A stretch of DNA of 64,000 nt, from assembly GCA_003576905.1 (NCBI GenBank), contig QEVG01000008.1:62001-126000 (forward strand), given 5' to 3'. Each line of letters begins with the position of its first letter. The stretch's first letter is position 1. Position numbers and translations under genes: made by a program. This document shows positions 1 to 64,000 of this stretch, piece after piece. The DNA comes from Planctomycetota bacterium. GTDB taxonomy: Bacteria > Planctomycetota > Phycisphaerae > UBA1845 > UTPLA1. The notes under the pieces are model-generated. The model had not been told where the DNA came from and did no database searches. It saw nothing but the letters and a program-made list of their open reading frames with translations.

Positions 1-2434
1 CGGCGAGCACGCGTTTCAGTTCGGGGTCCTGCCGCGTGTAGTCGGCTTCGAAGGGTACGACACCGAGTTCGCGCAGGAGCTTTCGCGTGTTTTCGATGTC
101 GATGGAAGACTTGAGGTTGGCCTTGCAGCTTGCGCACCAGTCGGCGGTGAAGTCGACGAAGACGGTGTAGCCGGCCTCGACGAAGCGGCGGACGAGCGCT
201 TCGTCGTAGGGCACCCAGGGGATTTCGCCGTTTTTCTCTTCCCAGACGGCGGGGTCCCATGTGACCGCGCCGGTGGAGGGGCCGGTGAGGCGGGCCTGTT
301 CCGCCAGGGCGAGGAGCCTGGCCCGGTCGCGGTGCCCGGTTTCGAGCTTTTCGATGGTGGAGATCCAGCGGAAGGGTACGAGCCAGGCGAGGGCGAGCAT
401 CGCGACGACGGCGACGTGCAGGGCGAGCCGGCGGGCCGGCGGGTCGCCCCACTTGATCCTTCCCTTGATCCATGCCGCAATGCTGACACCCAGCAGGTAG
501 ATCAGGGTGAGGAAGAGGCCCCAGTCGCCGAGCTGTCCGCTTATGGGGTAGAGGAGCCAGATGACGGTGCCGAGCAGCAGGAAGCCCATGAGGGCTTCGA
601 AGACGCCCATCCACGGTCCGGGCCGCGGGACGAAACGGAGCCAGGCGGGGTTCGCGGCGAGGACGAGGAACGGGAGTGCCATTCCTACGCCCACAGCCAT
701 GAAGATCCACGCGCCCTGCGCGGCGGGGAAGCGGCTGGCCGCGCCGACGGCGGCGCTGAGAAAAGGGGCGGTGCATGCGGTGCCGAGGATCGTCGCGAGG
801 ACGCCTGTGAAAAAGGCGGAGGGCAGTCCTTCGCGGGCCTCGGCCTTCTCGCCGAGCTTGTTGACGACCTGGGGCGTGAAGACGGCGAAGACGCCGAAGA
901 GGCTCAGGGCGAATGCGGTGACGAGTCCGGCGAGGACGAGGATGACCACGGGATTCTGGAAGTGTTCGCCCCAGCCGCGGCCGGACGTGGCGAAGAGGTA
1001 GGCGATGACGCCGAAGAATGTCAGGATGCCGGCACAATAGGCCAGGCCGAGCAGGAAGATGCGGGCGCGGTCCTCGTGTGCCTGGCGGACGAAGGAGAGG
1101 ATCTTGAGCGAGATGACGGGCAGGACGCAGGGCATGAGGTTCAGGATCATCCCGCCGAGCGCTGCCAGGATGATGACACCGATGAAGCCGCGGGCGATGA
1201 ACCACTGCTGCACCCGGTCGAGGACGCCGCCGTCCACGCCGGCGGAGGGCGCCGCGGGCGCGCCGGCGACGGGTTCGGCTGGGCGGGGCGCCTCAGGGGC
1301 TTCGACGGAGGGCGGAGGCGACGGGACGCCGGCAGATGCGCCGGCCTTTGCGCCGCCCTCGACCTGCACGGGGATGCTCACCTCAATGTACTGCGGCGGG
1401 AAGCAGGTGCCGGCGTCGTTGCATATCTGGTACTGAAGCACACCGCGGAGCGCCTTCGGCGCGGCGTCGATGTCCTCTGCGACGGTGAAGGGAATCCGGA
1501 TCTCGACCTTGCCGCCGTACTCGCTGAGTTTGCCGAGGAACTTGTCTTCGCGCAGGTGGGCCCTGGGGTACTTGATCTCGCCGAACTCGAGCCCCTCGGT
1601 GCGCTCGACGAAGAACACCGTCGGGATGAAGTCCTCCGACGTCGGCTTGTTCGACTGCATATGGTGTTTCGCGGCGATGTCGAGCACGATCGCCGCCGCG
1701 GCCGTGTCGCCGGGCCGGACCGGCGTCTTGTCGACGCGGCCGCCGATCTTGACGAACTCGGCCTTCGTAAGCGGCTCAGGGAAAGAGCCCGTCGCCTTTT
1801 TTAAGACGGCTTCGTTCGCCGGTTTCGCGGGCTCGGTATGTGCGATGACGGGCAGCGCGACGGCCAGCTCGACCTCGCCCGGGATGCACTCCTTCTTACA
1901 CGCGAGCCAGCTTGCGTTCACCGTGATCGGGAACTTCGATCCGACCGCCGCCGACTCGGGGACCTTGACGGGGGTAAGGAAGATGGACTCCCCTTCGAGG
2001 ATGTAAGAGTCCTCGTTGAGCAGCTTGTCGTGCTTCAGGCGGGGCACGGGATAGAGGGTCTGCCCGACCGACGCGCCGTTCGGGATTTTCCATCGAAACT
2101 CGGTCGGCATGCCGGAGAGGCCGCCAGGGTTTTTCCAGTAGATGTGCCAGTTCCTTTCGGGGGTGAGGACAACGGCCGCCTGAAGGGTAGCGCCGGGCTG
2201 GGCGGCTTCGAGGTTTATGAAGAGCTGGGCGGAAACATGGGCGTCCTTTTTGACCGGGCTGGCGGACTGCGCGACGGCCGCCTGGTTGGCTGCCGGTCCG
2301 AGGGTCAGGAGTGCAACCGCGGGAATGGCCCATGCGCGCAAGGCGGACGCGGTGCGGAATCGCAGGGTCCGTGCCGGGAGGTTGGATCGGGAGTCAGTGG
2401 CTTCAAATGGCAAGTCTAAGCTATTCATTGGCAT
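1..2434 (-). CDS. dsbD: Thiol:disulfide interchange protein DsbD (C-terminus cut by window edge)
   Basis: Membrane protein that carries electrons from cytoplasmic thioredoxin to periplasmic thiols, supporting disulfide correction and cytochrome c maturation. About 811 codons are visible. The N-terminus has a signal-like hydrophobic stretch, then a periplasmic DsbD-alpha-like region containing WHIYWKNPG and SWLACKKECIPGE. Next comes a Pro/Ala-rich linker, then the polytopic core with the two expected transmembrane cysteines in LMPCVLPVISLK and GTACTAPF. A C-terminal thioredoxin fold has FVDFTADWCASCK at about 113-150, and the end runs off the left edge. Starts at 2434 and 2428 are in frame with each other; neither has a strong Shine-Dalgarno sequence. 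The gene reads away from rny. In this window it fits the System II cytochrome c assembly protein at 4948-9099. The identification is firm; the exact start is not. Confidence 0.93.
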   Translation of the reverse strand, partial: MPMNSLDLPFEATDSRSNLPARTLRFRTASALRAWAIPAVALLTLGPAANQAAVAQSASPVKKDAHVSAQLFINLEAAQPGATLQAAVVLTPERNWHIYWKNPGGLSGMPTEFRWKIPNGASVGQTLYPVPRLKHDKLLNEDSYILEGESIFLTPVKVPESAAVGSKFPITVNASWLACKKECIPGEVELAVALPVIAHTEPAKPANEAVLKKATGSFPEPLTKAEFVKIGGRVDKTPVRPGDTAAAAIVLDIAAKHHMQSNKPTSEDFIPTVFFVERTEGLEFGEIKYPRAHLREDKFLGKLSEYGGKVEIRIPFTVAEDIDAAPKALRGVLQYQICNDAGTCFPPQYIEVSIPVQVEGGAKAGASAGVPSPPPSVEAPEAPRPAEPVAGAPAAPSAGVDGGVLDRVQQWFIARGFIGVIILAALGGMILNLMPCVLPVISLKILSFVRQAHEDRARIFLLGLAYCAGILTFFGVIAYLFATSGRGWGEHFQNPVVILVLAGLVTAFALSLFGVFAVFTPQVVNKLGEKAEAREGLPSAFFTGVLATILGTACTAPFLSAAVGAASRFPAAQGAWIFMAVGVGMALPFLVLAANPAWLRFVPRPGPWMGVFEALMGFLLLGTVIWLLYPISGQLGDWGLFLTLIYLLGVSIAAWIKGRIKWGDPPARRLALHVAVVAMLALAWLVPFRWISTIEKLETGHRDRARLLALAEQARLTGPSTGAVTWDPAVWEEKNGEIPWVPYDEALVRRFVEAGYTVFVDFTADWCASCKANLKSSIDIENTRKLLRELGVVPFEADYTRQDPELKRVLA

Positions 2435-2484
2435 GCACTTAAGATGCAGCGACGAATGCGTGGTTACAGGTCTGAACCAGTCCC

Positions 2485-2514
2485 TATTTAATCAGTGAGC
2501 GGGCGAGCGTCCAA
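2485..2514 (-). promoter_or_regulatory. Putative promoter of dsbD
   Basis: On the minus strand TTGGAC (2514-2509) is followed after 18 bases by TAAATA (2490-2485), or after 17 by TTAAAT, about 50 bases upstream of the dsbD start. Match to a sigma-70 consensus by eye only. Confidence 0.35.
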
Positions 2515-2612
2515 CGCCATTTTTCGGGCAGGCGCCCGACTGCCCCGCGACCGGCATCGTTCTAAACGGCTATTTTAGCAAAACTTCCGGCGGGGCACCC
2601 CGCGGCTTTTCC

Positions 2613-2640
2613 TTGACGCAAACGAACACCCCCTTATACT
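2613..2640 (+). promoter_or_regulatory. Strong sigma-70-type promoter upstream of candidate RNA
   Basis: TTGACG (2613-2618) and TATACT (2635-2640) are separated by 16 bases, one of the best consensus matches in the window. The predicted start near 2647 lies about 650 bases before rny, much further than other promoters here lie from their genes. This suggests a separate transcript or a very long leader. Confidence 0.6.
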
Positions 2641-2646
2641 CCAACG

Positions 2647-2900
2647 TAAGCAGGGCGGAGTAGTTAGCCCTCAATCGAGTTTTCAGACGGTTTTAAGTCG
2701 TCGCAGGTGAAGTCGGTCGGGATTCGACGCGGTTGGAGCGTGCCCGGCAGCCGGGTTGCCTGCGAGGATAAGGAGACAAATAGCTTCCCCGCGATGTCGT
2801 GGAGCCATTGGGGCGGCTGTAAGGTCTTTGGGTCACTATACGAACCGACCGCGATTCCTGGTTCCTTGCAAGGGCGGGGCCATCCGGCCAGGTCCTGATA
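2647..2900 (+). ncRNA. Candidate structured non-coding RNA or long rny leader
   Basis: Directly downstream of a near-consensus promoter. Visible pairings: 2728-2736 with 2845-2853 (nine pairs, one G-U), a CCCGG/CCGGG hairpin at 2743-2755, and CCTGG (2857-2861) with CCAGG (2888-2892). It does not carry the hallmarks of tmRNA (no tag frame, no terminal TTC arm plus CCA), RNase P RNA or SRP RNA. The boundaries are guesses. Whether it is an independent small RNA or the leader of rny cannot be settled from one sequence. Confidence 0.3.
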
Positions 2901-3294
2901 TCTGAGGTCGTCAATCAGTTAGACGGCGGGCCGATCGGAGTAATGTCATCAATGCGTTCAGCACGGTGGGTTTCGGCCATGGGGCCGGCGCCCGTGATAG
3001 CCAGATGCGAGCGCGGGTAATTCCGGATACATACACATTCATCTTTTTATAGCCACTGGATTTACCTGTTGACCTGAGCTCAAACGATCGGCGGCCTGCA
3101 AGGCCTGAACTCGAGTCGTTTTCCGCATAAGCCCTGTCCTTTCCGCGCCCCTTTTCATCCACAGCATCTTCGGGCGAGCGAACGAATTGCCGTTAGGCGA
3201 GTCCGCGCCCGCGCAGCCGGCAAGACCGGAACCCGAGGCGCCAGGCTCGCAGGGTTTTGTGTGATGTTTACTTCAGATTGAAAGGTAGAAAGCA

Positions 3295-4881
3295 ATGGGA
3301 CCTCTGATGACAGCGGAGGTCTCGACCGGCGGCACGGTCCTTTGGGCAATTCTGGCGTTTCTGGCGGGCGGCGGGCTGGTCCTGCTCGTGCAGACTCTTC
3401 AGGCCAGGAGCATCCGGGCGAATGCCGAGGCACAGGCCGCTCGTACGATCCGCGACGCGGAGTCGAGGAGCCAGGAGATCGTGCGGGCCGCCGAGGTCGA
3501 GACCAAGGCGAAGTTTCTAGCCAGCAAGGAGGAGTTCGAAAAGCAGGCATCCATCACGCGGAACGAAATCCGCGAGGCCGAGAAGCGTCTCGACAAGCGC
3601 GAGGACCAGCTTGAGCGGCAGATGGACGCCCTGAACATCAAGGAGAAGAACATCGAGAAGGGCGAAGCCGCCCTGCGCGAGAAGAAGGCGAAGATCGAGA
3701 AGCAGGAGGTGGAGATCGAGGAGTTGCTGAACAAGCGGCGGAACGAGCTCCTGCGCGTGACGCAGCTATCGGCCGATGAGGCCAGGCGCGAACTGCTGAC
3801 CCAGCTCGAGCACGAGCTGGAGCAGGAATGCGCCCAGCTTGTTCAGAAGCGCATCACCGAGGCCCAGGACGAAGCCGAGGAGCGCTCGCGCGAGATCGTG
3901 GTGACCGCCATTCAGCGGTACGCCGCGGGGCATACGTCCGCGTCGACGGTCAGCACCATCGACATCCCCAATGATGAGATGAAGGGCCGGGTCATCGGCC
4001 GCGAGGGGCGGAACATCCGCGCCTTTGAGAAGGCCACCGGGGTGGACATCATCGTCGACGACACGCCGGGGGTGATCGAGATCACCTGTTTCGACCCGGT
4101 GAAGCGGGAGATCGCGCGGCAGGCGCTGAACAAGCTCATCCATGACGGGCGGATTCACCCGACGCGGATCGAGGAGGTCGTGGCCGAGATCCAGGCGAAC
4201 ATGGAAAAGGAGCTGATGGAGATCGGCAAGAAGGCGGCGGTCGAGGCGAACGTGCAGGGGCTGAACCGCAAGCTGATCGACCTGCTGGGGCGGCTCAGCT
4301 TCCGCACCAGCTACGGCCAGAACGTGCTGCGGCACTCGATCGAGGTCGCCTATCTCTGCCAGATCATGGCCGACGAGCTGAAGCTCGACGGCGCCCTGGC
4401 CCGGCGCTGCGGCCTGCTGCACGACATCGGCAAGGCCGTGGATCATGAGATGGAGGGCGGGCATCCGGCGATCGGCGAGGAGATCGCCCGGAAGTTCAGC
4501 GAGCGGCCGGAGGTGCTCAATGCAATCGCGGGGCACCACGGAGACGTTCCGTCGACGAGCCCGTACACGCCGCTGGTGGCGGCGGCGGATGCCATCAGCG
4601 CGGCACGACCGGGGAGCCGGCGTGAGGCCCTGGAGCGGTACATCAAGCGGCTGGAGCAGCTCGAGGGTATCGCAATGGGCTTCTCCGGCGTGCGCCAGGC
4701 CTATGCGATCCAGGCGGGGCGCGAGGTGCGGGTGATCGTCGACGCCAACAGCGTGGACGACGCGAACGCTTTCCGCATCGCGCGGGAGATCGCCCAGAAG
4801 GTGGAGGCGGACATGACCTACCCCGGCGAGGTGAAGGTGACGCTCCTGCGCGAAGTCCGGGCGGTGGAGTACGCGCGGTAA
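3295..4881 (+). CDS. rny: Ribonuclease Y
   Basis: Membrane-anchored endoribonuclease that starts mRNA decay. The 528-residue product has one N-terminal membrane helix (about 13-33) and a long Lys/Glu/Arg-rich coiled coil (about 35-200). A KH domain follows with the GxxG loop in VIGREGRN (about 235-238), then an HD phosphohydrolase domain with CGLLHDIGK (His376-Asp377) and the conserved C-terminal region (ATGs at 3295 and 3307 are both possible). Size and domain order match the family. It is followed after a short gap by the ResB-CcsA gene on the same strand. A gene-free region with a strong promoter lies upstream. Confidence 0.97.
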
Positions 4882-4931
4882 CCCCGGAATTGAAAAGCCC
4901 GCTTCTTCCGGTTGGCGCCGAACGGGGGCGC

Positions 4932-4937
4932 TAGAAT
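4932..4937 (+). promoter_or_regulatory. Possible -10 element before ccs fusion
   Basis: TAGAAT at 4932-4937, only 10 bases before the ATG at 4948. No good -35 lies 17 bases upstream. If used, the transcript would be almost leaderless, or translation would begin at the next in-frame ATG (4954). Confidence 0.25.
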
Positions 4938-4947
4938 CCGTCGCTTT

Positions 4948-7900
4948 ATGGAAATGGATCTGCACGCCCAGTCAAAGGCCGCGAGGGAGTCCGGCCCTTT
5001 CCGCGCCGTGATTGATGCCTTTGACAGCGTCTGGCTGGGGATATTCTGGATCGCGGCGATACTGGTTTACGGTGCCGTCGGCTCGGCCGTGCCGGTGTTT
5101 CGGCAGGAGTTCGAGCTGACCGAGTTCGCATTCTTCAATCATTGGCTGTTCGTCACGCTCATCGTCATGTTCTGCGTGACCCTGGCGGTCGTGACGCTCC
5201 GGCGGATCGCGTTCAACCTGCGCAACCTTGGGGTGCTGACGGTGCATGCGGGACTGCTGATTCTCTGCGGCGCGTCGGTGATCTACTTCGGCCGGAAGAT
5301 CGAGGGCGATGTCTGGCTCGAGGCTCCGCGCATCCGCATCATCTCGGTCGATCGCATGCAGTCCGACCCGGAGCGGGCGCAGGTCGGCTCGATCGTCGCC
5401 GTAGAGGGGCGCAAGTGGGAAGTGGACATGCCGGCCCTCGGCGGGAGGCACCGCCTGGAAGTGACGAAGGTCAGTCACCAGGGTCTGGTCACGGCGCAGC
5501 GCGTGGAACTGACCGCCCGGGTCGGCGACGGAACCCCGCAGACGATCGAGCTTGACCAGTCCGAGCGGCAGAATGCATTCGCCCGGCTCGGCGACAAGCT
5601 CGCCCTTTGGCTGGTGCCGGCCAATGTCTCCGACGTGTTCTTCGACGAGTCGACGCCGGTGCTTCAGGTTGAGAACCGCGGGCACGCCGAGACCTTCGAG
5701 CTGCCGATGCTGCCGTATTACAAGGAGCGCTTCGTCGAGCTCGCTCCGCCGATCGTCGACACACACGGCAAGCTGGTGGCCTCGGACCGCTGCTCGGCGG
5801 TCCGGCCGTTCGAACACTGGCGCATGCCCATCGACCTGGACGATCCGCACCGGGCCATTCACGATGACTGGCCGATTACACTTGCGATCGACGGTTACCT
5901 GCCCTATGCCCGGCTCGAGCCGGAGCCGACGGCGGGCGGCACGCGCGTCATGCCGATCGCGCAGGTGCGGCTGGAGGCGGGGAGTGAATCGCGGGAGGAC
6001 TGGCTGGTCGCGCACCTGCCGGAACGCTCGTCGCTGGAACTGCCGGGCGGACCGATGGCGGAGTTCCGCTGGCTGGGCGCGGCGAGGGAGCTTGATCCGA
6101 ACTGGACGCGCCCGCTTGCCGGGCGGCACGTCCTGGAGGTGTACGTCAAGGACAAGGACGTGCGAAAGAGCTACGACGTTTCGGAGGGGATGAAGATCAA
6201 AATCGAGGGGACCGACTACAAGCTGACGGTCGAGGAGCTTCGCGAGAACTGGCCGCTCATGACCGCCGGATTTCAGAACGCGCGGACGCCGATCGCGCTG
6301 GTATGGGTCGAGACGCCGGAACAGTCTTATCAGCGGTCGGTGCTTCAGCGTTATCCCGAGTTGAATCAGGACCGCGACCGCGCCGGAAAGAAGATCAGCC
6401 CGGACAAGAACCTCGTCGACGACAACCTTGAGCTGACTTACTTCGACGCGTCACACGATCATTTCATGCTCGTCGCGGGCGAAGGATTGTCGCCGACGCT
6501 GATTCACACGTCGCCCGGCGGGAAGCGCGCTGTCTCAATCGCCCGCGGCGGCGAGACGACCCGATCGGAAAGCGGCGCGGCGTTCGCGCTGGCGAGCTTC
6601 ATCGAAAAGCCCTCGTTCGAGATGAAGCCCGTGGTGATTCCCGAGCGCAGCCGCCGGGCGTTCGGCACGGTGCGGCGCGGCGAATCGCTGGTACGCGTTC
6701 ATCTCCGCGCGAAGGACGGCGATTGGGAGCGGCATGTCTGGGTGCCCTTCTCGATGTACAACACGCGGCACGACGGGACCGAGGCGACGGTCGTGCGCGA
6801 CGTGCCGGGCATGGGCGAGGTCCGGCTGGTCTACGGCCGGGCGGAGCGGCCGATGCCGGCGCGGCTGGCGCTGGAATACCTCCAGACCGACTTTTATCCC
6901 GGCCGCCAGCAGCCCAGCGGGTGGACAAGTTACTTCCGCTTTCAGACCTCCGACGGGCAGGTGCATCGTGCCCGGGCGTATCTTAACAACACCGCGCGGG
7001 TGGGCGAGTGGACGCTGTTTCAGTCGCAGGCGGCGGGCGACCACGAATCGTGGACCGTACTCGGTGTCGGCAATCGGGAGGGTGTGTGGAGCATGCTCGG
7101 GGGCTGCGTGCTGATCACGCTCGGCATGATCTATGCTTTCTGTGTGAAGCCGGTGCTTGTGCGCCGCCGGCGCGAGGCGATCGAGTCCGCCAATCGCGGG
7201 CGGCGCGCGCCGGACCGGGACGACTCCAGCGGAGAACCGCCCATGACATCAAACAGGAAGACCGGAAGCGCCTCGGCGGCGGCGGCGCGTCTCATGCTGC
7301 TTGCGGCGCTGTGCGTGCCGGGCGCGAGCGCGAGCGCGGGCGCGGCGGAGCGGGAGATTCCGGCGGCGGCGCAGGGCATTCGGGCGATTCAGGACCGGAT
7401 CGACGTGGCCCGGCTCGGCGCGCTGGCGACGCAATACAGTTGGCGGTACGCGACGGTGGATTCATGGGCGCGCGACGCGATCAAGAATATTCATGGGCCG
7501 AAGCCGCTGTATGGTCTTGACCCGGTCGTGGCGTCGTTTGAGCTGCTGTTCAATTCGCACGCCTATGACGACGAGGCGATCATCTTTATCAAGGATCGCG
7601 CCCTGCGCAAGGAGCTAACGGCGCACCCGGTGCCGATCTCCGACGCGGAGCAGCTTCGCATCGTGCGCGAGGGTATGGTAAGCCGGGCGTTCCTGGCGCT
7701 TCCGGACGTGTCGAAGCGGATTGAATCGCTGAACATGGACATGCTGCGCAAGACGGCGATGGACCGGCTCGGCATGGCGATGGGGTATTACGACAACATT
7801 GCCGCGACGTGCACGATGGTGCCGACACCCGACGGCACGCACGATACGCCGTGGGTCGCGCTGGCGACGATCGCGCAGCACGCGGACGGCCCGCACGCGA

Positions 7901-9099
7901 CCTCCGGCACGGAGAACATATTCAGCATTTACGCGGGGCTGAAGAAGGCGTGGCTGGCGCGGGACGCCGAGGGCATCAACGCGGGGATCGCGAAGCTGGA
8001 GCAGATGCTGCCGCAGCTTGCGCCGGAGGGGGTCTATCCGTCGGCGGAGCAGCGCCAGGCGGAGGTCCGCTATCGGCGCATGGACCTGATCTGGTGGGGG
8101 TGGGTGGCGTACATCGTCGCGTTTTTCGTTTCGATCTTCGCGGTGGCGAGCCGGTACGGCTGGGTGCGGTGGGTCGGGATCGCGCTGCTGGTCGTCGCGA
8201 TCGGGCTGCACGGATACGACCTGGGCCTGCGGTGGAAGGTGATCGGGCGGGTGCCGGTCGCCAACATGTACGAGGCGGTGGTGTCATCGACATGGCTTGG
8301 CGCGGTCTTCGGCCTTGTGCTGGAGCTGTTTTCGCGGAAGCGGGTGTACCTGCTGGCGTCGGCGATGCTGGGGTTCTTCGCGCTTTCGCTGCCGGAGCTT
8401 CTGCCGACGGTGATTGACAACAAGCTCGGCGGGATGATGCCGATTCTCGACGACATCATGCTGCGCATTCATACGGTGCTGATCATCGCGAGTTACGCGG
8501 TGATCACGCTGGCCTACGCCGTGGCGAATTGTTACCTGTTCGTTTCGGCCTTTCGCGACTGCGTGAAGCTGGCGCAGGGGACGATCGGCGCGCAGGCCGG
8601 AGCGATCGCCTGTCTCGTGGCGGCGAAGCTTGGTGTGTTTGACAACACGTCGGCGGCGCTGTTCGTCGCGGCAATGGCGTCGGCGACGGCCGGCGGGGCA
8701 CTGACGGGCGTGGGGCTGTGCGGGCTGTTGCGGCGGGGTGCCGCGGCGGAGGCATCGGGACCGGATGCGGCGCTGTTTCCGGTGCGGCGGACCGTCCTCG
8801 AGGAGTTCGACCGGTCGCACCGCGTGCTCCTGTACACGGCGATGGTGGCCCTGTTCGTCGGCATCGTTCTCGGGGCGGTCTGGGCGGATTACTCGTGGGG
8901 CCGGCCGTGGGGGTGGGACCCGAAGGAGGTCTTTGCCCTCAATACGTGGCTGGTGTATGCCATACTCATTCATTTTCCGTTTGTCGTGCGGCGCAAGGCG
9001 CTGGCGACGTCGGTCCTGAGCGTCGTCGGCTTCGCAGCGATGCAGTTCAACTGGTGGGTTGTCAACTTCTATATTGTCGGACTTCACAGCTACGCCTGA
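4948..9099 (+). CDS. Fused ResB/CcsA System II cytochrome c biogenesis protein
   Basis: Delivers haem across the membrane and attaches it to apocytochromes c. The 1383-residue product joins two halves. The ResB-like N-half has membrane helices near residues 15-40, 50-75 and 85-110, a large periplasmic domain, and a fourth helix ending in VKPVLVRRRRE. The CcsA-like C-half is polytopic and carries the haem-handling motif WGRPWGWDPKE near the C-terminus with conserved histidines around it. ATG 4948 or 4954 is preferred; a TTG at 4912 overlaps promoter-like sequence. Inside the gene, ATG 7243 follows GGAG at 7231-7234 and begins a signal-peptide-like segment, so the second half might also be made separately. 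Fused ResB-CcsA (CcsBA) proteins are known in other bacteria. The following gene has its own promoter. Confidence 0.92.
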   Translation: MEMDLHAQSKAARESGPFRAVIDAFDSVWLGIFWIAAILVYGAVGSAVPVFRQEFELTEFAFFNHWLFVTLIVMFCVTLAVVTLRRIAFNLRNLGVLTVHAGLLILCGASVIYFGRKIEGDVWLEAPRIRIISVDRMQSDPERAQVGSIVAVEGRKWEVDMPALGGRHRLEVTKVSHQGLVTAQRVELTARVGDGTPQTIELDQSERQNAFARLGDKLALWLVPANVSDVFFDESTPVLQVENRGHAETFELPMLPYYKERFVELAPPIVDTHGKLVASDRCSAVRPFEHWRMPIDLDDPHRAIHDDWPITLAIDGYLPYARLEPEPTAGGTRVMPIAQVRLEAGSESREDWLVAHLPERSSLELPGGPMAEFRWLGAARELDPNWTRPLAGRHVLEVYVKDKDVRKSYDVSEGMKIKIEGTDYKLTVEELRENWPLMTAGFQNARTPIALVWVETPEQSYQRSVLQRYPELNQDRDRAGKKISPDKNLVDDNLELTYFDASHDHFMLVAGEGLSPTLIHTSPGGKRAVSIARGGETTRSESGAAFALASFIEKPSFEMKPVVIPERSRRAFGTVRRGESLVRVHLRAKDGDWERHVWVPFSMYNTRHDGTEATVVRDVPGMGEVRLVYGRAERPMPARLALEYLQTDFYPGRQQPSGWTSYFRFQTSDGQVHRARAYLNNTARVGEWTLFQSQAAGDHESWTVLGVGNREGVWSMLGGCVLITLGMIYAFCVKPVLVRRRREAIESANRGRRAPDRDDSSGEPPMTSNRKTGSASAAAARLMLLAALCVPGASASAGAAEREIPAAAQGIRAIQDRIDVARLGALATQYSWRYATVDSWARDAIKNIHGPKPLYGLDPVVASFELLFNSHAYDDEAIIFIKDRALRKELTAHPVPISDAEQLRIVREGMVSRAFLALPDVSKRIESLNMDMLRKTAMDRLGMAMGYYDNIAATCTMVPTPDGTHDTPWVALATIAQHADGPHATSGTENIFSIYAGLKKAWLARDAEGINAGIAKLEQMLPQLAPEGVYPSAEQRQAEVRYRRMDLIWWGWVAYIVAFFVSIFAVASRYGWVRWVGIALLVVAIGLHGYDLGLRWKVIGRVPVANMYEAVVSSTWLGAVFGLVLELFSRKRVYLLASAMLGFFALSLPELLPTVIDNKLGGMMPILDDIMLRIHTVLIIASYAVITLAYAVANCYLFVSAFRDCVKLAQGTIGAQAGAIACLVAAKLGVFDNTSAALFVAAMASATAGGALTGVGLCGLLRRGAAAEASGPDAALFPVRRTVLEEFDRSHRVLLYTAMVALFVGIVLGAVWADYSWGRPWGWDPKEVFALNTWLVYAILIHFPFVVRRKALATSVLSVVGFAAMQFNWWVVNFYIVGLHSYA

Positions 9100-9154
9100 C
9101 GGCGTTCGGCAGCGTGGAGGCGCGCGGGTTAGTGCCGATCTGAAGACACAAATC

Positions 9155-9183
9155 TTGTACCGGAGGGGCGCGTTTCTTATAAT
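9155..9183 (+). promoter_or_regulatory. Sigma-70-type promoter of first DUF1570-like gene
   Basis: TTGTAC (9155-9160), 17-base spacer, TATAAT (9178-9183, exact consensus). The predicted start at about 9190 gives a leader of roughly 38 bases to the ATG at 9228. Confidence 0.7.
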
Positions 9184-9227
9184 GGAGGCGGTCCGGCGCG
9201 TCCGACCGGAGTGTGGGGAGTCAGGCA

Positions 9228-10400
9228 ATGACGGGCCGTTTCTGCCGAATTGCGGGTTTCCTGGCGATCGGGTTCGTCCTTACCGGATCGACCGGGCTGG
9301 AGCCCTGTGCGTCGGCGGCGCGGGGAGACGACGCTCAGAAGAAGACCGGCGGCGAGGTCAAAAAAAATATCGGGAGAAAGGCGGCCTCGGCGCGGCGCAG
9401 CCTCGACGAGCCATTTCCGAAAGGCCGGCGCGAGAAGGAGTTTCGCAAGCTCCTGGGCGAGGATTTTCGCGTCCGTCACACGGATCACTTCGTCGTCTTT
9501 TACAGCGCCGATGAAGAAGTGGTGAAGGACTTCATCCACCGCATCGAGAAGACCTTTGACTCGGTGCATCGCTTTTCGAGACGGCTCAACATCAAGGTCG
9601 ACTATACCGCCGACAAGCTGCCAATCATTTTTTGCAGGAACCACGACGAGTTTCGGGAGATCTTCCGGGCGATTCGCGGGGGTGAGCCCCCGGACGAGGC
9701 GGCGGGCTTGTATCTCTCGGGGCGGGCGAACGTGTCGCTATTTTACGACATGTCGCAGAACCCGTTCATGAGGGAATGGGCGGACAAGGCGCGGCAGCTT
9801 CGGGACGAGGCCCGCACGGAGATCGACGCCGGCACGCGAAAGGCGAAGGTGCGCGAGGCGCAGTGGTACACGAACCGGTCAAAGGTCTATCGGGAGGAGC
9901 AGAACCGCAGCGTCGTCCAGCACGAGGTGGCTCATCAGCTTCTTTACAACTTCCGCGTGCACAATTTCGAGTCGTCGTGGGCCAACCCGCAATGGCTGGT
10001 CGAGGGGCTGGCGACGCTGTTTGAGGTTCCGCCCGGCAAGCACGGCGCCGGGGCCGGCGTCATCAACCAGCGTCGGCTGGGAGACATTCGCGAGTCGATC
10101 GCGGAATTCACGGCGGAGGACTGGCGCCGGTTTATCGGCGCGGCGTCCCCGGGGCGGCAGATGCTCTCGAACGAAGGGTATGCCCGGTCGTGGGCCCTGG
10201 CGTACTTCCTTGTGAAGCGAAAAAGCCGGGAGCTTTCGCGATACGTGGAATTGATCAAGCGTCGGAAGACATCGAGGCCCGTGTCTGCGGAGCGGGAGCT
10301 GGCGGATTTCGAGAAGTGCTTCGGCAACGTGGACGATGCATTCGCCGCGTCCGTTGCGGAGTTCGTCAAGAGGCTGCCGTACCGGGCGGAGCAGGAATGA
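9228..10400 (+). CDS. Secreted DUF1570-like HEVAH metallopeptidase, copy 1
   Basis: Predicted exported zinc peptidase of a family common in Planctomycetota; substrate unknown. The 390-residue product begins with a signal peptide (MTGRFCRIAGFLAIGF, cleavage expected in the Ala-rich stretch after CASAA). It has a DUF1570-type region containing QHEVAHQLLYNF (zinc-binding HExxH) and the downstream WLVEGLATLFE, whose Glu is the likely third ligand. ATG 9228 is chosen because GGGGAG (9215-9220) precedes it by seven bases; an upstream GTG at 9213 overlaps this site. It has its own consensus promoter. The adjacent gene at 10511 has the same architecture, so the two look like a tandem duplication that has diverged. 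Confidence 0.82.
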   Translation: MTGRFCRIAGFLAIGFVLTGSTGLEPCASAARGDDAQKKTGGEVKKNIGRKAASARRSLDEPFPKGRREKEFRKLLGEDFRVRHTDHFVVFYSADEEVVKDFIHRIEKTFDSVHRFSRRLNIKVDYTADKLPIIFCRNHDEFREIFRAIRGGEPPDEAAGLYLSGRANVSLFYDMSQNPFMREWADKARQLRDEARTEIDAGTRKAKVREAQWYTNRSKVYREEQNRSVVQHEVAHQLLYNFRVHNFESSWANPQWLVEGLATLFEVPPGKHGAGAGVINQRRLGDIRESIAEFTAEDWRRFIGAASPGRQMLSNEGYARSWALAYFLVKRKSRELSRYVELIKRRKTSRPVSAERELADFEKCFGNVDDAFAASVAEFVKRLPYRAEQE

Positions 10401-10419
10401 GTTGGGGAGGCCCTGTTCG

Positions 10420-10448
10420 TTGTCCGGGCAATGGGCGGGGCTTAGAAT
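10420..10448 (+). promoter_or_regulatory. Promoter of second DUF1570-like gene
   Basis: TTGTCC (10420-10425), 17 bases, TAGAAT (10443-10448). It lies between the stop of copy 1 and the ATG at 10511, so the two paralogues can be transcribed independently. Confidence 0.6.
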
Positions 10449-10510
10449 GGAGTGTCGCGGGGTTTTTGTTCTCGGCGGGCGAGCGATTCTTGTTGCGGTG
10501 AGGAGCCAAC

Positions 10511-11728
10511 ATGGCGATGAGGCCGGCGCGGGTTACCGGGTGGCTGGTTGCGTTCCTGTTTGCAGGGGTCCTGGTGTGCCCGACCGGGCCGGGAGCGGCG
10601 TCGGCGGGCGACGGGGGGTCAGACTGGCGTCAGGGGGATGAGCCGAAGCCGAAGCGGACGAAGAAGGGGTCGAATTCGAACGGGGGCGGCAAGGGGGGTA
10701 CTTCGTCGGGCAGCGGCAAGGTGGACATGTCCGACATACCGCCGGACACGAAGGCGGAGAAAAAGGACAAGGCGTCGCTCGGCGAGTCGTTCAATCTGAA
10801 GCGAACGGCGCATTACTCGGTATTCTACGACACGAGCGAAGACGACCTGAGGGTATTCGCGGCGGCGATCGAGATGACCTATCGCTCGTGCATGAACTAC
10901 ACGCAGAAGCTGGGGTTTACGGCCCATCCTCCCGAGCGGAAGTTGCTCATCTATTACTTCGAACATCACAAGGACTACAGCGATTACGCCGAGCGGATCG
11001 GCAAGGGGCCGCAGCCGCAGAGCACCCCGGGGCTGTATTTTCCCGACCTGAACCGCAGCATGTTCTACAACTTCCGCAACCAGGAGAGCCTCAAAAAGCT
11101 GCGCGAAGAGTCGGAGTCAAAGATCGCCCAGCTGCGCGAACAGCTTAAGCAGACGGGGCTCAGCACCGCGGACCGAAAGCGCATCGGGCAGGAGATCGCC
11201 GATGCCCGGAGGATGGCGAATCGGAGCAACGTGGTGGGCGGCGACATCAGCGAGTCGATCGTGCAGCACGAGGTGGCGCACCAGGTGCTGTGGAACATCG
11301 GCTTTCACAATCCGAAGAACTTCTTCGCCAATCCGCGCTGGCTCGCGGAAGGAACGGCGATGATGTTTGAGCCGATCAGCACCGGGAACAGCGCGAACTT
11401 CGGGCGGGTGAACGAGGACCGGCTGAAGGAGTTTCGGATGCTGCGCGAGTCGGGGCGGCTGATCCCGGTGCGGGATTTCATCGCAACGCACGGGTGGTTC
11501 GGGCCGCAGACGATCGACGTGGCCTATCCGCAGGCGTGGGCGATCGTGCACTATCTGAACCGGACGAAGCGCTCGAAGCTGCGGAAGTACGTGGAACTGG
11601 TCAACAAGCGGCCGGCGGACTACAAGCCGGAGCCCGCGAAGGAAATCGCTGACTTCGAGAAGTGCTTCGGAAAGATTGACCAGAAATGGGTGGATGCGTG
11701 GGACGGCTGGATGAAGAACGTGCGGTAG
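10511..11728 (+). CDS. Secreted DUF1570-like HEVAH metallopeptidase, copy 2
   Basis: Paralogue of the preceding gene, 405 residues. It has a signal peptide (hydrophobic core WLVAFLFAGVLV), then a low-complexity Lys/Gly/Ser linker (about 40-75), then the DUF1570-type domain. Motifs are QHEVAHQVLWNIGFHNP and WLAEGTAMMFEP, giving HExxH plus a downstream Glu. Both copies share a C-terminal segment (ADFEKCFG). GAGGAG precedes the ATG by about five bases. Compared with copy 1 it has an extra charged helix, rich in Lys/Glu/Arg, between the two halves. Envelope protein turnover is a plausible role, but this is inference. Confidence 0.82.
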   Translation: MAMRPARVTGWLVAFLFAGVLVCPTGPGAASAGDGGSDWRQGDEPKPKRTKKGSNSNGGGKGGTSSGSGKVDMSDIPPDTKAEKKDKASLGESFNLKRTAHYSVFYDTSEDDLRVFAAAIEMTYRSCMNYTQKLGFTAHPPERKLLIYYFEHHKDYSDYAERIGKGPQPQSTPGLYFPDLNRSMFYNFRNQESLKKLREESESKIAQLREQLKQTGLSTADRKRIGQEIADARRMANRSNVVGGDISESIVQHEVAHQVLWNIGFHNPKNFFANPRWLAEGTAMMFEPISTGNSANFGRVNEDRLKEFRMLRESGRLIPVRDFIATHGWFGPQTIDVAYPQAWAIVHYLNRTKRSKLRKYVELVNKRPADYKPEPAKEIADFEKCFGKIDQKWVDAWDGWMKNVR

Positions 11729-11887
11729 CGGTCGCCGCCGGGCGGCGGGGGGAGGCGAACAACTGCGCAGGGTGGGGAAACCCGTTTTCGCGGCGATTTG
11801 CCCAATTGACCGGGTGGTGTGTTTTGTCCGTCTGTGCCGATAACTAGTTATGATTGAGGAAGATACGGCCCGTTTGGCCCCCGTGGA

Positions 11888-11916
11888 TTGGACAACGGGG
11901 CCTGATGGGTTACAGT
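11888..11916 (+). promoter_or_regulatory. Promoter of secreted protein gene 11993
   Basis: TTGGAC (11888-11893), 17 bases, TACAGT (11911-11916). The predicted start is about 70 bases before the ATG at 11993. Confidence 0.45.
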
Positions 11917-11992
11917 TAAGTGGGTTGGATGGTTGGCGCTTCTCGCACGTCCGTCGTCCGGTCCCGCCTCGCACCTACCTAAGAGGACACGC

Positions 11993-13135
11993 ATGAAGAG
12001 GGCTCAAGTTCGGCTGTCGGCCGCAGGCATAGCTGTCGCGCTGTGGGCTTCGCTATCGGGCCTCGATGCACGTGCGGCCGTGAACTCAATCTCCGGCGAG
12101 GCACAGGTGAAGGTGACGCAGTTCGTCGGGCCGAATGCCGTCCAGACGGACTTCAGCATCGAGACGGTGCCGCAGACGCGGCCGGAGCCTCCGGCCGTGG
12201 CGCGGGCGCGGATCGATCGCCTGCTCAGTTCGAACGAGGTGATCGCCGCCGGGCAGGGCGTTGCGATCATGTTTCCGCCCAATCTCTCGGGCGTCGGCAA
12301 TCCCAGCGACGTGGGGCTGGATATCGGCGCGTTCACAGATGGTCAGGATACTTCGACACGGTGGGAATCTACGGCAACGGTACGCCAGACGCGATCGCTT
12401 ACCTTGTCGCCCTCTGAGGCGGGCGCGCAGTTCGGATTCGGCGACGGGCGGACGCGCAGCCGCGTGCTGCTTTCCGGGGCAATGCTGGTAACGGCGGAGA
12501 ACCTCGGTCGCGATCTGAGCGGGGTGGAGATCAGCTTCACGTTTTCCGTGGTGCGCCGGCAGGCGGGCCGGGACGACACGACGCCCCTGGCGGGAGAGAT
12601 CGCCCTGGTCGGCGGGCCGAACGGCACGGTGGAAGTGGGGCGTCGCGTGGGCGCGTTCAACAACGTGGTGATTCCGGTCATCGATCTGAACGCGGTCGTG
12701 CCGGACGCGCCGCTGACAAAGGCGATTGTTTTCGCCGGCACGGAGTTTCCGTACGAGTATGATTTCTCGCTGAATCAGCCGTTCGAGCTGGAGCTGCTTG
12801 TGACGGCGACCGTGCGGACGATTCCGGGCGGCGTCGGCGGACTGGCGACCTTCGGCACGCCGCCGGAGGGGCTCGGCTCGGTACTGGATCGCGTAAAGAA
12901 GAACGACAGCGGCCAGCGAATGATCGCGGCGGTGAACGAACGGGTCGACACGACGGGCGAGGCCTACGTCAATCAGCCCGTGCCGCTGCCCGGCTTTGGC
13001 GGGTTGTGCGGCTCGGGGAGTGCCGGGCTGCTGCCACTCATGGTGGTCGGCGGGGCGTGTGCCGGTCGCTTCCGGCTCCGGGTGCGGCGTGCGAGGCCCG
13101 GCGCGGGCGGGGCGGCGTCGCGGTCCGATCGTTGA
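11993..13135 (+). CDS. Secreted hypothetical protein with Cys/hydrophobic/Arg C-terminal tail
   Basis: Not recognised as a named family. 380 residues with an N-terminal signal peptide (GIAVALWASLSG, cleavage near ARAA). The central region is mostly predicted beta-rich, with no cysteines or catalytic motif I can identify. It ends with LPGFGGLCGSGS, a hydrophobic stretch (AGLLPLMVVGGACAG) and an Arg-rich tail. This tripartite end resembles bacterial C-terminal sorting signals but is not PEP-CTERM. ATG 11993 is chosen because AAGAGGAC precedes it and the signal peptide starts there; an upstream TTG would add 20 residues without purpose. It has its own promoter and is followed by a small membrane protein. 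Confidence 0.75.
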   Translation: MKRAQVRLSAAGIAVALWASLSGLDARAAVNSISGEAQVKVTQFVGPNAVQTDFSIETVPQTRPEPPAVARARIDRLLSSNEVIAAGQGVAIMFPPNLSGVGNPSDVGLDIGAFTDGQDTSTRWESTATVRQTRSLTLSPSEAGAQFGFGDGRTRSRVLLSGAMLVTAENLGRDLSGVEISFTFSVVRRQAGRDDTTPLAGEIALVGGPNGTVEVGRRVGAFNNVVIPVIDLNAVVPDAPLTKAIVFAGTEFPYEYDFSLNQPFELELLVTATVRTIPGGVGGLATFGTPPEGLGSVLDRVKKNDSGQRMIAAVNERVDTTGEAYVNQPVPLPGFGGLCGSGSAGLLPLMVVGGACAGRFRLRVRRARPGAGGAASRSDR

Positions 13136-13166
13136 GAATGAGCCCTCATCCAATCGGCGGGAATCC

Positions 13167-13469
13167 TTGATCGCGCAGAGTTCGGCACAGTCGCAGGCCA
13201 TCCTCTGGGGGGGCGTGTTGATTGTCGCCATCGTGGTGCTGGGCGTGGTGGTGTGGGGAATCCGCCGATGGCTCTTTGGCGTCCGGACCGAAGAAGCGCC
13301 GGAGTCGTGGTCGTTGCAGCATTTGCGCGAACTGCGGGCGAGCGGTCAGATCAGCCCGGAAGAGTTCGAGATTCTGCGGGCCAATCTGTTGAAATCCGCG
13401 CGGAAATCGGGGGGCGGGGGCGGTGAGCCGAGCGGGGGGCGGCGCAGCGCCGGCGCGGAATCCGAATGA
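13167..13469 (+). CDS. Small membrane protein with SHOCT-like C-terminus
   Basis: 100 residues from a TTG start. One membrane helix (AILWGGVLIVAIVVLGVVVW) is followed by a short amphipathic region, LRELRASGQISPEEFEILR, typical of SHOCT or short oligomerisation tails in small membrane proteins. A Gly/Arg/Ser-rich end follows. TTG 13167 is preferred because upstream alternatives would overlap the preceding gene extensively; only a weak GGCGGGA lies upstream. The function is unknown. Confidence 0.6.
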   Translation: MIAQSSAQSQAILWGGVLIVAIVVLGVVVWGIRRWLFGVRTEEAPESWSLQHLRELRASGQISPEEFEILRANLLKSARKSGGGGGEPSGGRRSAGAESE

Positions 13470-13596
13470 AATCAAGATGGGTGTCTGGGGCCGTCGATAA
13501 GTTGCGTGCCGCGGGATACAATCCCCGCGGCGGGCGCGGCGCCGCGGCGTCGCGATCGCAGGCTGAGACGGCGGCGTTTTTAAGAGGATCCATCAC

Positions 13597-14934
<1,338 letters not shown>

Positions 14935-15083
14935 CGGCGGGCCGATAATCCGGGGCGGCGCGCGGGCGGGGGGCGGCTTTGCTCCGGGCATCTAACGAAA
15001 CTTCATCAATGTGACGATAGGACGGCAGACGCGAACCGGGCGGATGGTCCGTCCCGGCCCCGGTTCGTTCGGGAGGCACGCAC

Positions 15084-15287
15084 GTGGACCCGCAAGCGCC
15101 GGCCGCCGCCGACAACGTGATGATGATCTGCCCGAACCTGAAATGCCGAAAGGTGCTTCAGGTGTCGGCGCGGTACCGCGGGCAGCAAGTCAAGTGCCAC
15201 AATTGCGGCACGCTTTTTCTCGTTCCGGCGCAGAAGAAAGCGGACAAGCCCGCCGCCGGCAGCCCGACTTCAGGCGACCCCGTCTGA
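15084..15287 (+). CDS. Small zinc-ribbon protein
   Basis: 67 residues from a GTG start preceded by GGGAGG. It contains one CxxxxC...CxxC zinc-ribbon-like unit (CPNLKCRKVL and CHNCGTLF), similar to the MJ0042/FHA-associated ribbons that begin many planctomycete regulatory proteins. It has no further domain, so it may act as a small adaptor. It converges with the M42 peptidase gene, 24 bases away. Confidence 0.6.
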   Translation: MDPQAPAAADNVMMICPNLKCRKVLQVSARYRGQQVKCHNCGTLFLVPAQKKADKPAAGSPTSGDPV

Positions 15288-15311
15288 CGCGCGGCCCCCA
15301 TCGCAATCGAG

Positions 15312-16526
15312 TCATCTTTCCGACATTCCCCCCACGCGAGCGCCGGAGACGGCGGCGGCGGTCTTGGTCAGGCGCGGGCGGTGCAGCCGGAGCAGGGCAT
15401 CGAGGCGCTTGCTCAGGCCGGGGTGTGAGCCATCGAACTTCATCTTCGCGGGGCTTTCGGCCAGGGCGACGAACCACTTCACCAGGTTGTCGAAGTCGCG
15501 GACGTCGATGAATTCCGGTCCGATCTTTCTTCGCTGGGTGTCCATGTTGTGATAGTTGCCCAGGGGCAGGCAGATGCCCGTCGCGTCGTAGCCGTGGTGG
15601 CAGTAGGCGGTCGATTCGCAGGTGCCGCCGTCCATGAGCTTGCGCTGAAAGCGGAAGCCTTTGTCCTTCTCCGCGAGGGCCTCGGCGACGACCTGGCAGT
15701 AAGCGGTGGCCGCGGGCGTGAAGACCGATGCCTTGTCGCCGACACGCAGGACCGGGCCATCTCCCAGGGCGACGCCGGTGACGGCCTTGCTGCACTCGAC
15801 GGCCACGACGATCGCATTGCGCGGGACGGTTTTCGATTCGACCGCCGCCAGCGCGCCGGCGAAGCCCACTTCCTCGGCGCGCGTGAAGAAGGCGCAGCAC
15901 TTCACGCGAATCTCGCGCCGGCAGATTTCATCGAGCATGGCCAGTATGCCGGCCAGGCCGGCGATGTCGTCGCACACCCGCGCGCGGATCTGGTTCCCAC
16001 GGATCACGGCGTCGCCGATGCCCCACATGCCGGGGCTGCCGGGCTCGACCGCGCCGCGCACCTGGGCGATGACGGCGGCGGGCGGCGCTTCGGCGCCGAA
16101 CGATCGCGCGCTGGCCGCGGCGCGCTTGAGGTGCGGGCTGGTCGGCTTCTGGGGGATCACCTCGACGATCCGCCCTGGGACCCAGCGGCCGCCGGAGTGG
16201 AACTGGATGCGTTCGCTGTGAAAGTAGGAGCCCATGACCCAGCCGCGCCATTCGGCGTGGACGCGGTGGCGGGCGATCATCTTCGTCGCACAGAACCCGG
16301 GATGGTCCATGTGCGCGGCGAAGAGAATGGGCCGGCCGCGCATCGGGCCTTTCCGCCGGGGCACATAGCGTACAAGTAGATTGCCGAAACGGTCGGTGGA
16401 CATTTTCAGTGCCGTGCGCGCCGCGACGAACCGACGGATGAAGGCGACTACGTGCCCTTCGCAGAAGGGCGCCGTGGGCAGATTCACGAGATGTTGTAGC
16501 AGCGTGCGGTGTCGGGCAGTGGCCAT
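15312..16526 (-). CDS. M42-family metallo-aminopeptidase-like protein
   Basis: Probable cytoplasmic di-metal aminopeptidase, 404 residues. Motifs in order: LFAAHMDHPG (metal His/Asp), CDDIAGLAG (bridging Asp), FTRAEEVGF (catalytic and metal Glu pair), VAVECSKA (Glu where many members have Asp) and the C-terminal LGNYHNMD (metal His). Start 16526 is chosen because AGGAG precedes this ATG by seven bases; further upstream the frame is open but has no such site. The family assignment is good, the substrate unknown. Confidence 0.85.
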   Translation of the reverse strand: MATARHRTLLQHLVNLPTAPFCEGHVVAFIRRFVAARTALKMSTDRFGNLLVRYVPRRKGPMRGRPILFAAHMDHPGFCATKMIARHRVHAEWRGWVMGSYFHSERIQFHSGGRWVPGRIVEVIPQKPTSPHLKRAAASARSFGAEAPPAAVIAQVRGAVEPGSPGMWGIGDAVIRGNQIRARVCDDIAGLAGILAMLDEICRREIRVKCCAFFTRAEEVGFAGALAAVESKTVPRNAIVVAVECSKAVTGVALGDGPVLRVGDKASVFTPAATAYCQVVAEALAEKDKGFRFQRKLMDGGTCESTAYCHHGYDATGICLPLGNYHNMDTQRRKIGPEFIDVRDFDNLVKWFVALAESPAKMKFDGSHPGLSKRLDALLRLHRPRLTKTAAAVSGARVGGMSER

Positions 16527-16683
16527 GAAACGGCTCCTGTAACCTGTTGAAAGCTCATGTTTTGCGGTTCGGCGGGGCCGCCGGGCCGCGGGGCCATTGG
16601 GCGGGTGGGCGACCGGCCGGCGGCAGTTTCCGCCGGAATGGCGCAAGGTTCAACCCGCGACTCGGCCGATATTCCATAGCAAC

Positions 16684-17691
16684 ATGACCACGATTTCCAG
16701 CCCGATTGCAACTCCATTGGCTGTGTCGGAATGCGGCTTTGGCTGCGCGGCGTGTGCGTATCGTGGGGAACGCCCGCCTGTCGTGCTGCGCGCTTCCGAC
16801 GTCATGCCGTTTGAGCTGGTGGAATGCCCGGCGTGCCGGCTGGTGCAGCAGTCGCCGAGATATTCACCGGCAGAGCTGGCGCGGCTGTATCGGCGCGACT
16901 ACTATGTGTTCGAAGAGTCGGACGCGCATCGGTGGGCCCGGGCGGTGCAGCAATATGTCATTCACCTGCACGGTCTGGAGCGGCCTGGCGGGCCGCGGCT
17001 GCTGGAAATCGGCTGTGCGACGGGGCAGCTGGGAGCGCTGGCGGCGGCGCGGGGTTGGCGCTACACGGGGATCGACGTTTCCGCCGAGGCGGTGAGCCGG
17101 GCGGCTGTGCGGTTTGGCCTGGATGTCCGCGCGGGCACGCTTGCGCAGCACGCGGCGACGCTTCATCCGTACGACGTCATATTCCTCGGCGACGTGATTG
17201 AGCACGTGCTTGATCCGGCGTCATTGATGGCGGAGTTGCGAAAGGTATTGACGCCCGGCGGGGTGGTGTGCATTGACACGCCGAACTGGGCGAGCCGGTG
17301 GCGGCGCGTCTTCGGTCGATGCTGGCTGGGATTGAATCGGTATCACATCAACCTGTTCGACGCGAGTTCGCTGCGAATGCTGCTTGCGCGGCAGGGCTTT
17401 TTGATGGATCGCTGCGGCAGCTACACGCATTGCCGCTACGAAGCGTGGCCGGCGCGGCCGGAGGTGCGGCGCTGGCTGGACCGGCTGCCGGGCTTTGCCG
17501 CCTGGCGGGTCGGCGCGCTGCTCGATGAGCTTACGAGTCGCCGGCCGTGGGTGCTGCTGCGCCGCGATCCTCCGACCGGCCTGGAGCCCGCGCAGCGCTT
17601 GGTACACGTTCTTGCGGGACAGGTCAGCGAGCGGCAGATGGCCTTTCAGAGCGGCGACAACTTGTTTGTTACAGCGCGGCGCCCGGCCTGA
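16684..17691 (+). CDS. Class I SAM-dependent methyltransferase with N-terminal zinc-ribbon-like segment
   Basis: 335 residues. The N-terminus has a Cys-rich segment (CGFGCAACAY ... ECPACRLV), as seen in sugar or O-antigen C-methyltransferase-like proteins. The Rossmann SAM-binding core follows: LLEIGCATGQLG (motif I), GIDVSAEAV, and DVIFLGDVIEHVLDP, with later GGVVCIDTPNW. Acceptor unknown; surface polysaccharide or secondary metabolite modification is plausible. It converges with the amidotransferase gene at 17700. Confidence 0.8.
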   Translation: MTTISSPIATPLAVSECGFGCAACAYRGERPPVVLRASDVMPFELVECPACRLVQQSPRYSPAELARLYRRDYYVFEESDAHRWARAVQQYVIHLHGLERPGGPRLLEIGCATGQLGALAAARGWRYTGIDVSAEAVSRAAVRFGLDVRAGTLAQHAATLHPYDVIFLGDVIEHVLDPASLMAELRKVLTPGGVVCIDTPNWASRWRRVFGRCWLGLNRYHINLFDASSLRMLLARQGFLMDRCGSYTHCRYEAWPARPEVRRWLDRLPGFAAWRVGALLDELTSRRPWVLLRRDPPTGLEPAQRLVHVLAGQVSERQMAFQSGDNLFVTARRPA

Positions 17692-17699
17692 ACACCCGA

Positions 17700-18284
17700 T
17701 TACATGCGAAGAAAATTGGCGAGGAGCTTCGTGCCTTCGGTGGTAAGAAAACTCTCTGGGTGGAACTGCACGCCTTCGAGCGGGGCGGACTTGTGGCGGA
17801 GGGCCATGCACTCGTTTTGTTCCGAGCGTGCGGAGACTTCAAAGTCCAAGCCAAGCGTGGCTTCTTCGACCATCAGTGAGTGATAACGGGTCGCGGTGAA
17901 CGGGTTGGAGAGACCGGCGAAGAGGGTCCTCCCGTCGTGGTGAATCTCGCTGGTTTTTCCGTGCATGATCCGCCCCGCGCGGACGACGGCGGCGCCGAAG
18001 CTGTGGCCAATGCACTGGTGGCCGAGGCAGACGCCAAGGACGGGAATGCGCTTGAAGAAGTGACGGATCGCGTCGTTGCTGATGCCGCCTTCCTTTGGGG
18101 TGCAGGGGCCGGGCGAGATGACGAGGTGGGTGGGTTTTCGCGCGTCGAGTTCGTCCAGCGTGACCTGGTCGTTGCGGTACACGGCAATTTCGTGGCGCAG
18201 GCCCGGGTCGTCGAGGCCGATCTCTCCGAAGCGCTGAACGAGGTTGTAGGTGAAGGAGTCGTAGTTATCGATGATAACGAGCAT
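17700..18284 (-). CDS. Anthranilate/aminodeoxychorismate synthase glutamine amidotransferase subunit
   Basis: Class I glutamine amidotransferase, 194 residues, releasing ammonia for anthranilate or 4-amino-4-deoxychorismate synthesis (TrpG/PabA type). It opens with MLVIIDNYDSFTYNLVQ, has PGPCTP, the nucleophile in GVCLGHQCIGH, and the His-Glu pair in QFHPESFLT. The partner synthase subunit is not in the window, so trpG and pabA cannot be told apart. Confidence 0.93.
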   Translation of the reverse strand: MLVIIDNYDSFTYNLVQRFGEIGLDDPGLRHEIAVYRNDQVTLDELDARKPTHLVISPGPCTPKEGGISNDAIRHFFKRIPVLGVCLGHQCIGHSFGAAVVRAGRIMHGKTSEIHHDGRTLFAGLSNPFTATRYHSLMVEEATLGLDFEVSARSEQNECMALRHKSAPLEGVQFHPESFLTTEGTKLLANFLRM

Positions 18285-18298
18285 GATTCCGGCCTGTT

Positions 18299-18712
18299 TC
18301 AGGGATTGGTTGTATTTACCGCGCGGTCATCGGGTACGGGATTGCCGCACTCCGGGCATAGTAGCGCCGGGCTGCCAGACAGATCATAACCGCAATGTCG
18401 GCAGAAAAACCCGCATCGCTTAAGGACCACGATGCCTTCCAACCTCATCATCGAGACCGCTGCGAAGATCGCAAGACAACCCACAAGGATCAGCTGTTGC
18501 GGGAATTCGGCGGGCCTGGCGACCCAATCGATGAGTCGCAAGAGAAGGAATGCGATGATCCCCACGGCAGCCACAGCGACGAATCGTCTCCCCTTGTTGA
18601 AGCCAAGAAGGGAACCACATCGCCTGCACCGCCACCTGGCAAACAGCCATGCCCTGAAGATCCTGCGCTCCGTGGGCACCGGCGCCGTGCAGTTTGGGCA
18701 TTGAGCCGCCAT
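18299..18712 (-). CDS. Small membrane protein with two zinc-ribbon motifs
   Basis: 137 residues. An N-terminal CPNC...CRRC pair and a C-terminal CRHCGYDL...CPECG pair flank two membrane helices (AVAAVGIIAFLLLRLIDWV and LILVGCLAIFAAVSMM). The C-terminal CGYDLxGxxxxxCPECG motif is frequent in Planctomycetota membrane proteins. Function unknown. It lies upstream of, and on the same strand as, the amidotransferase gene with a 14-base gap, so the two may be co-transcribed. Confidence 0.65.
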   Translation of the reverse strand: MAAQCPNCTAPVPTERRIFRAWLFARWRCRRCGSLLGFNKGRRFVAVAAVGIIAFLLLRLIDWVARPAEFPQQLILVGCLAIFAAVSMMRLEGIVVLKRCGFFCRHCGYDLSGSPALLCPECGNPVPDDRAVNTTNP

Positions 18713-18841
18713 TCTTACATCATAATGCGGAACGCGCGGGACGGAATCCGGTTCAGTCGTCGCCCGCGGGGTGCCGCGCGGTTACTATCGCCGTGTGAAC
18801 GTCCCGTGAGGAGGGACTGTCTTCGATTTGGAGGGTGCAAC

Positions 18842-20014
18842 GTGAAGCCAGCCCAGGGCCCCGGTTTCGAGACACAATGCATTCACTTTGCCGAGGATCG
18901 CGAGGCCAACTTCGGCGCGGCCGCGCCGCCGCTCTATCAATGCTCGACATTTACTTATCCCGACTGCGAGCAGTTCGTTGGCCGCGCCCCCGGCAACGGG
19001 CGGTACGACTACACGCGCGTCGGTAACCCGACGACGGCGCTTCTTGAGAAGAAGTTGGCGGAACTGGAGGGCGGCGAGGCGGCGCGGGCATTCGGTTCAG
19101 GCATGGCGGCGATCTCGGCGGCGGTGCTTTCGTGCGTGAGGGCCGGGGAGCATGTCATCACAATTGACACTGTGTACGGGCCGACACGGCGGCTCCTGTC
19201 GGAGTACCTGCCGCGGTTCCACATCGAGACGACGTATGTGCGCGGCACCGAGGCGAGCGACTTTGAACGGGCCATCCGGCCGAACACGAAGCTGATCTAC
19301 CTCGAGTCGCCGTCGAGCCTGCTCTTTGAGCTTCAAGACCTGGCGGCGGTGGCGGCCTTGGCGCGGTCGCGGGGAATCTCGACCGTCTGCGACAATTCGA
19401 ACGCGACGCCGTTGTACCAGAACCCGCTGGCGCTCGGGGTGGACCTGGTGATGCACACGGCGTCGAAGTACATCGGCGGCCACAGCGACATCGTGGCCGG
19501 GCTTTTGGTCGGCTCGCGACAGCGGATTGCGGCCCTATCGACGATGGAAGGCGAGCTGCTCGGTGGCATCGCCGATCCGTTCTCGAGCTGGCTGATGCTG
19601 CGCGGCCTTCGGACACTGGCGATCCGCCTGGAGCGCCACGAGCGCAGCGCGACGCAGCTCGCGCGGCTGCTTGAGAGCGACATGCGCGTGGCACGAGTCT
19701 GGTATTCCGGGCTGGAGACCCATCCGCAGGTCCGGCTGGCGAAGCGCCAGATGCGCGGGCATGGCTGCCTGCTGAGCTTCGAGCTGCGGAAGCCGGGGCG
19801 CGAGGCGGCTTTTGCCTGCGTAAACGCCCTGCGGTACTTCGGAATCGCAGTGAGCTGGGGTGGCTACGAGAGCCTGGCGATTCCGGTGGAGGTCCCCGAT
19901 CCGGCCGACGGGCGTCGCAAGTGGATCGTCCGGCTGAGCGTGGGCCTGGAGTCGGTTGAGGACCTCAAGGCCGATTTGTACCAGGCGCTGACGGTGGCCT
20001 GCGGCGCGCAGTGA
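18842..20014 (+). CDS. Cys/Met-metabolism PLP-dependent enzyme (cystathionine gamma-synthase/lyase family)
   Basis: 390-residue fold-type I PLP enzyme acting on sulfur amino acids. Motifs: YDYTRVGNPT, ARAFGSGMAAISA, and the PLP lysine in MHTASKYIGGHSD. GTG 18842 is chosen because GGAGGG lies about five bases upstream and the homologous region begins there; the frame is open further upstream but runs antisense to the zinc-ribbon gene. Members include cystathionine gamma-synthase, gamma-lyase and methionine gamma-lyase; the reaction cannot be fixed from sequence alone. Confidence 0.88.
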   Translation: MKPAQGPGFETQCIHFAEDREANFGAAAPPLYQCSTFTYPDCEQFVGRAPGNGRYDYTRVGNPTTALLEKKLAELEGGEAARAFGSGMAAISAAVLSCVRAGEHVITIDTVYGPTRRLLSEYLPRFHIETTYVRGTEASDFERAIRPNTKLIYLESPSSLLFELQDLAAVAALARSRGISTVCDNSNATPLYQNPLALGVDLVMHTASKYIGGHSDIVAGLLVGSRQRIAALSTMEGELLGGIADPFSSWLMLRGLRTLAIRLERHERSATQLARLLESDMRVARVWYSGLETHPQVRLAKRQMRGHGCLLSFELRKPGREAAFACVNALRYFGIAVSWGGYESLAIPVEVPDPADGRRKWIVRLSVGLESVEDLKADLYQALTVACGAQ

Positions 20015-20066
20015 ATCGCGTTTTTTCCAACCTCTGATATTGCCAAGGGATATGGCGAGACCCCGG

Positions 20067-20095
20067 TTGTAGGGGGGTGCATGCCGGGCTACAAT
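20067..20095 (+). promoter_or_regulatory. Promoter of kdsC-lptC/A-like operon
   Basis: TTGTAG (20067-20072), 17 bases, TACAAT (20090-20095). An ATG at 20077 lies inside this promoter, so kdsC should start downstream of about 20101. Confidence 0.55.
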
Positions 20096-20178
20096 ATGGG
20101 CCCGATCCCAAAGGTCCAGGCGTTTTGGCCCGTGCGGGTGTGCCCGCGGGCGCGTGCGCCGTCGCCGGATATCCCGCC

Positions 20179-20667
20179 TTGCCGGTCATCAAGCTCCTGA
20201 TTCTCGATGTTGACGGCGTGTTGACCGGCGGCGAGTTGACCTATGACGAGCGCGGCTGCCTGACCAAGACTTTTCATGTGCAGGATGGCGGGGCGATTCG
20301 TTCGTGGCAGAAGGCCGGCGGACGGGTGGCGATCATCAGCGGCCGGACATCCGCGGCAGTGGCCGAGCGTGCCCGGGAGCTTCAGATCGATCTGGTCGCC
20401 CAGGGGGTCGGCGACAAGTTGCCAGTGTTTGAGAAGTTCTGCCGCGAGGCGGGGGTGAGCGCTGCCGAGGCGAGCTTCGTCGGCGATGACCTGCTCGATA
20501 TTCCGCCGATGCGGCGGTGCGGATACCCGATCGCGGTGGCCAATGCGGTTCCCGCGGTGAAGCGCGAGGCCCGGTACGTCACCGAGCGGCGCGGGGGCGC
20601 GGGGGCGATCGGCGAAGTGGTGCGGCGGCTCCTGCGGCACAACGCGACGCGCGACAAGTGCTGCTAA
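20179..20667 (+). CDS. kdsC: 3-deoxy-D-manno-octulosonate 8-phosphate phosphatase (KdsC)
   Basis: HAD-family phosphatase giving KDO for lipopolysaccharide core. From TTG 20179 the product has 162 residues: LLILDVDGVLTGG (nucleophile and general acid Asp), VQDGGAIRSWQKAGG, IISGRTS, and FVGDDLLDIPPM. GTG 20140 and TTG 20125 are alternative starts; ATG 20077 sits in the promoter. There is no cap domain, as expected for KdsC. It is followed after 68 bases by the LptC/OstA-like gene, the same pairing as kdsC-lptC in Escherichia coli. Confidence 0.88.
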   Translation: MPVIKLLILDVDGVLTGGELTYDERGCLTKTFHVQDGGAIRSWQKAGGRVAIISGRTSAAVAERARELQIDLVAQGVGDKLPVFEKFCREAGVSAAEASFVGDDLLDIPPMRRCGYPIAVANAVPAVKREARYVTERRGGAGAIGEVVRRLLRHNATRDKCC

Positions 20668-20735
20668 GGCCGCGGCGCGGCGGCGGACGCTGTTAGCGAA
20701 GACGAGAACCGGACCAGGACCCGGATACAAAGCTG

Positions 20736-23700
20736 ATGAACAATGGCCTGTATAAAAAGCTGATGCTGATGGGTGTGACGTTCCTCATGGCCGTGGGGGC
20801 GTACCTGCTCTTTACCAGTGCGGACCACGCGGCCAAGCCCAAGGACAATCCGGAGGCGCCGGAGGCGGTTCGAAAGTTCGTCAGCCGGCCGCCGACAACG
20901 CAGCAGACGGTGACCTCCCTCGGCGACGCGGGCATGTCGTTTTCACCGGGCGACCAGACACGCGTGAAAATCTACGACGAAGTCACCGGCCGGCTGAAGT
21001 ACATCTTCGAGGCGAAGAGCTGGGAGCCGATCTCTGAGTCGGACTATCGGTTGCGCGATCTGGCGATCCAGATTTACATGCCGCGCGGCGAGATTACCTA
21101 TATCAACTCCGACCAGGCGGAGGTCACGCTGGTGCGGACGAGCGGAACGCGGGTCGATCCGAAGCGCGGGCGGCTCTGGGGCAACGTGAAAGTGACCATC
21201 GACAGGACGACGGCGAAGTGGCGCGAGGAGCACCCCGACTTGGCGGATCGCTTCAGCCACCCGGACGATCTGATCAACATCACGCTTTCGGAAGCGCGGT
21301 TCGACATGGACCGGGCGGAACTACTGACCGACGGCGAGGTGTTCGTCGACAGCAGCGAGGCGCGGATCGAGAACTGCCGCGGGCTGACGGTCCAGTGGGA
21401 CCAGGTGGACAACCGCATCGACCTGCTTCGCTTCGAGCACGGCGGGCGAATGACGCTGCGCCGCGGCGGAAAGATGGTGGACTTCGCCATGCCGGGGGCG
21501 ATGCGCGACACGAAAAAGAAGAACAAGGCAAAGGCGGCGGGCGCGCAGAGCGGCGCAGCGGCGTTCAGCGCTCCGAAGGCGGCGGCGATGCGTCCCATGT
21601 CGGTCGCGGCGATCACCGCGGCCGAGGCGGCGGCGGAGATACGCGAGGAGAGCGGGCTCGTCTCGACGAACCAGCCGAAGTCCATTCGCGCGGCGACGGC
21701 CTCTCCGACTCTTCAGACCGGGCAGGTCCGCAGCAAGGAAGAACTGGCCGCGGCGGTCGGAGCAATGCAGAGCGAAGCGCGGTCGGCCAAGTCGGGCGAA
21801 CCGCTCGTGCACTCGGTCATTGACGAGGCGCTGGCGAAGGAGCGGAGCCGCGTGCAGACCTATCGGGCGATCTTCACGAATGAGGTCGTCGTGGAACAGG
21901 TGGACGGACTGCGCACGATCGGCAAGATCGAGGCGGATCGGCTCGAGGTGAACTTCGATTTCGGCAAGAAACAGCGGAAGATCGCGGCCGAGCGGCCGCG
22001 GCCGCAGGCGCCTGCCAGTGTTGCCGATGCGCAGGCCACGCCGCTGGAAACCGAGGAGACGGGCCTGTCGCAGAATCCGCCGGATGAGGACAAGACGAAG
22101 CTGACGCTCATCTGGAACGGCCCGCTGGAGATGCGGCCGATCATCGCAGAGCCGGCGGAGCAGACGGGCGATCGGTTTGACGCCATTGCGAATGGCGCTC
22201 CGGTGAAGATCTACAGCGAACAGGCGGGCAAGGACAAGGTGGCGACGGCCTTCTGCGATCAGCTTGTCTATCGGCACGAGCGGCGGCAGGTGTGGATGTC
22301 CGGCGGCGACGCCCGGCCCGTGAAGATTCACGTCGATGGATCAGGCGGGCTGTCGGGGCGGGAAGTGTTTTTTGATCAGCAGCGCGGCCTGGGTCACGTG
22401 GACGGGCCCGGTCTGATGACCGACGACCGCGATGAAGATGCGCCGGACGGCGAGGGCTCGCCGATCTTCGCGGCGGCCTCGGGGATGGGCGGCGACGGCG
22501 CGAAGGCGCAGGGCCGGCCGCGCGATCCGGTGGAGATTCGCTGGACGCGTGGGGTCGACTTTGAACTGGGCGCGCGGACGGTGACCGTCATCAATGATGC
22601 GACCGGGATGGCCGAGGAGAAGAACCGGGAGTTTCTGCGCCGCGCGTGGTTTCATGGCGAGGTGTCGATCCGCCAGGGCGAGGACAGCCTGACCGGCGAC
22701 GAGGTCGCCGTCACGTTCGGCGCGCCGATGTCGGGCGAAGACGTCGCCGATCACATTTCGCATTTGAGCATGACCGGCAACGTGCGGCTGGTGCGAGGCG
22801 ACGACGTGCTCGCGGGCGACCGGCTCGAGGTGCAGATGGCCCTCGCGCCGGACGGCCGGAGCCTGCCAAGCATCGTGGACGCCGCCGGCGATGTGCTCGC
22901 CAAGCAGGAAGCCCGCGAGATTCGCGCGGACAAGATGCTCGTCCACATGACGGCGCTACCGGGCAAGCCGCGGACGGCCCCGGACGGCAAGACGACGATC
23001 CCGGGCAAGTCGCGTCCGGGGATTGAGACCGTGGACGCGACCGGTCGAGTGCTGGTGCGCGACCCGGGGCAGAATCTGAAGATCAGCCGGGCGCGTTCGC
23101 TCAAGGCGCGGATGCGGAACGGCAACGAGCTGGCGTGGGCATCGATCCTGAGCGGTACGCCGGGACGTTTTGCGCGGACGCGGTACGGCGACGTGGCGCT
23201 GCACGGGGAGCGTATCGAGATCGACATGACGCGGCAGTCGATTGAGGTGCCCGGGCCGGGTGAATCGTTCATGCGGACGACGGAGGATTTCGGCGGTCGG
23301 AAGCTGAGCGAACCGACGATCGTGCGGACGAAGTGGTCGGACCGGATGCAGTTTCACCTGGAGAGGAACTACGGAGTGTTTCTCGGGGACATCGTGAGCC
23401 GGACCGACAATTTCACGATGAAATGCGACAAGCTGACGGTGCGGTTCGCCAAGGCGCCGCCTGCGGCTCCGCGCGAAAAGGAGAAGGAAATCTCGCCGCT
23501 GCGGCTGCTCGCCGACGTGCGGCGGGAGGCGGCGATGGCCAGCACGTTCTTCTCGCCGGGGGCGGTGGTTGGGTACGCGGCGACGCGGCTGCTTTACGGC
23601 CTGCCGCAGGGAAGGGTCCTGGGGCGTTATGCGCCGTCCCTCGGGGGCGATTCGGAGGGCGCGACGATCGAGTACGCTGCGATCAGCGGCGAGCGCAAGA

Positions 23701-24515
23701 AGCCGGTCTATGTCGTCGCCGAGGGCCACGCGGAGGCGATCAGCACGGAACACGCGCCGCGGTCGGGTCTTCGGCTGCGGGGCCGGCTCCTGTCGCGGGC
23801 GCGGATCGCGGCGGATCAGATCGCGGTCGACCTGAATGCGCAGCAGATGAACATACCGTGCAAGGGCACGCTGCTGCTGGAGGACTACCAATTTGATCCG
23901 CGGGCGCGGCAAGCGCAGGCGATGGCCTCGCGCAGCGCGTCTCCGATGATGAGCAGCCTGCGCAGCGACGGGCCGAGCCAGACGGCCGTCACGTGGCAGA
24001 ACTCGATGGATTACTTCGTGGACCGCAATCTCGTGGTGTTCGACCGTGATGTGACCATGATGCATCGAAGCGGGCGTGAGATGGTCATGCAGGGCGAACT
24101 GGCCACGGCGATGGGAGTCGATCCGGACCAGTTGCTGCGGATCGGCAAGGGGCGCATCGCCACGCTGCGGTGCGGCAACCTGCTGCTGGAGTTCAAGACA
24201 CAGAAGACGGAGAAGTCCGATGGCCAGCGCTCGCCGACGGATGCCGTGCGCTCGACCGATCTTCAGCGGCTTATCGCGCGGCAGGCCGTGCACATGCGCG
24301 AGAACACGCGGAGCCTGACCGGCGAGCACCTGCAATACCTCGCCGATATCGGCGAGATTCGCGTGGAGGGCGGCCCCGGATTCGAGGCGACCATCATGGA
24401 CGAGGAGGAGCGGAGCGGGCGGTTCATGACCTGGCGCGGGCCGGTGCTGGTGTGGAATCGCAACACCGGGCACATCGACGCACCCCGGGCGACTATCCGC
24501 ACGAGCCAGCGGTGA
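20736..24515 (+). CDS. Giant LptC/OstA(LptA)-like lipopolysaccharide export protein
   Basis: 1259 residues, far longer than LptC (about 190) or LptA (about 185). An N-terminal membrane anchor (KLMLMGVTFLMAVGAYLLF) is followed by an LptC-like segment (about 60-135). Several OstA-like beta-repeat units come next, recognisable by sequences such as GNVRLVRGDDVLAGDRLEV, FHGEVSIRQGEDSLTGDEV, LGDIVSRTDNFTMKCDKL and FDRDVTMMHRSGREMVMQ. Ala/Pro-rich linkers separate them. Downstream of kdsC it occupies the place of lptC-lptA, so one protein may serve as both anchor and periplasmic bridge. No lptB follows. The domain reading is by eye; the role in lipopolysaccharide transport is inferred from context and repeats. 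Confidence 0.72.
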   Translation: MNNGLYKKLMLMGVTFLMAVGAYLLFTSADHAAKPKDNPEAPEAVRKFVSRPPTTQQTVTSLGDAGMSFSPGDQTRVKIYDEVTGRLKYIFEAKSWEPISESDYRLRDLAIQIYMPRGEITYINSDQAEVTLVRTSGTRVDPKRGRLWGNVKVTIDRTTAKWREEHPDLADRFSHPDDLINITLSEARFDMDRAELLTDGEVFVDSSEARIENCRGLTVQWDQVDNRIDLLRFEHGGRMTLRRGGKMVDFAMPGAMRDTKKKNKAKAAGAQSGAAAFSAPKAAAMRPMSVAAITAAEAAAEIREESGLVSTNQPKSIRAATASPTLQTGQVRSKEELAAAVGAMQSEARSAKSGEPLVHSVIDEALAKERSRVQTYRAIFTNEVVVEQVDGLRTIGKIEADRLEVNFDFGKKQRKIAAERPRPQAPASVADAQATPLETEETGLSQNPPDEDKTKLTLIWNGPLEMRPIIAEPAEQTGDRFDAIANGAPVKIYSEQAGKDKVATAFCDQLVYRHERRQVWMSGGDARPVKIHVDGSGGLSGREVFFDQQRGLGHVDGPGLMTDDRDEDAPDGEGSPIFAAASGMGGDGAKAQGRPRDPVEIRWTRGVDFELGARTVTVINDATGMAEEKNREFLRRAWFHGEVSIRQGEDSLTGDEVAVTFGAPMSGEDVADHISHLSMTGNVRLVRGDDVLAGDRLEVQMALAPDGRSLPSIVDAAGDVLAKQEAREIRADKMLVHMTALPGKPRTAPDGKTTIPGKSRPGIETVDATGRVLVRDPGQNLKISRARSLKARMRNGNELAWASILSGTPGRFARTRYGDVALHGERIEIDMTRQSIEVPGPGESFMRTTEDFGGRKLSEPTIVRTKWSDRMQFHLERNYGVFLGDIVSRTDNFTMKCDKLTVRFAKAPPAAPREKEKEISPLRLLADVRREAAMASTFFSPGAVVGYAATRLLYGLPQGRVLGRYAPSLGGDSEGATIEYAAISGERKKPVYVVAEGHAEAISTEHAPRSGLRLRGRLLSRARIAADQIAVDLNAQQMNIPCKGTLLLEDYQFDPRARQAQAMASRSASPMMSSLRSDGPSQTAVTWQNSMDYFVDRNLVVFDRDVTMMHRSGREMVMQGELATAMGVDPDQLLRIGKGRIATLRCGNLLLEFKTQKTEKSDGQRSPTDAVRSTDLQRLIARQAVHMRENTRSLTGEHLQYLADIGEIRVEGGPGFEATIMDEEERSGRFMTWRGPVLVWNRNTGHIDAPRATIRTSQR

Positions 24516-25440
24516 CGGGGGGCCGCGCGGGCCCTCGGAATTCGGGGCAAAACGGATCAAAAATTCGTGCCAGAGACTTGCCTTTGTCTCACTCGTGGGA
24601 AGAATTGATACGAGAGGCCGAGGACGGGCCTGAACGCCGCGAGGCGTCGCACGATCTTACGCGACGCCGAGATATCTGAAGCGCGGCGGACGGGCGCGTC
24701 GATCGACCGCGGGCTCGGGACTTCGAGCCGGCGGCGGGTCGCCTCGCGGCGTGCACGTAGAACGCCGCCAAGTCAGCGCGGAACTCGCACTTCGTCAGCG
24801 CAGCTTGTTTCCTCGACGGCGTCCAGGCCGGGTACTCCGGCCGTAGCGGCGCAACATCACAATTGACGCGGGATGTGGGAGCAAATGGGCAGACGGCGGC
24901 GCAGCGCGCCGCGGTTGCGGGAGCGCGCGTGCGCCCCGTGGAGTGAGGATTATGCGCCGCCGGTTGACAATAGTGCCAGGATCAGGGCTCTTCCGGGGGC
25001 GCGACCCGTTTGCACGCGGAGCTTTCCTCCGATCGGGCGGTCGCGGGGCGCCGGCGACGGCGCATCCGGCGGATGCCGTGTGGAGTGGGATGCCGCCGGA
25101 GCGCATCGCGGCGTTTCGCGGCCCCCGACGACCGGAAAGCCCATCGAACGACCGAACTTCGATTTCAGCAGAACTCGCGACCGGGAGTCGCGCAGCGACT
25201 GGGGGGACTCCCGCCGCGCCCTATTTCAAATGCAACATGCGTGCATCCTGCCGCCGGCGAGCCGCGGCCTTCCCTCGGCCGGTGGGGGTCGGTTGCAGGG
25301 TGCACATTCAGGACTGCGAATGTCGCAGCCGGCATGAAAGAAGCCCGCCGGCGCCCGATGCGCGACCGTATGGCTCGTCGCGCTCCGACGGGCCCGGCTG
25401 GTGCTTTCCGTGAGGGGTGGACGCCGGTTGCGTTAACGCG

Positions 25441-25480
25441 AAGACCGCGTGGGGGAAATGGGGAGAGATCACGCGGTCTT
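25441..25480. terminator. Long hairpin, 11-bp perfect stem
   Basis: Arms 25441-25451 and 25470-25480 are exact inverted copies with an 18-base loop. No clear T-run follows on either strand. It may act as a transcription terminator or transcript-end stabiliser together with the next hairpin. Confidence 0.45.
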
Positions 25481-25488
25481 CCATAATC

Positions 25489-25529
25489 GGCCGTGGTGGG
25501 ACGCGGGAGTCCACCACGGCCGAGTTTCT
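25489..25529 (+). terminator. Terminator-like hairpin with T-rich tail
   Basis: Arms at 25489-25502 and 25509-25521 pair over 13 bases with one bulged G. GAGTTTCTTTC follows on the plus strand. It lies just beyond the 3' end of the minus-strand isomerase gene, so it could block transcription from either side. Confidence 0.5.
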
Positions 25530-25550
25530 TTCGCGATCTTCCGGGCGCGT

Positions 25551-26345
25551 TCAGGGCAGGTACTTCTCGAACTCCGCGCGGGCGCGGGCCAGTTCCAGTT
25601 CGGGGCGGGCCGCCGTCGTACGTGTCAGAATCATGTCACCGCCGAAACCCGCCTCGGTCAGCGCGGCGAGGAAGGCCGCCGGGTTGAGCTGGCCCTCGCC
25701 CAGGGCGGTTTCGTGGCCGACCGCGCCGGCCGCGCCGGCGACCGCATCGCGTGCCCGGACAAGGGCGATCCGGCCCGGCAGCGCCTCGGCGACGTGGTGC
25801 GGGTCCTCCCCCTGCATGAGCATCGCGCCCGCGTCGCAGCAGGACGCGAGGTACGGGCAGTTGAGTTCCCTCAGCAGTTCATTCAGCGCCGAGGCGGAAA
25901 TGCCCGCCGTTTCAAGCGCGACGCGTACGCCGAACCGATCCGCGTCGTCGGCCAGGACGGCGAGCGCCTCCCGAGCGCGATCCCCGATGACGCCTTCCGG
26001 CTGCCGGACGGGCCTGCCCATCGCCGTGGATACGACCGGGACGCGCAGTTCGGAGGCGAGCCGGACGATTCCGCGCATCTGATCGAGGCGGCGCTCACCC
26101 GCCGTCGGGTCGTCGTAGCCCGCTCCATCCGCCGGGCCGCGCAGGCTGGCGAGGCGCAACCCCATGTCTTCCATGTGTCGCGCGAAATGACGCCGCCCGG
26201 TCGCGGAGAGCTCGGCGGGTGAAATCGGTCCGGTGACGGCGCTCAAATCGACCGCGCGGAATCCAAGTGCCCGCGCACGATTAAGTGCGGCCTTGACCTC
26301 AAGCCGGAAATCGTCCGCACAGACCGCGAGTGAAACCGGAGTCAT
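25551..26345 (-). CDS. Sugar phosphate isomerase/epimerase-like TIM-barrel protein
   Basis: 264 residues of the AP-endonuclease-2-like TIM-barrel superfamily. It begins MTPVSLAVCADDF, has GFRAVDLSA, a long helix with ARHMEDMGLRLASLRG, VRVALETAG with a likely metal Glu, and PYLASCCDAGAML. Many members are xylose-isomerase-like or inosose-type enzymes, or have no known substrate. It is a single gene with no operon partner. General fold confident, substrate unknown. Confidence 0.78.
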   Translation of the reverse strand: MTPVSLAVCADDFRLEVKAALNRARALGFRAVDLSAVTGPISPAELSATGRRHFARHMEDMGLRLASLRGPADGAGYDDPTAGERRLDQMRGIVRLASELRVPVVSTAMGRPVRQPEGVIGDRAREALAVLADDADRFGVRVALETAGISASALNELLRELNCPYLASCCDAGAMLMQGEDPHHVAEALPGRIALVRARDAVAGAAGAVGHETALGEGQLNPAAFLAALTEAGFGGDMILTRTTAARPELELARARAEFEKYLP

Positions 26346-26418
26346 GAATGAATCCCGGGGTCCTTGGACGCAGGGGGCGTGCAGGATGACACAGGCGGCG
26401 TCGCGAGGCCCGGAATGA

Positions 26419-26449
26419 TTGTAACGAGGGTGCCCGGCTCGTGTATAAG
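26419..26449 (+). promoter_or_regulatory. Possible promoter of cytochrome c gene
   Basis: TTGTAA (26419-26424) and TATAAG (26444-26449) with a 19-base spacer, longer than ideal. It would give a leader of roughly 110 bases before the ATG at 26564. Confidence 0.3.
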
Positions 26450-26563
26450 TCGAGGTATTGATCTGTTGTGAGTTGACAGAGGATGGTATCCGGCAAGAAT
26501 CCGGCCAGCCGACCGGTCGAAGGGACCCTGGGCAATTCGGGAACTTTTTTTGGGAGATGACTT

Positions 26564-27007
26564 ATGAGAAGAATCGGAAGCGTTCGAGCGATTGGAGCGG
26601 TGGCGATCGTATCGCTACTGGCGGCGGGATTGATCGCGACCGCACAGGCACAGCCGAAGCCGGGAGGGGTCGCCGCGGGATCGCCGGGTAGCCCGTACAA
26701 GCCGGTTCAGTCGTTGCACCACATGATGGAAGGGCAGAACAAGCTGCTGAAGGAGATCAAGGCGGGCATCATCGACAAGGCGCTGAAGGACGCGATGGTG
26801 TCGGCATGGATCCTGGCCGAGATTTCCAACTCGAACCAGTATCAGAATGAAGATCCGGCCTATCGGGAGTTGGCGGTCCGGGTATCGCAACAGTGCGTTG
26901 AACTGGCGCAGACGCTCAAGAAGGGCGATGAGAAGGCGGCGATGACGCAGTTGAATGCCGTCGGCCAGACCTGCGGCGCCTGCCACGACAAGTTCAAGAA
27001 GGATTAA
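26564..27007 (+). CDS. Periplasmic cytochrome c with C-terminal CxxCH (cytochrome c'-like)
   Basis: 147 residues. It has a signal peptide (AVAIVSLLAAGLIATAQA), a mostly helical body and a single haem site, CGACH, five residues from the end. A C-terminal CxxCH on a helical bundle is typical of class II cytochromes (c' and c-556). GGGAG precedes the ATG by about seven bases. It is a likely client of the System II assembly protein at 4948-9099. A strong hairpin terminator follows. Confidence 0.82.
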   Translation: MRRIGSVRAIGAVAIVSLLAAGLIATAQAQPKPGGVAAGSPGSPYKPVQSLHHMMEGQNKLLKEIKAGIIDKALKDAMVSAWILAEISNSNQYQNEDPAYRELAVRVSQQCVELAQTLKKGDEKAAMTQLNAVGQTCGACHDKFKKD

Positions 27008-27042
27008 GGCGGGCGCGCGAGCGTCGAGGGCGATCGTCGATA

Positions 27043-27076
27043 TCGGCGCGGACCCGCGGGCCCGCGCCGAATTTTT
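27043..27076 (+). terminator. Rho-independent terminator after cytochrome c gene
   Basis: Perfect 9-bp arms (27043-27051 and 27062-27070) with a GC-rich loop, followed directly by ATTTTTG. It lies 36 bases after the cytochrome stop codon. Confidence 0.75.
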
Positions 27077-27158
27077 GTGCGCGGGGCGGATGGATGGTCG
27101 CGCGCGGCGGCGCGGATATGCCTTGCGGTACGATCCGGGCTGGATTCGGCTGAGGGGC

Positions 27159-28175
27159 TTAGCGCGAGGCGACCTGTTCGCCGGCGGCGGCGAGTTCGGC
27201 CCGCCGCTGGCGTTCGACCAGCTTGTCGAGCGTCTCATCGCTGACGGCGATGAAGCGGCCGCGCGTCGCAGTGGAGACTTCGGCGAGCCCGGGCTGCCTG
27301 GCAGCATCGCCGAGGGCGATGACGTTGACCACGGCACCGGTCTGCTCGGCCGTCTGGCGGAGGACGTTCAATTCGTCGTCATCGACCGACTTGGCAAGGA
27401 CGAGGAAGAGTTCGTCGGCGTACCAGTTCGAGGTGACCGAGAGGGCGCGGGCGAGGTTTGTCTTTCCGGAGGCGAGCCGCGCGGTGAGGATGTTTCGGGC
27501 GCCGGCCAGATCGGTCGCGGGCTCGGCCACTTCGACCAGGCCCTGGTTTCCTTCGCCGATGGCCTGGGCGATGCCGTAGCGCTTCGCGCCGAGGGCAATC
27601 TGAGCGTTTACTGAATTGGTCAGGTAGGCTACCTTGTCGATGTAGGGGGCCATCGAGCTGTCACCATCGACGACGTAGCCGATGGTCGTGCCGGTCAGCG
27701 GGCGGCCGAAGTAGTGGGTAAGCGGATCGGCGGTCGCGAGCGCGATCGCTTCGTCGGAGGCGTCGGCGGGCAGATGGATCCGTTCGCCGGCGTCGGTCAC
27801 TGCGAGCGGCGCGGTGGACCGGGCTTCGCCGGAGAGATACCACGCCGGCAGCACAACGGCGATCGCCAGGGCGGCCAGTGCGGCCGAGACCCGCGCCGGT
27901 GTGAGGAATCGATGCCACGACCGGCGGGCGGGCGACGCGGGGGCGCGGAAGGGTGGGGCCTGCTGGGCCGCGCTTGGGCGGCTGCGCGAACTCACCTCGC
28001 TCTTGAGAGCCGGACGGGCGGGTCGCGTTGCAGGTCGAACGCCCGAAGAGGAAGATGTTTCGGAGGGGACGGAGAGTAGAGTGCGACAGTACTGGCACCG
28101 GCAGTGCGCACCGGCGAATGCCTCCTCGAGGACAAGGAGCCGATGGCAATTCTCGCACTTCAGGTGCAGCGGCAT
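27159..28175 (-). CDS. Zinc-ribbon, membrane-anchored VWA-like protein
   Basis: 338 residues. The N-terminal zinc ribbon (CENC...CQYC) is followed by a Ser/Pro/Arg-rich linker, one membrane helix (VSAALAALAIAVVLPAWYL) and a C-terminal von Willebrand A-like domain. The MIDAS-like DxSxS motif is in VVDGDSSM. Later VWA strands include ADELFLVLAKSVDD and VVNVIALGDAA. This ribbon-linker-helix-domain order is frequent in Planctomycetota. Partner and function unknown. Confidence 0.7.
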   Translation of the reverse strand: MPLHLKCENCHRLLVLEEAFAGAHCRCQYCRTLLSVPSETSSSSGVRPATRPARPALKSEVSSRSRPSAAQQAPPFRAPASPARRSWHRFLTPARVSAALAALAIAVVLPAWYLSGEARSTAPLAVTDAGERIHLPADASDEAIALATADPLTHYFGRPLTGTTIGYVVDGDSSMAPYIDKVAYLTNSVNAQIALGAKRYGIAQAIGEGNQGLVEVAEPATDLAGARNILTARLASGKTNLARALSVTSNWYADELFLVLAKSVDDDELNVLRQTAEQTGAVVNVIALGDAARQPGLAEVSTATRGRFIAVSDETLDKLVERQRRAELAAAGEQVASR

Positions 28176-28326
28176 TTGGTCCGCTCCCGACTAGAATCCA
28201 CCCGGGATAAGCACCGCTTGCACGCGAAAGACGCGTGCAGCCATGAGAGTATACGCGGCAATTTAGATGCTCGTCGCCGCGCTGGCGCAACTTTGAGCGT
28301 GATTGAGACGATTCACGCCCACGGTC

Positions 28327-29343
28327 TTATCCCTCTGGGGCCCAAATATACATGAATGTCGGCTGTTTTGTCCAGTAAAAAGGCATGTTTATGTTCAGAA
28401 GGTTAATTGTGGGGCACCCCGCGGAGTGGGCAATTTTCCCCGGCGAATGGGCGTAGATGTTCGGTTCCCAGTCGAGGGGGCGGATATAGCGCACCGTGAG
28501 GGCGGCCTGGATACCAGCCCGGCCCTTGGCGGCGGAGATGGCATCCTCCAGTGTGCCGATGCGATCAATCAAGCCATTTTCAAGGGCCTGATTAGCGACA
28601 TAAACCCTTCCGTCGGATAATTTTATGATTTCTTCACGGGAAAGCTTGGGGCGGCCTTCCGTCACGACGTTGACGAATTGCTGGTAAAAATCGTTCACCA
28701 TCCCCTGAAAAATTTCGCGTTCCTCTGCCTTCATCCGTCGAAACGGGCTGCCGGCGTCCTTGTTGGGGCCCGACTTGATGGCGTCGGCGGTAACCCCGAT
28801 TTTCGTAAGCGTCCCGGTGACGTCCATCATCTGCATAATGACGCCGATCGAGCCGGTCACGGTGGTCCGCTGGGCGATGATCTCGTCGGCGGCGCAGGCC
28901 AGGTAATACGCTCCGCTGGCCGCAACATCCTGGAAATACGCGATGACGGGCTTTCCGGTCTTCCGCTTGAACTCCCTGATTTCGTGGTAGATCGTGTCGC
29001 TTGCGGTGACGGTACCGCCGGGGGAGTTAATGCGGAGGACGACGCCTTTTACGCGGCTGTCATTGGCGGCAATGGTGAGGTTCTCGGCCAGGAGCGAGAC
29101 AGGGTGCTCGCCTTCCGAAAACAGGCCCGGGGTGTGGGCGTTCATGAGCACGCCCGAAACCTCGATCAGCGCGATCCGCTCCGCGATCCATCCCGGATCA
29201 CGCAGGACGATCTGCTCGTGGAGTGTCTGGTCCAGCGGAACGGGGGTGATGCGAATTCCCCCGGGTGGCGTGCACCCTGCACCGAGGAAAGAAGTCGCCA
29301 AAACTGCAAAACGGACCGCTGCGACTCGATGGAGTGGATTCAC
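28327..29343 (-). CDS. Signal peptide peptidase SppA-like lipoprotein (S49)
   Basis: Membrane-attached serine peptidase that degrades cleaved signal peptides. 338 residues. The N-terminus carries a lipobox (SFLGAGC), so it is probably a lipoprotein instead of having the usual membrane helix. Core motifs are VVLRINSPGG, VIAYFQDVAASGAYYLACAADEI (nucleophilic Ser in ASGAYY) and TGSIGVIMQ. The start is a GTG with GGAG seven bases upstream. It lies divergently from the M12B-like gene. Confidence 0.9.
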   Translation of the reverse strand: MNPLHRVAAVRFAVLATSFLGAGCTPPGGIRITPVPLDQTLHEQIVLRDPGWIAERIALIEVSGVLMNAHTPGLFSEGEHPVSLLAENLTIAANDSRVKGVVLRINSPGGTVTASDTIYHEIREFKRKTGKPVIAYFQDVAASGAYYLACAADEIIAQRTTVTGSIGVIMQMMDVTGTLTKIGVTADAIKSGPNKDAGSPFRRMKAEEREIFQGMVNDFYQQFVNVVTEGRPKLSREEIIKLSDGRVYVANQALENGLIDRIGTLEDAISAAKGRAGIQAALTVRYIRPLDWEPNIYAHSPGKIAHSAGCPTINLLNINMPFYWTKQPTFMYIWAPEG

Positions 29344-29515
29344 GGAAATTCTCCGGATTTTTACGCGGCCGGGCGGAAATTTCCGGATCAGGCGTGCCCG
29401 GTCGGCGCTGGGTGCGCTTTATACTGGAGACGGGAAGCCGCCTCCATAGATGGCCCACGCGAAAGTCGAGCCGGATCGCGGGTGGGACCGGCGTTCGAAA
29501 CAGCGGGAGTCATTG

Positions 29516-30997
29516 ATGAATCTTTCAAGCCATTCCTGTTTGTGTCTCATTACGGTCTCCATGGTTCTTTGTTCCGCGAGGGCGATGGCGGCGCCGCCAA
29601 TCGGCGCAGGCCAGGCGGACCTCGTGCCTTTCTTCGCGGAAGGGGCGCAGCCCGAACAAGGGGTGTTGCGAATTGTTGAATCGCCGGGGCTTCGCCCGGC
29701 GATCGCCACCGCTGACCGGGTGGTGATGCGCGATGTGCCGCTTGCCCCGGGTCTTTCGGTCGAGCTGGGTCTTCATCGCGTCGAGGTCTTCACGCCGAAT
29801 GCGAAAGTTGTCCTCGGCACCGCGCAGGGCGATGTGCCGCTGGCACGGCCCGATATCCGAATGTTCGCCGGGCATGTCTCGGGGCGCGGGGATTCGTCGG
29901 CGTTTGTGAGCTTTGTGCCCGGCGGCGTGCAGGGGTGGGTGTCGCTCGGGGGTGAGACATTCATCTTGTCGAGCGGTCCGAAGGGCGGCGCGGGCGGCTT
30001 GGCGGTTCACTCACCGCGCAGGCTGCCGCCGGGGAAACGGCGGCCGTCATCGTTTACATGCGAAGCGGACAAGCTCGCGCTGCCGGTGCGGGTGGCAAAG
30101 GCCGGCGCGGTGCGTCCGCGCGGGACGCCGACCGGGCCAAGCGCCTGCCGCGCGGCGGTCCTGGCGATTGAGACCGACTATGAATTCACGGGCTGGCTTT
30201 TCGGCGGGGATACCGAGGCATCGGGGGCCTATGCTGCGACACTGATCGGGGCGGTCTCGGAGATATTCATGCGGGATTTCAACGCGTCGCTGTCGATCGG
30301 GTTTCTGCGATTGTGGGACGCCGACGTCGACCCGTGGGACCAGGGGGGGACGCTGGATCAGCTCTTTCAGTTTCAGGATTACTGGAATGCGAACATGACC
30401 GGCGAGGTTCGCAACGCGGTGCATTTCCTGTCGGGTCGTGGACTGGGCGGCGGCGTGGCATACCTGCCGGGGCTCTGCTATCCGGAATATGACTACGGAC
30501 TGTCGGCTAATCTTGCGGGGTATTTTCCGTACCCGATCGAGAACAACCACTGGGCGAACTGGGACCTGATGGTCGTGGCGCACGAGCTGGGCCACAACTT
30601 CGGCGCTCCGCACACGCACGACATGGCCCCCCCGGTTGACGGGTGCGCCTTTGGCGATTGCAGCATCGTTCCGAACGGGACGATCATGAGTTACTGCCAC
30701 CTGTGCTCCGGGGGTCTGGCGGACGTGCGGATGGAGATTCACACGCGGTCGGTGTACGAGGCGATTCTGCCGACGCTCGACGCCATGACATTCTGTGACC
30801 TCGTGGAGCCGTGCGACCCCGTGGGGGACTGCAACGGCGACGGCGTGCTGGACATGGCGGACGTGGACTGCTTCGTCGAAGTGGCGCTGGGGCAGACGCC
30901 GTACAACGGACCGCTTCAGAGGTGCGATCTGGTGAACGACGGGACGGTAAACGGGATCGACGCCGGGCCGTTCGTGGATGCGATGCTGGGGATGTAG
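29516..30997 (+). CDS. Secreted M12B-like metallopeptidase with dockerin-type C-terminus
   Basis: 493 residues. It has a signal peptide (LITVSMVLCSARAMA), an N-terminal prodomain-like beta region, then a metzincin catalytic domain with HELGHNFGAPH (extended zinc motif HExxHxxGxxH) and a Met-turn in TIMSYCH. The C-terminus has a dockerin type I-like pair of calcium loops (GDCNGDGVLDMADVDCF and NDGTVNGIDAGPFVDAM). ATG 29516 is preceded by GGGAG; a -10-like TATACT lies at 29420-29425. Probably extracellular or surface attached. Confidence 0.85.
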   Translation: MNLSSHSCLCLITVSMVLCSARAMAAPPIGAGQADLVPFFAEGAQPEQGVLRIVESPGLRPAIATADRVVMRDVPLAPGLSVELGLHRVEVFTPNAKVVLGTAQGDVPLARPDIRMFAGHVSGRGDSSAFVSFVPGGVQGWVSLGGETFILSSGPKGGAGGLAVHSPRRLPPGKRRPSSFTCEADKLALPVRVAKAGAVRPRGTPTGPSACRAAVLAIETDYEFTGWLFGGDTEASGAYAATLIGAVSEIFMRDFNASLSIGFLRLWDADVDPWDQGGTLDQLFQFQDYWNANMTGEVRNAVHFLSGRGLGGGVAYLPGLCYPEYDYGLSANLAGYFPYPIENNHWANWDLMVVAHELGHNFGAPHTHDMAPPVDGCAFGDCSIVPNGTIMSYCHLCSGGLADVRMEIHTRSVYEAILPTLDAMTFCDLVEPCDPVGDCNGDGVLDMADVDCFVEVALGQTPYNGPLQRCDLVNDGTVNGIDAGPFVDAMLGM

Positions 30998-31027
30998 CCG
31001 GCCGGAGTGCGTTCGGCGTTTGCAGGA

Positions 31028-32053
31028 TCATCGTCGAACCGGTGACGTGGATGCGCCAGCCGGCCGGTTGTATTCCGCGTGATACCAGCGAAAAGCCTCG
31101 TGCATGCCGTCGGCAAACCTCGTCTCCGGCTTCCAGTTCAGAAGCTTTTGCGTGTAGTCGCAGTTGATGCGCTGCGGCAGGCCGGTCAAAGCGATGGCGC
31201 ACCGCCGCATTGCCGCGGCGCGCGGGCCGCTCTTGAACAGGTATTCACCCAGCCATCCAAAGAAGAATGCCACTCCGTATGGCACCTTCTTCGTCACGCG
31301 CGGGAGGTTGAATCCGTCGGCCATGGCGTCGAAGTAGTCTTTCTGCGTGAGATGCTCGTGGCCCCCGGCAATGAGCAGCTTTCCGGCCGCGGCGGGGGTC
31401 ACGCCGGCGAGGAGGATGGCCTTCGCGGCATCGGCCACATAGACAAGAGCCATGGGGTTTGAGCCATCGCCCAGCAGGGTCATGATCCCGCCCTTCATGA
31501 CCGGTTCAAGGTAGCTTTTCATCGTCCGATTGCGCGGTCCGTAGAGGTAGCCGAGGCGGATGATGGTCCATTCCATCGGCGGTGCGAGCTCGCGCACGAC
31601 GCGCTCGGCGGCCAGCTTGGCCTTCGCATAGGGGAACCACTCGGGCGGGTCGGGCGATTCGGTGAATTCGTTGATCGTCTGCCCGGCGGCCATGAGGCGC
31701 GGGTGATAGACGCCGCAGGAGCTGACAAAGACGAACCGCTTCACGCCGCACTTCACGGCGGCGTCGACCAGCCGGCGTGTGCCGTCAATCGTGGTGCGCC
31801 GGAACGCGTCCCATGCGCCGATGATCTCGACGCGCGCGGCGCAGTGGTAAACAACATCGCATTCGGCACAGGCGGCTTCGAGCGAGGCCAGGTCATCAAG
31901 GTCGCCGTAGCGAACCTCCGCGCCGATGTCTTCGAGAAGCCCGCGATTGCTCCCTGGGCGGCACAGTGCCACGACATCGTCGCCCCGCGCGCGAAGCTGC
32001 TCGATAAGATGGCTGCCGACGAACCCGGTGCCGCCAGTGACGAGTGCTTTCAT
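31028..32053 (-). CDS. NAD-dependent epimerase/dehydratase family protein
   Basis: Extended SDR, 341 residues. The N-terminal TGGTGFVGSH binds NAD(P), VVYHCAARV follows, and the catalytic Ser and YxxxK are in FVSSCGVY and PYAKAKLAAE. It resembles sterol-dehydrogenase/OleD-type members more than nucleotide-sugar epimerases, but this is a weak judgement. It is third in a minus-strand group with the KAS III-like and membrane methyltransferase genes (121-base gap), suggesting a lipid or polyketide-like pathway. Confidence 0.82.
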   Translation of the reverse strand: MKALVTGGTGFVGSHLIEQLRARGDDVVALCRPGSNRGLLEDIGAEVRYGDLDDLASLEAACAECDVVYHCAARVEIIGAWDAFRRTTIDGTRRLVDAAVKCGVKRFVFVSSCGVYHPRLMAAGQTINEFTESPDPPEWFPYAKAKLAAERVVRELAPPMEWTIIRLGYLYGPRNRTMKSYLEPVMKGGIMTLLGDGSNPMALVYVADAAKAILLAGVTPAAAGKLLIAGGHEHLTQKDYFDAMADGFNLPRVTKKVPYGVAFFFGWLGEYLFKSGPRAAAMRRCAIALTGLPQRINCDYTQKLLNWKPETRFADGMHEAFRWYHAEYNRPAGASTSPVRR

Positions 32054-32174
32054 GGCGCGATTGTAAGGCGGGGGGCAGCGTCGTGTCGAAACTGAAGCAT
32101 TCACGGTTGCGGGCGCAGCAGCAATCGGTAAGGGGGATAGCCACGCGCGGGAGGTGTGAGCATGATTCGGCGAG

Positions 32175-32762
32175 TTACGACTCGTCAGCGGGCGGGCGGG
32201 GGATCCAGCGGTGAACGCGGTTGCAGTATTCGACATAGGTCTCACCGAATCGCTCGCGGAGGCGCGGCTCTTCGATCTTCGTCACCTGGTACTGCGCGAA
32301 ACAGCAGCCGACGGCGATGAGGACGAACATGCCGAGCGAGCCGAAATAGATCGCCTCGCCAAGGACGCAGATCATGAGGGTGATGACGACCGGATTGCGA
32401 ACCCAGCGATAAGGCCCGGTGGCGACAAAGACCTTCGGCGGGTCAAACTCGACATGAGGGCCGCGGCCGCAGTAGATCAGCCAGGCCGAGCAGGCGACAT
32501 ACGTGAAGAGCCCGCCGGCGAAGAGCCCGATGCCGACGAGGTGGCGGAAGCCGGTCCAGAAGAGCCGGATTTCCGTGCCGATGGGCAGGTCCCGCACGGG
32601 CATTTTGCCCAGAATGTGGAAGATGGAGGGTATGACGCCGAGGACGACGACCAGAAAGCCGATCGTGTAGATCGTGGCGCGGAGCGCGAAGGGTTTTTGC
32701 GGCGCGACGCCGGACGGTGACGATTCTTGCGGCCCGGACGTGGGCGATGGGCCGTTTACCAT
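32175..32762 (-). CDS. Isoprenylcysteine/phospholipid-type membrane methyltransferase
   Basis: 195 residues with about four membrane helices. The C-terminal catalytic signature of the ICMT/PEMT-like family is present: GPYRWVRNPVVITL, then EEPRLRERFGETYVEYCNRVHRWIP. It probably transfers a methyl group from SAM to a lipid-linked substrate. The ATG overlaps the stop of the upstream KAS III-like gene as ATGGTAA, indicating translational coupling and a shared pathway. Confidence 0.85.
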   Translation of the reverse strand: MVNGPSPTSGPQESSPSGVAPQKPFALRATIYTIGFLVVVLGVIPSIFHILGKMPVRDLPIGTEIRLFWTGFRHLVGIGLFAGGLFTYVACSAWLIYCGRGPHVEFDPPKVFVATGPYRWVRNPVVITLMICVLGEAIYFGSLGMFVLIAVGCCFAQYQVTKIEEPRLRERFGETYVEYCNRVHRWIPRPPADES

Positions 32763-33871
32763 CTTACCGCAAAGCCCGCCGTCATCCACTTGCTCGACTC
32801 GACCGCATGGACCATGGCCAGTTGGCCGGACTTGAGCTCGCCGGTGCGGATCATCTCGTCCAGGTGGAGCAAGGTCGCCGCGCCGCCGCAGTAGCCGATC
32901 TTTCCGCTGCGGAACTTGATCTTGTCGCGGGTGATGTTGAGGCGATCCAGGAAGGCGGGGATGTGATCCTCGTACAACTGGAGCGTCGGGATGGAGACGA
33001 CGTAATGATCGACGGTGCTGGGGTCGATCTTCATCTGCGTCGTGAAGTTGCACAGGCCCTGAAGCAGGAGCGGCGCGGCATTGTCGTTCACGGCGGAAAA
33101 GTCCTGCCAGAGGTGGTGCGTGCCGTCGTTGTACAGCTCGGGGATCTGATGCTTCGAGTTCATCAGGTCGGCTGCCGCGCCGCCGGCGGTCATGCCGGCC
33201 GGGCGTCCCGCGCCGACGGACTCGACAAAGGTGGCGACGATTTCGCGGCCGGGCTTTCCGTTGTCGCCGGCCTGGAGGACCATGGCGCCCGCGCCGTCGG
33301 CGAGAATCCACCGCAAGGCGGCGTGAACCTTGTCCATTTTGGGCTGATTGAAATAGCAGCTTCGGAGATAGATCGAGGAGAGCTGGCTGTATGCGACCAG
33401 CGCGGTGCGATAGCGCCCGGTGCGCAGGGCGTCGTAGGCGACCTGCACGCCTTTTCCGACACCGGTGCAGTTGGAGTGAATCTCCATCTCGGCGCAATGC
33501 TGAATGCCGAGTCGCTCCTGAAGCAGGGTGCTCGTCGGCGGAGTACTCTGGTCATAGGAGGGGCAGGAGATGATCAGCAGGTCGATCTGCTGCGGCTGCA
33601 TCTGGGCCATTTCGAGGGCATTACGCGCCGCCTTTTCCGCAAGGCTGCTGAAGTTGAAGGTCATGTCGCCTGTTTCAGGGTCGACAGCGAAGTGCCGCGT
33701 CTTGACGCCGCCGCGATCGAGCATCTTGGGGCCGAGATTGTCGATGAAGCTCTTGACCTTGGCCGGTGCGTTCGGCAGCGGGCCGAGGACGGCCTCAAGC
33801 CGGTCATTCCCGACGGGCGGCCCGGGAAGGAAACTCCCGGTTCCCGCGATCTTTACAGGTAAGAAAGACAT
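32756..33871 (-). CDS. KAS III-like thiolase-fold enzyme with altered catalytic triad
   Basis: 371 residues of the FabH/KAS III-like condensing enzyme family. The nucleophilic Cys is in IHSNCTGVGKG. The loop that normally reads PHQAN reads VVSIPTLQ here, and the GNTSAA region reads GYCGGAAT, so the canonical His and Asn seem absent. It may be an acyl transferase or otherwise divergent condensing enzyme. ATG 33871 is chosen because AGGAG lies about four bases upstream. It overlaps the next gene by seven bases. Confidence 0.8.
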   Translation of the reverse strand: MSFLPVKIAGTGSFLPGPPVGNDRLEAVLGPLPNAPAKVKSFIDNLGPKMLDRGGVKTRHFAVDPETGDMTFNFSSLAEKAARNALEMAQMQPQQIDLLIISCPSYDQSTPPTSTLLQERLGIQHCAEMEIHSNCTGVGKGVQVAYDALRTGRYRTALVAYSQLSSIYLRSCYFNQPKMDKVHAALRWILADGAGAMVLQAGDNGKPGREIVATFVESVGAGRPAGMTAGGAAADLMNSKHQIPELYNDGTHHLWQDFSAVNDNAAPLLLQGLCNFTTQMKIDPSTVDHYVVSIPTLQLYEDHIPAFLDRLNITRDKIKFRSGKIGYCGGAATLLHLDEMIRTGELKSGQLAMVHAVESSKWMTAGFAVRW

Positions 33872-34244
33872 AGCACTCCTGATCAACAATTCGCCTTCGA
33901 GGTCGCCGGTCGCCTCAAATCAATACCCGATCTGCGCGCGTGGTGATCTGCCACGCGGGACAGCAAGCCGGGTATCTTAGCAAGACCCGCGCCAAAAGGG
34001 CAGCAACATGTTTACTCGAAAAGATCGGCAATGCCAACTGTCGCAGACGACTCGGCCTTGAAGAGTTGCGCGGCGCGCCTAAATGCCAAGATGTGCGGCT
34101 ATCTCGCTGTTACATCCTGTTTGGCATGTAGTTATATGCGGTTGGTTACAAGGGAAAACCGGCGCGGTGGCGCATTGGCCACTGCCGCTGGTGCAAAACA
34201 GGGGGTCGGGAGTGCCCAAAGCGGTGGGCCGCCGAAATAGGTTC
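33872..34244. other. Divergent intergenic region, 373 bp
   Basis: Separates the KAS III-like operon from the dipeptide epimerase gene. It should contain both promoters, but I see no clear consensus pair. No gene is supported. Confidence 0.4.
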
Positions 34245-35270
34245 ATGAAGCTGACCTGCGAAAGAATGACGCTGAAACTGGCGGTTCCGTTCCGGACGGC
34301 ACGGGCGGTGCGGACCGACAAGGAGACGCTTTGGGTGAAAGTCACCCATGACGGCGTCGAAGGGTGGGGAGAAGCGGCCCCCGTCGACACGTATCATCAG
34401 ACTTTGGAGTCTTCGGAGCGGACGGTTTTAGAGGCGGCCCGATTTGTGGGGGGTTCGCCGTTTGAGACAGAACGGCTGACGGAGGCGCTCCTGGCGCGGT
34501 TCGGGGAACAGTGTGCGGCGGTCGCGGCGATCGATGCCGCGCTGCACGACTGGATCGGCAAGCGCGTGAATCTGCCGATCTGGAAGTACCTCGGTCTTGC
34601 GCAAGGGCCACTTCCACTGACATCGTATTCGCTTGGTATCGAGGAGGACCTTTCCTCGCTGGCGGAGCGGGTGCGGAGTGCCGCGAAATACCCGGTTTTA
34701 AAGGTCAAACTCGGCAGTCCGCGCGATGAAGAGATAATCCGGCTGGTCCGATGCGAGGCGCCGCGACAGCGGATTCGCGTCGATGCGAACATGGGCTGGA
34801 CGATTGACACCGCTCTTCGATTGCTTCCACTTTTCGCGGAGCTGGGCGTCGAGTTCGTGGAGCAGCCGCTTGCGGCGCACGACCTGGACGGGCTGCGCCG
34901 GCTGAAGGAGGCGGCGATTCTACCGATCGTGGCGGACGAGAGTTGCGTTCGGCGCGAGGATGTGCTCAAGGTCCGCGGCTGCGTTGATGGCATCAACATC
35001 AAGCTGAGCAAGTGCGGCGGCATTCGGCAGGCGCTGACAATGATCCGACTGGGAAGAGCCTGCGGGCTGAAGATCATGCTGGGCTGCATGATTGAAAGCT
35101 CGCTGGGAATCTCCGCGGCGCTGCAACTGGCCACTTTGGCGGACTGGTTGGACCTTGATGGACACCTTCTGGTGAGCCCCGATCCCTTCGGCGGGATCGG
35201 CGGCGGGGAGGGGAAATTGCACCTGTCGGACCGCCCCGGGCTTGGGGTGATGCCCATGCTGATTTCATAA
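34245..35270 (+). CDS. Dipeptide epimerase-like enolase-superfamily enzyme
   Basis: 341 residues. It follows the muconate-lactonising subgroup layout: capping domain, then barrel with LKVKLGSP (catalytic Lys), RVDANMGW (metal Asp), EFVEQPL (metal Glu), IVADES (metal Asp), and NIKLSKCGG (second Lys). These match L-Ala-D/L-Glu-type epimerases, which recycle peptidoglycan peptides, though other substrates are known. ATG 34245 is used; a GTG at 34212 with GGGGTCGGGA upstream is an alternative. Confidence 0.85.
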   Translation: MKLTCERMTLKLAVPFRTARAVRTDKETLWVKVTHDGVEGWGEAAPVDTYHQTLESSERTVLEAARFVGGSPFETERLTEALLARFGEQCAAVAAIDAALHDWIGKRVNLPIWKYLGLAQGPLPLTSYSLGIEEDLSSLAERVRSAAKYPVLKVKLGSPRDEEIIRLVRCEAPRQRIRVDANMGWTIDTALRLLPLFAELGVEFVEQPLAAHDLDGLRRLKEAAILPIVADESCVRREDVLKVRGCVDGINIKLSKCGGIRQALTMIRLGRACGLKIMLGCMIESSLGISAALQLATLADWLDLDGHLLVSPDPFGGIGGGEGKLHLSDRPGLGVMPMLIS

Positions 35271-35632
35271 CATTATTCAAAACCTGATCTTAAATAACAT
35301 GCTGCGTGGCAGTTAGAAGATTATTGAGCCGCTTTATTCTTTCACTTGACGGACAGTCCGGGAAGGGAACAATAAAGGTGAGCCGGCTGGGGCTCTCGAA
35401 GGGTTGTCTGACTTCCCCGCTCAACCCGCCCCCCTTCGATCTCCCACCGCTGGCCGCGAAGGCTTTCCCTCTTCGCGGGCGCGGCAGCACTTCACCCGGT
35501 CTTACGTGAGTCTTCGCCTATGCGCAGTTCGTCCGCGCGGTGACCGGCCATGCCCGTCCAGCCGCCCGGTTTGAATCGCATGGGGTGAATCGCTCGCGTC
35601 GGAATCCTCGCAGGGGATCAGGAGAGGTTGCC
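35271..35632. other. Intergenic region with hairpin, 362 bp
   Basis: No gene is visible. A perfect 8-bp stem hairpin lies at 35454-35478, and TTGACG occurs near 35346 without a good -10. This region may contain the promoter and an operator of the GntR gene at 35633. Confidence 0.4.
35454..35478. other. Hairpin upstream of GntR gene
   Basis: 8-bp perfect arms (35454-35461 and 35471-35478) with a nine-base loop, about 155 bases before the GntR-family start. Possible operator or small terminator for the dipeptide epimerase gene. Confidence 0.35.
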
Positions 35633-36877
35633 ATGCACCAGGAATCGTCGCCGTGCGCTCCGTCAACGTCCCGGCCGTCGGGAGCGCGGTTGAGCTACAA
35701 GTTTCAGCGGCTTCGGGAGCAGATCCGCGAGGCGATCGTTCGCGGAGAGTTCGGCGAACAATTGCCGGGCGAAAGGGAGCTGGGCCGCCGGTTCCGGGCC
35801 AACGCCAAGACGATCAACAAGGCCTTGTGCGACCTGGCGGGCGAGGGCCTGCTGGTGCGTATCATCGGACGCGGCACGTTCGTGGCCGAGACGCCGGGCG
35901 TGTCGGCGGCGGCGCGGACGTCGCAGGTATATCACGGGATATGTCCGGCCATGCAGAACGAGCCGCCGCACCGGGGTGCCATTATTTCGGCACTTCGCGA
36001 TGCGCTGGCCGCGATGGGTCACCGGCTCGACCTGATCCCGCACGAGGGAGACGGCGACGGCGAGATTTCCTCGGCCGCGTGGCCGGCGCATATGCGGCGC
36101 CTGGCGGCGGGGCTGATCGCGCATCCCGCCGCGCCGCTCGATGGCCGGGGCCCCCGTCCGGGCGACGCGCTGGTGGCGGAGGCGTGGCGTCGGCATCTGC
36201 CGATCGTGCTGCTCGGCGCTGCGGCCTCGAATGCGAAGGTCAACGCAGTCATGCCCGACTATATCAGTGCCGGTTTCCGTCTGGCCGAGCACCTGTTCCT
36301 GCTCGGATGCGGGCGCATGGTTGTCCTTCGGGATCGCGCAGAGGGGCGCGAGGCCGACATGGTGACCAGCGGCTGCCAGACGGCCGCCATTCGGCATCGT
36401 GGATCCGTCACGGAAGTTTTCCTGGAGCGCCAGACCGACTGGGTCGGCGGGCTAATGGGGGACGGCCTGTCGGCCGCCGCCGACAAGTCGCGGGTTTCAC
36501 CGGCGGTCGGAATTGTCTGCGTCGGATCTCGGGCGCTCGAGGCGGCGCAGCACGATCGGACGATCAACGAATTGGTTGCGCGGGATTCGCTCGCCGTGGC
36601 CTGCGTCCTTGAGCCGGGCGACGATGCGGCTCAGCGCGCAGGCGTAACGTCGATGGAGTTCGATGCGGGCAAGATCGCGGGTTGGGCGGCGCGGCTGCTG
36701 GCGGAATGGAAGCCGGGCCAGAGACCGGTTGAGGTCCTTGTGCCGGGCGAGATCAAGGTGCGCGGGCGCTGCGCCACGCATCGAAACGGGAATGGTCACG
36801 GTAAGGGGCGGCACGGCGATGCGGAGTCGCTCGAAGGGCTGGGCGGCCGCCAGAAACTGGCGGAGGCCGTGATATAG
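35633..36877 (+). CDS. GntR-family transcriptional regulator with C-terminal sensor-like domain
   Basis: 414 residues. The N-terminal winged helix (about 20-90) contains LREQIREAIVRGEFGEQLPG, ELGRRFRANAKTINKAL and GLLVRIIGRGTFVAETPG, typical of GntR. The C-terminal part looks like a periplasmic-binding-protein/LacI-type sensor (HLFLLGCGRMVVLRDRAEG), as in the AraR-type arrangement. ATG 35633 follows GGAGAGG. A hairpin terminator follows the gene. Ligand and targets unknown. Confidence 0.8.
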   Translation: MHQESSPCAPSTSRPSGARLSYKFQRLREQIREAIVRGEFGEQLPGERELGRRFRANAKTINKALCDLAGEGLLVRIIGRGTFVAETPGVSAAARTSQVYHGICPAMQNEPPHRGAIISALRDALAAMGHRLDLIPHEGDGDGEISSAAWPAHMRRLAAGLIAHPAAPLDGRGPRPGDALVAEAWRRHLPIVLLGAAASNAKVNAVMPDYISAGFRLAEHLFLLGCGRMVVLRDRAEGREADMVTSGCQTAAIRHRGSVTEVFLERQTDWVGGLMGDGLSAAADKSRVSPAVGIVCVGSRALEAAQHDRTINELVARDSLAVACVLEPGDDAAQRAGVTSMEFDAGKIAGWAARLLAEWKPGQRPVEVLVPGEIKVRGRCATHRNGNGHGKGRHGDAESLEGLGGRQKLAEAVI

Positions 36878-36908
36878 TCGCGCCGGACTTCCGGGGGAGA
36901 ATGAACCG

Positions 36909-36951
36909 ACGGGGCCGTCCTCACTGGGGGGCGGCCCCGTTGCCGTTTCTT
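36909..36951 (+). terminator. Rho-independent terminator after GntR gene
   Basis: Perfect 9-bp stem (36909-36917 and 36932-36940), 14-base loop, then TGCCGTTTCTT. It lies 32 bases after the stop codon. Confidence 0.65.
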
Positions 36952-37007
36952 GGGCGCGGCGCGCGGCGGGTCCGGGAGCGAGAGACGCCGCGCGGCGGCC
37001 TGCGTCG

Positions 37008-37036
37008 TTGATGGATGCGTGATTTCGGCGCATAAT
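37008..37036 (+). promoter_or_regulatory. Promoter of CdsZ-like/RNase H operon
   Basis: TTGATG (37008-37013), 17 bases, CATAAT (37031-37036). It sits about 70 bases before the ATG at 37105 and just after the GntR terminator. Confidence 0.5.
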
Positions 37037-37104
37037 ACGTCACGTCATTCTCGACTCCGGCGAATCAGCGCCGAACCGATTGCGAAGAAAGGATCCGACA
37101 TCGT

Positions 37105-37854
37105 ATGGGAGCCACGCTCGACGCACTGCACCGCCTTCAGGAGGTTGAGATGCAGATCGCGGAGCTTCGCAAGGGCATCGACCGGAAGGTCCGCGCGGTG
37201 AAGCAGCAGGAGAGCCGCATCGCCGAGATCGATGCAAAGATCAAGCAACAGCGCGACAGCCTTCGAATGGGTCAGATGGAGGCCGATCGCCTCGACCTGG
37301 ACGTCAAGACGCGCGAGGCGGAGATCGCCAAGCTCCGCTCGGCCCTGCAACTCGCCAAGACCAACAAGGAATACTCGGCCATTCTGACTCAGCTTAATAC
37401 CTTCAAAGCCGACAGCAGCAAGGTGGAGGACCGCGTTCTGGCCCTCATGGGCGATCTGGACAAAAAGCGCGCGGAGATCGACGCGCTGGGGCAGCAGCGT
37501 CAGGCCGAGGAGGCCCGGCTGGCCGAGCTTCAGGGGGCGGTGAAGGAAGTCGAAGCGCGGTCAAAGACCCGACTCGACGCACTGATCGCCGAGCGCCAGG
37601 AGGCGGCCGCGGCGGTGCCGCCGTCGGCGCTGGAGTTCTTCGAGCGCGTGTCGCGCAAGAACGACGGCGAGGCGATGGCGCGGATCATCCGCACGAACCC
37701 GAAGCGGGCCGAGTTTGCCTGCGACGGCTGCAACATGTCGATCACCATCGAACAGGTCAACGCCATCCTCTCGCGGGACGAAGCGATCACCTGCAACATC
37801 TGCGGACGGATCCTGTACATCGACCCGGCGGTCGCGCCGGGCATTCGAAAGTAA
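37105..37854 (+). CDS. Coiled-coil C4 zinc-ribbon protein (CdsZ-like)
   Basis: 249 residues. A long antiparallel coiled coil (about 1-180) precedes a C-terminal ribbon with CDGC and CNIC, the layout of the PF02591 (CdsZ/CT398-like) family. It contains the family sequence SALQLAKTNKEYSAI. Some members associate with sigma-54 or secretion complexes in Chlamydia; most have no assigned role. The next gene on the same strand is an RNase H-like gene, a pairing also seen in Actinobacteria. Confidence 0.85.
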   Translation: MGATLDALHRLQEVEMQIAELRKGIDRKVRAVKQQESRIAEIDAKIKQQRDSLRMGQMEADRLDLDVKTREAEIAKLRSALQLAKTNKEYSAILTQLNTFKADSSKVEDRVLALMGDLDKKRAEIDALGQQRQAEEARLAELQGAVKEVEARSKTRLDALIAERQEAAAAVPPSALEFFERVSRKNDGEAMARIIRTNPKRAEFACDGCNMSITIEQVNAILSRDEAITCNICGRILYIDPAVAPGIRK

Positions 37855-37936
37855 CGGCGCGTTCGCGAGGGCGCCTCGGGCCGGAACCCAGCGGGCGACA
37901 GAGATGGGACGAGGCGTCAGGCGGATGGGCCGCTGA

Positions 37937-38656
37937 ATGGACCTTCGCATACACATTGACGGCGGCGCTCGCGGCAACCCGGGACCGGCGGGGGCGGGAG
38001 TCGTCGTGCACACCGACGACGGCGTCGCGCTGCTGGAGGCGGGCTATTACCTGGGCCGAATGACCAACAACCAGGCGGAGTACACGGGGCTGATCCGCGC
38101 CCTTTCGGCGGCGGCGCGGCTGGGCGGACGCCGGCTGGAGGTCGTTTCCGACAGCGAGCTTCTGGTGCGGCAGATCAACGGGGAGTACCGCGTCAAGAAC
38201 GAGCAGCTCAAGGGGCTGTACACCGAGGCACTGGGGCTGCTCAAGCCGTTTGAGCGGTGGCGGGTCCGGCATGTGCGCCGCGAGCAAAACGCCCGGGCGG
38301 ACGAACTGGCCAACCTGGCGATGGACGCGGGAGAGGATGTCATCGTGATTGACACCGGGTCCACCGGCTCGGTGGCGGCAAAGGCGGCGTCGCGAGGCCG
38401 GCGTGCTGCATCGGCCGAGGCGAGCGTGGAGGCCCGCTGCACGAAATCCCCGGACGTCGAGGTGTGCCCGGCGCCGTGCAACGCCGGAACAAAATACGCG
38501 TTCACCGCGGTGACTCCGGCGGGGCTCTGTGTGTATGCGGCGCGGGCGGTGATCGAGGCAGTGGTCGCGGCGGGCGAGGGGGGCGCGGCGGAGGTGCGCT
38601 GTCCGCAGCGCGGGTGCGGTGCCCGGTTCGAGGTGCGCGCGGCCACGGAAGAGTGA
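37937..38656 (+). CDS. RNase HI-like protein with extra Cys-rich C-terminal domain
   Basis: 239 residues. The N-terminal RNase H fold has IHIDGGARGNPGPAG (first Asp), NNQAEYTGLI (Glu), VVSDSELLV (Asp) and ARADELANLA (Asp), so the four acidic catalytic positions are present. After about residue 150 a second domain with CPAPCNAGTKY, AGLCVYAARA and CPQRGCG resembles TIGR04076-type proteins. Such a fusion is unusual. Likely removes RNA from RNA/DNA hybrids; the extra domain may bind metal or nucleic acid (inference). Confidence 0.82.
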   Translation: MDLRIHIDGGARGNPGPAGAGVVVHTDDGVALLEAGYYLGRMTNNQAEYTGLIRALSAAARLGGRRLEVVSDSELLVRQINGEYRVKNEQLKGLYTEALGLLKPFERWRVRHVRREQNARADELANLAMDAGEDVIVIDTGSTGSVAAKAASRGRRAASAEASVEARCTKSPDVEVCPAPCNAGTKYAFTAVTPAGLCVYAARAVIEAVVAAGEGGAAEVRCPQRGCGARFEVRAATEE

Positions 38657-38730
38657 TCGCGACGTTTCTGAGATGCGGGTCAACAGTAGGGAATTTCCTG
38701 GTTCGACATGGCGCAGCCGCCGGAGACGCG

Positions 38731-39132
38731 TCAGCGCGGCCAGAAGTCGCCGGCCATGAATTCGACGGAGTTTCCGGCGGGATCGCGGAAGTAGAGCGAG
38801 CGCGCGCCGGTCGGCCAGGTGACTTCGCGCTCAATGGCGATGCCGCGGGATGTCAGATGCGTGCGCCAGGCGTCGAGTTGACCCGGTTCGACGGACATGG
38901 CCAGGTGGCCATGTCCGGTTGAGCCGTGCGTCGGCACCTGCCCGCCATCCCGGCGCGTTTCGCGCGGATCGAACAGGAGCAGAATGCTCTCCGCGCCGAC
39001 ACGAAAGGCCATGCCGCGCGGATAAGAGTCGGAGACTCGGCGCAAACCAAGTACTTCGGAGTAGAAGCTGCCAATCGCGGCGAGATTTTCGCCGTAAAGG
39101 ACGGTTTCGAGGATTGCATTGATCGGCGGCAT
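38731..39132 (-). CDS. VOC-family (glyoxalase/bleomycin resistance-like) protein
   Basis: 133 residues. VOC superfamily halves: FYSEVLGLRRV with FRVGAESILLLFDP, then HGHLAMSV with YFRDPAGNSVEFM. Metal ligands plausibly include the His in HGHLAM and the Glu near the C-terminus. ATG 39132 is chosen because GGGG lies upstream and the domain begins there; an ATG at 39168 would overlap the upstream DUF4269 gene. Substrate unknown. Confidence 0.82.
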   Translation of the reverse strand: MPPINAILETVLYGENLAAIGSFYSEVLGLRRVSDSYPRGMAFRVGAESILLLFDPRETRRDGGQVPTHGSTGHGHLAMSVEPGQLDAWRTHLTSRGIAIEREVTWPTGARSLYFRDPAGNSVEFMAGDFWPR

Positions 39133-39154
39133 GTCGGCACCCCGCGGGAATTGG

Positions 39155-39724
39155 CTATGCGAGTTCATTCAGAGTCGTTCGAAGCGCGGCGTCATCGAGG
39201 TTGTAGAGTCGCAGAAGCGTCTCGTACGGATCGCCGGGCAGGTTGAAGTACGCGCCGAACGCAGGCTCGGTCTTCAGGCCGCCCTGCTTCAATGCGCGGA
39301 TCGCGGTGCGGGTGTCCGTCCCGCCGAGTTCGAGCAGCCGTGCCTCGATGATCATGTGTCGAGAGGCCCGCTGCTCCCCGGCTGGGCGGTCCTGTGCGAA
39401 CAGCTCGACGTCGAAAACGCCGTGACGGAATCGAACGATCGCGGTCGGCAGCCCGTCGCGGATCACTGTGCGGGCCGAAAAGGCGGGGCGGTCGCCGAAA
39501 TGGTCGGTCATGTCGGCGATGAAACCGCCGGGATCGGGGGCCTGGCAGATCAGGTCGAGGTCGCTTGAGTCGATATCGATGTCGATGGGAATTGTTCCGC
39601 ACAACACAGGGCGGCAGGCCGCGAGTTTTTCGGCAATTCGCAGATCAGACAGCGCGGCGCAGGCCTGGCGCTGCCGCGGGGTGCCCTCGCGAAGTCCGTC
39701 GAAACTTAGGAAATCGGTGGGCAT
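39155..39724 (-). CDS. DUF4269 (nucleotidyltransferase-fold) protein
   Basis: 189 residues. It has CGTIPIDIDIDSSDLDLICQ, the characteristic DUF4269 segment resembling a nucleotidyltransferase DxD loop, then a C-terminal region with GDPYETLLRLYNLDD. It lies immediately upstream of the VOC gene on the same strand, so the two are probably co-transcribed. No biochemical role is known to me. Confidence 0.8.
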   Translation of the reverse strand: MPTDFLSFDGLREGTPRQRQACAALSDLRIAEKLAACRPVLCGTIPIDIDIDSSDLDLICQAPDPGGFIADMTDHFGDRPAFSARTVIRDGLPTAIVRFRHGVFDVELFAQDRPAGEQRASRHMIIEARLLELGGTDTRTAIRALKQGGLKTEPAFGAYFNLPGDPYETLLRLYNLDDAALRTTLNELA

Positions 39725-39816
39725 GTGGCGGTCCGGATGCGGGCGGAGCCCCGAGCGTCCCGCGAACGCGACAGGTATCGCCGGCGTAAGCAGTTAGCGT
39801 ACAGCCGTGCCCGGTT

Positions 39817-39846
39817 TTGGCACACTTTGGTGAACTGGGATATACT
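39817..39846 (+). promoter_or_regulatory. Promoter of LOG-family gene
   Basis: TTGGCA (39817-39822), 18 bases, TATACT (39841-39846). The predicted start is about 37 bases before the GTG at 39890. Confidence 0.6.
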
Positions 39847-39889
39847 AACGGGTTCGACATTAAAAAGCAGGACCCAGAGGTAATTCGAA

Positions 39890-40948
39890 GTGAGAATGGA
39901 ATCCAGCCCCCTTACCGCCGACGAGCGGGCGGCCCGCGACGCCGCGATTGCCGAGTTTGTCAGCCAGCACGCCCCCGGCCCGGACGCCGATCTGTACGCG
40001 AGCATGATCAAGACCATCTGCCGGATGTCGCGTGACGCGACGGACCGTGCGGAGGTGAAGCTGGTGGACCGCGCGCTGGCGGAGCTTCGGTACGCGTTCA
40101 AGACGTTTGCCCCGTACGAGCACATCCCCAAGGTGTCGATCTTTGGTTCGGCGCGGACGAAGGAGACGGACCCGGAGTACATCCAGGCGGTGAAGTTCGC
40201 GGAGAAGATGCGCGAGCGGAACTGGATGGTGATCACGGGGGCGGGCGACGGGATCATGAAGGCGGGTCACGGCGGGGCGGGGGTGGACGCGAGCTTTGGT
40301 GTGGCGATCCGCCTGCCGTTCGAGCAGAAGACGAACGACATCATCGCGGACGACAAGAAGCTGGTGAACTTCAAGTATTTCTTCACGCGGAAGCTGATGT
40401 TCACCAAGGAAGCCAAGGCGGTGGCACTCTTCCCGGGCGGCTTCGGAACGCAGGACGAGGGCTTCGAGGTGTTGACGCTCGTTCAGACGGGCAAGGCGAT
40501 CCTCGTGCCGATCGTGCTGATCGACGCGCCGGGCGGCACGTACTGGCAGCACTGGCGGACCTACGTGAAGGCGGAGCTGCTGCACGCCGGGATGATCAGT
40601 CCGGAAGACATGAACCTGATCAAGGTGACCGACAGCGTGGACGAGGCGGTGCGGGAGGTCCTCACGTTTTACCGGCGGTTTCACTCGTACCGGTACGTCA
40701 AGGACACGCTGGTGATGCGGCTCAACGAGCCGCTGCCGGAGCACGCGCTTCTGCACGTGCGCGAACACTTCACGGACATCCTGGGGACGGGGACGATTCA
40801 GCAGTGCGGCCCGCTGTCCGAGGAGGGTGATGACGCGCCGGACAAGACGCGGCTTGTGATGAATTTCAACCGGCGGTCGCACGGCCGGCTGCGGCAACTG
40901 GTCAACTACATCAACACGGTGGACATACCGGCGGAAGTGACAGTATAG
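39890..40948 (+). CDS. LOG-family protein (nucleotide phosphoribohydrolase-like)
   Basis: 352 residues, longer than typical LOG proteins. The Rossmann core contains SIFGSARTKETDP, ITGAGDGIMKAGHGG, and PGGFGTQDEGFEVLTLVQTGK (the PGGxGTxxE signature). Members cleave cytokinin-type or purine nucleoside monophosphates; the longer type found in Planctomycetota has additional N- and C-terminal helices. GTG 39890 is preferred since AGAGG lies nine bases upstream; ATG 39896 also fits. Confidence 0.88.
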   Translation: MRMESSPLTADERAARDAAIAEFVSQHAPGPDADLYASMIKTICRMSRDATDRAEVKLVDRALAELRYAFKTFAPYEHIPKVSIFGSARTKETDPEYIQAVKFAEKMRERNWMVITGAGDGIMKAGHGGAGVDASFGVAIRLPFEQKTNDIIADDKKLVNFKYFFTRKLMFTKEAKAVALFPGGFGTQDEGFEVLTLVQTGKAILVPIVLIDAPGGTYWQHWRTYVKAELLHAGMISPEDMNLIKVTDSVDEAVREVLTFYRRFHSYRYVKDTLVMRLNEPLPEHALLHVREHFTDILGTGTIQQCGPLSEEGDDAPDKTRLVMNFNRRSHGRLRQLVNYINTVDIPAEVTV

Positions 40949-41003
40949 TGACACTTCGCCGCCGGCGAACCCGCCCGCCGGGCCGGACCGGGGCACAGGC
41001 TTC

Positions 41004-41624
41004 ATGCGACGGACGATACTTCTGATCCTTGCGCTGCTCGTGCCACCGGCGGCGAGCGTCGGCATCGCCCACCTGATGGACCGCGCGCGGTATCCGCGGC
41101 GCTTTGAGGAGGTCGTCTCGGCGAGGATGTACCGAGGGGGTTTTCCCGAGGCAGGGCAACTGTCGCGCCTGAAGCAGGAGAAGAGCATTCGCACGGTCGT
41201 GAGCCTGACGCAGGACCTCAAGCGGGAAAAGGACGCCACGCTCGCGGAGGAAGCCCGGCAGGAGGGGCTGCGCCATTTTCGCTTCGAGATGCCGGGAGAC
41301 GGGCGCGGTGAATATGAAATAATGGATCGCGCCGCGGCCGCGGTGGCGAACCCGGTAAACTGGCCCGTGTTTTTTCACTGCGCGGCGGGCGAACAGCGCT
41401 CGAACGCGGTTCTCGCGGCGTACCGGCTAAAATACTGCCGGTGGTCACTCGACAAGGTGCGCGCGGAGCTTGAGACCCACGGGCTTGACCTGGAAGACCC
41501 CAAAGAGGCGCTTCTCTGGGAGCATATTCAGGGGTATGACAAGTGGCTTCATACGATGACGCCGGCGCCGACGTCGCGGCCCGCCGCGCGGGATTTGAAC
41601 CACGCGCCGCCGACGGCGCCGTGA
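41004..41624 (+). CDS. Membrane-anchored dual-specificity-like phosphatase
   Basis: 206 residues. An N-terminal membrane helix or signal (ILLILALLVPPAASVGIAHL) precedes a PTP/DSP-type domain with the active-site loop FFHCAAGEQRSN (CxxxxxR). Upstream MYRGGFPEAG and SLTQDL match the substrate-side strands of this family. It is probably located at the outer face of the cytoplasmic membrane. The DAHP synthase gene begins 11 bases after its stop. Confidence 0.78.
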   Translation: MRRTILLILALLVPPAASVGIAHLMDRARYPRRFEEVVSARMYRGGFPEAGQLSRLKQEKSIRTVVSLTQDLKREKDATLAEEARQEGLRHFRFEMPGDGRGEYEIMDRAAAAVANPVNWPVFFHCAAGEQRSNAVLAAYRLKYCRWSLDKVRAELETHGLDLEDPKEALLWEHIQGYDKWLHTMTPAPTSRPAARDLNHAPPTAP

Positions 41625-41634
41625 GAGTGGCAGC

Positions 41635-42648
41635 ATGCTTATCCTGATGGAAAAGGGCGCGACGCGCGACCAGATACAGGCGGTCTGCGACCGGGTGCGC
41701 GCGATCGGCTTTGTGCCGCACGAGATACCCGGCAGCATCCGCACGGCGGTGGGCATCACGGGCAACCAGGGGGCGGTTTCGCCGGAGAACTTCATGCACC
41801 TGCCGGGGGTGGCGGAGTGCGTGCCGGTTTCGAAGCCGTACAAGCTCGTCTCGCGCGAAGTGAAGCCGGAGCCGACGATCGTGGATGTGCGCGGAGCGAA
41901 AGTGGGTGAAGGTTCGCTGTCGCTCATGGCGGGGCCGTGCAGCGTGGAGTCGCGCGACCAGATTTTCCGGACGGCGGAGGCGGTGGCGAAGAGCGGCGCG
42001 AAGTTTCTTCGGGGCGGGGCCTTCAAACCGCGGACGAGCCCTTACGCCTTTCAGGGCCTCAAGGAGGAAGGGCTTTCGCTGCTGGCCGAGGTCAAGAGGA
42101 ATTTCGACCTGCGCATTGTGACGGAAGTGAAGGATACCGAGACGCTCGGAGTGGTCGCCGAGGTGGCCGACGTCCTTCAGATCGGCGCGCGGAACATGCA
42201 GAACTTCTCCCTGCTGGAGGCGGCCGGTCGGCTGCGGATGCCCGTGCTGCTGAAGCGCGGGATCAGCGCGACGCTCCAGGAGCTCTTCATGGCCGCCGAG
42301 TACATCCTCTCGCTCGGCAATTACCAGGTGATGCTGTGCGAGCGGGGTATCCGCACCTTTGAGACGATGACCCGCAACACTTTCGACCTCTCCGCCGTGG
42401 TGCTGATCAAGCATTATTCGCACCTTCCGGTGATCGCCGATCCCTCGCACGGGGTAGGAATCAGTTGGGCGGTGCCGGCCCTTGCACGGGCGTCAGTACT
42501 CGCCGGGGCGGACGGCGTCATGGTCGAAACCCACCCGGAACCGGACAAGGCCCTCTCCGACGGGCAGCAGTCGCTGACGCTGGACGTCTACCGGAAGCTC
42601 GCGCAGGAACTTGGCGAACTCGCGGAATGGCAGGCTCGTCATCGCTAA
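41635..42648 (+). CDS. aroF: 3-deoxy-7-phosphoheptulonate synthase (DAHP synthase)
   Basis: First enzyme of the shikimate pathway: phosphoenolpyruvate plus erythrose 4-phosphate to DAHP. 337 residues of the Thermotoga/Bacillus type. An N-terminal ferredoxin-like regulatory domain (about 1-70) precedes the barrel with MAGPCSVESRDQ, RGGAFKPRTSPYAF, VKDTETL, LLKRGISATLQE, and PVIADPSHGVG. Allosteric control by aromatic amino acids through the N-terminal domain is usual in this class. Confidence 0.95.
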   Translation: MLILMEKGATRDQIQAVCDRVRAIGFVPHEIPGSIRTAVGITGNQGAVSPENFMHLPGVAECVPVSKPYKLVSREVKPEPTIVDVRGAKVGEGSLSLMAGPCSVESRDQIFRTAEAVAKSGAKFLRGGAFKPRTSPYAFQGLKEEGLSLLAEVKRNFDLRIVTEVKDTETLGVVAEVADVLQIGARNMQNFSLLEAAGRLRMPVLLKRGISATLQELFMAAEYILSLGNYQVMLCERGIRTFETMTRNTFDLSAVVLIKHYSHLPVIADPSHGVGISWAVPALARASVLAGADGVMVETHPEPDKALSDGQQSLTLDVYRKLAQELGELAEWQARHR

Positions 42649-42716
42649 CGCACAGCGATTTGTTGTGTCCAAGCCCGGGCGTGCGCGTCCGATTCTCTTC
42701 AAACAAGGAAAGACCA

Positions 42717-44621
42717 TTGCAGAATGAACGAGATGGCATTTTGACCGGCGGGGGTGTCGCCTCGTTTCGTCCCGTGCCGACGTCTGTGTACGCGGCGTGT
42801 GTCGCGATCGGTCTCGCGGTTGCCGGGCTGCTTCTGGTGCGCGGCCCGCACCTTGGAGACCACGAAGTGATCGTGGCGCAGACGGCGCGGCAGATCCTCC
42901 AGGACGGCAACTGGGTCATTCCGCGCTACCTTGATACGCCGTTTCTCGTGAAGTCGCCGCTGCCGGCGTGGCTGGTGGCGGGCGTATCGATTTTCTTCGG
43001 AAAGGATCCGGCGACGGGACTTCCGGTGACGGACCTGACGGCGCGGCTGCCGTCGATGCTGGCGATGATTCTTACGGTGTTCGTGGTGCACCGGCTGGCG
43101 CGGAGCATGTATCCGCGGCCTATCGCGCACTTGGCGGGTTATGTCGCGGCGACGAGCCTGGGCCTGCTGCTCTTCGCGGTAAATGCCACAGCGGAGGCAC
43201 TACTCGTGCTTTTCTGCACGTGGGCATTCGCGGAGTTCTGGTGGTCGCGGCAGGCGGCGGACGCCGGCCGCGCCCGGTTTCACATGCTCCGCTTCTACCT
43301 GGCCCTGGGACTGGCGATGCTGGCGAAGGGGCCGATGCCGATGCCGATGGTCGCGCTGCCGATCGCCTTCTGGTGGTGGGCGGATCGCGGCCTGCGGCTT
43401 GTCGCGCTGGGAGGGCCGCGAAGCATCGGGCGCGTCGTCCGGTTTTCGGCGGCGGATTTTCTGCCGAGGCTGCGCCGGGCCGTGACGGACCTGGGGCTCT
43501 GGTGGGGCGTGCCGGTTTTTCTGCTCATGTTTCTGCCGTGGATGATCGCGGTGGCGCGGCAGGAGCCGTACGCGTGGCGGCTCTGGGAGTACGAGTTTCT
43601 CGATCGGGCGCGCGGCAAGTATCCCGGCTGTCACTGGGGCGAACTGCATTACTACATTCCGATTCTTTTCGGGCTGATGCTACCGTGGGCGCTTTCGGTG
43701 CCCGAGGCGCTCGCGGCGCCGTTCCTGCGGGCGCATGTCGCCTATCGCAAGCCACTTGTGTACGCCTGGTGCTGGGTCGTGATTCCATTTCTCTGGGCGT
43801 CGGCGATGAGCTTCAAGAAGTCGTATTACATCCTTCCGGTGCTGCCCGGCTGCGTGCTGCTCCTTGCGCCGGTGCTTCATCGCTTCTTCTTCGAAACGGT
43901 CATTCGCGATCGACGCCGGGCGGTTTTCGCGGTCGCGGGAATCCTTCTCGTCGTGGGCCTGATACCGGGCGTGGGTTATTTCACGCTGGGGCGGATGTAT
44001 CCCGAGGAGTGGCACGGCACGATTCCGGTGATCGGCGTCGTGCTGTGCGTCCTTGCGCTGGGGGGTCTGGGGCTGGCGGCATGGTCTTTCGTGAACGCGC
44101 GGCGCCAGGTGAGTTTCTTCGCGGTGGGGGCGAGCGGATTCGCGACGTTCGCGACGGCATGGTGCCTGATGGGCCCGGCGCTGGGGAATTACGACGACCC
44201 GCTGGAACTGGTTGAAAAACTGCGCCAGGCGCCGGTCTCGAAGGAGGCGGACCTGTACTGGGCGAGCAACCGGCCCGACGGGCGGGTGCTTTTCTACGCG
44301 GGGCAGCCGCTCAAGCAGGTGCTGGATCCCTACAAGCTGATCGCCGAGCATCATGAAAAGGCCAGCGGCGACGATTTGCGCATGATGGTGGCATTGGACA
44401 TCATTGCGCTGCTCAAGGGCCGCGTGCCGGTGTGCCTGGTCATGCAGCGCGAGGACTTCGAGCTATTGACCTCGTATTTCAATCCTCCGGCGCGCGCTCT
44501 TTTCTCGGTGGACCGGGGCGCGATCGGCGAGGACGAGGATGACTGGGTCGTCTTCACGAACGAGGGGGCTCACGCGGCGTCCTTCGCCGAGACGGTACAC
44601 GGCGCGGACCTGCCCGGCTGA
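42717..44621 (+). CDS. ArnT/PMT-like membrane glycosyltransferase
   Basis: 634 residues with about 11-12 membrane helices, GT-C fold. Near the N-terminus, GDHEVIVAQTARQIL is followed by GNWVIPRYLDTPFLVKSPLPAW, matching the ArnT-like donor-binding loop. Such enzymes move a lipid-phosphate-linked sugar to protein or lipid A. TTG 42717 follows AAGGAAAG; the longer frame beginning at 42465 would overlap aroF. The short gap after aroF suggests co-transcription. Confidence 0.82.
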   Translation: MQNERDGILTGGGVASFRPVPTSVYAACVAIGLAVAGLLLVRGPHLGDHEVIVAQTARQILQDGNWVIPRYLDTPFLVKSPLPAWLVAGVSIFFGKDPATGLPVTDLTARLPSMLAMILTVFVVHRLARSMYPRPIAHLAGYVAATSLGLLLFAVNATAEALLVLFCTWAFAEFWWSRQAADAGRARFHMLRFYLALGLAMLAKGPMPMPMVALPIAFWWWADRGLRLVALGGPRSIGRVVRFSAADFLPRLRRAVTDLGLWWGVPVFLLMFLPWMIAVARQEPYAWRLWEYEFLDRARGKYPGCHWGELHYYIPILFGLMLPWALSVPEALAAPFLRAHVAYRKPLVYAWCWVVIPFLWASAMSFKKSYYILPVLPGCVLLLAPVLHRFFFETVIRDRRRAVFAVAGILLVVGLIPGVGYFTLGRMYPEEWHGTIPVIGVVLCVLALGGLGLAAWSFVNARRQVSFFAVGASGFATFATAWCLMGPALGNYDDPLELVEKLRQAPVSKEADLYWASNRPDGRVLFYAGQPLKQVLDPYKLIAEHHEKASGDDLRMMVALDIIALLKGRVPVCLVMQREDFELLTSYFNPPARALFSVDRGAIGEDEDDWVVFTNEGAHAASFAETVHGADLPG

Positions 44622-44633
44622 CAGTTCGGGGTG

Positions 44634-45029
44634 TCATTCGCAGCGGACGGGAATCGGACGGCGGTCTTCATCGACGGCGACATAGACGATTTCGGCCGAC
44701 GTGACCGATACGTGTGCCCCGCGCGGATTGTCAAACCGCTCGGCGATCACTTCGACGCGCACGCGCGCCGAGGTCCGCCCCACTTTCACCGTTTCTGTAT
44801 GAAAGCTCAGTACGTCGCCGACGAACACGGGCTGATGAAACTCGATGGAATCCATGGCGACGGTCACGACGCGGTTGCAGCCGAGCTTCCGGGCTTCGAT
44901 CGCGCCGGCCTGGTCGAGGTAGCTCAGGATAACGCCGCCGAAGATGGTTCCGTGGGCGTTGGTGTCGCGGGGCATCATCATGACGCGAATGGCGGGCTCG
45001 GACGGTGTTTCCTTCGGGCTGGTGGGCAT
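44634..45029 (-). CDS. Acyl-CoA thioesterase (YciA-like hotdog fold)
   Basis: 131 residues. The hotdog signature [23 protein letters not shown] and [13 protein letters not shown] match YciA/BACH-type acyl-CoA hydrolases, which set cytoplasmic free CoA and acyl-CoA levels. ATG 45029 has CGGAG ten bases upstream; an upstream ATG at 45062 would add 11 residues. It converges with the glycosyltransferase gene. Confidence 0.9.
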
Positions 45030-45190
45030 GGCAGAGTTGCTCCGCAGGGGGTATCGGACCAAACAGGGCGGATTGTAGCATCGAACCGTCCCGACCGGCG
45101 GAGCGTGCGTGAAGGGACGGCGCGTGCCGTGGGCGCCGCGCCGGTTCAGCCGCGTCGAATCGCGTAAGAAATGCGGCCCGTCACGCTGGA

Positions 45191-45219
45191 GTGGCGAGGG
45201 TCGGCGTGCCGTTTATAAT
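45191..45219 (+). promoter_or_regulatory. Promoter candidate of gene 45302
   Basis: TATAAT (45214-45219, exact consensus). The -35 position 17 bases upstream (45191-45196) reads GTGGCG, a poor match. Confidence 0.4.
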
Positions 45220-45301
45220 GGGTCGAACCGTGCGGATCGCGGGCGGCGGAGTGTCCGCCGGCGCGCGGCCGGCGGTGCTGCCGCGATAGGATGAATCAGC
45301 C

Positions 45302-45715
45302 ATGAAGATGCCGAATTTCCGTTTGTATGACACCCAGGCGACGACGGCGATGCTTGCGGCCCTCGTGGGGCTGGTCTTCATTCTGGGACTGGCGGTGGTG
45401 GTGTTCAAGGGAATCGACACGAAGCAGTGGGTCATTCCCTACAACGAGAAAGCGGGCATGTCGCAGTATCGAAAGCCGCTGGTGTTCGCGGTCGGTCCCT
45501 TGTGCATCCTGTTCGGGGCGGTGGGGGGGATCATGGGCTTCCGCAGCCTCGGCCAGGCGCGCAACACGAAGAATGGCCGGTCGTGGCTGGGCATGACGCT
45601 GGGCGCGCTGGTGCTCGCGCTCGCGCCCGTTCTGATGGGTGCGTGGATTCAGCTCAGCGAGCCGGTCATCGTCGCTCCGCGCGGCGGGCCACAGGCCGCA
45701 TCCGTCGCGCCGTAA
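45302..45715 (+). CDS. Small membrane protein (DUF4190-like)
   Basis: 137 residues with three membrane helices (AMLAALVGLVFILGLAVVV, VFAVGPLCILFGAVGGIMGF, WLGMTLGALVLALAPVLMGA). The G/R-rich loop (LGQARNTKNGRSWLGM) resembles DUF4190-type proteins. Function unknown. It is probably co-transcribed with the next gene. Confidence 0.6.
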   Translation: MKMPNFRLYDTQATTAMLAALVGLVFILGLAVVVFKGIDTKQWVIPYNEKAGMSQYRKPLVFAVGPLCILFGAVGGIMGFRSLGQARNTKNGRSWLGMTLGALVLALAPVLMGAWIQLSEPVIVAPRGGPQAASVAP

Positions 45716-45755
45716 CGCCGCGCATCGCCCGCTGGTTCTTGCGCGATCGGTCGGA

Positions 45756-46304
45756 ATGGTTTCCATCCTGGTCCTTATCCTGAACCTCGTTATTCCCGGC
45801 ACGGGCCTGATCGCCCGCCGCCGGGAGTGGCTGGGTTTCTCCCTTGCGCTTCTCTTCGGCATTTGCGGAAACGTGGGGCTGGCGAGCTGGCTCATCGCGC
45901 CGGAGGCGCTTCCCTCGTGGCTAACGTACGTTGCGTTCGCGCTGGCCGGGCTGACGTGGCTTTTGGCGCAGTTTCTTTATGCGCGGCAATGCCGCCACCT
46001 GTCGCGCTGCGAGGTGGCGGTGCGCGGGCTGGTGGACGAGGGCCGGGCGGCGCTGGAGCGGGGGGACGTTGATGCCGCAAATGCGGCACTCTGCGCGGCC
46101 GCGGCGATCGACGAGGAACACCTGGAGCTCAACGTGCTCCGGGCGCGCCTGCTTGCGCGGACGGGCGACGAGGTCGAGGCGCGGCGGTACTGGCGCCGGG
46201 TCCTCGAACTCGACCGGGCCGGCGGTTATCGGGGCGAGGCCCGCGGGGCGCTGGCGGGTTCCGAGCCCGCGGCACCGGGCGCGGCCGCCGAGCTGCGCCG
46301 ATAA
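45756..46304 (+). CDS. Membrane protein with TPR-like C-terminus
   Basis: 182 residues. Two to three helices in the first 85 residues are followed by TPR-like helices (RAALERGDVDAANAALCAA, ARLLARTGDEVEARRYW). ATG 45756 is used; the frame is open upstream inside the previous gene. Unknown function; a scaffold role is possible. Confidence 0.6.
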   Translation: MVSILVLILNLVIPGTGLIARRREWLGFSLALLFGICGNVGLASWLIAPEALPSWLTYVAFALAGLTWLLAQFLYARQCRHLSRCEVAVRGLVDEGRAALERGDVDAANAALCAAAAIDEEHLELNVLRARLLARTGDEVEARRYWRRVLELDRAGGYRGEARGALAGSEPAAPGAAAELRR

Positions 46305-46550
46305 TCCCACGGCCCTCCGCTGTAGTCGCGTCCGATCACGCGCACCGCGCGATTCTTTGGCATGTCGGCGCTTTACTCCGCTCATTGTGCGTCGGTAATA
46401 TCGAATGAGTCGGTTTCACCGGCGGCGCGCCATCCGGCCGCCGCCGTCGGGACGAATCTCAGGCAGGTTCACCGGGCCGAGCGCGCGATAGCCGCGCGTC
46501 CGGGGAGGGGCGAGCCCCCGGACATGCGTGAGATTCGGAGGGGGGAGAAC

Positions 46551-47126
46551 ATGAACGCGATTCGAGGGGCCATCCTTGCGGCGGCGGCGCTGTGCATGCA
46601 CGCGTCGGCAGCGCGGGCCGAGACCATCTACGACTTCACGTACGTCAGTACGCGGGACAACGCGAACAACAACGCGGCCCATCTTCTCAATACGGGCGTG
46701 CGGGTCGTGCCGGGCGACATTCTTCACATCGTGGGAACGGGTCAGATTCATGTCGGCGGGCCGTACTATGTCATGTCGAATTTCGACATGGGTCTGATCT
46801 CTCCCGCGAACACAAGCCAGCTCATTCGCAGTTACCGGGGCGTGGGCGGAAACTTTTCGGCTGAGCCGATTCCGCTGGCGGGGGAGAGCGTCCTGTTCCG
46901 GCAGGATCGCGCGAATCTGTACGATGACCACGATCTCGACATCGTGGCGACCGCGCAGTCGGAGGGGTTCCTGTACATCGGGATCTTCGACAACTGGTTC
47001 GCGGACAATACCGGCCAGCACAATCTGAGAATCACGATTCTGCCGGAGCCTGCGTCCGGCCTCCTGGCTGCGCTTGGCGGCATTGCCCTTCTCGGTCGCC
47101 GGCGCGGTCGGTCGGCAGGCCGGTAA
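46551..47126 (+). CDS. PEP-CTERM sorting-signal secreted protein
   Basis: 191 residues. It has a signal peptide (AILAAAALCMHASAARA) and a beta-rich body without a named domain. The C-terminus is a PEP-CTERM signal: PEPASG, the hydrophobic LLAALGGIALLG and a terminal RRRGR cluster. Such proteins are sorted and cleaved by an exosortase, which is not in this window. The ATG follows a strong GGAGGGGGGAG. Confidence 0.82.
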   Translation: MNAIRGAILAAAALCMHASAARAETIYDFTYVSTRDNANNNAAHLLNTGVRVVPGDILHIVGTGQIHVGGPYYVMSNFDMGLISPANTSQLIRSYRGVGGNFSAEPIPLAGESVLFRQDRANLYDDHDLDIVATAQSEGFLYIGIFDNWFADNTGQHNLRITILPEPASGLLAALGGIALLGRRRGRSAGR

Positions 47127-47229
47127 TTCCGGCGACGGAAACGCCGGTTTGACAATTCATCGACGCCTTTAACCAACCGATAGTAAGCAGGATAAATGCC
47201 AGCCGGGCGTGGTCCGGTATTGGCCCGCT

Positions 47230-47258
47230 TTGCAGCCTCGCGCTTGCGGGACTAGAAT
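47230..47258 (+). promoter_or_regulatory. Promoter of clpC
   Basis: TTGCAG (47230-47235), 17 bases, TAGAAT (47253-47258). The predicted start is about 275 bases before the clpC ATG, leaving a long leader. Confidence 0.55.
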
Positions 47259-47369
47259 CGTCCGGCTAGCGCTCGCGGCACACTCGCGCGGGCGGGGGCG
47301 CCTCGCGGCTCGGGCGGAGGACCTGGGGAGTTGATTTGAGCGGCTCGCACCAGGTCCGAAGCGTTCGGC

Positions 47370-47388
47370 GTGACAAGGGGTTTGTCAC
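47370..47388 (+). other. Perfect hairpin in clpC leader
   Basis: 7-bp arms (47370-47376 and 47382-47388) with a five-base loop. Could be an operator half-site pair or an RNA hairpin in the clpC leader. Confidence 0.4.
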
Positions 47389-47540
47389 GTACGCGCGACC
47401 AGAGGCGAAGGCGGAGTCGGCCGTTCGCGGGGGCGGACGGGCCGACGGACCTTCGAAAAAGGACTGACCACGGCTCACGGAGCAGAAAGCCCGGCGCGGC
47501 GCAGGCCGATCCGGGGGCTCAAAGAGAGGGAACCCATCAC

Positions 47541-50093
47541 ATGTTCGAGCGATTCACCGATCGAGCGCGGAAGGTCATGGCCCTGGCCAATCAGGAAGCC
47601 CAGCGCTTCAATCATGAATACATCGGGACCGAGCACATCCTGCTCGGCCTGGTCAAGGAAGGGTCGGGCGTGGGGGCCAACGTTCTCAAGAACCTCGACG
47701 TGGACCTTCGCAAGGTCCGAATGGAGGTGGAGAAGCTGGTCAAGAGCGGCCCGGACATGGTCACGATGGGCAAGCTTCCACAGACGCCGCGCGCGAAGAA
47801 GGTGATCGAGTACGCAATCGAAGAGGCGCGGAATCTGAACCACAATTACGTGGGGACCGAACACCTGCTTCTGGGGCTGCTCCGTGAACAGGACGGCGTG
47901 GCGGCCCAGGTGCTCATGAACCTTGGCATCAAGCTTGAAGAAGTCCGTGAAGAAGTCCTCAACCTTCTGGGTGCTGGTGTGGAAAACGAAGATGCAGGAT
48001 CGGCCGGCGGCGAGCCCGGCGCGTCGGCTTCGACGGGTCGCAAGGGCGGGAAATCTCGGACGCCGGCGCTGGACTCGTTCGGCCGCGATCTGACGGAAAT
48101 GGCCAAGAGCGGCAAGCTCGATCCGGTGATCGGCCGGGAGAGTGAGATCGAGCGGCTGCTCGTCGTGCTCTGTCGGCGTTACAAGAACAATCCCGTGCTG
48201 CTCGGCGAGGCGGGCGTGGGCAAGACGGCGATCGTCGAGGGCCTGGCCCAGCGGATCGTCAACAACGACGTTCCGGAGCTGCTTGCCGACAAGCGCATCG
48301 TCGTGCTGGATCTCGCGATGATGGTGGCCGGAACGAAGTACCGCGGCCAGTTCGAGGAGCGCATCAAGGCGGTGATGAACGAAGTCCGCCGGGCGCGGAA
48401 CGTGATCCTGTTCATCGACGAGCTGCACACACTGGTCGGGGCGGGCGGCGCGGAGGGCGCGATCGACGCATCGAACGTGCTGAAGCCGGCCCTGTCGCGC
48501 GGCGAGATCCAGTGCATCGGCGCGACGACGCTGGATGAATACCGCAAGTACATCGAAAAGGACGGCGCGCTGGAGCGCCGATTCCAGCAGATCATCGTCG
48601 AGTCGCCCTCGCGCGAGGAGACGCTGCTCATTCTCAAGGGTCTTCGCGACCGCTACGAGGCCCACCACCGCGTCCAGATCACCGATGACGCCCTGCTGGC
48701 CGCCGTCGAGCTGTCGATGCGGTACATCCCGTCGCGGGTGCTGCCCGACAAGGCCATCGACGTGATCGACGAGGCCGGGGCGCGCGTCCGGCTGAAGGCG
48801 ATGACCAAGCCCGAGGAGCTGAGCAAGCTCGAAGAAGAGATCAAGAAGCTGACGATTGAGAAGGACGAGTCGGTCCGCAACGCGGACTACGAGCGGGCGG
48901 CGGCGCTGCGCGACAAGGCCCTCCAGCTCGCCTCCGAAAAGGACCGGATGGAGCGGGAGTGGCACGAGCACCGCAACGAGATCGACGGCGTCGTCGACGG
49001 CGAAATCATCGCCGAGGTCGTCAGCAAGATGACCGGCGTGCCGCTGACCCGTCTGGAGAAGGAAGAGGCGCAGCGCCTGCTCGAACTCGAGACCGAACTG
49101 CACAAGAAGGTCATCAGCCAGGAAGAGGCGATCAGCGCCGTGGCGCGAAGCGTCCGCCGCAGCCGCAGCGGGCTGAAGGACCCGAACCGGCCGATGGGCA
49201 GCTTCATCTTCATCGGCCCGTCCGGCGTCGGAAAGACGCTGCTGGCCAAGAGCCTTGCCGAATTCATGTTCGGCAGCGAGGAAGCGCTGATCACCATCGA
49301 CATGTCGGAATACATGGAGAAGCACAACGTCAGCCGCCTGATCGGCGCGCCGCCCGGCTACGTCGGCTACGAGGAGGGCGGGCAGCTCACCGAGCGGATC
49401 CGCCGTCGCCCGTATGCGGTCGTGCTGCTCGACGAGATCGAGAAGGCGCACCCGGACTGCTTCAACATGCTGCTTCAGATCATGGAGGAAGGGCGGCTGA
49501 CCGATTCGTTCGGCCGGCATGTGGACTTCCGCAACGTGATCCTGATCATGACGAGCAACATCGGGGCGGACAAGATCACGCATCAGACGACGTTCGGCTT
49601 CGAGAAGCGCGACGAGAACATCACGTACGAGAAGATGAAGAACACGCTCAAGACGGAGCTGGAAAACTACTTCCGGCCCGAGTTCCTCAACCGCGTGGAC
49701 GAAGTCGTGGTGTTCCACAAGCTTCAGCACAAGGATCTCACGCGCATCGTCGAGCTGGAAATCCGCAAGGTGTACAAGCGGCTGGCCCAGCAGGGCCTTG
49801 AGCTTGAGATTGCCGACGACGCCAAGGAATTTCTGCTTCAGAAGGGCACCGATGAAAAGTTCGGCGCGCGACCGCTGCGCCGGGCGATTGAGCAGTATCT
49901 CGAGGATCCGCTCAGCGAGAATCTGCTCCGAGGCGCCTACAAGGGCAAGAAGAAGGTGCGCGTGACGCTGGCGGAGAGCGCGGGCGAAGGCGCACTCTCC
50001 GGCGACGAAAAGGTTGAGAAGCGTCTGGCCTTCGAAGGCGTCGATGAAGACACGAAGGAGCCCGCGCTGGCCGGCGCCGGCGAGGGCACGTAA
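47541..50093 (+). CDS. clpC: ATP-dependent Clp protease ATP-binding subunit ClpC
   Basis: HSP100 unfoldase, 850 residues. It has two Clp N-terminal repeats, AAA1 with GEAGVGKT (about 222), a middle region with a UVR-like segment ([19 protein letters not shown]), AAA2 with GPSGVGKT (about 559) and the C-terminal small domain. ATG 47541 is preceded by AGAGAGGGAA. No mcsA, mcsB or ctsR is adjacent, so the Bacillus-type operon is absent. A terminator-like hairpin follows. Confidence 0.96.
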
Positions 50094-50120
50094 GGCCCAC
50101 GCTCCATCAAGGCTCCCTTC

Positions 50121-50153
50121 GGCGGCCTCGCGGGTTCACCTCGCGGGGCCGCC
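50121..50153 (+). terminator. Terminator-like hairpin after clpC
   Basis: Long GC-rich stem of about 12 pairs (50121-50132 with 50142-50153), followed by a short TTCGTTC. It is 27 bases after the stop codon. Confidence 0.5.
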
Positions 50154-50192
50154 TTCGTTCGGTAACGGCGCGGGCCGGCGCGCTTGCGCCGG

Positions 50193-50221
50193 TTGACACC
50201 GCGCGATTCAATGTCTACATT
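50193..50221 (+). promoter_or_regulatory. Promoter of carrier protein/adenylation gene pair
   Basis: TTGACA (exact -35, 50193-50198), 17 bases, TACATT (50216-50221). The leader to the ATG at 50299 is about 70 bases. Confidence 0.6.
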
Positions 50222-50298
50222 CGCCGCCGTCCACCGCGTCAATTCTTGAAACATATCGCCCGGTTTCGGGCCGGGACGCCGGTTGGGAGGACGAAAGA

Positions 50299-50559
50299 AT
50301 GCCTGCCACGATGGCCGACACGCGTGACCGCATCCGCAACTATCTCTTCGGTACGCTGATCCCGACGCCGCGCGAGGCGTGGCCCGCGGACGACGCCGAT
50401 CTGTTTGAAAACGGCATGGACTCGCTGCGGCTGATGCAGATACTGGTCTTCATCGAGCAGGACGTCGGCGTGCACCTTCCGGACGAAGAAGTGACCCACG
50501 AGCGCATGAGCACGGTCCGGTCGATCGTGGAGTTTGTGGGGCGACACCGCCGGAACTGA
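50299..50559 (+). CDS. Acyl/aminoacyl carrier protein
   Basis: 86 residues with the phosphopantetheine site GMDSLRLMQ (Ser as attachment point) and the carrier-protein helix pattern. GGGAGG precedes the start by eight bases. It sits 21 bases upstream of an adenylation enzyme, so the pair probably loads an amino or other carboxylic acid as a thioester, comparable to DltC/DltA, without other synthetase modules. Confidence 0.88.
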   Translation: MPATMADTRDRIRNYLFGTLIPTPREAWPADDADLFENGMDSLRLMQILVFIEQDVGVHLPDEEVTHERMSTVRSIVEFVGRHRRN

Positions 50560-50580
50560 GCGCTGGCCGGCGGGCGCATC

Positions 50581-52119
50581 ATGGCCGAATCACTGTATCA
50601 ACTTCTGGCCGCGTCGGCCGAGCGCTATCCGGATCGAACGGCGGTGGACTTCGCCGGGCAGCGCATGACGTACCGCGCGTTGCGCGAGGGCGCCGACCGG
50701 ATGGCCTCTCTGCTGGCGGAGTTCGGCGCGGAGCCGGGCCGGCAGGTGGCGTTCTGTTTCCGCAAGTCGATCGACGCCCTGATCGCGCTGTTCGGGATCA
50801 TCCGTACCGGCGCGGCATACGTGCCGCTCGACCCGACCTGGCCTGCGGGACGCTGCGCGATGATCTGCGAGGATGCGGGAATCGCCCTCTGGGTCGGCGC
50901 GGCCGCGCCGCCGCCGCCGGTGCGAGTGCAGACAGCGATTACGGCGGCCCCCGCCGAAGGGACCGTTCCGCTCTCTGCGTGGCGCGACTCCTCGCCGATA
51001 AGCGGCGAGCCCCCTGCGCCCGACGGCGGCGTCGCGAATGTCCTGTTTACGTCCGGCTCAACCGGGCGTCCCAAAGGGGTTCGGATCACGACGCGAAGCC
51101 TGCTTCACTTCTCGATGTGGGCGGTGGATGCGTTTGGGGTTTGTCCGGACGATCGGCTGGCGAATCACGCGCCGTACAATTTCGACCTGTCGACGCTTGA
51201 TATTTTCGCGGCGGTCCGCGCGGGGGCGGCGGTAGTTCCGGTGCCGGAGCGAGTGAAAATGTTTCCGTTCGAGATGGCACGGTACATCGCCGAGCAGAAG
51301 ATCAGCGTGTGGTACTCGGTGCCGTCGGCGCTGATGATGATGCAGCAGCGAGGCAAACTGGCCGAACACGACATGTCCGCTTTGCGACATGTCATCTTCG
51401 CGGGCGAGGTCATGCCGAAGCCAGCCTTGCGGGCGATTGCCCGTGATCTGCCCGGCGCGGCGCTGACGAACCTGTACGGCCCGACGGAGACGAATGCCTG
51501 TACATATCATCGGGTGACGCCGGAGGACCTGGCGAGTGACGACGCAGTGCCGATCGGGCGGCCGATATCCGATACGCGCGTGTGGATTGTGGATGAGGCG
51601 TTGCGGCCGGTAGGCGGTTCCGAGTCGGGCGCGCAGGGGGTGTCCGCTTCGGCGGGGGAGCTGCTCGTGGCGGGGCCGACGGTGACCGCAGGGTATCTGG
51701 GCGACGCTGAATTGACGGCAGGGAGACTGGTGCCCGCGCCCGGTGGCGACGGCGTCGCGTATCGGACGGGCGACCGTGTGCGTGTCCGGCGGGACGGGGC
51801 GCTGATGTTCGAGGGCCGGATTGACCGCATGATCAAGAGCCGGGGACACCGGATCGAGCCGGGCGAGATCGAGGCGGCGCTGGCGGGGCATCCCGGCGTG
51901 CAGGAGGCGGCGGTCGTGGCGCTGCCGGACCCGGTTTTCGGCAGTCGGATCAAGGCCTGCGTGGCGCCGCGGGCGGGACGAACGCTGACGGACGCGGAGC
52001 TGATTGCCCATTGCCGCGAGCGTCTCCCGCCGTACATGGTGCCTGACGTGTGGCAGTATTATGAGCGGCTGCCGCGGACGGACCGGGAAAAGGTGGACCT
52101 GTCATTGCTGTCCGTCTGA
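50581..52119 (+). CDS. Stand-alone amino acid adenylation enzyme (NRPS A-domain/DltA-like)
   Basis: 512 residues of the ANL superfamily. Core motifs: NVLFTSGSTGRPKGV (A3), NLYGPTETNACTYH (A5), YRTGDRVRV (A7), GRIDRMIKSRGHRIEPGEIE (A8) and RTDREKVDLS (catalytic Lys, A10). It is translated after the carrier protein with a 21-base gap. No condensation or thioesterase partner is nearby. The substrate is not predictable with confidence. Confidence 0.9.
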   Translation: MAESLYQLLAASAERYPDRTAVDFAGQRMTYRALREGADRMASLLAEFGAEPGRQVAFCFRKSIDALIALFGIIRTGAAYVPLDPTWPAGRCAMICEDAGIALWVGAAAPPPPVRVQTAITAAPAEGTVPLSAWRDSSPISGEPPAPDGGVANVLFTSGSTGRPKGVRITTRSLLHFSMWAVDAFGVCPDDRLANHAPYNFDLSTLDIFAAVRAGAAVVPVPERVKMFPFEMARYIAEQKISVWYSVPSALMMMQQRGKLAEHDMSALRHVIFAGEVMPKPALRAIARDLPGAALTNLYGPTETNACTYHRVTPEDLASDDAVPIGRPISDTRVWIVDEALRPVGGSESGAQGVSASAGELLVAGPTVTAGYLGDAELTAGRLVPAPGGDGVAYRTGDRVRVRRDGALMFEGRIDRMIKSRGHRIEPGEIEAALAGHPGVQEAAVVALPDPVFGSRIKACVAPRAGRTLTDAELIAHCRERLPPYMVPDVWQYYERLPRTDREKVDLSLLSV

Positions 52120-52132
52120 GTTGCGGCGGGGT

Positions 52133-53359
52133 TCATTGGACGATCGCGTCGGCGAAGGCCGCCACGTCATGTTCGGTGACCTGTCCGTCGCCGTTGATAT
52201 CGGCGTTGTCATACCTGCACTCGGGGTGCATCGCTTCATACTGCGGCCGGTCGGTGAGGGCCTGGACAAATCCGTCCACGTCGAGACCGTCCAAGACGCC
52301 GTCGCAGTTCATGTCTCCGGGGGTCCAGGCGACGCGGACGGCGCCGGAGATCCTCCCGTCCGGGTGGTTCGGAATCGGCACGACGAGGTGCGCGCGCTCC
52401 GTCATGAGGGCATGAAGCGCTATGGCAGGCAGCGCGACGTCGCCCGCGATCATTACCGTCGCATGCGGATCAGACGAATGCGCGACCAGTGACGGGGCAA
52501 GATCCATCAGCGTCGGCCCGAACTCGCCGTCGCGGAGGTGAACCTGCGTGATGCTTCCGGCCGGCACGGCCTCCACGATGAGCAGCATGGAGAGCCTGGC
52601 CTCCAGGGGATCGACGAGGGTCATCATCTCGCCGCAGGGGAAGTCCAAGTCGCCCGGGCTCGGCGTATTGGAAGGCGGCAGGAGCGAACCGCCGAATGCG
52701 CGCGCCGAGGGCGAGCCCACGTGTCGCCCGATCGATCCGTGCATGATCACGACGCGCGGACCGAGGAGCGGGCCGGGCGTTGTTCCGGAGAAAACGCCAA
52801 CGACAGCGCCGTACATGTCCATGTGCCCGGCTGGGTGGTGGCGAATGCCGGAGATCCTGCGGGCGCGTGCCCCGAAGGGTCCGAAGGGCGGTTCGATCAG
52901 CGAGACGCCGAAGTTGAAGGTATAGCACTCGGGAATGATCGGGTTGGGCGGACAGGGCGGCCAGGTAACGACGTCGGTGGGGTGGGGCGCGGAAACATGG
53001 CGGGACGTGCCACGCGCGCTGACATCAAGCCCGGGATTCACGATGATGCGCGTCGGTGTGATCATCGAGTAGTCCGACAGGCACCAGCATGCCGGGTTGA
53101 ACATGTGCGTTTCCCAGAGATACGGCGCGGGGTCGGGATCGGGAACCGGGGGCGGCAGGGGGCCCAGACCGATGAAGTCGTGAACGCCGGCAAGCGGGTT
53201 GATTTCGAGCCCGCCCTGGACATACCACTCGGTGGTCTCAAGCTTGAATGCCGGGATGGGGTCGGCCGTGGCGCTTCCGGCGAAACCGACTGTTGCGGCA
53301 AGGGCGAGTGCAGGGTGAAGAAGGACGTGGGACCATCTGAGTAGATGTGTGCGAATCAT
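52133..53359 (-). CDS. Secreted protein with dockerin-type C-terminus
   Basis: 408 residues. Signal peptide (HPALALAATVGFAGSATA), then a large region without a recognised domain. A CHRD-like stretch (ARLSMLLIVEAVPAG ... HALMTERAHLVVPIPNH) comes near the end, followed by a dockerin-like double calcium loop: GDMNCDGVLDGLDVDGFV and ADINGDGQVTEHDVAAF. ATG 53359 is preceded by AGGAG. It shares strand and tail type with the neighbour at 53465, with a gap of 105 bases. Confidence 0.75.
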   Translation of the reverse strand: MIRTHLLRWSHVLLHPALALAATVGFAGSATADPIPAFKLETTEWYVQGGLEINPLAGVHDFIGLGPLPPPVPDPDPAPYLWETHMFNPACWCLSDYSMITPTRIIVNPGLDVSARGTSRHVSAPHPTDVVTWPPCPPNPIIPECYTFNFGVSLIEPPFGPFGARARRISGIRHHPAGHMDMYGAVVGVFSGTTPGPLLGPRVVIMHGSIGRHVGSPSARAFGGSLLPPSNTPSPGDLDFPCGEMMTLVDPLEARLSMLLIVEAVPAGSITQVHLRDGEFGPTLMDLAPSLVAHSSDPHATVMIAGDVALPAIALHALMTERAHLVVPIPNHPDGRISGAVRVAWTPGDMNCDGVLDGLDVDGFVQALTDRPQYEAMHPECRYDNADINGDGQVTEHDVAAFADAIVQ

Positions 53360-53464
53360 TGCAGTCTCCTGTCTCGGCTCGCACAAGGATCGTGCCGGCT
53401 CTTCTCTCCGCGTCGTACGCGGTCGGGGCCGGCGTCGGCCCCGTCGACACCGCGATGAAAGGCA

Positions 53465-55024
53465 TTAAGGGATAAGTAAATCAAGCAACCCCTGCATATC
53501 GAGGTGCGTCACCAGGCCGTCGCCGTCCAAGTCGCCATTGAGGTAGCTGCAATCCGGAAAGCGGCTTTCGTACACGGCGCGATCCGTGAGCGCGAGGATG
53601 AATCCCTCTATGTCCAGAGCGTTCACTACACCATCGCAGTTCATATCACCCGGCAAAGAGGGCGGTGGAGGCGGATTGATGATGATCGCGCCTGTCGCGC
53701 CCGGCGAGAGGGAAGTCGTCCCGAAGATGACGCCGCCCATCGTGACCGAGTATGCCGGGTCGAAGTAGATTTCGAGCCGGTCGCCGGCATAGTTGATCTG
53801 TGCGCCGTATTGCGGTGCGCGCGGCGCGAGGCGCTGGAAGAGCGCCTGACAGATGATCGGCCCGTCGGTCTGGAAGTTCAGTTCCTGGGCGGAGATCTGC
53901 GCGGTGAGTTCGCCGACGTCGGTCACGATGCCTGCGGTGAAGATGGCGGGCTGGCCGTCGGCGGCGAATGGGTCGAAATGACCCGGGAAGATGGCCTGGC
54001 CCGATTCGACGTTGAGCCCGAGCACCTGGTCCTTTGCTTCGCCGGTTCCCATGTCGATGAACCGAACCTGCGAGCCGGGCAGAACGGCGTGGACACCGCA
54101 CATGGCGGGGTCGGCCACCGGCGCAACGCTCATGCCGGCGGTCTGAAGGGCCTCCGCCGCGAGGTTTCGCTTGTGTTCGGCCGTCATGCCGGGCATGGGA
54201 AGGACCTGAACCGTGGCGCCAAGGGGCGGCGCGGCGGGCGGAGTAATTTCAAGGGTAAAGGTGCGCGGGCTGGTGTTTGTCGGATCGTCGAAACCGAAGA
54301 TGATCGGCGGCGGGGGCGGCAGTTCAAGATCCGCGGCGCAGCCGGGGGAGGGCGAAGTGGTGCCGAAGATGATCCCGCCCTGGGTGACGGTGTACGCCGG
54401 GTCGAAATAGACTTCGAGCCGGTCGCCGGCGTAGTTGATCTGCGCGCCGTATTGAGGGGCGCGCGGGGCGAGGCGCTGAAAGAGCGCCTGGCAGATGATC
54501 GGGCCGTCGGTCTGGAAGTTCAGTTCCTGCGCGGAGACCTGCGCAGTGAGTTCGCCGACGTCGGATACGATGCCCGCGGTGAAAATGGCGGGCTGCATGT
54601 TCGGGCCGATTGGTTCGAAGAGTCCTGTGAACGCGGTGGTTGCCTGCGTGGCGTTCGGCGTTGTGATGACGTCTGCTGATTCCCCGGTCGCGCCGGTGCT
54701 GAAGTCGATCTTCCGGAGGTTTGGGCCACCGTCGATTTTTAGTTGTCCCGGCGTCGGGAGGGCTTCGGCAGGAATGCCCGCGGCGGTGAGGGCCGCGGCG
54801 ATGGCAGCCGCCTTTGCGGCCGGCGTCGCGTGCAGCACGGGGTCGATCAGCACCGGCACGAGGGCCGTTGAACCGTTGAGCCGGGTGATCTGCACGTCAA
54901 GTGGCTGGGGCGATGTGCAGGTCGGCGGGCTGACGCTGACGGTGATAATGGCCGCCGGCGCGGCGACCGGGCAGAGCAGGCACGCGACGATTGCGACTAG
55001 GAATCTTCGATCCGCGAGGGACAT
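53465..55024 (-). CDS. Secreted internally duplicated protein with dockerin-type C-terminus
   Basis: 519 residues. It has a signal peptide (FLVAIVACLLCPVAAPAA). Two copies of a segment beginning near PAIFTAGIVSDVGELTAQ and containing QLNFQTDGPIICQA-like and YGAQINYAGDRLEVYFDP sequences are separated by a unique linker. The tail is a dockerin type I-like pair (GDMNCDGVVNALDIEGFI, GDLDGDGLVTHLDMQGLL). The start is set by GGAGG seven bases before the ATG at 55024. Domain function unknown; the repeat suggests a binding or adhesive role. Confidence 0.75.
   Translation of the reverse strand: MSLADRRFLVAIVACLLCPVAAPAAIITVSVSPPTCTSPQPLDVQITRLNGSTALVPVLIDPVLHATPAAKAAAIAAALTAAGIPAEALPTPGQLKIDGGPNLRKIDFSTGATGESADVITTPNATQATTAFTGLFEPIGPNMQPAIFTAGIVSDVGELTAQVSAQELNFQTDGPIICQALFQRLAPRAPQYGAQINYAGDRLEVYFDPAYTVTQGGIIFGTTSPSPGCAADLELPPPPPIIFGFDDPTNTSPRTFTLEITPPAAPPLGATVQVLPMPGMTAEHKRNLAAEALQTAGMSVAPVADPAMCGVHAVLPGSQVRFIDMGTGEAKDQVLGLNVESGQAIFPGHFDPFAADGQPAIFTAGIVTDVGELTAQISAQELNFQTDGPIICQALFQRLAPRAPQYGAQINYAGDRLEIYFDPAYSVTMGGVIFGTTSLSPGATGAIIINPPPPPSLPGDMNCDGVVNALDIEGFILALTDRAVYESRFPDCSYLNGDLDGDGLVTHLDMQGLLDLLIP
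53701..53955. repeat. Internal repeat copy A (255 bp)
   Basis: Near-identical to 54342-54596 by eye, encoding the C-proximal copy of the duplicated protein segment. Confidence 0.8.
54342..54596. repeat. Internal repeat copy B (255 bp)
   Basis: Direct repeat of 53701-53955. Only scattered base differences are seen, many at third codon positions, which suggests recent duplication or gene conversion. Confidence 0.8.
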
Positions 55025-55298
55025 TCGACGCCTCCGTTTCAGACGCGAGACCAAAGGCCGTGATTGACACGTCTGGGAAGGGAAAGCGACGAACGCGGAG
55101 GAGGAGGGCGAAGAATCTCAGCACGGGGCAGGAGGTCGTAACATGCACAGTGAGAGGCGCTTACAACGGTACACGGCAGCGATTTCAGAACGGTCAAGCC
55201 CGCCAATTGACCGGGTCATGGCAGGAGCCAGTTCTTCACCTTGAGGCCCGCAACGAGCGGAAGCTGACTGTCGGAAGTGAGTAATGTCAGCTCGTTGG

Positions 55299-57791
55299 TC
55301 AGTCGCGGAGGTCCGAGCGGTCGTCGATCAGGTCGGGGACGCCGTCGTCGTCGGCCTCGTCGTCGAGGTCGGCGGTGCCGTACTTGTCGTCCTCGTCGGC
55401 GTTCAGGTCGGCCCGGTACCCGCCCGTGGTGACCTCGGCGTCGCGCTGGTCGCGGATCTCGTTCCATTCCTTTTGCGTGAGCAGTACCTCGCGGGCCTGG
55501 CTTCCCTTGTATTCGCCGACGATTCCGGCGGCGGCCATCTGGTCCACAAGGCGGCTGGCGCGCGAGTAGCCGATCTCGAGGCGGCGCTGGAGCAGGCTTA
55601 CGCTGCCGCGCTGGCTTTCGACGATGATCGACACCGCCTCGTCAAACAGCGGGTCGCGCTCGCCGTCGTCCGCTTCTCCGGCCGGCTTAAGCCGCTGGAG
55701 TTCGTGATGAAAGACCGGCCTGGCCTTCTCGGAGAGGTCCACCAGGACGGCGCGCAGCTCGTCGTCCTCGATATAGGTTCCCTGGGCGCGTACGAGCTTG
55801 GACGATCCGGGCGGGAGCAGGAGCATGTCGCCCTCGCCCATGAGCACTTCGGCGCCGTTCTGATCGAGCACGATGCGCGAGTCCATGCGGCTGGCGACGC
55901 GGAAGGCGATGCGGCAGGGCAGGTTGCTCTTGATGAGGCCGGTCACGACGTTGGCCTGCGGACGCTGAGTCGCCACGACGAGGTGAATGCCGACGGCGCG
56001 GCTCTTCTGTGCCAGGCGCGACAGGTGATGCTCGACTTCCTTGCCGGCGGTCATCATCAGGTCGGCCAGCTCGTCAATGACGATGACAATGTAGGGCAGG
56101 TGGGTCGGGATCTTCGCCCGCTCCTCGTCGGTGGTCGGCTTGAAACGGTCGTAGATCTGATCCTTGGTCAGTCGGTTGAAGCTTCCGATGTCGCGCACGC
56201 CCGCCTCGGCGAGCAGCTCATAGCGCTCGTCCATCTTCGTCGTGGCCCATTGCAGGATCATCTCGGCGCGCTGCATGTCGGTGACGATCGGGCACATCAG
56301 GTGCGGGATTTCCTTGAAGACGGAGAGCTCGACCATCTTGGGGTCGACGAGGATGAGCTTGACGTGGTCGGGCCGCTGGGTCATCAGGATTGACATGATG
56401 AGCGTGTTGATGCACACGCTCTTGCCGCTGCCGGTTGTACCGGCGATGAGCATGTGCGGCATGGTGGCGATGTCGATGATCAGCGGGTCGCCGCTGGCGT
56501 TCTTTCCGATGAAGACGGGGAGGGCCATCTTTGTCGGCTTGACACCGCCGAGCATGATCAGCTCTTTCAGGCGCACCTTCTCTTTGTTGGTGTTCGGAAC
56601 CTCGATGCCGATCGTGTTCTTGCCGGGGATCGGGGCGACGACGCGGACCGCCGGGGCCTTGAGCGCCCGGGCGATGTCGTTGGCCAGCGAGTTGATCTGG
56701 CTGACCTTGGTTCCGGCCGACAGTTCCAGCTCGAACATGGTGATGACCGGGCCGGTGTCGATCTCGACGACTTTGACCTCGATGCGGAACTCGCAGAGGG
56801 TGCGTTCAAGAATGCTCGCCTGCTCGCGGACCACGATCTCCTGCATCGCCGAGTACCGGCCCTCCGGGTCGCGCAGCAGCGACAGCGGTGGGAGGACGTA
56901 ATCGCCAAGCTCCGCGGGCCAGGCGCTGTCGGGCTGTTTGCCCTGGGCGCGATCCTTACCGAGCATGCGGATAATCAATTCGCGCTCAGGACGCTTGGCG
57001 GGCTTTTCGGCGACCGTCTCGGACGCAACCTGGGGTGAAGCAGCCTTTGCATCTGCCGGTGCGTCGGACGCCGAAGGATCGGACTCGTCTGTTTCTTCGT
57101 CGGAAACCTCGGGCTCGTCGTCCTCGTCGTCATCGGCCACGGGCCTTGGCGGCACGCTCGGCGCGGCGTTGCCGGCTCCGGCCATCACCGGCGTCAGGCG
57201 GGGGCGCGTCGCGCCGGCGGCGCGGACGACCGACGAGACGCCGCGATATCGCTCGATGACCCACGCGATCAGCGCGGGCACTTTCACCAGGAGGTCGTCC
57301 ACGGAGAAGATAAGGCCGAGCAGGAACATGCCGGTAATGACCAGCGCCGCGCCCCACATGGAAAAGGCGTCGCGCAGGAGGGCGGTGGTGGAGATGCCGA
57401 GGATTCCGCCGCGGCCTTCGACGAGACCTTGGGCGGCCTCGGGCTCGAGCAGCGCGCCGGCGGCGGCGGTTCCGGTGACCACGAGGCACAGGCCGGCAAG
57501 CCGAAGGGGCAGGTGCGTCACCTTGCGTCGAGCGAGCTGCGTGATAGCGGCCAGCGTCAGGAGCGCCATGAGCATGTAGGTCCCGTCGCCGATGTGGTAC
57601 ATGAGCTGATACGACATCCACGCGCCGGCGCGGCCGCACCCGTTCAGGACGGGGTGCGGCTGGGGCCAGACGGCGGGATTGGGCCAGTCGTTGGGATCAA
57701 AGGTGAGAACGGCTACCCAGCCGAAGGCGCAGAGCGCGACGGCGGCGACGGTTCGAAAGTTTCGCAGAAGAAGAGTGCGTTGAGGCGTCAT
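55299..57791 (-). CDS. ftsK: DNA translocase FtsK/SpoIIIE
   Basis: Septum-associated DNA pump for chromosome segregation, 830 residues. Four or so N-terminal membrane helices (about 10-190) are followed by an acidic Pro/Ala/Asp linker and a motor domain with Walker A AGTTGSGKSVCINTL (about 447-460) and Walker B YIVIVIDELADLM. A C-terminal winged-helix gamma domain comes next (LLQRRLEIGYSRASRLVDQM), then an acidic tail. Gene order gives no further clue. The SNase-like gene lies divergently. Confidence 0.95.
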   Translation of the reverse strand: MTPQRTLLLRNFRTVAAVALCAFGWVAVLTFDPNDWPNPAVWPQPHPVLNGCGRAGAWMSYQLMYHIGDGTYMLMALLTLAAITQLARRKVTHLPLRLAGLCLVVTGTAAAGALLEPEAAQGLVEGRGGILGISTTALLRDAFSMWGAALVITGMFLLGLIFSVDDLLVKVPALIAWVIERYRGVSSVVRAAGATRPRLTPVMAGAGNAAPSVPPRPVADDDEDDEPEVSDEETDESDPSASDAPADAKAASPQVASETVAEKPAKRPERELIIRMLGKDRAQGKQPDSAWPAELGDYVLPPLSLLRDPEGRYSAMQEIVVREQASILERTLCEFRIEVKVVEIDTGPVITMFELELSAGTKVSQINSLANDIARALKAPAVRVVAPIPGKNTIGIEVPNTNKEKVRLKELIMLGGVKPTKMALPVFIGKNASGDPLIIDIATMPHMLIAGTTGSGKSVCINTLIMSILMTQRPDHVKLILVDPKMVELSVFKEIPHLMCPIVTDMQRAEMILQWATTKMDERYELLAEAGVRDIGSFNRLTKDQIYDRFKPTTDEERAKIPTHLPYIVIVIDELADLMMTAGKEVEHHLSRLAQKSRAVGIHLVVATQRPQANVVTGLIKSNLPCRIAFRVASRMDSRIVLDQNGAEVLMGEGDMLLLPPGSSKLVRAQGTYIEDDELRAVLVDLSEKARPVFHHELQRLKPAGEADDGERDPLFDEAVSIIVESQRGSVSLLQRRLEIGYSRASRLVDQMAAAGIVGEYKGSQAREVLLTQKEWNEIRDQRDAEVTTGGYRADLNADEDDKYGTADLDDEADDDGVPDLIDDRSDLRD

Positions 57792-58132
57792 GGTATTTCA
57801 TGGGCAGGGCGCGACGTTGCGCGCCGGGCTTCATCCAACGCGGCTTTGCGCCGCAAGGTCTGTCGCCGCTCCGCCTCGCCGACCCCGGCGGCGCGGGCGG
57901 CCCGATCGGCGCGCGGAATATCTGTCCGTCTGCCGAAAGCCTGCGTTATCAATACTATCGACCGAGTTGGAATGCCCGCTCAACCCAAACAGGGCGTCAA
58001 ATCCGCCACGCCGGCGCGGGCCAAATCTTGAATTGGACCGCTGTTTTTGGTAAGGTCCGTTTGCGTGGGCGAGGCTCGGGCTCGCTCGACACGTCGTTAC
58101 CTGAAATTCGCCGTCGGAGGGAGGAAGCGCGC
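57792..58132. other. Divergent intergenic region ftsK / SNase-like gene, 341 bp
   Basis: No gene is visible. It holds the promoter candidate at 58028-58056 for the plus-strand gene. An ftsK promoter is expected on the minus strand but I cannot place it confidently. Confidence 0.45.
58028..58056 (+). promoter_or_regulatory. Promoter candidate of SNase-like gene
   Basis: TTGAAT (58028-58033), 17 bases, TAAGGT (58051-58056). Confidence 0.4.
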
Positions 58133-58978
58133 ATGCCCCAACGCCGTGTCTGCGCGCTGGTGGAAGTCGTTGACACGCATACGCTTCTTGTTCAGTGGAA
58201 CGACCGGCCGCGACGGCTCCGGCTGATGGACGTCGCGCCGGAGGCCGGAAGCACCGCCACCGGACAGACCCCCACGCAGTTCGGCCGCGAGGCGCTCGAG
58301 TGGGCGGTCGCAACGGTCTTCTGCGGCGTACGCGATCTTGAGATTGAGACTCCGAATGACGACTGGCTGTCGAGCAACTCGGGCAGCCTCCTCGCGTACG
58401 CCGTCGTGAGCGGCGAGAGCTACAACGTCCGGCTTGTCCGCGAGGGTCTCAGCCCTTGCTTCGAGAAGTACGGTCACCCATTGATGCGCCGTCATGAGAT
58501 GGAGCGGGCCGAGCAGTGGGCCCGCCGCGAAGGGCGCGGCCTGTGGGGCTCGGCGGATCGCGGCCGGTACCGCGAGCTCAAGCGCTGGTGGCAGCTTCGC
58601 GCCGGACAGGTCGAGGGTTTCCGCCATGCCGTGGACATGGGCGAGGACATCTTCGACTGCCGGCTGCACTATCGGGAGATCGTCCAGCACGCCGAAGCAC
58701 GGGCGCGGGCGGTCGTCTTCGGCGATGTGTGCGGCGCGTTTGAAATGACCGACGGCGCGACATTGCTTCAGATCGGCAGCCCCTGTCAGCCGCTTTGCGC
58801 CTACTTTCCGCCCGACATGAAGCGCCACGCCGCATTTCTTGCGCGCGAGCACTTTGGCGAGTACAAGCCGAACTACCTCTATTTCGATGGGCCGGTTTCG
58901 CTGGAGGCCGGGCAGCCGCAGATCAGCATCGAGTCGCCCGACCAGGTCTCCACCTGCCCCCCGCGCACGCGGGACTGA
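58133..58978 (+). CDS. Staphylococcal-nuclease-like (thermonuclease fold) protein
   Basis: 281 residues. The N-terminal half has an SNase-type OB-fold region: VEVVDTHTLLV, then RLRLMDVAPEAG, which retains the Arg, Asp and Glu positions of the nuclease active site. The position of the first calcium Asp reads His here, so activity is uncertain. The C-terminal half is unassigned. GGAGGGAGG precedes the ATG at 58133. No signal peptide is evident. Confidence 0.7.
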   Translation: MPQRRVCALVEVVDTHTLLVQWNDRPRRLRLMDVAPEAGSTATGQTPTQFGREALEWAVATVFCGVRDLEIETPNDDWLSSNSGSLLAYAVVSGESYNVRLVREGLSPCFEKYGHPLMRRHEMERAEQWARREGRGLWGSADRGRYRELKRWWQLRAGQVEGFRHAVDMGEDIFDCRLHYREIVQHAEARARAVVFGDVCGAFEMTDGATLLQIGSPCQPLCAYFPPDMKRHAAFLAREHFGEYKPNYLYFDGPVSLEAGQPQISIESPDQVSTCPPRTRD

Positions 58979-59156
58979 CACGCCGTAGCCCGCCGGGAAG
59001 GCGAAAATCGCCGCCGATGGTTCCATTCGCGGCGTGTCGGGGCGAGGTCCCGGCCCATGTGACCTGCCACGGTATCCGCGATATCATGCCCGGTTCGGCG
59101 CTGCCACGACGGACAGGGCCGATCCCGGACCCCCTTTTTAACCAGCGAAGACCGCC

Positions 59157-62100
59157 ATGCGAACCGCCGCCCAGATACGCCGTGAGTTCATTGATTATTT
59201 CGTCCACCGGTGCGGACACACCTTCGTGCCGTCGTCGCCGTGCGTGCCGGCGGACGACCCGACGCTCATGTTCACCAACGCCGGCATGAACCAATTCAAG
59301 CCGATTTTCCTCGGCCAGCAGGCGGCGGATGTGGACAAGTGGCCGGGGGCGACGCCGGGCATGCCGACGCGCGCGGCGAATACGCAGAAGTGCATCCGGG
59401 CCGGCGGCAAGCACAACGACCTGGACGACGTGGGGCACGACACGTATCACCATACGTTTTTCGAGATGCTGGGGAACTGGTCGTTCGGGGACTATTTCAA
59501 GAAAGAGGCGATCGAGTGGGCCTGGGACCTGCTCACCAGGGTCTGGAGTCTCGACCCGGAGCGGCTGCACGCGACGTACTTTCAGGGCGATGAGACCGAG
59601 GGCCTTGCACCTGACACCGAAGCGCGCGAATTGTGGCTGAGGATCCTGCCGCCGGAGCGCGTGCATCCCGGCAACAAGAAGGACAACTTCTGGGAGATGG
59701 GCGATACAGGCCCCTGCGGCCCGTGCAGCGAGATCCACATCGACCTGACGCCCGACAAGAGCGGCGGACGGCTGGTGAATGCGGGCGACGCGCGGGTGAT
59801 GGAAATATGGAATCTCGTCTTCATCCAGTTCAACCGGGGGGCGGACGGGAAGCTCTCGCCTCTGCCGGCAAAGCACGTGGACACGGGGATGGGCTTCGAG
59901 CGGATCTGCGCGGTGATTCGCGGCATCGAGACCGGGCGGCTCGGCCAGGTGAGCAATTACGACACGGACGTGTTCACGCCGATCTTCGCGACGATTCGGG
60001 GCGTGACCGGCGCGCCGGCATATACCGGATTGCTTGAGAGCGACGACGATTCGCACAGTGCCCGTCTTGATCCGAGCCGCGACCGTAAGGGAGCGGTACC
60101 AGCAGCGCCAATTCACGATAGAGCCCCCAGGCAAATGGAAGGCGTTCCGCTCGCCTACCTGATTACTTTTTCAACATACGGGACATGGTTGCATGGATCG
60201 GAAAAGGGCTCTGTGAATCGACTTCACAATCAACCCGAGGAGCCGTTTCTCGAGCCCGATGCCGATTGGGAAAACGACCAGTCGCGACTGCTGAAGCACG
60301 CGCCGGTAACGCTTGACGAACGTCATCGCGGAATCGTGGATCGCACGATTCGCGAGGTCTGCAACCACCGGGGATGGACGCTTCAGGAATTGAACGTGCG
60401 AACGAATCATGTCCACGCCGTCGTGAGCGCGCCGGACACTCCGGAACGAGTAATGAATGACTTCAAATCATACGCGACGAGGCGGATGCGGGAGGCTGGA
60501 GCGGTGGGGGCCGATAGAGTTGTCTGGACGCGGCACGGAAGTACGCGATACCTGTGGAAGTCCGAGTCGGTGGCGCAGGCATGCCAATACGTCCGCGATG
60601 CACAGGGTCGTGATTTGCCGATGGCCTCCGACGAGGGCGGCTTGGCTGGCCCGCTCCCTTACGGTCGCGGCTCTGTTCAAGGCGGCGGTCGCGGCTCGGA
60701 TCAAGACGACGGTCACGAACCTGCTCAACGCGCCGTCATGAAGGATGTCGCCTACCGTGTCATCGCCGATCACATTCGCACGCTGACGTTTGCGATCACC
60801 GATGGGGCGATGCCGTCGAATGAGGGACGGGGGTACGTGCTGCGGCGCATCCTGCGCCGGGCGGTGCGGTACGGGCGGCAGTATCTCGGTACGCGCGAGC
60901 CGTTTCTCTGTCGGATTGTGCCCGCGGTGGCCGATGCCATGGGTGAGGCATTCCCGGAGCTGCGCACGGCGCACGGCGGGAGGAACGTGGAGCACGTCGC
61001 GGCGGTGCTGCGCGATGAGGAGGCGTCGTTCATCAAGACGCTGGACCGGGGCATCGCGCTCTTCGAGGAGGCCGCCGCCTACGCTGCGCAGCATCATCAC
61101 GGCCGCATCAGCGGGGAGGACGCCTTCAAGTTGCATGATACATATGGCTTCCCGATTGACCTGACCGAGCTGATGGCGGAAGAGCGCGGGATGACGGTGA
61201 ATATCGGGGAGTATGAGCGGTTGATGGAGGAGGCGAGGGAAAAATCCAGAAATAAGAAGATTAGCTTCCTACTTGGAATTCCTGAAGAGCACCTTAATAG
61301 TGAAACTGACGACCGCTTCAAATACTCAGATCCTCAAGTACCTCTCGAGGCAAGGTATCTCTTTTCAGTTTCCGTCGGTGCCGGTCGCAAGGCCTTCGTT
61401 TTCGACAAGACATGTTTCTACGCCGAGCAAGGCGGACAAATTGGGGATACTGGAAAGATTCTGTTCGACCAGGGAACCATTAATGTCTCCTCGACAATTC
61501 GAAGCGGCAATCAGGTATTGCACGTATTCGATTACACTGAATTAGATAATCTCAAAGAAGACCTAGAGCATGGACAGAGTGCGAAATTGGTTCTCAACCA
61601 ATCTAATCGCGCTTTCACTATGCAAAACCACACTGCCACGCACGTGCTCAATTGGGCCTTGCGTGATGTGCTGGGCGATCATGTGCAGCAGAAGGGCTCC
61701 CTCGTCGATCCCGAGAAGACCCGGTTTGACTTCTCGCACCCGGCGCAGGTGACGGAGGAGGAGCTGGCCCGCATCGAGGAGCTGGTCAATTCCCAGATCG
61801 AGGAGGACCTGGAGGTCTTCACCGCCGAGGTTGAACAGAGAAAAGCACGAGAGGTGAACACGCTTCGGGCCGTCTTCGGCGAGAAGTACCCGGACGTGGT
61901 GCGCGTGGTCTCCATCGGCGTGCCGGTCGACCAGTTGCTATCCGACCCGAAGAACGACGAGTGGATGCGCTACAGCGTCGAGTTCTGTGGCGGCACGCAC
62001 GTGAAGCGCACCGGTGAGATCGGGCGCTTCCGGCTTGTTGAGGAGTCCGCCGTCGCCAAGGGCATCCGCCGCGTGATCGGCGTGACCGGCGAGCGGGCGC

Positions 62101-62696
62101 GAAAGGCGGAGGATGAGGCGACGGGCGTTCTTCGTATGCTCAAGGACGCGGCCCAGGCGCCGGATCAGGCCCTGCCGCAGCGCATCGCCGAAATCACCGC
62201 GATCATGAGCCAGGCGGAGATGCCCGTCGTGGAGAAGGCCCGCATCCGCGCCGACCTGGTGCATCTTCAGGAGCGGGCGAAGAAAGTGCAGAAGGAGCAG
62301 GCCCGCGCCGGCGCGGGCGAGGTGCTCTCGCAGGCCGAGGCGCTGCTGGCGACCGCGCCGCGCGCCGGAAGCGTGGCGATTGTCTGCGGGGCGGTGCCGG
62401 GAGCCACGACCGATCAGCTTCGTGCGGCCTGCGACTCGCTGCGCGCCAAGGCGGGCTCGGCGGCGGTGCTTCTGGCGAGTGAAAGCGATGGGAAGGTGGT
62501 GCTCATGGCGGCGATGACCGCGGATGTCGTCGGCCGGGGCGTGAAGGCGGGCGACCTCATCCGGGATATCGCCCCGATCGTCGGCGGCAAGGGCGGCGGC
62601 CGGCCGGACATGGCCCAGGGCGGCGGCCCGGACGCGGGGCGGCTGGCCGAGGCGGTGTCAACGGCGGGTCAGTGGATCAGACAGAAGCTTGGATAG
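59157..62696 (+). CDS. alaS: Alanyl-tRNA synthetase with in-frame transposase insertion
   Basis: 1179 residues instead of roughly 870-960. Normal AlaS sequence runs to about residue 301: class II core with NAGMNQFKPIFLGQ, THTFFEMLGNWSFGDYF-like and PCGPCSEIH motifs. From about 303 to 517 the frame encodes a Y1/RAYT-type transposase, then AlaS resumes at DVAYRVIADHIRTLTFA. The editing domain keeps NHTATH (about 824-828) and CGGTHVKRTGEIG (about 944); the C-Ala domain follows. The insertion falls in a loop before the anticodon-independent tRNA-recognition helices. Part of the gene (about 61236-61650) is much lower in GC than the rest. No other alaS is visible, so the product is presumably active. 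Confidence 0.9.
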   Translation: MRTAAQIRREFIDYFVHRCGHTFVPSSPCVPADDPTLMFTNAGMNQFKPIFLGQQAADVDKWPGATPGMPTRAANTQKCIRAGGKHNDLDDVGHDTYHHTFFEMLGNWSFGDYFKKEAIEWAWDLLTRVWSLDPERLHATYFQGDETEGLAPDTEARELWLRILPPERVHPGNKKDNFWEMGDTGPCGPCSEIHIDLTPDKSGGRLVNAGDARVMEIWNLVFIQFNRGADGKLSPLPAKHVDTGMGFERICAVIRGIETGRLGQVSNYDTDVFTPIFATIRGVTGAPAYTGLLESDDDSHSARLDPSRDRKGAVPAAPIHDRAPRQMEGVPLAYLITFSTYGTWLHGSEKGSVNRLHNQPEEPFLEPDADWENDQSRLLKHAPVTLDERHRGIVDRTIREVCNHRGWTLQELNVRTNHVHAVVSAPDTPERVMNDFKSYATRRMREAGAVGADRVVWTRHGSTRYLWKSESVAQACQYVRDAQGRDLPMASDEGGLAGPLPYGRGSVQGGGRGSDQDDGHEPAQRAVMKDVAYRVIADHIRTLTFAITDGAMPSNEGRGYVLRRILRRAVRYGRQYLGTREPFLCRIVPAVADAMGEAFPELRTAHGGRNVEHVAAVLRDEEASFIKTLDRGIALFEEAAAYAAQHHHGRISGEDAFKLHDTYGFPIDLTELMAEERGMTVNIGEYERLMEEAREKSRNKKISFLLGIPEEHLNSETDDRFKYSDPQVPLEARYLFSVSVGAGRKAFVFDKTCFYAEQGGQIGDTGKILFDQGTINVSSTIRSGNQVLHVFDYTELDNLKEDLEHGQSAKLVLNQSNRAFTMQNHTATHVLNWALRDVLGDHVQQKGSLVDPEKTRFDFSHPAQVTEEELARIEELVNSQIEEDLEVFTAEVEQRKAREVNTLRAVFGEKYPDVVRVVSIGVPVDQLLSDPKNDEWMRYSVEFCGGTHVKRTGEIGRFRLVEESAVAKGIRRVIGVTGERARKAEDEATGVLRMLKDAAQAPDQALPQRIAEITAIMSQAEMPVVEKARIRADLVHLQERAKKVQKEQARAGAGEVLSQAEALLATAPRAGSVAIVCGAVPGATTDQLRAACDSLRAKAGSAAVLLASESDGKVVLMAAMTADVVGRGVKAGDLIRDIAPIVGGKGGGRPDMAQGGGPDAGRLAEAVSTAGQWIRQKLG
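60063..60084. repeat. Left terminal inverted repeat
   Basis: 22 bases, exact reverse complement of 60687-60708. It overlaps the left arm of the nested repeat. Confidence 0.9.
60074..60096. repeat. Nested REP-like arm, left
   Basis: 23 bases, exact reverse complement of 60651-60673. It contains GACCGTAAGGGAGCGG. In the alaS frame it reads SRDRKGAV. Confidence 0.85.
60651..60673. repeat. Nested REP-like arm, right
   Basis: 23 bases, exact reverse complement of 60074-60096. In the alaS frame it reads PLPYGRGS. Confidence 0.85.
60687..60708. repeat. Right terminal inverted repeat
   Basis: 22 bases, exact reverse complement of 60063-60084. Its first 11 bases recur at 60663-60673, forming a degenerate 24-base tandem unit. 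Confidence 0.9.
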
Positions 62697-62762
62697 ATTA
62701 GTGTGTGCCGGGGCCCCGCAGCTCAGTCGACGGTTCAAACGGTGCGTCGAGAGAGTTGACAA

Positions 62763-63047
62763 ATGGCTAAGAAGATCGCGAAAAGGAAGGCCGCCGGGAA
62801 GCGCCGTGTGGTGATGGCTCGCGTGATCAAGCTTGGCGAGGACGACGGCAGTTTTGATGACGCGTTCTGGCGGCGCGTAGGACCGGAGGGCAGACAAGAG
62901 GCGATGTGGCAACTCGTGCTGGACTATTGGAAAATGAAAGGTCGCGATCCCCGTGAACTCCGACTGGACCGATCTGTTGTCGTTGTTAAACGCCTCAAGA
63001 GTCAAGTACCTCCTCGTCGGCGGACACGCGGTCAGTCATTACAGTAA
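62763..63047 (+). CDS. Antitoxin-like partner protein
   Basis: 94 residues: Lys/Arg-rich N-terminus, then DDAFWRRVGPEGRQEAMWQL and RELRLDRSVVVVKRL. The pattern is common among small proteins encoded just before nucleotidyltransferase-like toxins. Its 3' end overlaps the next gene by 95 bases, indicating coupled expression. Placed just after alaS. The assignment as antitoxin is contextual. Confidence 0.6.
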   Translation: MAKKIAKRKAAGKRRVVMARVIKLGEDDGSFDDAFWRRVGPEGRQEAMWQLVLDYWKMKGRDPRELRLDRSVVVVKRLKSQVPPRRRTRGQSLQ

Positions 63048-63432
63048 CCCGCGATTCACAGCCGACCTCGACATCTGGATCGAGCGAGCACCGGCGAATG
63101 CAAAGCGCGTATGGCGAGCGCTCGCGGAGTTCGGTGTACCAAGCCATCTCTTCAGCCTCCGGGATCTGACCGGCGTGAACAAGGTAATTCAGATTGGCGT
63201 CGAGCCGAATCGAATAGATGTGCTGACCGGAGTCGCCGGCCTTGAGTTCGCAGATGCCTGGGAACGCAGAGTAGAGAGTACGTTCGGTGGATTGCCGACT
63301 CTTTACCTCTCCAAGGAAGATCTGATCAGGAACAAGCTCGCGTCGGGTCGTCCGCAGGACTTGCTCGATGTTTCCATGCTGGAACACGCAAAGCCTCGAG
63401 AAGACCCCGTGCGCAAGAAGCGAAAGAAGTGA
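62953..63432 (+). CDS. Nucleotidyltransferase-fold toxin-like protein (AbiEii/MNT type)
   Basis: 159 residues from a GTG start inside the upstream gene. YLLVGGHAVSHY and RFTADLDIWIE fit the GG...DxD nucleotidyltransferase motif; LSKEDLIRNKLASGRPQDLLDV is the conserved C-terminal part. The overlapping arrangement with a small upstream gene resembles type IV or MNT/HEPN-like toxin-antitoxin loci. Target unknown. Confidence 0.72.
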   Translation: MNSDWTDLLSLLNASRVKYLLVGGHAVSHYSNPRFTADLDIWIERAPANAKRVWRALAEFGVPSHLFSLRDLTGVNKVIQIGVEPNRIDVLTGVAGLEFADAWERRVESTFGGLPTLYLSKEDLIRNKLASGRPQDLLDVSMLEHAKPREDPVRKKRKK

Positions 63433-63477
63433 GCCCCGCCCAGGAACGATGCGCGCTCGGCAGGGCGAATGCCAAAG

Positions 63478-64000
63478 CTAAAAATCCGTCGTGACCGGCT
63501 CCTTGCCGTCGCCGATGCGGATGACCGAGTGGATCGGCATGCCGTGGAACTTCTTCCGTCCGTTCAGGAACACCAGCTCGATCAGGAAGGCCACGCCGAC
63601 GATCTCCCCGCCGAGGGTACGGACCAGTTCGCAGCAGGCGGCCATCGTTCCGCCCGTCGCCAGCAGGTCGTCGATCATCAGCACACGGTCGCCGGGGCCG
63701 ATGGCGTCTTCGTGAATCTCCACGGCGTCTGCGCCGTACTCGAGAGCGTACTCCACCTTTTTTGTCCTGTAGGGAAGTTTGCCGGGCTTGCGGATGGGGA
63801 CGAAGCCGGCGGACAGGTTCCGCGCCACGGCTGTACCGAAGATGAAGCCGCGGCTCTCGGCGCCGACGACGAGGTCAACGTGCTTGTCGCGGAACGGCTG
63901 GGTCAGGAACTCGACGGCCAGCGACAGTGCCGCCGGATCGGCCAGCAGTGGCGTGATATCCTTGAAGACGATGCCCGGCTTGGGAAAGTCTTGGACATCG
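63478..64000 (-). CDS. apt: Adenine phosphoribosyltransferase (5' end cut by window edge)
   Basis: Purine salvage enzyme forming AMP from adenine and PRPP. The visible part has FPKPGIVFKDITPLL, LVVGAESRGFIFG, GFVPIRKPGKLP, and the PRPP loop VLMIDDLLATGGTM, ending IGDGKEPVTTDF. It converges with the toxin-like gene. The start lies beyond 64000. Confidence 0.95.
   Translation of the reverse strand, partial: DVQDFPKPGIVFKDITPLLADPAALSLAVEFLTQPFRDKHVDLVVGAESRGFIFGTAVARNLSAGFVPIRKPGKLPYRTKKVEYALEYGADAVEIHEDAIGPGDRVLMIDDLLATGGTMAACCELVRTLGGEIVGVAFLIELVFLNGRKKFHGMPIHSVIRIGDGKEPVTTDF

Follow-up and report, generated by a model that had tools for sequence, protein, structure and literature searches.

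The window analyzed here is a 64,000-nucleotide stretch of planctomycete DNA, in which the gene for the Kdo-8-phosphate phosphatase KdsC is followed, after a gap of only 68 bases, by a single very large open reading frame (ORF) on the same strand. The features that we delineated at this locus, with the main evidence for each, are as follows.

20077..20667, + strand: kdsC, Kdo-8-phosphate phosphatase (TIGR01670, 146 bits against a cutoff of 107)
20736..24515, + strand: giant LptC-LptA-type fusion protein, 1259 aa (single ORF; PF03968, 56 bits; class-wide family)
20745..20816, + strand: N-terminal membrane anchor helix, residues 4-27 (hydropathy; AlphaFold2 model)
20931..21461, + strand: LptC-like jellyroll module, residues 66-242 (fold matches to LptC in the PDB; hhalign to planctomycete LptC)
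21507..21851, + strand: Ala-rich linker or loop of low confidence, residues 258-372 (pLDDT mostly <50; variable in the alignment)
21843..22460, + strand: OstA/LptA-like module, residues 370-575 (profile matches within the giant; LptD-N fold)
22524..23225, + strand: OstA/LptA-like modules, residues 597-830 (LptD N-domain fold; PF03968 stretches)
23232..24077, + strand: OstA/LptA-like module with an inserted loop, residues 833-1114 (fold matches to LptC, Z 12.9, and LptA, Z 12.6)
23988..24512, + strand: C-terminal OstA/LptA-like module, residues 1085-1259 (profile of separate LptA proteins, 96.0%, E 4.8e-9; low AlphaFold2 confidence)

The giant ORF has no internal stops over its 1259 residues. 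It cannot be dismissed as a chance reading frame because it has full-length relatives, which are 38 to 68% identical within the family, and a matching frame in 89 of the 91 genomes of its class. Its only strong hydrophobic stretch is at the N terminus: the best 19-residue hydropathy window starts at residue 9 (mean, 2.0), no window beyond residue 40 exceeds 1.05, and the AlphaFold2 model places a helix at residues 4-27. Thus, two elements of the initial annotation, namely, one 1259-residue protein downstream of a genuine kdsC and a single membrane anchor, are borne out. The true start of kdsC itself probably lies further in, near residue 33-37. Upstream of it, we noted by eye a glutamine amidotransferase gene (18284 down to 17700 on the - strand, i.e., 17700-18284) and a gene for a pyridoxal phosphate (PLP)-type enzyme of Cys/Met metabolism (18395-20014, + strand); this amidotransferase/PLP enzyme/kdsC order recurs in the relatives at L051, L052, L053, and L054.

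Domain composition of the giant protein

Searches with the Pfam library recovered a single family in the giant, PF03968 (LptA/LptD_N), with 56.2 bits against a cutoff of 20.4, which satisfies our test for an LptA domain; the match falls in three stretches, all within residues 636-833. The LptA equivalog model TIGR03002 scored 48.8 bits and missed its cutoff of 71.7. The Pfam LptC model, PF06835, gave no match to the window's giant even at an E value of 10, and a sequence search of the giant against the PDB was likewise without a match. Hence, of the LptC and OstA resemblance proposed from the initial inspection, only the OstA part is recovered directly by family models, and the LptC part had to be sought through relatives, fold, and profile comparison.

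For structure prediction, the giant was modeled with AlphaFold2 as two overlapping pieces, residues 1-700 (six sequences; pLDDT, 61.5; pTM, 0.60) and residues 590-1259 (pLDDT, 65.9; pTM, 0.58), from alignments of only 5-6 sequences. Residues 66-242 of the model match LptC of Vibrio (Z 16.0; root mean square deviation, 3.2; 136 aligned residues), Enterobacter (Z 15.1), and Escherichia coli (Z 14.2 and 13.7), all of which rank above LptA (Z 12.0). Combined with the helix at residues 4-27, this jellyroll provides a membrane anchor joined to an LptC fold, the arrangement that we had set as the test for an LptC fold. A profile of the N-terminal domains of nine class members aligned in hhalign with that of six planctomycete proteins bearing Pfam LptC domains at 96.3% (E 1.6e-9); against the OstA/LptA references, the same segment of the giant reached only 0.6-1.1%. 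Moreover, PF06835 is detected above its cutoff in 4 of the 22 aligned relatives, in one of them over residues 66-194. The link of the giant to LptC therefore depends on relatives, fold, and profile comparison, the direct Pfam search being negative.

The rest of the chain was investigated by dividing the class alignment into segments and comparing their profiles with the OstA/LptA regions of other planctomycetes. Every later segment matched at least one of the two planctomycete OstA/LptA references at 60-97%, for instance residues 820-912 with LptA at 96.6%, against a maximum of 0.7% for column-shuffled controls, those of residues 370-575 against the OstA reference included (<=0.7%). Nonoverlapping segments of the giant also match one another: the profile of residues 370-575 recovers residues 730-850 (96.3%) and residues 1080-1259 (96.4%). 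Two pairs of segments, S4/S5 and S6/S7, were drawn with a built-in overlap and were excluded from this count of self-matches. At the level of fold, the N-terminal jellyroll of LptD is matched by residues 599-830 (Z 15.0) and, more weakly, across residues 242-677 (Z 11.9), and Foldseek alone retrieved LptD and LptA at E values of 3e-7 to 1e-3. The LptD barrel model PF04453 has no match in the giant, the C-terminal half of which is modeled as jellyroll-like to about residue 1114.

The several OstA-like repeats initially suspected are thus supported by PF03968 in three stretches and elsewhere by structure and profile comparison, and the prediction yielded a series of Lpt-type beta-jellyroll modules rather than the jellyroll-free fold that would have refuted the proposal. 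Judged from the predicted strands, the chain may correspond to about four LptA-sized units, the LptC module included; the exact number of modules cannot be fixed. The inter-module loops, of 30-115 residues, and the model beyond about residue 1150 are of low confidence. Given these loops, the 5-6 sequences in the alignments, and pTM values of about 0.6, continuity of a groove from module to module is not demonstrated.

Distribution in the class and the phylum

A single-protein search across the phylum proved insensitive (5 of 149), and a profile search was used instead. It found the giant in 89/91 class genomes and in 81 of the 82 good ones; the frames range from 705 to 1311 aa, with a median of about 1101 (77 class values). 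Those relatives that carry names are metagenome-assembled genomes of Planctomycetota and Phycisphaerae, and the gene directly upstream of the giant is usually kdsC or the neighboring Kdo gene kdsD.

Beyond these giants, a Pfam tally detected both LptC and LptA/LptD_N domains in 27 of 199 phylum genomes. In 22 of the 27, the two lie in the same open frame, of 445-1195 aa. Other planctomycetes as well have, at the kdsC locus, a single protein in which both domains are recognizable. They lie apart in the remaining genomes (G018, G028, G036, G089, and G145), and separate LptA genes thus persist in some other planctomycete lineages; G028, for example, has the order kdsD-kdsC-lptC with lptA elsewhere. 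This range of states suggests a passage from separate genes through fusions of 640-670 aa to giants of 1000-1300 aa, i.e., fusion followed by the addition of modules, the direction being inferred without a tree.

Three further contexts were observed among these genomes. In G018 (L098:1202-2643), the frame with the LptC domain runs 4 bases into a separate LptA-like gene, an overlapping pair that is a possible prefusion state. G036 (L018:359-6992) has separate, adjacent lptC and lptA genes, placed not after kdsC but after genes that appear, by inspection of the sequence, to be fatty acid synthesis genes and dnaJ. Finally, a glycerophosphodiester phosphodiesterase with HEAT repeats (L086:8121-9905) is encoded downstream of a 664-aa LptC-LptA fusion.

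The remaining Lpt components and competing explanations

The genome (4.7 Mb in 65 contigs, 97% complete) encodes LptB (314 bits) and adjacent LptF/LptG-type permeases (LptG-like, 160 bits; LptF-like, 106 bits). It also encodes a separate, divergent 1038-residue LptD-like protein. By model, its assignment is weak (PF04453, E 0.0055; NF002997, E 4.7e-6); its homologs are 27-34% identical over 850-1000 residues and in two relatives are encoded beside or near the giant. Taken together, model scores and the gene neighborhoods of relatives place lptB, lptF, lptG, and lptD all in this genome, lptD being weak but consistent. The LptF-like permease (G000:C50, L014:7499-9244, - strand) has 581 aa, about 200 more than its 373-aa partner, and the additional residues fall in what is presumed to be its periplasmic part; this may be an enlarged jellyroll that docks the giant.

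No separate lptC was found with PF06835 in the 97% complete genome, and a genome-wide PF03968 search at E values up to 1 returned no protein other than the giant and the one resembling LptD. The expectation that lptB, lptF, lptG, and lptD would be present without lptA is therefore met as far as these searches reach, and the separate lptA or lptC that would have overturned the proposal did not emerge. The main rival explanation remains that the giant is a component of an Lpt bridge that is completed by a short, very divergent LptA encoded elsewhere. LptA is a fast-diverging protein, it has a gene of its own in the planctomycete lineages mentioned above, and an lptA could have been missed because the assembly is not complete. 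Yet the permissive PF03968 search left no candidate, and the giant already has several LptA-type modules, one of them at its C terminus; we regard an additional LptA as improbable, without setting it aside.

About equally improbable, in our estimate, is an Lpt-like system that exports a glycolipid other than Kdo-lipid A. The envelope lipids of planctomycetes are poorly characterized, and the machine is divergent, both of which leave room for such a cargo. However, the giant is linked class-wide to kdsC/kdsD, the Kdo transferase WaaA is present (184 bits), and LptD, along with BamA, was reported in all planctomycetes surveyed (PMC3422733).

A third possibility, to which we assign very little weight, is that the giant belongs with the unrelated, bridge-like lipid transfer proteins of the AsmA/TamB type or represents a duplicated LptD N-terminal domain with no LptC role. 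The AsmA/TamB group also includes long, beta-rich periplasmic proteins with one membrane anchor, and the giant is similar to them in these respects. Nevertheless, Lpt proteins head its list of PDB matches, and its N-terminal domain is specifically LptC-like; TamB and AsmA are absent among the fold matches listed, an absence that alone is no proof. An assembly artifact fusing two genes is ruled out by the occurrence of the same full-length frame in independent relatives.

A probable one-piece bridge and its relation to known systems

We consider it highly probable that the periplasmic bridge of this Lpt system is a single polypeptide, the giant, with an LptC-type anchor on LptB2FG, a covalent series of LptA-type modules, and a handover to LptD. 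Mechanistically, the membrane helix and LptC-type jellyroll would dock on the LptB2FG extractor, lipid A/lipopolysaccharide (LPS) would be driven along the covalently joined LptA-type grooves across the periplasm, and the C-terminal module would mate with the N-terminal jellyroll of LptD to hand over LPS. It is inferred that the giant docks on LptFG and LptD, that its groove is continuous, that it carries LPS, and that no soluble LptA exists. Consequently, where the initial annotation envisaged a continuous bridge in place of LptC and LptA, the architecture stands (domains, folds, and no separate genes found), and a continuous conduit working without soluble LptA is only an inference. The class-wide occurrence of the LptC-LptA-type fusion architecture is well supported. 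We are less sure of the stronger statement, toward which we nonetheless lean, that throughout the class the complete bridge for LPS from the inner to the outer membrane is one covalent chain whose number of modules is set genetically, without free LptA. If this is true, one gene determines the length of the bridge, and the fusions seen across the phylum would record how the bridge was built.

We found no description of a natural LptC-LptA fusion in the literature; subscription papers and preprints were outside the scope of this search, and priority is not certain. Literature matches to "LptCA" were rejected as fusions, being names of point mutants in the paper examined. A phylum-wide survey described the planctomycete Lpt system as largely reduced (PMC8871954), a description that may be explained by long fused proteins in which lptC and lptA are, at least in part, likely hidden. 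According to PMC7237710, it is not known how many LptA units make up the bridge in E. coli, and the need for a stable oligomeric bridge is debated (PMC5575297); a covalent bridge of fixed length would make both questions testable. Thanatin-type antibiotics target the LptA/LptC junctions (PMC7237710, PMC10208570), and since a covalent bridge should lack free junctions of this kind, it would offer a natural comparison.

Among known systems, the giant resembles LptC (PF06835; E. coli and Vibrio) in its N-terminal helix followed by a jellyroll and in its place after kdsC but differs in continuing for about 900 residues of LptA-like modules and in escaping the Pfam LptC model. It shares with LptA (PF03968, TIGR03002) its OstA/LptA modules, recognized by Pfam, profile comparison, and fold; in contrast to LptA, it is membrane anchored and joins several copies covalently in one chain, with large loops inserted. 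At 1259 aa with a predicted anchor, it does not have the small, soluble, oligomerizing form of LptA, and because this form and the TIGR03002 cutoff are both unmet, we call it an LptC-LptA-type fusion and neither LptA nor LptC. Residues 597-830 resemble the N-terminal jellyroll of LptD (Z 15), whereas the beta-barrel is lacking in the giant and the LptD-like protein has its own gene. The two OstA proteins of diderm Firmicutes, of about 200 aa each (PMC5007114), likewise contrast with it. Closest are the shorter planctomycete LptC-LptA fusions (e.g., L086 and L094), in which an LptC domain and LptA modules likewise belong to one protein, encoded after kdsD-kdsC; these, however, have about 640-670 aa, roughly half the length of the giant, with three PF03968 stretches, and are nearer to canonical LptC and LptA. 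The system is thus most likely the known Lpt machine with a one-piece variant of its bridge.
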